Below, piece by piece: positions 1 to 21,603 of a stretch of 21,603 nt of DNA. A program made the position numbers and the translations under genes. This stretch comes from Chitinophagaceae bacterium (lineage in GTDB: Bacteria > Bacteroidota > Bacteroidia > Chitinophagales > Chitinophagaceae), in NCBI GenBank assembly GCA_025455205.1, contig JALOMZ010000003.1, positions 1-21,603 of the forward strand, written 5' to 3'. Under the pieces are notes generated by a model, which ran no database searches, was not told where the DNA came from, and saw nothing but the letters and a program-made list of their open reading frames with translations. How positions within the stretch are numbered: position 1 is the stretch's first letter; every line of letters begins with the position of its first letter.

Positions 1-220
1 GAAGCCTCACCATTGCCTGTTCACCTATTCCCTATTACCTATTCATCTATTGCCTTCCCTCATTTTCTCATTTTCATATTTGCTCATTTTCACATTCACC
101 TCGGGCTTAGACATTCTTCCATCAGCAAATCAGCTAATTAGCTAATCAGCACATCCATTATGCCATTTTCACATTTGCTAATTTTCACATTTGCTCATTG
201 TTGTTATAGTTTTCTAAAAT
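1..220. repeat. Low-complexity intergenic repeat array
   Basis: The first 220 bases hold no gene. They consist of short degenerate AT-rich words: CTATT-type units at 25-53, then repeated variants of CATTTTCACATTTGCTCA (about 60-100 and 164-200). Between them is a palindromic stretch around GCTAATTAGC (133-142), itself flanked by AATCAGC copies. Arrays of this kind are common between genes in Bacteroidota. Their function is not known, and they are often places where assemblies collapse. Confidence 0.7.
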
Positions 221-253
221 CTCCGAAACTATTCGTAGAATAAAAATCCTGCC

Positions 254-261
254 TATATTTG
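254..261 (+). promoter_or_regulatory. Bacteroidota-type -7 promoter element TATATTTG
   Basis: TATATTTG fits the TAnnTTTG -7 consensus of the Bacteroidota primary sigma factor. It lies 22 bases before the ATG of the PDZ protein, so the transcript would have a very short leader. A clear -33 TTTG is not visible. The AT-rich leader has no Shine-Dalgarno motif. Confidence 0.5.
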
Positions 262-283
262 ATCTACGAAAACATTCATAGAT

Positions 284-1276
284 ATGAAACGAATCGCATT
301 TGCCCTCCTCGCCATGTTGGTACTGGGCGGCAGCCTGCTGGCACAGAAAGCGCCGGCCAAACCCAAAGCGCCCGCTGCTCCCACGCCACCGGAAGGACGA
401 AAAGAGATCATCATTGAAAAGAAAGAAGATGGGAAAAATGAAAAGACCATCATCATTATCGACAACGGTAAGGTTACCATAAACGGTAAACCTGCCCAGG
501 ACTACAAAGGCGAACAGCGCATCATCATAGACGACGACATCGTGATCAACGGCAACGTGGTGCGTGTACCCGGTGCCCGTGGCGGCGTAACGGTTCGAAA
601 GGCTCCCAGCCGGGCCTTCCTGGGCGTTTCATCAGAGGCAGATGATAAGGGTGCCCGTATTACAGAAGTGGTGAAGGAAAGCGCAGCAGCAAAGGCCGGT
701 TTGCAGGCAGGCGATATCATTACCGGCATCAACGGCAAAAAAGTGAGTGGCAGCGAGGGCCTGCTGGAAACGGTACGCCAGTTCAAGCCGGAAGAACAGG
801 TGGATGTAACCTTTCTGCGCGACGGCAAGGAGAAAAAGGTGAAAGCCACCCTGGGCAAAACCGACGATGCCATGGCCTGGACCATGCCGGAGGATTTCAT
901 GCAGGATTTTGGCCGCGACTTCAACTTCCGCATGGAACCGCCCATGGCCTTTGCCATGCCCCGTGGCCGTGGAGATGTCTGGATGTATGGCGACAGTCGC
1001 CCCAAATATGGTATGGGCGTGGAAGACAACCCCGATGGGGATGGCGTGAAAGTGAGCAATGTGGAACCTGAAAGCAGTGCCGCCAAAGCAGGCCTGCAGA
1101 AAGACGATCTCATTGTGGAAGCGGAAGGAAAGTCCATCCGAACTGTAGACGACCTGCGCGAGGAACTGGCCAAGGGCCGTGAAAAAAGCGCCCTCACCCT
1201 CAAAGTACAGCGGGGCGGATCCACCCAAACGCTGACGCTGCGCGTACCCAAGCGGATCAAATCAGCGGAGCTGTAA
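284..1276 (+). CDS. Secreted protein with two PDZ domains
   Basis: A 330-residue envelope protein. Residues 1-20 form a typical signal peptide ending LLAQ, so export from the cytoplasm is expected. A proline/alanine/lysine-rich linker follows, then a charged region with runs of isoleucine (about 40-95). PDZ domain 1 covers about 111-190 (LGV ... AGLQAGDIITGINGKKV). PDZ domain 2 covers about 241-325 (GMGVED ... AGLQKDDLIVEAEGKSI). The linker between them is rich in Met, Pro and Phe. PDZ domains of this DegP/HtrA type bind C-terminal or unfolded peptides, but no trypsin-like protease domain (His-Asp-Ser) is present. The protein is therefore more likely an adaptor or scaffold than a protease. 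It stands alone with its own promoter and terminator. The partner and exact role cannot be read from the sequence. Confidence 0.85.
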   Translation: MKRIAFALLAMLVLGGSLLAQKAPAKPKAPAAPTPPEGRKEIIIEKKEDGKNEKTIIIIDNGKVTINGKPAQDYKGEQRIIIDDDIVINGNVVRVPGARGGVTVRKAPSRAFLGVSSEADDKGARITEVVKESAAAKAGLQAGDIITGINGKKVSGSEGLLETVRQFKPEEQVDVTFLRDGKEKKVKATLGKTDDAMAWTMPEDFMQDFGRDFNFRMEPPMAFAMPRGRGDVWMYGDSRPKYGMGVEDNPDGDGVKVSNVEPESSAAKAGLQKDDLIVEAEGKSIRTVDDLREELAKGREKSALTLKVQRGGSTQTLTLRVPKRIKSAEL

Positions 1277-1294
1277 CCCCTAACCAACCATTCC

Positions 1295-1335
1295 AAAAGC
1301 CCCTGCGCCCCGCCGGCCCGGGGGCTTTCTTTTTC
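1295..1335 (+). terminator. Rho-independent terminator after the PDZ gene
   Basis: AAAAGCCCC (1295-1303) pairs with GGGGCTTT (1321-1328) across a GC-rich loop and is followed by CTTTTT. It lies 19 bases after the PDZ stop codon and separates that gene from gatB. Confidence 0.8.
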
Positions 1336-1353
1336 CCGCTTGCGGCAGGCCAT

Positions 1354-1361
1354 TACATTTG
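1354..1361 (+). promoter_or_regulatory. -7 element TACATTTG of gatB, probable leaderless start
   Basis: TACATTTG is a perfect TAnnTTTG match. Only four bases separate it from the gatB ATG at 1366. Transcription starting about 5-7 bases after the element would begin at or next to the start codon, leaving no room for a ribosome binding site. Confidence 0.55.
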
Positions 1362-1365
1362 TGGC

Positions 1366-2706
1366 ATGTCTGCACCCTACGAAATGGTGGTGGGGCTGGA
1401 AGTTCATATTCAGCTGCTCACACAATCCAAGCTCTTCTGCGCCGATGCCACGGCCTTTGGCGCCCAGCCCAACAGCCAGGTGAGTGCCATCAGCCTGGCG
1501 CACCCCGGCACCCTGCCCATGCTTAACCGGCAGGCCGTGGAACTGGCCATACGGCTGGGCCTGGCCCTGCAATGTGATATCGCCCGCCACAGCCATTTCG
1601 ACCGCAAGCATTATTTCTACCCCGACCTCCCCAAGGGCTACCAGACCTCTCAACTTACAGAACCCATTCTCACAGGAGGCTGGGTGGACACCCTCCTGGG
1701 AAAAATACCCATTCATCATATTCACCTGGAGGAAGATGCCGGTAAGAGCATCCACGATGCCGACCCCGACTACAGCTGCATAGACCTCAACCGGGCCGGC
1801 ATGCCCCTGCTGGAACTGGTGACAGAACCGGCCATCCACAGCAGCGATGCCGCCTTTGCCTTCCTTACACAAGGCGAAACCCGGCTGGGCACCAAGGTGG
1901 AGGTAAAAAACCTCAACAGCATACGCAACGTGAAGCGCGCCATTGAAGCCGAGGCCAAGCGCCAGATAGAATTGCTGGAACGTGGCGAACGCATCGTGCA
2001 GGAAACCCGCGGCTACAATGCCGATACCAATACCACCACCGGCCAGCGGGAAAAGGAAGAGGCCAACGATTACCGCTATTTCCCCTGCCCCGACCTGCCG
2101 CCCTTTACCACCAATGAAGCCCAGATAGAAGCCATTCGCCAGGCCATGCCGGCACTGCCCCAGCAGTTGCAGCATCAACTCACCGAAGACTGGCAGCTGC
2201 CCAAGCAGGATGCCGCCGTGCTCACCGAGGACAAGGCCTTTGCCGACTATTTCCTCGATGTAGTGGGTGCCGGCGCACCGGCCAAGCCCGCCGCCAACTG
2301 GATGCTGGGTCCGGTGAAGAACTGGCTCAATGAGCACCAGGGCACTATTGAACAATTTCCGCTGCCCCCATCCCAAATAGCTGCATTGATAACCATTGTG
2401 CAATCGGGCAAGGTCAACTTCAGCATGGCCGCCACCCGCCTGCTGCCCGACCTCCTGCAACAACCTTCGTCAGACGTGCTCACCAGGGCCCAGGCATTGG
2501 GTATCATCCAGGAATCAGACAGCAGCGAGCTGGACGCCTGGGTGCAGGAAGTAATGGCCAGGATGCCCGACAAAGTGAAGGAATACCAGAAAGGAAAGAA
2601 AGGACTGATCGGGCTGTTTGTGGGAGAAGTGAAAAAACTCTCCCGCGGCAAGGCCGACCCGCAGGCCGTAACAAAAATCCTGGAAGAAAAACTGAAAGAA
2701 GCTTAA
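1366..2706 (+). CDS. gatB: Aspartyl/glutamyl-tRNA(Asn/Gln) amidotransferase subunit B, internally shortened
   Basis: GatB is the kinase/transamidase subunit of GatCAB, which converts misacylated Asp-tRNA(Asn) or Glu-tRNA(Gln) to the amide form in the cytoplasm. The family is recognised from VVGLEVHIQL (8-17), FDRKHYFYPDLPKGYQ (78-93), LEEDAGK (121-127), the signature LNRAGMPLLELVTEP (141-155), KVEVKNLNSIRNV (177-189), and the C-terminal GatB/YqeY domain with GKKGLIGLFVGEV near the end. Two oddities stand out. First, the CPVCLG zinc-ligand segment reads SAISLAHPG, as is usual in Bacteroidota. Second, residues AFAFLT (163-168) run straight into QGETRLGTKVEVKN, so the roughly 35 residues that normally carry the NMEEGS(L/M)RCDAN motif are missing. 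The protein is 446 residues; the family is usually 475-500. The frame is intact. The start ATG sits just after a TACATTTG element. The next gene starts 3 bases after the stop, implying an operon. Confidence 0.93.
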   Translation: MSAPYEMVVGLEVHIQLLTQSKLFCADATAFGAQPNSQVSAISLAHPGTLPMLNRQAVELAIRLGLALQCDIARHSHFDRKHYFYPDLPKGYQTSQLTEPILTGGWVDTLLGKIPIHHIHLEEDAGKSIHDADPDYSCIDLNRAGMPLLELVTEPAIHSSDAAFAFLTQGETRLGTKVEVKNLNSIRNVKRAIEAEAKRQIELLERGERIVQETRGYNADTNTTTGQREKEEANDYRYFPCPDLPPFTTNEAQIEAIRQAMPALPQQLQHQLTEDWQLPKQDAAVLTEDKAFADYFLDVVGAGAPAKPAANWMLGPVKNWLNEHQGTIEQFPLPPSQIAALITIVQSGKVNFSMAATRLLPDLLQQPSSDVLTRAQALGIIQESDSSELDAWVQEVMARMPDKVKEYQKGKKGLIGLFVGEVKKLSRGKADPQAVTKILEEKLKEA

Positions 2707-2709
2707 ACC

Positions 2710-3858
2710 ATGCTGCGTTACCCAACCATCCTCCGTGCCATAAAGCAACTGCTGTACACCGGCATGCTCCTGGCCGGCCTTGCTGCCTGCAACACGCAAC
2801 AGGAGCGCATACTGACGGTAGAAGGCGAGGTAAAGAATGCGGCCGGTAAAAAGCTGATGCTGGCAGAGCTGCCCTATGCCTCCAGCAACCGCATAGTCAT
2901 CGACTCTGTTACGCTCGACAGCAGCGGCATGTTCCGGCTGCAATCAGTGCAGAGCCAGGAGAACATGTACCAGCTCTTTGTGGTAAACGGCCCCGGTATC
3001 CTGCTCATCAACGATGCAGACCAGATCACGGTGCAGCTCAATGCCAGCGATCCCGGCAACTACCAGACCAGTGGTTCACCCGCCAGCGCCTCCATCAAGG
3101 CACTGTATGAGCAATTCACGCCGCTGTACCAGCGGGCACAGCAGGCACAGGAAAAGGCCCAGGCCGCAGAGCAGGACCGCAGTCTGGGCGACAGCCTGCG
3201 GAGTGTGACCCTGCAGGCCCGCGATGCTGCACAGTCGGCCCTTCGCCAGCACTTCATGCAATACCTGCAAACAGAGCAGAACCCCACAGCCCTGTATTTC
3301 GCCCTCGGCATGGCCCGGCAATTTGTTACACCCGCCTACTGGAATGCGCAGGTACAGGAAACAGCCCGGCGCTACCCGGTGCATCCGGGCCTGGCCCTGC
3401 TGAAAGTGCGCGCCGCCACCGCCAGCGAACAGGGCAGTCACCTGCTCAACAAACCCGTTCCGGAACTGGTGCTGCCCGATACCAGCGGCAAACCCTTTGC
3501 GCTCAGCAGCCTCCGTGGCCGCTGGGTACTGGTTGACTGCTGGGCCAGCTGGTGCCAGCCCTGCCGGCAGGAAAACCCCAACATCGTAAAGGCATGGCGT
3601 CAATATAACAAGCGCAATTTCACCATATTGGGCGTTTCCCTCGATAAGGACCGCAATAACTGGCGCAATGCCATTGCCACGGATTCGCTGACCTGGCAAC
3701 ACGTGAGTGACCTTAAGTTCTGGGACAGCCAGGCGGCCACCACCTTCGACATACAGTCGCTTCCCTTTAACATGCTGGTGGATCCAAAAGGCATAGTGCG
3801 GGCCATCAACCTGCGCGACAGCCTGCTGCCGGCCACCCTGCAGCAAATGCTGCGGTAG
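2710..3858 (+). CDS. TlpA-like thioredoxin-fold lipoprotein with DUF4369 N-terminus
   Basis: A 382-residue envelope thiol-disulfide protein. The N-terminus has a signal peptide with lipobox LAGLAAC, so Cys27 should be lipidated and the protein anchored in the inner or outer membrane facing the periplasm. Residues about 34-110 resemble the DUF4369 beta domain that precedes many Bacteroidota TlpA proteins. A helical alanine/glutamine-rich region follows (about 125-200). The C-terminal AhpC/TSA-thioredoxin domain starts near 245 (KPVPELVLPDTSG) and has the redox motif WCQPC, with Cys282 and Cys285, plus a cis-proline region at SLPFNML. The family reduces or oxidises disulfides of exported proteins, for example in cytochrome maturation; the actual client is unknown. 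It begins 3 bases after gatB and is probably co-transcribed, although no functional link to tRNA amidation is evident. Confidence 0.88.
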   Translation: MLRYPTILRAIKQLLYTGMLLAGLAACNTQQERILTVEGEVKNAAGKKLMLAELPYASSNRIVIDSVTLDSSGMFRLQSVQSQENMYQLFVVNGPGILLINDADQITVQLNASDPGNYQTSGSPASASIKALYEQFTPLYQRAQQAQEKAQAAEQDRSLGDSLRSVTLQARDAAQSALRQHFMQYLQTEQNPTALYFALGMARQFVTPAYWNAQVQETARRYPVHPGLALLKVRAATASEQGSHLLNKPVPELVLPDTSGKPFALSSLRGRWVLVDCWASWCQPCRQENPNIVKAWRQYNKRNFTILGVSLDKDRNNWRNAIATDSLTWQHVSDLKFWDSQAATTFDIQSLPFNMLVDPKGIVRAINLRDSLLPATLQQMLR

Positions 3859-3914
3859 ACCCGCGTGCGTTGCCTACCTGCAAGCCACCTGTATTTGAAT
3901 GGATGTCTTTCCAG

Positions 3915-3959
3915 GCAAAGTCTCCCTAATAGCCCTGCGCGTTCGCGAGGGACCTTGCG
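3915..3959. repeat. REP-like palindromic element A
   Basis: An imperfect outer stem pairs GCAAAGTCTCCCT with AGGGACCTTGCG. An inner hairpin pairs CCCTGCGCG with CGCGAGGG around a TT loop. It is a diverged relative of the two GCAACGTC...GACGTTGC palindromes next to the transposase gene, and lies between the tlpA-like gene and that transposase. Confidence 0.6.
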
Positions 3960-3968
3960 TCATTTCCA

Positions 3969-4012
3969 GCAACGTCTCCTCTATAGCCAGGTGCGACGGC
4001 CAGGGACGTTGC
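3969..4012. repeat. REP-like palindromic element B
   Basis: GCAACGTCTCC (3969-3979) pairs with GGGACGTTGC (4003-4012) around a GC-rich loop. It shares the GCAACGTC core with element C on the far side of the transposase gene, and lies 15 bases from that gene's stop codon. Confidence 0.72.
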
Positions 4013-4026
4013 GTATACTTTTTTCG

Positions 4027-4614
4027 TTAGCGTATCTCCGATAAATTGATATCTGCAACCTCAAGATAGCTTGTGACAGGATAAATGCCCTGTTCTCCTG
4101 TAGCATAGAACTTCGCTGAACTGTGAGCATAATCAAGCGGCCCAAAGCAAAGGGCCCGATCATAGCGGCAAGGATTCATGTGATAGTAGTCCAGTTTTTG
4201 CAGAATGAAATATTCGGATTCGCATGACTTCCAGTCGAATGAAAGCTCCCAAACGTTATGGTTCTTGTTGCGCAGCCTTCTGCCAGGTTCCACCTCTTCG
4301 GACAACTTGGCCAACAGATGCTGCTCATTATTTTGCTTCAAACGGTCAATGAAAGCATACGCCATGAAACGCTTTCCGTTCCCAATGATGGTATTAATGG
4401 ACTGGCCAACACTTCGAAACCCAATCATACAGTGCACATGATTAGGCATTATCACATAACCAATAATATAATGACCATTGAACTTTAGTCGATCGAACCA
4501 ATTGTATACAATGTCATAGCCGTCAATTACTTCAATAAGTGGAATCCAGCGGTAACAAGTAAACGTAATAGAGAATATTCCCTCTGAATAAGGAATGGAG
4601 GTTCGTGTGGGCAT
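4027..4614 (-). CDS. REP-associated tyrosine transposase (RAYT, Y1/IS200-like)
   Basis: A 195-residue single-strand DNA transposase of the Y1 HUH class. RAYT enzymes recognise and cut REP palindromes in single-stranded DNA and are usually domesticated single-copy genes. The metal-binding HUH-type motif appears as MPNHVHCMI (His59 and His61). The catalytic tyrosine lies in LDYYHMNPCR; alignment with the family YIHNNP motif points to Tyr143. I chose the ATG at 4614 because family homology starts here (a beta strand GIFSITFTCYRW follows) and because an upstream in-frame extension to 4734 would translate straight through palindrome C. The gene is AT-richer than its neighbours, consistent with horizontal spread. 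Palindromes sit on both sides, the standard REP/RAYT arrangement. The length is normal for the group and the frame is intact, so it may be active. Confidence 0.85.
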   Translation of the reverse strand: MPTRTSIPYSEGIFSITFTCYRWIPLIEVIDGYDIVYNWFDRLKFNGHYIIGYVIMPNHVHCMIGFRSVGQSINTIIGNGKRFMAYAFIDRLKQNNEQHLLAKLSEEVEPGRRLRNKNHNVWELSFDWKSCESEYFILQKLDYYHMNPCRYDRALCFGPLDYAHSSAKFYATGEQGIYPVTSYLEVADINLSEIR

Positions 4615-4645
4615 GGCTCCAAAACAGCAATTTGATTGATCATAC

Positions 4646-4671
4646 GCAACGTCCCCGCCGGGAGACGTTGC
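4646..4671. repeat. REP-like palindromic element C
   Basis: A perfect 8-bp outer stem pairs GCAACGTC (4646-4653) with GACGTTGC (4664-4671), and an inner CCCGCCGGG can extend the hairpin. It lies 31 bases upstream of the transposase start, mirroring element B downstream. Confidence 0.75.
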
Positions 4672-4766
4672 TAGGAATCCAATAGATGCTGCAGCTACTT
4701 TCACCCATAAGCCCCGGCATTTGAATAGGTTCACACCTTAACTTGTGCCACCAAACTTCTGAATTC

Positions 4767-5771
4767 ATGCGCACCTTACTGCGTGTTCTGCTGCTGCTCG
4801 CCATAGCGTTACCGATTGTCTACCTGCTGGGCCCGGCACCGCCCAAGCCTCACTATGCCACCCCGTTGCCGACTGTTCCTGCCGAAGCCGGCTCGCTGGA
4901 AAAATATGTAGCAGCCATGGAACGTCAGCACCAGCTGAAACCCAATAACGAGGCCCGCATAGTCTGGTACAACGACAGCCTGCGGCAGCAAACGGAATAT
5001 GCCATTGTATACCTGCACGGCTTCAGCGCCAGCCAGGAGGAGGGCAACCCCACCCACCGCGATATTGCCCGGCAATTTGGCGCCAACCTCTACCTGGCCC
5101 GCCTGGCCGATCATGGCATCGATACCACCGAAGAACTGCTGCACTACAGCCCCGAGCGGCTGTGGGAAAGCGCCCGGCACGCCTATGCCATTGGCCGCCA
5201 ATTGGGCCGCAAAGTGCTGATCATGGGTACCAGCACCGGTGGATCCGTGGCCCTGCAGCTGGCCGCCACCTATCCCAACATTGCCGGCCTGGTGCTGATT
5301 TCACCCAATATTGAAATCAATGATCCCAACGCCTGGATGCTCAACAACCATTGGGGCAAACAAATAGCCCGCCTGGTGTTGGGCAGCAATTACCGCACAG
5401 CCGGCGATGACCGCCCCATCTACAAGGCTTACTGGAACTACCGCTACCGCATTGAATCGCTGGTGGCCCTGCAGGAATACCTGGAAACAGCCATGGTGCC
5501 CGCCACCTTCCAGCAGGTGAAGCAACCGGTGCTCACCCTGGCCTACTACAAGAATGAACAGGAACAGGACCCGGTGGTGAAGGTATCTGCCATGCGGGAT
5601 ATGCACGCTGCGCTGGGCACACCCGAAAGCCAGAAGAAATGGGTGGAGATGAGCACCACTGGCGACCATGTGCAAGGCTCACCCATCAAGTCGAAAGATG
5701 TGGAAGGGGTGAAACGCCAGATCAGCACCTTCCTGCAGGCCAACATGCAGTGGCAGCCCGTTACCCAATGA
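4767..5771 (+). CDS. Membrane-anchored alpha/beta hydrolase
   Basis: A 334-residue serine hydrolase of the alpha/beta fold. The N-terminus (about 1-25, MRTLLRVLLLLAIALPIVYL) is a signal anchor, so the catalytic domain probably faces the periplasm. The oxyanion region is IVYLHGFSAS. The nucleophile elbow is GTSTG with Ser156. The catalytic His is His301 in TTGDHVQGS, and a plausible acid lies in EQEQDPVVKV. The pattern resembles monoacylglycerol-lipase or carboxylesterase-type enzymes, but the substrate cannot be named. An in-frame TTG at 4743 would add eight residues before the hydrophobic segment; the ATG at 4767 gives a better signal anchor and was chosen. Ribonuclease D starts 19 bases after the stop, so the two are probably co-transcribed. 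Confidence 0.85.
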   Translation: MRTLLRVLLLLAIALPIVYLLGPAPPKPHYATPLPTVPAEAGSLEKYVAAMERQHQLKPNNEARIVWYNDSLRQQTEYAIVYLHGFSASQEEGNPTHRDIARQFGANLYLARLADHGIDTTEELLHYSPERLWESARHAYAIGRQLGRKVLIMGTSTGGSVALQLAATYPNIAGLVLISPNIEINDPNAWMLNNHWGKQIARLVLGSNYRTAGDDRPIYKAYWNYRYRIESLVALQEYLETAMVPATFQQVKQPVLTLAYYKNEQEQDPVVKVSAMRDMHAALGTPESQKKWVEMSTTGDHVQGSPIKSKDVEGVKRQISTFLQANMQWQPVTQ

Positions 5772-5790
5772 AACCCTATTTTTACCCGGC

Positions 5791-6969
5791 ATGAACAGTG
5801 ATACGGTAGCCCCACCAGCCCTGCAATATATCCAGGATGCCGCCAGCCTGCAGGCCTGCATAGCTACCCTGCAGGCAGCTCCGGCCTTTGCCTTTGACCT
5901 GGAATTCGACCGCGACCGCTACACCTATGGCTTCGACCTCTGCCTGATGCAGATAGCCACGCCTGCCACCTGCTTCCTGATCGACCCCATGAGTGGCCTG
6001 GATCTGCAGCCCCTGTTCCGCGTGTTTGAAAACCCGGCCATCCGCAAGCTGGTGCATTGCCCCGGCGAAGACCTGCGCCTGCTGCATTCGCTGCATTGCT
6101 TCCCCACCAACCTGGCAGACACGGAAGTGTATGCCAAACTGCTCAACTACGAACAAACCTCGCTGAGCAATATGCTCATGCTGCACTGCGGCATCGCCAT
6201 CGATAAGAAACTGCAAACCAGCAACTGGGGCAAACGCCCCCTCACCACCGCCCAGCTGGAATACGCCGCCGCCGATGTGATCTACCTGTTTGGGCTGGAA
6301 GCCAAACTCCAGGACCTGGTGATGGCCAAAGGCCTGATGCCCTGGGTGGAAGAAGAGCTGGCCCATTTGAACGCCGCCCGCTATTCGCTGGAACCCAAAA
6401 CCAATTTCCTCAAGAAGAACGACCTGCAGTTCATGAGCCCCTACGACCAGTTCGTACTCAACGAACTGTTCAAATGGCGCGACCAGCTGGCCCGCAAAAA
6501 GAATAAGCCGGCACACCAGATCATGTCAGAAGAAGTGCTGCGCCAGATTGGATATGGCCGGCTGCCCATTGAGCAGCTGCCGTTGCAGCAGGGCATCCAT
6601 CCATTGCTCAAAACACCCGGCATGGTCCGGCAGCTGGAACGCGATTTCGACCGCTTTCATGCAGAAGCCCGGCAGGCCCGGCTCAGCCGCAAACGTGCCG
6701 GACAGGGACTCACCCCGGAAGAACGCAACACCTTTGAACAAGACAGGCTCCGGATGGAGCAGGCCAAGAAGCAGGTATTCCAGCCCATCCAGCAATGGCT
6801 GACCTCAGAGCTGGGCGAGCATACCATGCGGTTCATACTGAGCGGTACGCTGATCAATGATATTCTCCGCGGCGACACAAAGATCGGAGCGCTGCAACCT
6901 CCCTACCGGCAGCAATTGATATTGCGTGCAGCTGGCGCCCTGGGCCTCGATATCAGCCCATGGCATTAA
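5791..6969 (+). CDS. rnd: Ribonuclease D
   Basis: A 392-residue 3'-to-5' exoribonuclease of the DEDDy class, which trims the 3' ends of tRNA precursors and other small RNAs in the cytoplasm. All four acidic residues and the tyrosine are visible: Asp36 and Glu38 in FAFDLEFDRDRY, Asp94 in HCPGEDLRLL, and Tyr158 with Asp162 in LEYAAADVIYL. The WGKRPLTTAQLEYAA stretch is characteristic of RNase D. The C-terminal half (about 215-300) carries an HRDC-like helical domain that begins near LNELFKWRDQLARKKNKP. The length matches the family. It ends 24 bases from the convergent Kelch-like gene, with no evident terminator between them. Confidence 0.92.
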   Translation: MNSDTVAPPALQYIQDAASLQACIATLQAAPAFAFDLEFDRDRYTYGFDLCLMQIATPATCFLIDPMSGLDLQPLFRVFENPAIRKLVHCPGEDLRLLHSLHCFPTNLADTEVYAKLLNYEQTSLSNMLMLHCGIAIDKKLQTSNWGKRPLTTAQLEYAAADVIYLFGLEAKLQDLVMAKGLMPWVEEELAHLNAARYSLEPKTNFLKKNDLQFMSPYDQFVLNELFKWRDQLARKKNKPAHQIMSEEVLRQIGYGRLPIEQLPLQQGIHPLLKTPGMVRQLERDFDRFHAEARQARLSRKRAGQGLTPEERNTFEQDRLRMEQAKKQVFQPIQQWLTSELGEHTMRFILSGTLINDILRGDTKIGALQPPYRQQLILRAAGALGLDISPWH

Positions 6970-6993
6970 TCACCTCATTCGGGCTGCTGCCCG

Positions 6994-8334
6994 TCAGGGG
7001 TCCTTGCGGGTAATCACCACCTTCCAGATCCTGGCAGCCGCTTCGCTGGGACTGGCAAATGGCGGGCTGAAAAAAACATTGGGTGCACTGCTTTCAATGC
7101 CGCCCACTATATATCCGGCCAATACATGATTCCGATCCAGGCGCTGCAGGTCCAATATGCCATCCGTCCGCCAGAACGCACCCGGCGCCGGAATGAATTC
7201 GGCGGAAGCGCCCAGGTACCCGGGCATTTCCAAAGGCAGGTACCACTCACGGTAACCGTCCTTTGCCTGTGCTATCACGCTCACCGTTTTCACAAAAGGA
7301 ACCTGGTCGTCGGTCAGAAGCTGCCCGCTGCCGGATACGGGGTGGCGGGCAATGCCCCCAAAGAAAACAGCGTAGCTGGTGCGCAGCCCGGCATGGTACA
7401 GCGGCAGGCTGGCCGTATGATAATGGTTGAGGCGCTGTTCAAAATCAGGCACCTGCTTAAATCCATCTTGATCTATTTGAACCAGCGAGGTGAAGGGCAG
7501 GTCGCGGTCGGGCTGAAACACCCCGGAATACATGGTCCACCGGGCAGACCCGTCGGCTGCCACCTGTGGCAGCAGGTTATAATCCCGCCGGTGCAGCACC
7601 GCTTCATCCTTCCACTCCTGCAACATCCTCAGCACAAAGCTGCCGGCACTATCTGCCAGCCGGAAGCGGCGGATGGCATTGGTGTATTGCTGCATAAAGC
7701 CGGGGCCATGATTGGGCCCGTGGGGGTTATATCGGCCGTCGAACCGCTGCCCGCCGGCCAGGTAGAATACGCCATCCATGTACCCGAGCCGGCCACCGGT
7801 GACGGCCATATCCTCATGAGGCAGCCGCACAAAGGCCGGAGCAATGGGAGCGCCGGCTTCCAACAGGCGCACCAGCAGGGGCAGCTTAACCACCACCAAT
7901 GCAGCATGCGTGCGATGGTCGCGGGCAATTTCACTGTATCCATAGCCGCCGGTGAGGATGAGCAAGCTGTCGAGCTGGAAGAACTGCATGTTGGTGCTCT
8001 GTAACTGTTCGGCCAGGGCGGGGTCCAGACCCTCCGGTTCTGCCTGCCGGGTGCTGCCGCTGGCGGGATCCACCAGCCATATGCGTTGGTTGCGCCCCTC
8101 GGCCGCAAAAGAAGCAAAGGGTTGGCGCTTGTGCAATCCATCGGTACGGCCACCCATGAGCACCCACCGCCCCTGCCATACGGCAAAGGCATATGACTGC
8201 AGACCAGGCAGGCCATCTATAGTCACCGGTTCAAGCCTGATGCTAAAAGGAAAATCTGCGGGTGCAGCACCCGGATCCTGGGCCCGGGTACAGAGGGCGG
8301 AGAGCAGCAGCAATACGGTAAGCAAACGTGGCAT
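6994..8334 (-). CDS. Secreted Kelch-like beta-propeller protein
   Basis: A 446-residue exported protein. Residues 1-18 form a signal peptide (MPRLLTVLLLLSALCTRA). The remainder contains spaced Gly-Gly motifs typical of Kelch blades: WVLMGGRTDG, LLILTGGYGY, VFYLAGGQRFDGRY, AVFFGGIAR and GYIVGGIES. These suggest five or more blades of a beta-propeller. No catalytic motif, lipobox or C-terminal type IX sorting domain is seen. The function is unknown; such proteins bind carbohydrates or proteins, or are uncharacterised sugar-acid-related propellers. I preferred the ATG at 8334 over an upstream TTG at 8358 because it starts the signal peptide directly. A promoter of its own can be seen in the 60-base gap behind the kinase gene. 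Confidence 0.75.
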   Translation of the reverse strand: MPRLLTVLLLLSALCTRAQDPGAAPADFPFSIRLEPVTIDGLPGLQSYAFAVWQGRWVLMGGRTDGLHKRQPFASFAAEGRNQRIWLVDPASGSTRQAEPEGLDPALAEQLQSTNMQFFQLDSLLILTGGYGYSEIARDHRTHAALVVVKLPLLVRLLEAGAPIAPAFVRLPHEDMAVTGGRLGYMDGVFYLAGGQRFDGRYNPHGPNHGPGFMQQYTNAIRRFRLADSAGSFVLRMLQEWKDEAVLHRRDYNLLPQVAADGSARWTMYSGVFQPDRDLPFTSLVQIDQDGFKQVPDFEQRLNHYHTASLPLYHAGLRTSYAVFFGGIARHPVSGSGQLLTDDQVPFVKTVSVIAQAKDGYREWYLPLEMPGYLGASAEFIPAPGAFWRTDGILDLQRLDRNHVLAGYIVGGIESSAPNVFFSPPFASPSEAAARIWKVVITRKDP

Positions 8335-8355
8335 GGTGTACAGGTTAACGCCGGG

Positions 8356-8382
8356 CAATGTATGCTGGTTACCCGGCCCAAA
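8356..8382 (-). promoter_or_regulatory. Probable promoter of the Kelch-like gene
   Basis: On the minus strand, TTTG (8382-8379) is followed after 16 bases by TACATTG (8362-8356). This resembles the -33 TTTG / -7 TAnnTTTG pair with one T missing. It lies in the only gap between the kinase and Kelch-like genes. Confidence 0.4.
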
Positions 8383-8394
8383 CAGTGACGGTCG

Positions 8395-8766
8395 TCACGC
8401 CTGAAATTCCTGCCACCACTGCACCAGACGCGGCCAGAAGATGAGGATCCCAATGATCACGCTCACCAGCGAGGCCCATAGCACCGCGCCGGCAGCCACA
8501 TCCTTCACCAGCCCTATCTGCGGGTGCCGCTCGGGATGGGTTTGGTCGGCCAGTTTCTCCACGGCCGTATTCACCATTTCCAGGGCTAATACCAGCCCGA
8601 TGCAGAAAAGCACCAGCATCCATTCAGTAATGGTGATGCTGAAATAAAATCCGGCTGCCACTATGCACACGGAAACAATGGCCTGAATCTGGCCATGGGT
8701 CTCATGGCGAAAAAAGGCTGCCCAACCCTGCAGGGCATAGCGCACACGGGTGAGGAATCTTCTCAT
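8395..8766 (-). CDS. dgkA: Diacylglycerol/undecaprenol kinase (DgkA family)
   Basis: A 123-residue integral membrane kinase with three hydrophobic helices (about 28-45, 48-65 and 90-112). The family phosphorylates diacylglycerol or undecaprenol in the inner membrane, feeding lipid recycling or carrier-lipid supply for wall synthesis. The signature ALEMVNTAVEKLAD (61-74) contains Glu63 and Glu70, the core catalytic and metal-binding region. The following VKDVAAGAVL is also conserved. Whether the substrate is diacylglycerol or undecaprenol cannot be decided from sequence alone. The ATG at 8766 was chosen because the homology begins at RVRYALQGW. The gene starts 40 bases after the prfA stop on the same strand and is likely co-transcribed with it. 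Confidence 0.88.
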   Translation of the reverse strand: MRRFLTRVRYALQGWAAFFRHETHGQIQAIVSVCIVAAGFYFSITITEWMLVLFCIGLVLALEMVNTAVEKLADQTHPERHPQIGLVKDVAAGAVLWASLVSVIIGILIFWPRLVQWWQEFQA

Positions 8767-8806
8767 GCAGGTACAAAGATGCGGCATTTCCAGGCAGCCG
8801 GAAACC

Positions 8807-9871
8807 TTACTGCATGTTGGCCATCTTCTCGGCATTCTCTGCCAGCTGCAGGGCTTCAATGAATTCCTCTATCTCGCCGTTCATGACGGCATCGAGGTTG
8901 TATACGGTGAGCCCTATGCGATGATCTGTTACGCGACCCTGGGGATAGTTGTAGGTACGGATCTTGGCGCTGCGATCGCCGGTGCTTACCAGGGTCTTGC
9001 GCTGGCGGGCAATCTCCTCTTCCTGCTTGCGCACCTGCTCTTCATAGAGTTTCGTGCGCATCATGTTCATGGCTTTTTCGCGGTTGCCCAGCTGCGTACG
9101 TTCGGTTTGGCACATCACCACGGTTCCTGTAGGGATGTGGGTGAGTATTACCTTGGTTTCTACCTTGTTCACGTTCTGGCCACCTGCGCCGCCGCTGCGC
9201 GCCGTTTCCATTTTCACATCTGCCTCCCGCAGCTCAAAATCCACTTCCTCGGCTTCGGGCATCACGGCCACGGTGGCCGCAGAGGTATGCACCCGGCCCT
9301 GCGTTTCGGTGGCCGGCACCCGTTGTACCCGGTGCACGCCGCTTTCGAACTTGAGGGTGCCGTATACATCTTCACCTTCCACTTCCACCACCACTTCCTT
9401 GTAGCCGCCCACGGTGCCCTCACTTTCACTCACCACAGAAGCCTTCCATCCTTTCTTGCCGCAATAGCGCAGGTACATATCGAGCAGGTCGCCGGCAAAC
9501 AGGCTGGCTTCGTCGCCACCGGTACCGGCGCGTATTTCCAGGATGGCGTTCTTATCGTCCTGCGGGTCCTTGGGAATCAGCAGTTTCTTCAGGATGGCTT
9601 CCAGTTCCTCGCTTTGGGCGGTAAGGCCGGGCATTTCTTCCTTGGCCAGTTCGCGCATTTCGGGATCATCGCCATTCAGCAGTTCCCGGCTGAACTCCAG
9701 GTCGGCCAGCACCTTCTTGTAAGCCTCAAAGGGTTGCACAATCTTTTCCAGCTGTCGGTATTCCTTGCTCAGGCGCCCAAACTCCCGCTGGTTACCCACC
9801 ACTTCGGGGTTGGTGAGGGCCACGCCTACCTGCTCAAATCGCGCCTTGATGGCTTCCAGCTTGTCGATCAT
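8807..9871 (-). CDS. prfA: Peptide chain release factor 1
   Basis: A 354-residue class I release factor that reads UAA and UAG stop codons and triggers peptide release on the ribosome. The catalytic GGQ is at residues 230-232 ([16 protein letters not shown]); the glutamine is the methylated catalytic residue. The stop-codon-reading PxT motif appears as PAT at 186-188 ([10 protein letters not shown]), which marks RF1 rather than RF2. The [18 protein letters not shown] segment is also typical. The ATG at 9871 ([15 protein letters not shown]) is the normal family start; the open frame continues upstream without homology. No hemK/prmC methylase gene is adjacent. The gene is divergent from the jetA-like gene, and a TACCTTCG element sits upstream. 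Confidence 0.96.
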
Positions 9872-9890
9872 ATCATAACCTTTGGGGCCG

Positions 9891-9898
9891 CGAAGGTA
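9891..9898 (-). promoter_or_regulatory. Probable -7 element of prfA (TACCTTCG)
   Basis: On the minus strand TACCTTCG differs by one base from TAnnTTTG and lies 19 bases before the prfA ATG. A similar TTCG variant precedes serC in this window. Confidence 0.35.
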
Positions 9899-10035
9899 AT
9901 TGATGCCGGGGATAGCTGTTAGCCCCACTGCAGCCCTGTCTCCGGCAGCCCCCTGTACACCTGGCGTTTCCCCCAATTATCCGGAACACGGGGAAGCCCG
10001 AACCATCGCAGCCAACAAGCTACCCCCCAAAACCT

Positions 10036-10042
10036 TATTTTG
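10036..10042 (+). promoter_or_regulatory. Probable -7 element of the jetA-like gene (TATTTTG)
   Basis: TATTTTG lies nine bases before the ATG at 10052. It is one base shorter than the consensus, like the element seen before the Kelch-like gene. The very short leader fits the pattern at gatB. Confidence 0.35.
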
Positions 10043-10051
10043 CACCCCGCC

Positions 10052-11542
10052 ATGCAGGAAGCCTTCTTTCAGTACCGCACCCTCAGCCTATTCCTGCAGC
10101 AGTCGCTCAGCATGCGCCTGCTGCGGAGCGGTCATGCCGCCATGAGCATATCCTTCCTGTATAAGATGTTCAGGCAGCAGAACCTCATTGCCATACCCAT
10201 GGCCGAACTCACCCAGAAACTGGCCGATTATATGGCCAACCTGGGCTTCCTGGAAGAAGGGGAAGAACAGCATTCCCTCAGCTATGTGAGCAGCGACTAT
10301 TTTGAACGCGCCGACACCTACCTTAAACGATGGGCAGATGAAGACAACCGGTTTGTTACCATTAACGTGGACGAAAAGACCCACGAGCCCTATGTAATGC
10401 TCACGCGGCACACGGAAAAAGTGTTCCAGGCCCTGGAGCTGCTGCGCGACAAGGATTTTGTGGGCGCAGAAAGCAAGCTGCTCGACCTGTTCCACAAGGT
10501 GGAGGAACTGGTGCAGCGCACCAATGAAGATCCCGAGCAACGCATCAGGGAGCTGCAGGAAAAGAAGAAGCAGATCGAGGAAGAGATAAAGCAGATCCGC
10601 CAGACCGGCGAAGTGATGGTATTCGAGCCCTGGCAGGTGAAAAGCCGCTGGTCAGAGATAGAGCGCCTGAGCCATGAGCTGAGCGGCGACTTCCGCGAAG
10701 TGGAAGAGAACTTCAAGGAGATATACAAAACCATCAGCCACCGCCATGCCGATGCCAGCCTCAGCAAGGGACAACTGCTGCGCCTCACCTTCGACGCCCT
10801 GGAGGAATTGCGGAGCAACGACCAGGGCAAGAGCTTTTATGCCTTCTGGGAATTCCTGATGGACGAAGAGAAACAGCAGCAGTTCACCGCCATGCTGCAG
10901 CAGGTATACGACCTGCTGGACCAGAGCGGCGTGAACTATGAAAACCGCCAGCTGCTGCAGCTGAAATACATGCTGCATGCCGCCGGCATCAAGGTGCTGG
11001 AAACCAACCAGCTGCTGGGCTACAAGCTGAGCCGCATTGTAGTGGAAAAGGAACGGGGTAACCGGCGCAAGACCCGCGACCTGGTGAACCAGATCCTGCA
11101 ACAGGCCCTGCAGCAGGCGGAGCGGGCCGACAAAAAAGAACTGGTGGTGTTTGTAGACGACCGGCCGCAGATCAGCATGCCCATGGAACGCCGGCATGGC
11201 GACCAGCCCCTGGAAAACCAGTTTGGCACTGCCCCCAACAGCGCTGCCCTGAGCATTGACCAACTCACCGACCTGCACAAATTGATGGACGATGGCAGCA
11301 TCGACAAGCAGGAGCTGCAAAACAACATTAAGGCCATGCTGCAAAAGCAGAAGCAGGTGACCCTGAAGCAGGTAGTGGAACACCATGGCTGCCGCCGCGG
11401 ACTGGCAGAGGTGCTGGCCTATGTGAGCCTGGCCGTGCAGCTGCGCAGCGCCAGCATACAGGCTGATATGGCAGAAGACATCCTGTTTGATGCGGAGCGG
11501 CAGAAATACCTGCAGGTGCCGCAGATCATTTTCAGTTCATAA
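10052..11542 (+). CDS. jetA: JetA-like protein (DUF3375, MksF-type kleisin of Wadjet/MksBEF)
   Basis: A 496-residue protein that I recognise as DUF3375. In type I Wadjet anti-plasmid systems this is JetA, the kleisin that bridges SMC heads. Supporting segments are: the N-terminal LRSGHAAMSISFLYKMFRQQ (25-44), matching the family pattern of a helix after 'LLR..HA'; FVGAESKLLDLFHKVEELV (136-154); a charged coiled coil (about 160-185); SGDFREVEENFKEIYK (211-226); and NDQGKSFYAFWEFLM (256-270). The last two are the most characteristic DUF3375 stretches. The C-terminal half is helical and would bind the JetC head. The ATG at 10052 was chosen; an in-frame TTG 12 bases upstream is unlikely. The gene is intact. 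The JetB-like gene follows after 100 bases, which is unusual because jetA and jetB normally abut or overlap. No SMC or nuclease partner is present. The family call is strong; the system call is weakened by the missing partners. Confidence 0.82.
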   Translation: MQEAFFQYRTLSLFLQQSLSMRLLRSGHAAMSISFLYKMFRQQNLIAIPMAELTQKLADYMANLGFLEEGEEQHSLSYVSSDYFERADTYLKRWADEDNRFVTINVDEKTHEPYVMLTRHTEKVFQALELLRDKDFVGAESKLLDLFHKVEELVQRTNEDPEQRIRELQEKKKQIEEEIKQIRQTGEVMVFEPWQVKSRWSEIERLSHELSGDFREVEENFKEIYKTISHRHADASLSKGQLLRLTFDALEELRSNDQGKSFYAFWEFLMDEEKQQQFTAMLQQVYDLLDQSGVNYENRQLLQLKYMLHAAGIKVLETNQLLGYKLSRIVVEKERGNRRKTRDLVNQILQQALQQAERADKKELVVFVDDRPQISMPMERRHGDQPLENQFGTAPNSAALSIDQLTDLHKLMDDGSIDKQELQNNIKAMLQKQKQVTLKQVVEHHGCRRGLAEVLAYVSLAVQLRSASIQADMAEDILFDAERQKYLQVPQIIFSS

Positions 11543-11563
11543 ACCGGCATCAAAAACGCGAAC

Positions 11564-11625
11564 TGGAATTTGGAATTTGAATTTTTTGGATTTTGGAATT
11601 TGGCATTTGGAATTTGGAATTTCAA
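11564..11625. repeat. GGAATTT low-complexity array between jetA and jetB
   Basis: About seven degenerate copies of (T)GGAATTT occur in a row, with variants GAATTTTTT, GGATTTT and GGCATTT. This word array is a common intergenic filler in Bacteroidota. Here it occupies most of the 100 bases separating the jetA- and jetB-like genes. It is followed by the short leader CAACTTAACCTGTTCATACC before the jetB ATG. Confidence 0.8.
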
Positions 11626-11642
11626 CTTAACCTGTTCATACC

Positions 11643-12281
11643 ATGAGTAGCTTATTCACCGAATCGCACCAGGCCGGCACGGCCTATATGCCGCATGTGG
11701 CCCGCGTGCAGCCCTGGGCCCGTTGCGCCGCACGCCTGCTTCGGGGCCCCCTGTTCGATGATGAGGAAGAGCTGTGGCACAAGCTGGTGATCTACAAAAC
11801 AGAATTGATCATGTGGTTTGAACAGATTGCCGTAGAGCTGATCATCGACCAGCGTGATGGTTATGCCTACCTGCGGCAGCTGGAGCTTGACGACAAGGGC
11901 AACACCGTGGGCCTGGTACAACGCCGGCCTTTGAGCTACGAGGTCACCCTGCTGTGTGTGATCCTGCGCAAGATGCTCGATGAATTTGAGCTGAACGACA
12001 CCAGCAGCCGCAATCTCTATATCACCCGCAAATTGCTGCGGGTGGAGCTGGAGACCTTTTTCAAGGAAAAGGCCAACCGCATGAAGCTGATCCGGGAGCT
12101 CAACCGGTACATCGAGGAAGTGGCCGAACTGGGATACCTGAAAAAGCTGAAGAACGAAAGCAGCGTAAGCGAAGACGATCGCTTTGAAGTGCGCCGCATC
12201 CTCAAAGCCCGCTTTGATGAAGATACCCTGCAGTATTTCCTGATGCAGATACGCCCCGAAGGCGAAACCGGACAGGCCTAG
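11643..12281 (+). CDS. jetB: JetB-like protein (DUF4194, MksE-type)
   Basis: A 212-residue protein matching DUF4194, the JetB/MksE winged-helix accessory subunit that binds the kleisin in Wadjet and MksBEF condensins. Supporting segments are: ARCAARLLRGPLFDDEEELW (26-45), corresponding to the family 'LL.G.l...de.lW' opening; VELIIDQRDGYAYLRQLE (64-81); VQRRPLSYEVTLLCVILRKML (92-112), the most characteristic stretch; a central wHTH region about 120-165; and the C-terminal RFEVRRILKARFDEDTL (180-196). The frame is intact and the length is normal. It starts at the ATG at 11643, with no evident Shine-Dalgarno site. In complete systems jetC starts at or before the jetB stop. Here the next 430 bases hold no long reading frame on this strand, only the tandem hairpin repeats. 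Confidence 0.8.
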   Translation: MSSLFTESHQAGTAYMPHVARVQPWARCAARLLRGPLFDDEEELWHKLVIYKTELIMWFEQIAVELIIDQRDGYAYLRQLELDDKGNTVGLVQRRPLSYEVTLLCVILRKMLDEFELNDTSSRNLYITRKLLRVELETFFKEKANRMKLIRELNRYIEEVAELGYLKKLKNESSVSEDDRFEVRRILKARFDEDTLQYFLMQIRPEGETGQA

Positions 12282-12336
12282 AGCCGCGCCGAACGCAGGC
12301 TCCCACATAAATGGAATTTGTGCAAATGGTGTGTTA

Positions 12337-12712
12337 TAACCACCAAGGCACGAAGCAGGCACGAAGAACGCGATGAAAGACGGGACATCGCGGACTCCCT
12401 TGGTGCACTTGGTGGCCTTGGTGGGAAACGCCTGATTTCCCACTAAGCGCACGGAGAAACACAAAGGATCACAATGGGTAACCACCACGGCAAAAAGAAC
12501 ACGATCCAGGACGGGACATCGCGGACAACCTTGGTGCACTTAGTGGCCTTTGTGGGAACCACTTGATTTCCCACTAAGCGCACGGAGAAACACAAAGGAT
12601 TACATCGGGTAACCACCAAGCTACAAAGAACACGATGTAAGACGGGACATCGCGGGCTTACTTGGTGCACTTGGTGGCCTTGGTGGGAAACGCCTGTTTT
12701 CCCACCAGGTGC
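12337..12712. repeat. Three tandem copies of a hairpin-forming repeat
   Basis: Three copies of the same unit begin with TAACCACCA at 12337, 12479 and 12610 (periods 142 and 131; the first has about 11 extra bases). Each unit holds GACGGGACATCGCGG and then CTTGGTGCACTTGGTGGCC-type sequence ending GGTGGGAA. Copies 1 and 2 also share a link, TTTCCCACTAAGCGCACGGAG and AAACACAAAGGAT. The left part (ACCACCAAGGCACGAAG) is roughly the reverse complement of the right part (CTTGGTGCACTTGGTGG), so each unit can fold as a long imperfect hairpin; copy 3 has an inner CGATG...CATCG stem. The array fills the space between jetB and fabH. It codes for nothing recognisable. Confidence 0.85.
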
Positions 12713-12714
12713 CT

Positions 12715-13764
12715 TTACCACCGCATCAGGGCGCTGGCCCAGGTGAAGCCGCTGCCAAATGCGGCCAGGCAAACCAGGTCGCCTTTTTGAATGCGGCCCT
12801 CCTGCCAGGCTTCGCACAGGGCGATGGGCACACTGGCGGCCGTGGTATTGCCGTACTTCTGGATATTATTATGCACCTGGTCATCGCGCAGCTTCAGCTT
12901 CTGCTGTACAAACTGGCTGATGCGCAGATTGGCCTGATGTGGTATGAGCATCTTCAAGTCCTGCGGCGTGAGGCCATTGGCCTGCAGGGCTTCCATGATC
13001 ACTTCCGGGAATTTCACCACAGCGGTTTTGAATACGGCGGGCCCATCCATATAGGGAAAGATCTGGCCATCGTCAATCATGGCATGGCTGAAGAACATCT
13101 GCGCTATTTCCGCCTCGTCGAAGCTGGCATATTTTTCTTCCTTCCAGTGGTTGGCATGGGTGCCGGGGTTGTACATGGCCAGTATCTCCGCTTCATGTCC
13201 ATCGCTGTGCAGATGGGTGCTCAGGATGCCGCGACCGGGCTCTTCGCAGGCCTGCAGCACCACGGCGCCGGCGCCATCGCCGAATATCACGGTAACATTG
13301 CGGCCCCGGGTGGTGAAGTCGAGGCCAAAGGAATGCTTCTCGCTGCCCACCACCAGTATGTTTTTATACATGCCCGTTTTGATGAACTGGTCGGCCACGC
13401 TGAGGGCATACACAAAGCCGCTGCACTGGTTGCGTACATCCAGGGCACCTATCTGCCGCATACCCATGGCCCGCTGCAGCAATACGCCGCAGCCTGGAAA
13501 ATAGTAGTCGGGACACAGGGTGGCAAATACAATAAAATCAATATCCTGTGGCGTGAGGCCTGCTCTTTCAATGGCAATCTTCGCTGCCTCAATGCCCATA
13601 GTGGTGGTGGTTTCTTCGGTACGATGGGCGTAGCGGCGCTCGCGGATGCCGGTACGCTCCTGGATCCACTCGTCGGTGGTGTCCATGTATTTCATCAGGT
13701 CGTGGTTGGTCACCACGCGCTCGGGCACATACATCCCGATGCCGGCAATAATGGAAGATGGCAT
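12715..13764 (-). CDS. fabH: 3-oxoacyl-[acyl-carrier-protein] synthase III
   Basis: A 349-residue thiolase-fold enzyme that starts type II fatty acid synthesis by condensing an acyl-CoA with malonyl-ACP in the cytoplasm. The Cys-His-Asn triad is visible: Cys114 in LDVRNQCSGFVYAL, His276 in LIPHQANLRI, and Asn306 in KYGNTTAASVP. The N-terminal DEWIQERTGIRERR and the FGDGAGAVVL stretch are also typical. The protein is somewhat longer than the usual 310-330 residues, with an insertion around 195-235. It could therefore be a FabH paralogue with a different acyl preference rather than the housekeeping copy. No other fatty acid genes lie nearby. The ATG at 13764 starts the family homology (IIAGIGMYVPERVV) and has a TACTTTTG element upstream. 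The gene ends directly at the hairpin repeat array. Confidence 0.92.
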   Translation of the reverse strand: MPSSIIAGIGMYVPERVVTNHDLMKYMDTTDEWIQERTGIRERRYAHRTEETTTTMGIEAAKIAIERAGLTPQDIDFIVFATLCPDYYFPGCGVLLQRAMGMRQIGALDVRNQCSGFVYALSVADQFIKTGMYKNILVVGSEKHSFGLDFTTRGRNVTVIFGDGAGAVVLQACEEPGRGILSTHLHSDGHEAEILAMYNPGTHANHWKEEKYASFDEAEIAQMFFSHAMIDDGQIFPYMDGPAVFKTAVVKFPEVIMEALQANGLTPQDLKMLIPHQANLRISQFVQQKLKLRDDQVHNNIQKYGNTTAASVPIALCEAWQEGRIQKGDLVCLAAFGSGFTWASALMRW

Positions 13765-13793
13765 AGCAACTGTATTGAATATGGAAATGTACG

Positions 13794-13801
13794 CAAAAGT
13801 A
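13794..13801 (-). promoter_or_regulatory. -7 element of fabH (TACTTTTG)
   Basis: On the minus strand TACTTTTG is a perfect TAnnTTTG match 29 bases before the fabH ATG. No good -33 TTTG is seen at the expected distance. Confidence 0.45.
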
Positions 13802-13853
13802 AGCAGCCGCGCAGGCCTGGCACCTGCCTCATGCCATCCATGCCGCAACCTGT

Positions 13854-13861
13854 TATTATTG
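13854..13861 (+). promoter_or_regulatory. Probable -7 element of the DUF2905 gene, leaderless spacing
   Basis: TATTATTG, one mismatch from TAnnTTTG, ends four bases before the ATG at 13866. This is exactly the spacing seen at gatB, and again leaves no room for a ribosome binding site. Confidence 0.4.
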
Positions 13862-13865
13862 TGCT

Positions 13866-14087
13866 ATGCAGCAATTGGGTAAATATCTGTTGGTTGCCGG
13901 GCTGTTGCTGGCCCTCACCGGCGCCATTTTCTGGCTGGCCTGCGACCGCATCAAGTGGCCGCCCCGGCTGCCCGGCGACATCTTCATCAAAAAGAAGAAT
14001 TTCAGCTTCTATTTTCCCGTCACCAGCATGATCCTTCTGAGCCTGTTGCTGAGCGCGCTACTCTGGCTGCTGCGCAGGATGAAGTAG
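13866..14087 (+). CDS. DUF2905 small membrane protein
   Basis: A 73-residue protein with two transmembrane helices (about 7-26 and 50-69). They flank a conserved hydrophilic turn, WPPRLPGDIFIKKKNFSFYF (31-50). The 'LPGDI.I...NF.FYFP' pattern followed by a leucine-rich helix is characteristic of DUF2905, a widespread small inner-membrane family with no established function. The length is normal. The gene is divergent from fabH and starts at an ATG immediately after a promoter-like TATTATTG. Confidence 0.82.
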   Translation: MQQLGKYLLVAGLLLALTGAIFWLACDRIKWPPRLPGDIFIKKKNFSFYFPVTSMILLSLLLSALLWLLRRMK

Positions 14088-14106
14088 CACTTATCTCAAA
14101 AGTCAA

Positions 14107-14209
14107 TTTTAACCACCACGGCTGGAAGAAGGCATAAAGAGCACCAGGAAGACTTCAGGAAAACCAGGCATTGTGGCCATTGTGCCTCCATGTCGTATTG
14201 ATGGTTAAT
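14107..14209. repeat. Single diverged copy of a TAACCACCA-type repeat
   Basis: The stretch opens with TTTTAACCACCACGG and closes with TTGATGGTTAAT, so its ends form an imperfect inverted repeat. The opening matches the start of the tandem units at 12,337-12,712 (copy 2 begins TAACCACCACGGC). The interior is purine-rich and has a GGCATTGTGGCCATTGTGCC stretch resembling the right half of those units. It lies in the 277-base gap between the DUF2905 gene and the PepSY-like gene. Otherwise this gap holds only the terminator at 14,301-14,330. Confidence 0.5.
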
Positions 14210-14300
14210 TATTCTTCAGCACTTTTTAGATATGCTCCATACAGAAGCAGTCATCAAGCATAATATCATTTTATGCCATCAGGGTATTCATATCATGTTT

Positions 14301-14330
14301 AAAAAGAAACCGGCCATAGAAATGGCCGGT
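14301..14330 (-). terminator. Rho-independent terminator of the PepSY-like gene
   Basis: ACCGGCCAT (14309-14317) and ATGGCCGGT (14322-14330) form a perfect 9-bp stem with an AGAA loop. On the minus strand the stem is followed by TTTCTTTTT. It lies 34 bases past the stop codon of the gene at 14,365. Confidence 0.88.
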
Positions 14331-14364
14331 AACCTAAACTAACAACATGTAAATGAAGAATTGC

Positions 14365-14814
14365 TCAAAAGATCAGGGAGGGCACTTTGCTGATATGCCC
14401 ATCGGCATAAGCCCGGTACACCTGGCGGGTGCCATTTTTAGCGGAAGCGAAGTAGTAGGCGGTTTCAGTGGGCGCTTCCACATAGTAAAGCTCCTCAATG
14501 GTCTGGCCCTTGAGTTCCTGCTCCAGTGCCAGGCGCAGGCGCAGGGGCAGTTGTGTTTTTTCCACGGCTACCGTGGTGGCCAGGAATTCCCCTTCCTGGT
14601 TGAAGAAGGCGGTAACGGGCTGTCCATCAATGCTGAAATCGGCGCGCAGCATCTGTGATTTGGCCTTACTCCAGCTAACCTGCTGGATGGCACCGAATTG
14701 CTGTTGGAAATTTTGACGGGCGGTGTTGGGAACCGTTACTGATTTCTTGCCGGAATTGGCCAGGGCGGCCAGGCTAAAAAGGCCGAAAGAAGCGGCCAGC
14801 AGAAGGCGTTTCAT
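14365..14814 (-). CDS. Secreted PepSY-like protein
   Basis: A 149-residue exported protein with a clear signal peptide (MKRLLLAASFGLFSLAALA, cleaved before NSGKK). The mature part has the layout of the small periplasmic PepSY-like (beta-lactamase-inhibitor-like) domain: NFQQQFGAIQQVSWSKAKS, then ADFSIDGQPVTAFFNQEGEF, then a helix rich in Leu/Arg (PLRLRLALEQEL) and final strands. This family is frequent in Bacteroidota and its role is unknown; suggestions include metal or peptide binding. It is a single gene with its own terminator. The ATG at 14814 was chosen because it starts the signal peptide; the open frame continues upstream without meaningful sequence. The 165 bases between its homologous start region and the next gene hold no recognisable feature. 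Confidence 0.75.
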   Translation of the reverse strand: MKRLLLAASFGLFSLAALANSGKKSVTVPNTARQNFQQQFGAIQQVSWSKAKSQMLRADFSIDGQPVTAFFNQEGEFLATTVAVEKTQLPLRLRLALEQELKGQTIEELYYVEAPTETAYYFASAKNGTRQVYRAYADGHISKVPSLIF

Positions 14815-15075
14815 GTGTAAGTGTTTTTGTGTGAGTGAATGAAATGCGATACAAAGATGTTGTCCCTGTAACGTTGGTGCAAGCCTTTCGTTACAACCGG
14901 CTATATGCAATGGATGAAGGGACCGGGGGCAGCACGGCAGGATGAGCGGCGCCGGTTGTTAATGCATTTTGCTGCCGCCTGCCCAATTCCTGCGCAGGAA
15001 TAACACCATGCATGGACCGCCGCATACAAAGCAAAGCAGCGCCTCCGGAGATGACTTTCTTTCCAGCCGTTTTGG

Positions 15076-15612
15076 TTACTCTTCTTTCGCGCCCTTTTCG
15101 CCCACAAACCAGTCTTCGCGGTCGCGGAACAACACATTGAAGGTGGTGAGCGATCCATAAATGCGGGTGATATACTGCTGCAGGTTGATCTTGTCTTCGT
15201 CACTGAGCACCTTGTGGCTGTTGATATTCTGTTCCAATACCCGCAGCCGGTCGCGCAGCATCACAATCTTATGGAAGAACTGTTCCACCGGTATTTCTTT
15301 GGGCTTGAGGGGTTTGTCGGCCGGCTGCAGCAGCATCATGCCGTTGCGCCAGCGGTCGCCCAGCGGCACGGGTTCGCCAATGCCATTCCAGTAGCGCAGT
15401 ATTTTCAACAGCCTTTCCTCCACATGGTCGGCAGTCTCTGCTGCGGGCTCCACCCGTTCGGGGATCACTTCATCCACATCGGGATCCTGCTTGTCAATTT
15501 CCACCACCCCGTGGTGAATGAATGATATGAGCCAGCTGGCATGGCGTACTGACACAATAACGCCGGGCCCATATTTCGTATGCTGCAATCGGGTGCCTAC
15601 ACCTGGTTCCAT
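15076..15612 (-). CDS. Unrecognised 178-aa protein with N-terminal small beta-barrel-like region
   Basis: I do not recognise this protein with confidence. The N-terminus, GVGTRLQHTKYGPGVIVSV (4-22), resembles the Tudor/SH3-like 'G.rv.H.kfG.G.V' module found at the C-terminus of PcrA/UvrD helicases and in other nucleic-acid-linked proteins. After an acidic linker (about 40-65) comes a helical, charged region (about 65-178) with motifs such as PVPLGDRWRNGMMLL and VEQFFHKIVMLRDRLRVLEQ. No signal peptide or membrane segment is present, so it is probably cytoplasmic. The ATG at 15612 was chosen because it precedes the recognisable module; the open frame runs on upstream into the divergent hydrolase gene. 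A DNA- or RNA-binding role is only a guess. Confidence 0.65.
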   Translation of the reverse strand: MEPGVGTRLQHTKYGPGVIVSVRHASWLISFIHHGVVEIDKQDPDVDEVIPERVEPAAETADHVEERLLKILRYWNGIGEPVPLGDRWRNGMMLLQPADKPLKPKEIPVEQFFHKIVMLRDRLRVLEQNINSHKVLSDEDKINLQQYITRIYGSLTTFNVLFRDREDWFVGEKGAKEE

Positions 15613-15631
15613 AATGCCATAATTTGGGATA

Positions 15632-15639
15632 CAATAATA
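15632..15639 (-). promoter_or_regulatory. Possible -7 element (TATTATTG) of the 178-aa gene
   Basis: On the minus strand TATTATTG lies 19 bases before the chosen ATG at 15612. It is identical to the element before the DUF2905 gene. This supports the downstream start codon rather than a longer protein. Confidence 0.35.
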
Positions 15640-15711
15640 CCTACTATTTCGGGCCCATTGCAGGTATGCCGTACCCGTTTTATTTTTAAGGGTCCATACT
15701 TCAGAACACCC

Positions 15712-16695
15712 ATGCCTTTCCGTATCCGTTCCCTGCACACCTTTGTGCTGCTTGGCCTGTTGTTGTGTTGCCAGCAGGCTATGGGTTGGGGCTTTTTTGG
15801 CCACCGCCGCATCAATTACCTGGCCGTTTTCCTGCTGCCGCCGGAAATGATGGCCCTGTACAAACCTTATATTGAATACCTGAGTGAGCATGCGCCCGAC
15901 CCCGACAAGCGGCGCTATGCAGTACCGCAGGAAGCGCCACGCCACTATATTGACCTCGACAGGTATGGCCGGTTTCCCTACTCAAATCTGCCGCGCCAGT
16001 GGGACAGTGCCGTGGCCCGCTTTACGGAAGACACCCTGCAGGCACATGGTATTGTGCCCTGGTGGGTACAGGTGATGCAGCAGCGGCTCACCCAGGCCTT
16101 CCGCCAGAAGAATGCCGCCCGCATCCTGCAGCTGAGCGCTGAGATTGGTCATTACATCAGCGATGCCCATGTGCCCCTGCATGCCTGCTCCAACCACAAC
16201 GGCCAGCATACCAACCAGCATGGCATACACGGATTCTGGGAAAGCCGGGTGCCGGAGTTGTTTGCCGACAGCCATTATGATTTCATGATCGGCAAGGCTG
16301 TGTACCTGCGGCAGCCGGGCGCATTCATCTGGGACCGGGTGCTGGAGAGTGCGGCTGCGGCCGATTCGGTATTGCGGGAGGAGGCCCTGCTCACGCAGCA
16401 GTTCCCTGCCGATGCCAAATACGCCTACGAAGAGCGCCAGGGCAAGGTGCAAAGGCAGTATTCCACCGCCTTTGCCGCCGCCTACCAGGCGCGCCTCAAC
16501 GGCATGGTGGAAAGGCGTATGCGACAGAGCATCTTTGCCGTGGCCAGTTTCTGGTATACGGCCTGGGTGGATGCCGGGCAGCCCACCCTCCGCCAGCTGG
16601 TGCAGGCCGAACTTACTTTCGCCGATCAGCAGGCATATGATTCCCTGAACCAGCAATGGCTGAAGGGGAAAGCCCTGGGCAGGATCTGCGACTGA
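15712..16695 (+). CDS. Secreted zinc-dependent phospholipase C / S1-P1 nuclease-type hydrolase
   Basis: A 327-residue exported metallo-hydrolase. The signal peptide (1-25) ends AMG, so the mature protein would begin at Trp26. In phospholipase C and P1 nuclease the mature N-terminal Trp itself binds zinc. The other ligands can be laid out at P1 nuclease spacing: His31 (five after Trp26), Asp63 and His78 (15 apart), His147, Asp151 and His157 in GHYISDAHVPLH, and His173 and Glu177 in HGFWE. This is a complete three-zinc site. The family cuts phosphodiester bonds in phospholipids or single-stranded nucleic acids; the substrate cannot be decided. The final Glu is like phospholipase C, while the Trp-His spacing is like P1. 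The ATG at 15712 was chosen because it begins the signal peptide. The gene is divergent from the 178-aa gene. serC follows after 98 bases with its own promoter-like element. Confidence 0.8.
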   Translation: MPFRIRSLHTFVLLGLLLCCQQAMGWGFFGHRRINYLAVFLLPPEMMALYKPYIEYLSEHAPDPDKRRYAVPQEAPRHYIDLDRYGRFPYSNLPRQWDSAVARFTEDTLQAHGIVPWWVQVMQQRLTQAFRQKNAARILQLSAEIGHYISDAHVPLHACSNHNGQHTNQHGIHGFWESRVPELFADSHYDFMIGKAVYLRQPGAFIWDRVLESAAAADSVLREEALLTQQFPADAKYAYEERQGKVQRQYSTAFAAAYQARLNGMVERRMRQSIFAVASFWYTAWVDAGQPTLRQLVQAELTFADQQAYDSLNQQWLKGKALGRICD

Positions 16696-16764
16696 GCAAG
16701 CTCCGCAAATCTTGGCAATGCGGGTTACCATCGGGCTCCCGGGGGTATACATATGGCAATCCCT

Positions 16765-16772
16765 TACATTCG
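16765..16772 (+). promoter_or_regulatory. Possible -7 element of serC (TACATTCG)
   Basis: TACATTCG is one mismatch from TAnnTTTG and lies 21 bases before the serC ATG, in the 98-base gap after the hydrolase gene. Confidence 0.35.
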
Positions 16773-16793
16773 CCGCCTCCATATTGGCCCCAC

Positions 16794-17867
16794 ATGACCA
16801 ACGTACACAATTTCAACTCCGGCCCCAGCATCCTTCCCCGCGAGGTGTATGAAGAGGCCAGCAACGCCATTCTCAACTTCAACAATACCGGACTGTCCAT
16901 CCTGGAAATAGGCCACCGCACGCCGCTGTTTGAAGCGGTGCTGCATGAAGCCATTGCCCTGGTGAAAGAACTCATGCAGCTCAACGACTCCTATGAGGTT
17001 CTCTTCCTGCATGGCGGCGCCTCCACCCAGTTCTTCCAGGTACCCATGAACCTGCTGGATGCTTCAGCTACGGCCGCCTATCTCGACTGCGGTACCTGGG
17101 GCAGCAAGGCTATCAGGGAAGCCAAACATTTTGGACAGGTGCACCTGCTGGGCTCTTCCAAAGACAAGAACTACACCTATATCCCCCGTGGATGGCGCGT
17201 GCCGGATCATGCAGCCTACTGCCACATCACCTCCAACAATACCATTGAAGGCACCCAGCAGCATGAGTGGCCTGAAACGGATGTGCCCCTCGTATCTGAT
17301 ATGAGCAGCGATATCCTCAGCCGCCAGTTGGACTTCAACCGCTTTGGCCTCATTTATGCCGGGGCCCAGAAAAATATTGGCGCCGCCGGCGTTAACCTGG
17401 TGGTGGTGCAGCGCGACCTGCTCGGCAGGGTGGAGCGTCATATTCCCACCATGCTCGACTACCGCCAGCACATCGCCAACAACAGCATGCTCAATACCCC
17501 GCCGGTATTTGCCGTGTATGTATGTATGCTCACCCTGCGCTGGCTGAAAAAGCTGGGGGGCATTGCCGCCATTGAGCCGGTCAACCAGGCCAAGGCCGCC
17601 CTGTTGTACGATACCCTCGACCGGCTGCCGCTGTTTACCCCCACGGTGGCCCGCGAAGACCGCAGCCTCATGAATGTGGTATGGGTGATGGAAGAACCGG
17701 CCCTGGAAGCCGAATTCCTGGCTCTGTGCAAAGCCGAAGGAATGGTAGGCATCCGCGGTCACCGCAGCGTGGGCGGTTTCAGGGCCTCGCTGTACAATGC
17801 GCTGCCCATGAGCAGCGTGGAAGCCCTGGTGCAGCTGATGGAGCATTTTGCCGCCAAGCGCGGGTGA
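16794..17867 (+). CDS. serC: Phosphoserine aminotransferase
   Basis: A 357-residue PLP-dependent class V aminotransferase that converts 3-phosphohydroxypyruvate and glutamate to phosphoserine, the second step of serine synthesis; it also acts in pyridoxine synthesis. The N-terminal NFNSGPSILPREVYEEA (6-22) is diagnostic. The GGASTQFFQVPMNLL segment (74-88) binds the cofactor phosphate. The PLP lysine is Lys193 in YAGAQKNIGAAG. The C-terminal GHRSVGGFRASLYNA is the substrate-binding arginine region. The ATG at 16794 was chosen because the family starts there; upstream in-frame sequence overlaps the hydrolase gene. The DUF1015 gene follows after 89 bases. That partnership is common in Bacteroidota, although serA, which often lies between them, is absent. 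Confidence 0.96.
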   Translation: MTNVHNFNSGPSILPREVYEEASNAILNFNNTGLSILEIGHRTPLFEAVLHEAIALVKELMQLNDSYEVLFLHGGASTQFFQVPMNLLDASATAAYLDCGTWGSKAIREAKHFGQVHLLGSSKDKNYTYIPRGWRVPDHAAYCHITSNNTIEGTQQHEWPETDVPLVSDMSSDILSRQLDFNRFGLIYAGAQKNIGAAGVNLVVVQRDLLGRVERHIPTMLDYRQHIANNSMLNTPPVFAVYVCMLTLRWLKKLGGIAAIEPVNQAKAALLYDTLDRLPLFTPTVAREDRSLMNVVWVMEEPALEAEFLALCKAEGMVGIRGHRSVGGFRASLYNALPMSSVEALVQLMEHFAAKRG

Positions 17868-17956
17868 TCCGCCGCCGCCGTCCCCGGCCATCATGGCGAA
17901 TGAAGTATATTGCAGCCCTCTTTAGAACGTGAATTGGACTTTATAGTAAAATACGC

Positions 17957-19192
17957 ATGGCACACATCCAACCCTTCAAGGCATTAAGACCCGACCCGCA
18001 ATTCGCATCACAGGTAGCCAGCAGGCCCTACGACGTAATGAGCCGGAGCGAAGCCAAAGACGAGGCCCGGGGTAATCCAAACAGCTACCTGCATATCACC
18101 CGCAGTGAGATTGACCTGCCGGACACCGTTGACCCCTACAACGAACAGGTATACCAGACCGCCAAGGATAACCTCAAGGCTTTTGTGAGCCGCAATGTGC
18201 TGTTCAAGGAATCAAAACCCTGTTATTACATCTACCGCCTCACCATGCAGGGCCGCCAGCAAACCGGCCTGGTTTGCGTGTCATCCGTAGAAGACTACAA
18301 CAAGGGGATCATCAAGAAACACGAATTCACCCGGCCGGAAAAAGAGAACGACCGCATCCGCCATATTGTGACCACGGGCGCCCAAACCGGCAATGTGTTC
18401 CTTGCCTACCGCAACGTAGCGACCATTGACGAGTTCATCGGCCAGTGGCAGGCCAATCGTTCGCCGGTATATGATTTCACTTCGGAAGATGGTGTGAAGC
18501 ACGAAATATGGGTGGTGAACACCGACAAGGTGATTGAAAGCATCACCCAGCTCTTCGATGAGCAGGTGCCCGCCACCTATATTGCCGATGGCCACCACCG
18601 GGCGGCCAGTGCCTCCAAGAGCCAGGAGCAGTTCAAAACGGAAAAAGCCCGCGCAAAATCAGGATGGTTCCTGACCACCCTCTTTCCTGCCAACCAGTTG
18701 TACATCATGGATTACAACCGGGTGGTGACTGACCTCAACGGACTAAGCACCGAAGCATTCATGGAACGGCTGGCTGAGAAATTTGATATCGGACCTGCCG
18801 GACTTAAGCCCTACCGGCCCAAGGGACTCCATGAGTTTGGCATGTACCTGGAAGGACATTGGTACCGCCTCACCGCCCGGCCCGGCACCTATACCGAAGA
18901 CCCCATTGGGGTGCTGGACGTAACCATTCTGTCTAACAATATCCTGGAGCCCATACTGGGCATAAAAGACCAGCGCACCGACAAACGCATTGACTTTGTG
19001 GGCGGCATACGGGGCCTGGAAGCCCTGAAAGACCGGGTAGACAAAGGCGACATGAAAGTAGCTTTCAGCCTCTACCCCGTAACCATCGACCAGCTGTTTG
19101 ACATTGCAGACAGCGGTAACGTAATGCCTCCCAAGAGCACCTGGTTTGAACCCAAGCTGCGCGACGGCCTGCTCACCCATGTGGTGGCCTGA
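17957..19192 (+). CDS. DUF1015 family protein
   Basis: A 411-residue cytoplasmic protein of the DUF1015 family. The N-terminal IQPFKALRPDPQFASQVASR and PYDVMSRSEAKDEARGNPNS (24-43) segments are characteristic. So are FTRPEKENDRIRH and the central ADGHHRAASA (210-219, with His213, His214 and Arg215). The family is not biochemically settled. Its repeated neighbourhood with serC/serA suggests a role near serine metabolism. The ADGHHR motif loosely recalls the ParB/sulfiredoxin-type nucleotide-binding motif found in free-serine kinases, but that link is my inference. The length is typical. The ATG at 17957 begins the homology. It is followed by a strong terminator, so serC and this gene probably form one unit, possibly with a second promoter in the 89-base gap. 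Confidence 0.85.
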   Translation: MAHIQPFKALRPDPQFASQVASRPYDVMSRSEAKDEARGNPNSYLHITRSEIDLPDTVDPYNEQVYQTAKDNLKAFVSRNVLFKESKPCYYIYRLTMQGRQQTGLVCVSSVEDYNKGIIKKHEFTRPEKENDRIRHIVTTGAQTGNVFLAYRNVATIDEFIGQWQANRSPVYDFTSEDGVKHEIWVVNTDKVIESITQLFDEQVPATYIADGHHRAASASKSQEQFKTEKARAKSGWFLTTLFPANQLYIMDYNRVVTDLNGLSTEAFMERLAEKFDIGPAGLKPYRPKGLHEFGMYLEGHWYRLTARPGTYTEDPIGVLDVTILSNNILEPILGIKDQRTDKRIDFVGGIRGLEALKDRVDKGDMKVAFSLYPVTIDQLFDIADSGNVMPPKSTWFEPKLRDGLLTHVVA

Positions 19193-19234
19193 CAAATACT
19201 TCATCGCCGGCCATTAATGGTATTGCCTCTTGTG

Positions 19235-19271
19235 AACAGGGCGCCCCATACCGGGCGCCCTGTTTGTATTT
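19235..19271 (+). terminator. Rho-independent terminator after the DUF1015 gene
   Basis: AACAGGGCGCCC (19235-19246) and GGGCGCCCTGTT (19253-19264) form a perfect 12-bp stem with a 6-base loop, followed by TGTATTT. It lies 43 bases after the stop codon. Confidence 0.85.
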
Positions 19272-19286
19272 GACCCGCAAGGGCAG

Positions 19287-19321
19287 AAAAAAACCGGCTC
19301 CTGCAACAGGTAACCGGTTTT
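19287..19321 (-). terminator. Rho-independent terminator of the glycosyltransferase gene
   Basis: AAAACCGG (19290-19297) pairs with CCGGTTTT (19314-19321); the loop contains a smaller CCTG...CAGG pairing. Read on the minus strand, the stem ends in a run of T. It lies 27 bases past the glycosyltransferase stop. Confidence 0.78.
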
Positions 19322-19347
19322 ATTATGGCAGCAATAGCAGCTTGAAT

Positions 19348-20094
19348 TCACCGAATGAAAAATTGCGGGATTTTCCGGATCGGTTTTAAATAGCGGGTAA
19401 ATATAAGGGGTTTCAGCCCATTCATCAGCCAGGCCTGGTGATCTTCCTGATTGGCACGGAGGCGATTTTTAAAGGAAGCATTGCTATAGCCCCCCTGCCG
19501 CATCTTCACCAGTACCTCGGGAATATAACAGGCATCGTGCTCATGCTTGAGGAGGATCCGCAGCATGAGCTCATAATCAGCGGCACTGCTCAGGTCTGTG
19601 TTGAAGAAGCCCACTTCTTCGTACACTTCCTTCCGCGCAAAAAAAGCCGGATGCGGGGGCATCCATCCGTAGTAGAGGTTTTTGCGCCTGAACTGGCCCG
19701 AACGCCAGGTACGCACAATGCGCTCCGGGTTGTACTGCTTCACATACTGCAGGTCGCCGTATACCACATTGCAGCGGGAGGCCATCAGGCGCCGCACCAC
19801 TTTGGAAATGACATCGTTTGTATGGTACCAGTCATCAGAATTCAGAAAGCAGATCACATCACCGGTGCAAAGGCGCAGGCCCTTGTTCATGGCATGAAAG
19901 ATGCCGCCATCACGTTCGGACACCACCAGCGTCTGGTGCTGGAACCGCGACACCACTTCCAGGGTCTCATCAGTAGACCCCCCGTCAATGATCAGGTGTT
20001 CAATGTGCGGGTAATCCTGTGTAGCCACACTCATGAGCGTATCCTTAATGGTATGCCCACTGTTATAAGATGTGGTTATGATGGATACCTTCAT
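19348..20094 (-). CDS. Family 2 glycosyltransferase
   Basis: A 248-residue GT-A fold transferase that uses a nucleotide-activated sugar, probably for a surface polysaccharide. The N-terminus MKVSIITTSYNSGHTIKDTL and the LIIDGGSTDET loop (34-44, Asp37) bind the nucleotide. The metal-binding DxD-type motif is NSDDW (85-89). GDLQYVKQ and the HPAFFARKEVYEEVGFFNTD region, with SAADYELMLR, form the acceptor side. The pattern resembles the WcaA/colanic-acid type enzymes. There is no membrane segment, so it acts at the cytoplasmic face. The truncated carbamoyltransferase lies 36 bases upstream on the same strand. A TACTTTG element just before the ATG may be its own promoter. The acceptor and sugar cannot be named. 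Confidence 0.9.
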   Translation of the reverse strand: MKVSIITTSYNSGHTIKDTLMSVATQDYPHIEHLIIDGGSTDETLEVVSRFQHQTLVVSERDGGIFHAMNKGLRLCTGDVICFLNSDDWYHTNDVISKVVRRLMASRCNVVYGDLQYVKQYNPERIVRTWRSGQFRRKNLYYGWMPPHPAFFARKEVYEEVGFFNTDLSSAADYELMLRILLKHEHDACYIPEVLVKMRQGGYSNASFKNRLRANQEDHQAWLMNGLKPLIFTRYLKPIRKIPQFFIR

Positions 20095-20130
20095 AGACAG
20101 GTTAGCAAGTACAAAGTAAGAATAATATTT

Positions 20131-20928
20131 CTACCGCGCAATTACAAACGGTCCTATAACCAGCATGTCCATGGCCGTTCGTTCAAAGCAGTCCAGCGCT
20201 TCTTCGGGCGAATTTACAATAGGCTCATTCTCGTTGAAGGAGGTATTCAACAATATGGGAACGCCGGTTAGCTGTCTAAAAGTATCTATGAGGGCGTAAT
20301 AATCCGGATTATTTTTCTGACATACTGTTTGTAACCTGCCTGTTCCGTCTACATGGGTCACCGCAGGAATGATGGCCTGCTTGTCTTTTCGGATGGGGAA
20401 CACCTTCTCCATGAAGGGTGATTCCTCAAAGAATTCAAAGTATTCGCTGGCATAATCTGCCAGCACAGAGGGAGCAAAAGGCCGGAAGCTTTCCCGGCGT
20501 TTGATCTTCTGATTCAGGAGGTCTTTAGCATCGGGCCGGCGCGGGTCGGCCAGGATAGACCGGTTGCCCAGGGCCCGGGGGCCAAATTCGCTTCTTCCCC
20601 TGAACCAGCCCACCACGCCACCCTGGCTGATGCGATCGGCCACCAGCCTATACAGGGTGTTGTCATCATCCACCCGCCGGAAGGCATGCCCGCTGAGCTG
20701 CAATATCTGCTCAATGTCGGTATCGGAATACTGGCTGCCGGTATAGGCATGGGGTATCCCGGCTGTGCGGGGATGCTTGCCCATCTGGTGGTATACATAC
20801 AGGGCAGCTCCTATGGACAAGCCGGCATCATGACCGGCTGCCGGTACATATACTTTCTCAAAGGGAGTGCAGCGCGTGATCTTGCCGTTGGCCACGGAGT
20901 TCTGTGCCACCCCGCCTGCCAGGCATAG
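20131..20928 (-). pseudogene. Carbamoyltransferase (NodU/CmcH family), C-terminal part only
   Basis: This is the last 265 residues of an O-carbamoyltransferase that transfers carbamoyl from carbamoyl phosphate to a sugar or antibiotic hydroxyl via carbamoyl-adenylate. The frame opens at LCLAGGVAQNSVANGK, the end of the N-terminal Kae1-like domain. It continues into the C-terminal domain with GWFRGRSEFGPRALGNRS, PFAPSVL and VPILLNTSFNENEPIV. The family is usually 550-620 residues, so roughly the first 300 are missing. Upstream of the CTA codon at 20928 the sequence no longer fits: the expected residue before LCLAGG is replaced by Pro, the frame carries no family homology, and a different reading frame begins. 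The gene is therefore cut by a junction rather than by a simple frameshift. If the contig is chimeric, the real gene is intact in the organism. The neighbouring glycosyltransferase suggests a polysaccharide or secondary-metabolite modification locus. Confidence 0.85.
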
Positions 20929-20936
20929 GGGGTGAG
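20924..20936. other. Sequence junction: break in the carbamoyltransferase
   Basis: Carbamoyltransferase homology stops at about 20,928, and unrelated sequence with different coding character continues to the window end. No insertion-sequence ends, target duplication or integrase are visible at the break. Confidence 0.65.
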
Positions 20937-21089
20937 AACTTCCAGAACCTCTCCCAGAAAGGACTCAGGGATCCGCTCGAAAGCCCTGGCGGGATCCTGG
21001 CGAAAAATCCTGACAATTTCGGTTCGATTCATTCCTACAGGATAACCAAACCCGAAGCCCCATACAAACGGGAACGCTTGCCTGGCCAT
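20929..21089 (-). CDS. Possible N-terminal fragment of an unknown protein, cut at the junction
   Basis: On the minus strand, a frame starting at ATG 21089 or, more plausibly, ATG 21032 reads MNRTEIVRIFRQDPARAFER and then IPESFLGEVLEVLTPYA. It reaches the junction at about 20,929 and afterwards only reads the carbamoyltransferase in the wrong frame. The segment looks like a real amphipathic helical N-terminus, but I do not recognise a family. If real, its 3' part has been replaced by the carbamoyltransferase. The stretch from 21,090 to 21,420 holds no gene I can support. Confidence 0.3.
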
Positions 21090-21420
21090 TCAAGGCGAAG
21101 GGTCGGGCCCACGGCCGGCTCCAGGAACAAGCTCGAAGAAGAAAGCTGAACCCGCCCGTGGTCGGGGGGCGACCTGCTTGGAATGAAGGGTCAAGGTACC
21201 TAATAACCTGGGATTCTCTGGTTCTTCTTCCCGGAGCTTTCGGGCTGCGACAGCTGGTTGCAATTCACGATGCAAAAGTCCACGGCTGAATTCTTGACGC
21301 AGATCATGTTGTTTAGCCGGTCCTCGCATTATTATCGGCCAAACTTCTTGGGGCATTCCTGGGTCCTGAATCCTTATGCCCTTTCAAGAGAGGTCCAGCG
21401 CAGAGGCGTCTGGATCAAGT

Positions 21421-21426
21421 AGGAGG
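21421..21426 (+). promoter_or_regulatory. Strong Shine-Dalgarno site AGGAGG
   Basis: AGGAGG lies six bases before the ATG at 21433 and fixes that start. It stands out because none of the confident genes earlier in the window has a comparable site, as expected for Bacteroidota. Confidence 0.8.
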
Positions 21427-21432
21427 ACATCC

Positions 21433-21603
21433 ATGGCACAGGCGATTTATGACGCTCAAAAGGAGCTGGGCAGGCTGGACGAAGAGGGCGAGTTCCCCAG
21501 CGTGGTTCTGCTGGATAGCGTCAGCTTTTGTAATCTGAAGTGCTCTATGTGCGTGCACCCCGAAATGACTCGCACGCGAGGCTTTATGCCATGGGAGCTC
21601 TTC
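21433..21603 (+). CDS. Radical SAM protein, 5' part, runs off the window
   Basis: The first 57 residues of a protein with the radical SAM iron-sulfur motif CNLKCSMC (Cys33, Cys37, Cys40; CxxxCxxC). The cysteines bind a 4Fe-4S cluster that cleaves S-adenosylmethionine. The lead-in SVVLLDSVSF and the trailing VHPEMTRTRGFMPWELF resemble SPASM-type radical SAM proteins found in peptide maturation and in polysaccharide clusters. The reaction cannot be told from this fragment. The start is fixed by the AGGAGG site. Its translation signal differs from the rest of the window, supporting a different origin for this end. Confidence 0.82.
   Translation, partial: MAQAIYDAQKELGRLDEEGEFPSVVLLDSVSFCNLKCSMCVHPEMTRTRGFMPWELF

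Follow-up and report, generated by a model that had tools for sequence, protein, structure and literature searches.

A jetA-jetB pair without an adjacent jetC in a Chitinophagaceae genome, probably one half of a split Wadjet/MksBEF operon

A jetA-jetB pair lies between prfA and fabH

The window analysed here is a complete contig (G000:C74) of 21603 b. It belongs to a MAG, hereafter G000, of 2361974 b distributed over 397 contigs and 61.67% complete. Two genes follow each other on the + strand, jetA then jetB. jetA (or mksF) extends from 10052 to 11542 and encodes the kleisin subunit, a DUF3375 protein of 496 residues if counted from the ATG and of 500 residues if counted from an upstream TTG at 10040. 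jetB (or mksE) extends from 11643 to 12281 and encodes the KITE subunit, a DUF4194/MksE protein of 212 residues. The spacer between the two genes (11543-11642) contains short repeats of the TGGAATT type at 11564-11622 (period 7, 8.1 copies). Both frames are open and both products are full-length members of their families.

The initial annotation had proposed two intact genes of the DUF3375 and DUF4194 families in the order and orientation of jetAB, and profile searches bear this out. With the Pfam models, JetA matches PF11855 (DUF3375) with 292.6 bits (E 7.5e-87; profile positions 3-474 of 474) and JetB matches PF13835 (DUF4194) with 111.8 bits (E 3.6e-32; positions 2-165 of 165). JetB also matches PF21980 (MksE; 32.6 bits for a cut-off of 27, E 1.2e-7). 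The PADLOC models JetA1 and JetB1 are matched with E values of 8.5e-131 and 5.9e-50, respectively. Neither protein scored above any family cut-off in NCBIfam. A profile built from six JetA sequences recovered solved JetA chains (best 8q72_E, E 1.3e-10); JetB alone gave no match at E <= 0.1 in a sequence search against solved chains. At the level of sequence families, the identification of 10052-11542 as JetA/MksF and of 11643-12281 as JetB/MksE is confirmed.

Alignments show an N-terminal extension of about 15 residues in JetB, common to the genus and to the loci L118 and L119. The IFDR motif, described as contacting JetD in the excerpted text of PMC10586767, is absent as a word from the aligned JetB N-termini, that of the window included. 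The JetB N-termini of the nearest JetD-bearing and JetD-less relatives look alike, and we draw no conclusion on IFDR.

On the left, the pair is flanked by prfA (8810-9976, - strand), which encodes peptide chain release factor 1 with its PCRF and RF-1 domains and is divergent from jetA. On the right, fabH (12715-13848, - strand), which encodes ketoacyl-ACP synthase III, is convergent with jetB. Its stop at 12715 delimits a jetB-fabH gap from 12282 to 12714. An intergenic repeat of 131 b occupies most of this gap, in 2.6 tandem copies (12364-12705), at the place where other genomes have jetC. The tandem copies match at 85%, and exact repeats in the gap reach 37 b at most. Elsewhere in the MAG, gap-like pieces are of 22-69 b only.

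The whole window was searched by tblastn with three JetC, two JetD, two Cas9, one Cas1 and a 131-residue ORF (orf131) found next to jetB in relatives. Nothing was detected at E <= 0.1. As noted in the initial annotation, jetB is thus followed by tandem repeats and then by fabH on the opposite strand, with no jetC or jetD. The same tblastn search found no decayed jetC, jetD, orf131, cas9 or cas1 in the window, and Rfam models gave no match to it.

prfA and fabH are core chromosomal genes, at genus-level identity to the orthologue-like best matches listed (85-95% and 75-89%, respectively). In relatives they are far apart, about 156 kb in G008 and about 131 kb in G005. The neighbours of prfA differ in the relatives that could be placed. 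The gene order on the fabH side of the window is the same in G008, G005, G001 and G002, and the gene following fabH differs from that of the window in G008, G005 and G001. jetA and jetB have 76-81% DNA identity to the genus loci. Their flanks, the 171 b preceding jetA and a 479-b stretch that starts near the jetB end and reaches fabH, have no match among the 18 genus loci compared. The conserved block consists of jetA-jetB alone, and with both flanks unmatched in the genus this reads as a relocation of the pair. Elsewhere on the contig, GatB is about 28 residues short of the solved GatB chains, which could correspond to a local assembly error.

Sequence constraint on JetA and JetB

JetA of G000 was compared with those of G008, G005 and G001. 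dN is 0.12-0.13 for a dS of 1.7-2.2, close to saturation, so that ratios are rough. In the same genome pairs, fabH gives a dN of 0.08-0.09 and a dS of 1.7-2.5, also close to saturation. With G071 as an outgroup, changes unique to G000 or to G008, G005 and G001 are even in JetA (24:23, 24:25 and 22:24) and low in JetB (2:5, 2:5 and 1:4).

Conservation was evaluated on a set of 89 loci, which does not include L116 and L117 because they duplicate G001 and G005. The alignments contain 90 rows for JetA and 85 for JetB, five JetB being too short or not found. All columns conserved in at least 95% of the other sequences are kept by the window (35/35 in JetA, 10/10 in JetB). At the 90% level, the window keeps 47/51 columns of JetA (0.92, for a median of 0.98 in the others) and 13/14 columns of JetB (median of the others 1.0). 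At the 80% level, it keeps 65/71 columns of JetA (median of the others 0.944) and 21/24 of JetB (0.913).

As judged from these comparisons of sequences, JetA is under purifying selection and is not accelerated. Neither protein shows signs of decaying, although the same would be seen if the pair had been orphaned very recently. In the initial annotation, the open frames were taken as an argument against old decay.

jetC and jetD in the recovered part of the genome

When the recovered part of G000 was searched in six frames with the JetC and JetD proteins of G008, no candidate emerged. The PF13558 family (SbcC-type Walker B) is likewise empty in recovered G000, while the control was positive in 12/14 genomes. 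Because about 38% of the genome is missing, this absence of jetC and jetD is weak evidence. The gene rnpA is a neighbour of jetC/jetD in G004, G005 and G008, at about 0.9-6.3 kb, and was not found in recovered G000. This is also weak evidence, since rnpA is unmatched in the 97%-complete G001 as well and is a divergent gene in this genus, several genomes showing 39-64% to the query.

Contiguous, CRISPR-Cas-split and separated loci in the genus

Ten genomes of the genus (G000-G009) were compared. JetA matches were found in four of them (G000, G001, G005 and G008) and JetC matches in five (G001, G002, G004, G005 and G008). JetD was matched in G002, G005 and G008, plus a stretch of 112 residues in G007. 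G003, G006 and G009, which are well sampled, have neither JetA nor JetC, indicating that the system can be lost in the genus.

In G008, assembled as a single contig, the locus is contiguous, with jetA-jetB-orf131-jetC-jetD on one strand. Its JetC and JetD were confirmed by PADLOC and Pfam. In G005, about 11.9 kb separate orf131 from jetC, replacing about 86 b of the G008 stretch. The pieces on either side of this insert align well with G008, the jetC side at 98.7% and the orf131 piece at 97.9%. The insert contains cas9, cas1 and an array with a period of 77 b in about 68 copies. The jetB-jetC junction has therefore been opened at least once in the genus.

In G001, jetAB is at one contig end and jetC at another, divergent from cas9 and cas1. 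In G004, which is 67% complete, a cas9 truncated by the contig end is divergent from jetC, and jetC is followed by rnpA, with no jetD between the two. No JetD match was obtained and JetA was not found in this genome. G002 (79% complete) contains the end of jetC and a jetD. jetAB and jetC are thus not seen together in G000, G001 and G004. The intergenic stretch on the jetC side of G004 gives no good alignment to G005 or G001, so that a single shared CRISPR insertion is unproven. In the open-licence PMC literature, we found no report of jetAB occurring as an orphan or split pair, nor of a Wadjet operon containing CRISPR-Cas.

JetA and JetC in the family and in named genomes

The family sample comprised 394 genomes. 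JetA is present in 81, JetC in 82 and both in 79. G000 and G220 are the only genomes of the sample with JetA and no JetC, and the JetA match of G220 covers 178 residues and lies at a contig end, the contig being 3235 b long. Conversely, JetC is found in G002, G004 and G247 without JetA. When only genomes with a completeness of at least 90% and a contamination of at most 5% are counted, JetA occurs in 78, of which 77 contain JetC too.

JetC lies on the same contig and strand for 85/92 JetA matches. The gap between the two is 568-2412 b in 84/85 cases (median 602 b), the exception being G005 with 13475 b. The seven other JetA matches are those of G000, G001, G114, G032 and G220 and two pieces in G239.

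A scan of named genomes confirmed 94 loci, of which 80 were kept. JetC was found in 74/80. Among the six remaining loci, L116, L140 and L184 have at most 0.9 kb of sequence left downstream of jetA, and L117 is the G005 locus. The last two, L155 (a Cytophagaceae MAG) and L178 (Anaerolineales), have jetA-jetB and no JetC match in the 10 kb downstream. Where at least 1.5 kb could be searched beyond the last JetC hit, JetD was matched in 53/66 JetC loci and had no match in 13/66. These 13 jetABC loci without a JetD match in the stretch searched include L118 and L119, the nearest named relatives outside the genus.

Comparison with known systems

According to the excerpted text of PMC10586767, JetA is a kleisin, JetB a KITE, JetC an SMC protein and JetD a nuclease, and action against plasmids in B. 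subtilis requires all four. MksBEF of P. aeruginosa, from which JetD has probably been lost, organises the chromosome (same excerpts). The organisms shown in the part of PMC10123090 consulted share a conserved gene order, mksFEBG. From these roles and this order, JetAB is expected to need a JetC from another locus.

The family models, the gene order and the orientation all agree with JetA and JetB of a type I Wadjet (JetABCD/MksBEFG/EptABCD), and the nearest genomes of the same genus, G008 and G005, also carry JetC and JetD. Unlike type I Wadjet, the window locus has no jetC or jetD, and searches of the 62% of the genome that was recovered detected neither. The nuclease-free MksBEF described in the excerpts of PMC10586767, as in Pseudomonas aeruginosa, has a kleisin and a KITE of the same family. 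However, in the 13 named-genome jetABC loci without a JetD match, jetC adjoins jetB, which is not so in the window. The G005 locus resembles the window in having jetAB apart from jetCD, and its JetA is 79% identical to that of the window. It differs in that jetCD is 13.5 kb away on the same contig, with orf131 and cas genes in between, none of which are in the window. In Borrelia burgdorferi, the set is also cut down to part of its subunits, but in the reverse way: in the portion of PMC10406323 consulted, the SMC is kept, kleisin and KITE are missing, and MksB still affects chromosome contacts without MksE and MksF.

Origin of the isolated pair

We consider it probable that jetAB is one half of a split operon, that the genes of the complex occupy two loci and that jetC lies in the part of the genome missing from the MAG. 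A split system with jetC and jetD elsewhere was among the possibilities listed in the initial annotation. It is now the best supported, because the genus shows contiguous, CRISPR-Cas-split and contig-separated arrangements; the recovered 61.67% of G000 yielded a match to neither gene. In this scenario, the operon would at first have been contiguous, as in G071, L118, L119 and most of the family. An insertion of CRISPR-Cas between jetB and jetC, shown for G005 only, would then have occurred in the genus. Finally, a rearrangement in the gap would have carried jetAB to the prfA-fabH site, leaving the kleisin-KITE half of a type I Wadjet/MksBEF operon there. That the insertion preceded the relocation in the window lineage is our interpretation.

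The main rival is a recent loss. Recombination at or near the repeats would have deleted jetC and jetD, and JetAB would be intact, idle and not yet decayed. The repeats sit exactly at the expected place of jetC, and the system is patchy in the genus, with three genomes devoid of JetA and JetC and no JetD match in the 67%-complete G004. A very recent loss would be compatible with the constraint data and with the lack of JetC and JetD in recovered G000, but with 38% of the genome missing the latter carries little weight. We regard this scenario as unlikely: the window has no trace of jetC, jetD or orf131, JetA and JetB are not accelerated, and both flanks of jetAB differ from those of relatives, which points to a relocated pair and not to a simple downstream deletion. 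Loss between repeats, as put forward in the initial annotation, agrees with the existence of genus members without both genes; no remnant was found in the window.

An assembly error is very unlikely. The contig would have been joined or collapsed at the 131-b repeats, with jetCD dropped or jetAB fused to an unrelated fabH region. Such an error could be imagined in a MAG of 397 contigs with repeats at the junction and a shortened GatB on the same contig. However, the imperfect match of the tandem copies, the shortness of the exact repeats and of the gap-like pieces outside the contig, and the genus-level identity of the genes on both sides argue against it. The collapse across repeats suggested in the initial annotation was judged unlikely from the repeat analysis and from the search of the gap in the genus.

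The least probable explanation, a JetAB working without its own SMC, either with a changed partner such as the housekeeping Smc or as a kleisin-KITE acting alone, perhaps in L155 and L178 too, could draw on these two pairs and on the converse incomplete set of B. burgdorferi (excerpts of PMC10406323), but JetA is accompanied by JetC in 79/81 family genomes, L155 and L178 were seen over 10 kb only while the G005 neighbour sits 13.5 kb away, and a new partner or an SMC-independent role, also raised in the initial annotation, has no positive support.

Returning to the split operon, we infer that jetC is located elsewhere in G000, that the genes are expressed and that the complex forms. JetA and JetB would still be made and would serve a JetC (MksB) motor encoded in the part missing from the 62%-complete MAG. 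Two JetC would form a ring by means of their ATPase heads, with JetA bridging these heads and JetB bound to JetA, and the assembled complex would extrude loops of DNA. JetD, if encoded, would cut circular plasmids; if it is absent, the complex would be a chromosome-organising MksBEF. Relatives go both ways: G008, G005 and G002 have JetD, whereas G004, L118 and L119 gave no match to it.

Implications for Wadjet and Mks systems

The most likely picture is that of a machine whose genes are scattered but which still works, seen in an incomplete genome; a new kind of system is less likely. The finding is real and its layout unusual, with probably ordinary biology behind it. Wadjet and Mks genes are handled as a single operon, and tools that detect defence systems depend on adjacency. 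In this genus, a CRISPR-Cas9 insertion has opened the operon, and the window has jetAB at a site of its own. Were jetC truly absent, a new explanation would have to be sought for an orphan kleisin-KITE pair. Should jetC be confirmed elsewhere, working systems would escape rules based on adjacency, and the genus would offer a natural test of whether an SMC complex tolerates a motor expressed apart from its kleisin-KITE subunits.

jetA-jetB pairs and other jet loci in further genomes

Outside the window, jetA-jetB pairs are present at 7347-9382 of L155, a locus from a Cytophagaceae MAG, and at 9153-11663 of L178, from Anaerolineales. At both loci, no match to the SMC protein JetC was found in the 10 kb downstream of the pair.

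In the family sample, a JetA-like gene of G032 (L022, contig G032:C225, 154-2077) is preceded by a small RadC-like gene, and another in G114 (L112, contig G114:C8, 7180-8877), which a transposase-like ORF adjoins, is preceded by a small gene resembling by eye that of G032. No JetB was seen at either JetA-like gene; the L022 contig ends there. At L113 of G140 (6434-8027), jetA and jetB are separated by two opposite-strand ORFs. On a second G032 contig, a JetC match containing one internal TAA (L034, G032:C294:874-4230) lies beside an end piece of JetA (G032:C294, 17-274). This locus is possibly a decaying jet operon.

Other genes of the window

GatB (window 1366-2706, 446 aa) has about 28 residues fewer than the solved GatB chain 3h0l_B. 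The missing stretch, near window position 1860, corresponds to the part of 3h0l_B between its residues 171 and 200. Either these residues were truly deleted in frame, or the assembly is locally wrong. An ORF on the reverse strand (4027-4734) weakly matches Y1_Tnp (E 0.0051, below the Y1_Tnp cut-off); it is perhaps a REP-associated transposase.

Possible gene exchange, and CRISPR-Cas9, at jet loci of the window's genus

At L037 of G002 (contig G002:C75), the end of JetC is 90% identical to that of G008, whereas the adjoining JetD nuclease is only 47% identical to its G008 counterpart, so that JetD may have been exchanged at this locus.

In G005, the Wadjet operon contains a type II CRISPR-Cas locus between orf131, a 131-aa ORF that lies between jetB and jetC in G008, and jetC (L043 13720-18871; L014 2493-7684). 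It comprises cas9, cas1 and an array of about 68 units with a 77-b period. One defence system is thus nested inside another. A second site for Cas9 is found in G008 (G008:C1:1124937-1129290), where the protein is 85% identical to G001 Cas9; its first 50 residues form a separate match, with one TGA inside. The cas1 genes beside jetC in G001 (L046) and G005 (L043) look near-identical in the residues printed, but the two Cas9 proteins match over a short stretch only (39% over residues 3-79). Cas9 may have been swapped at a single site.
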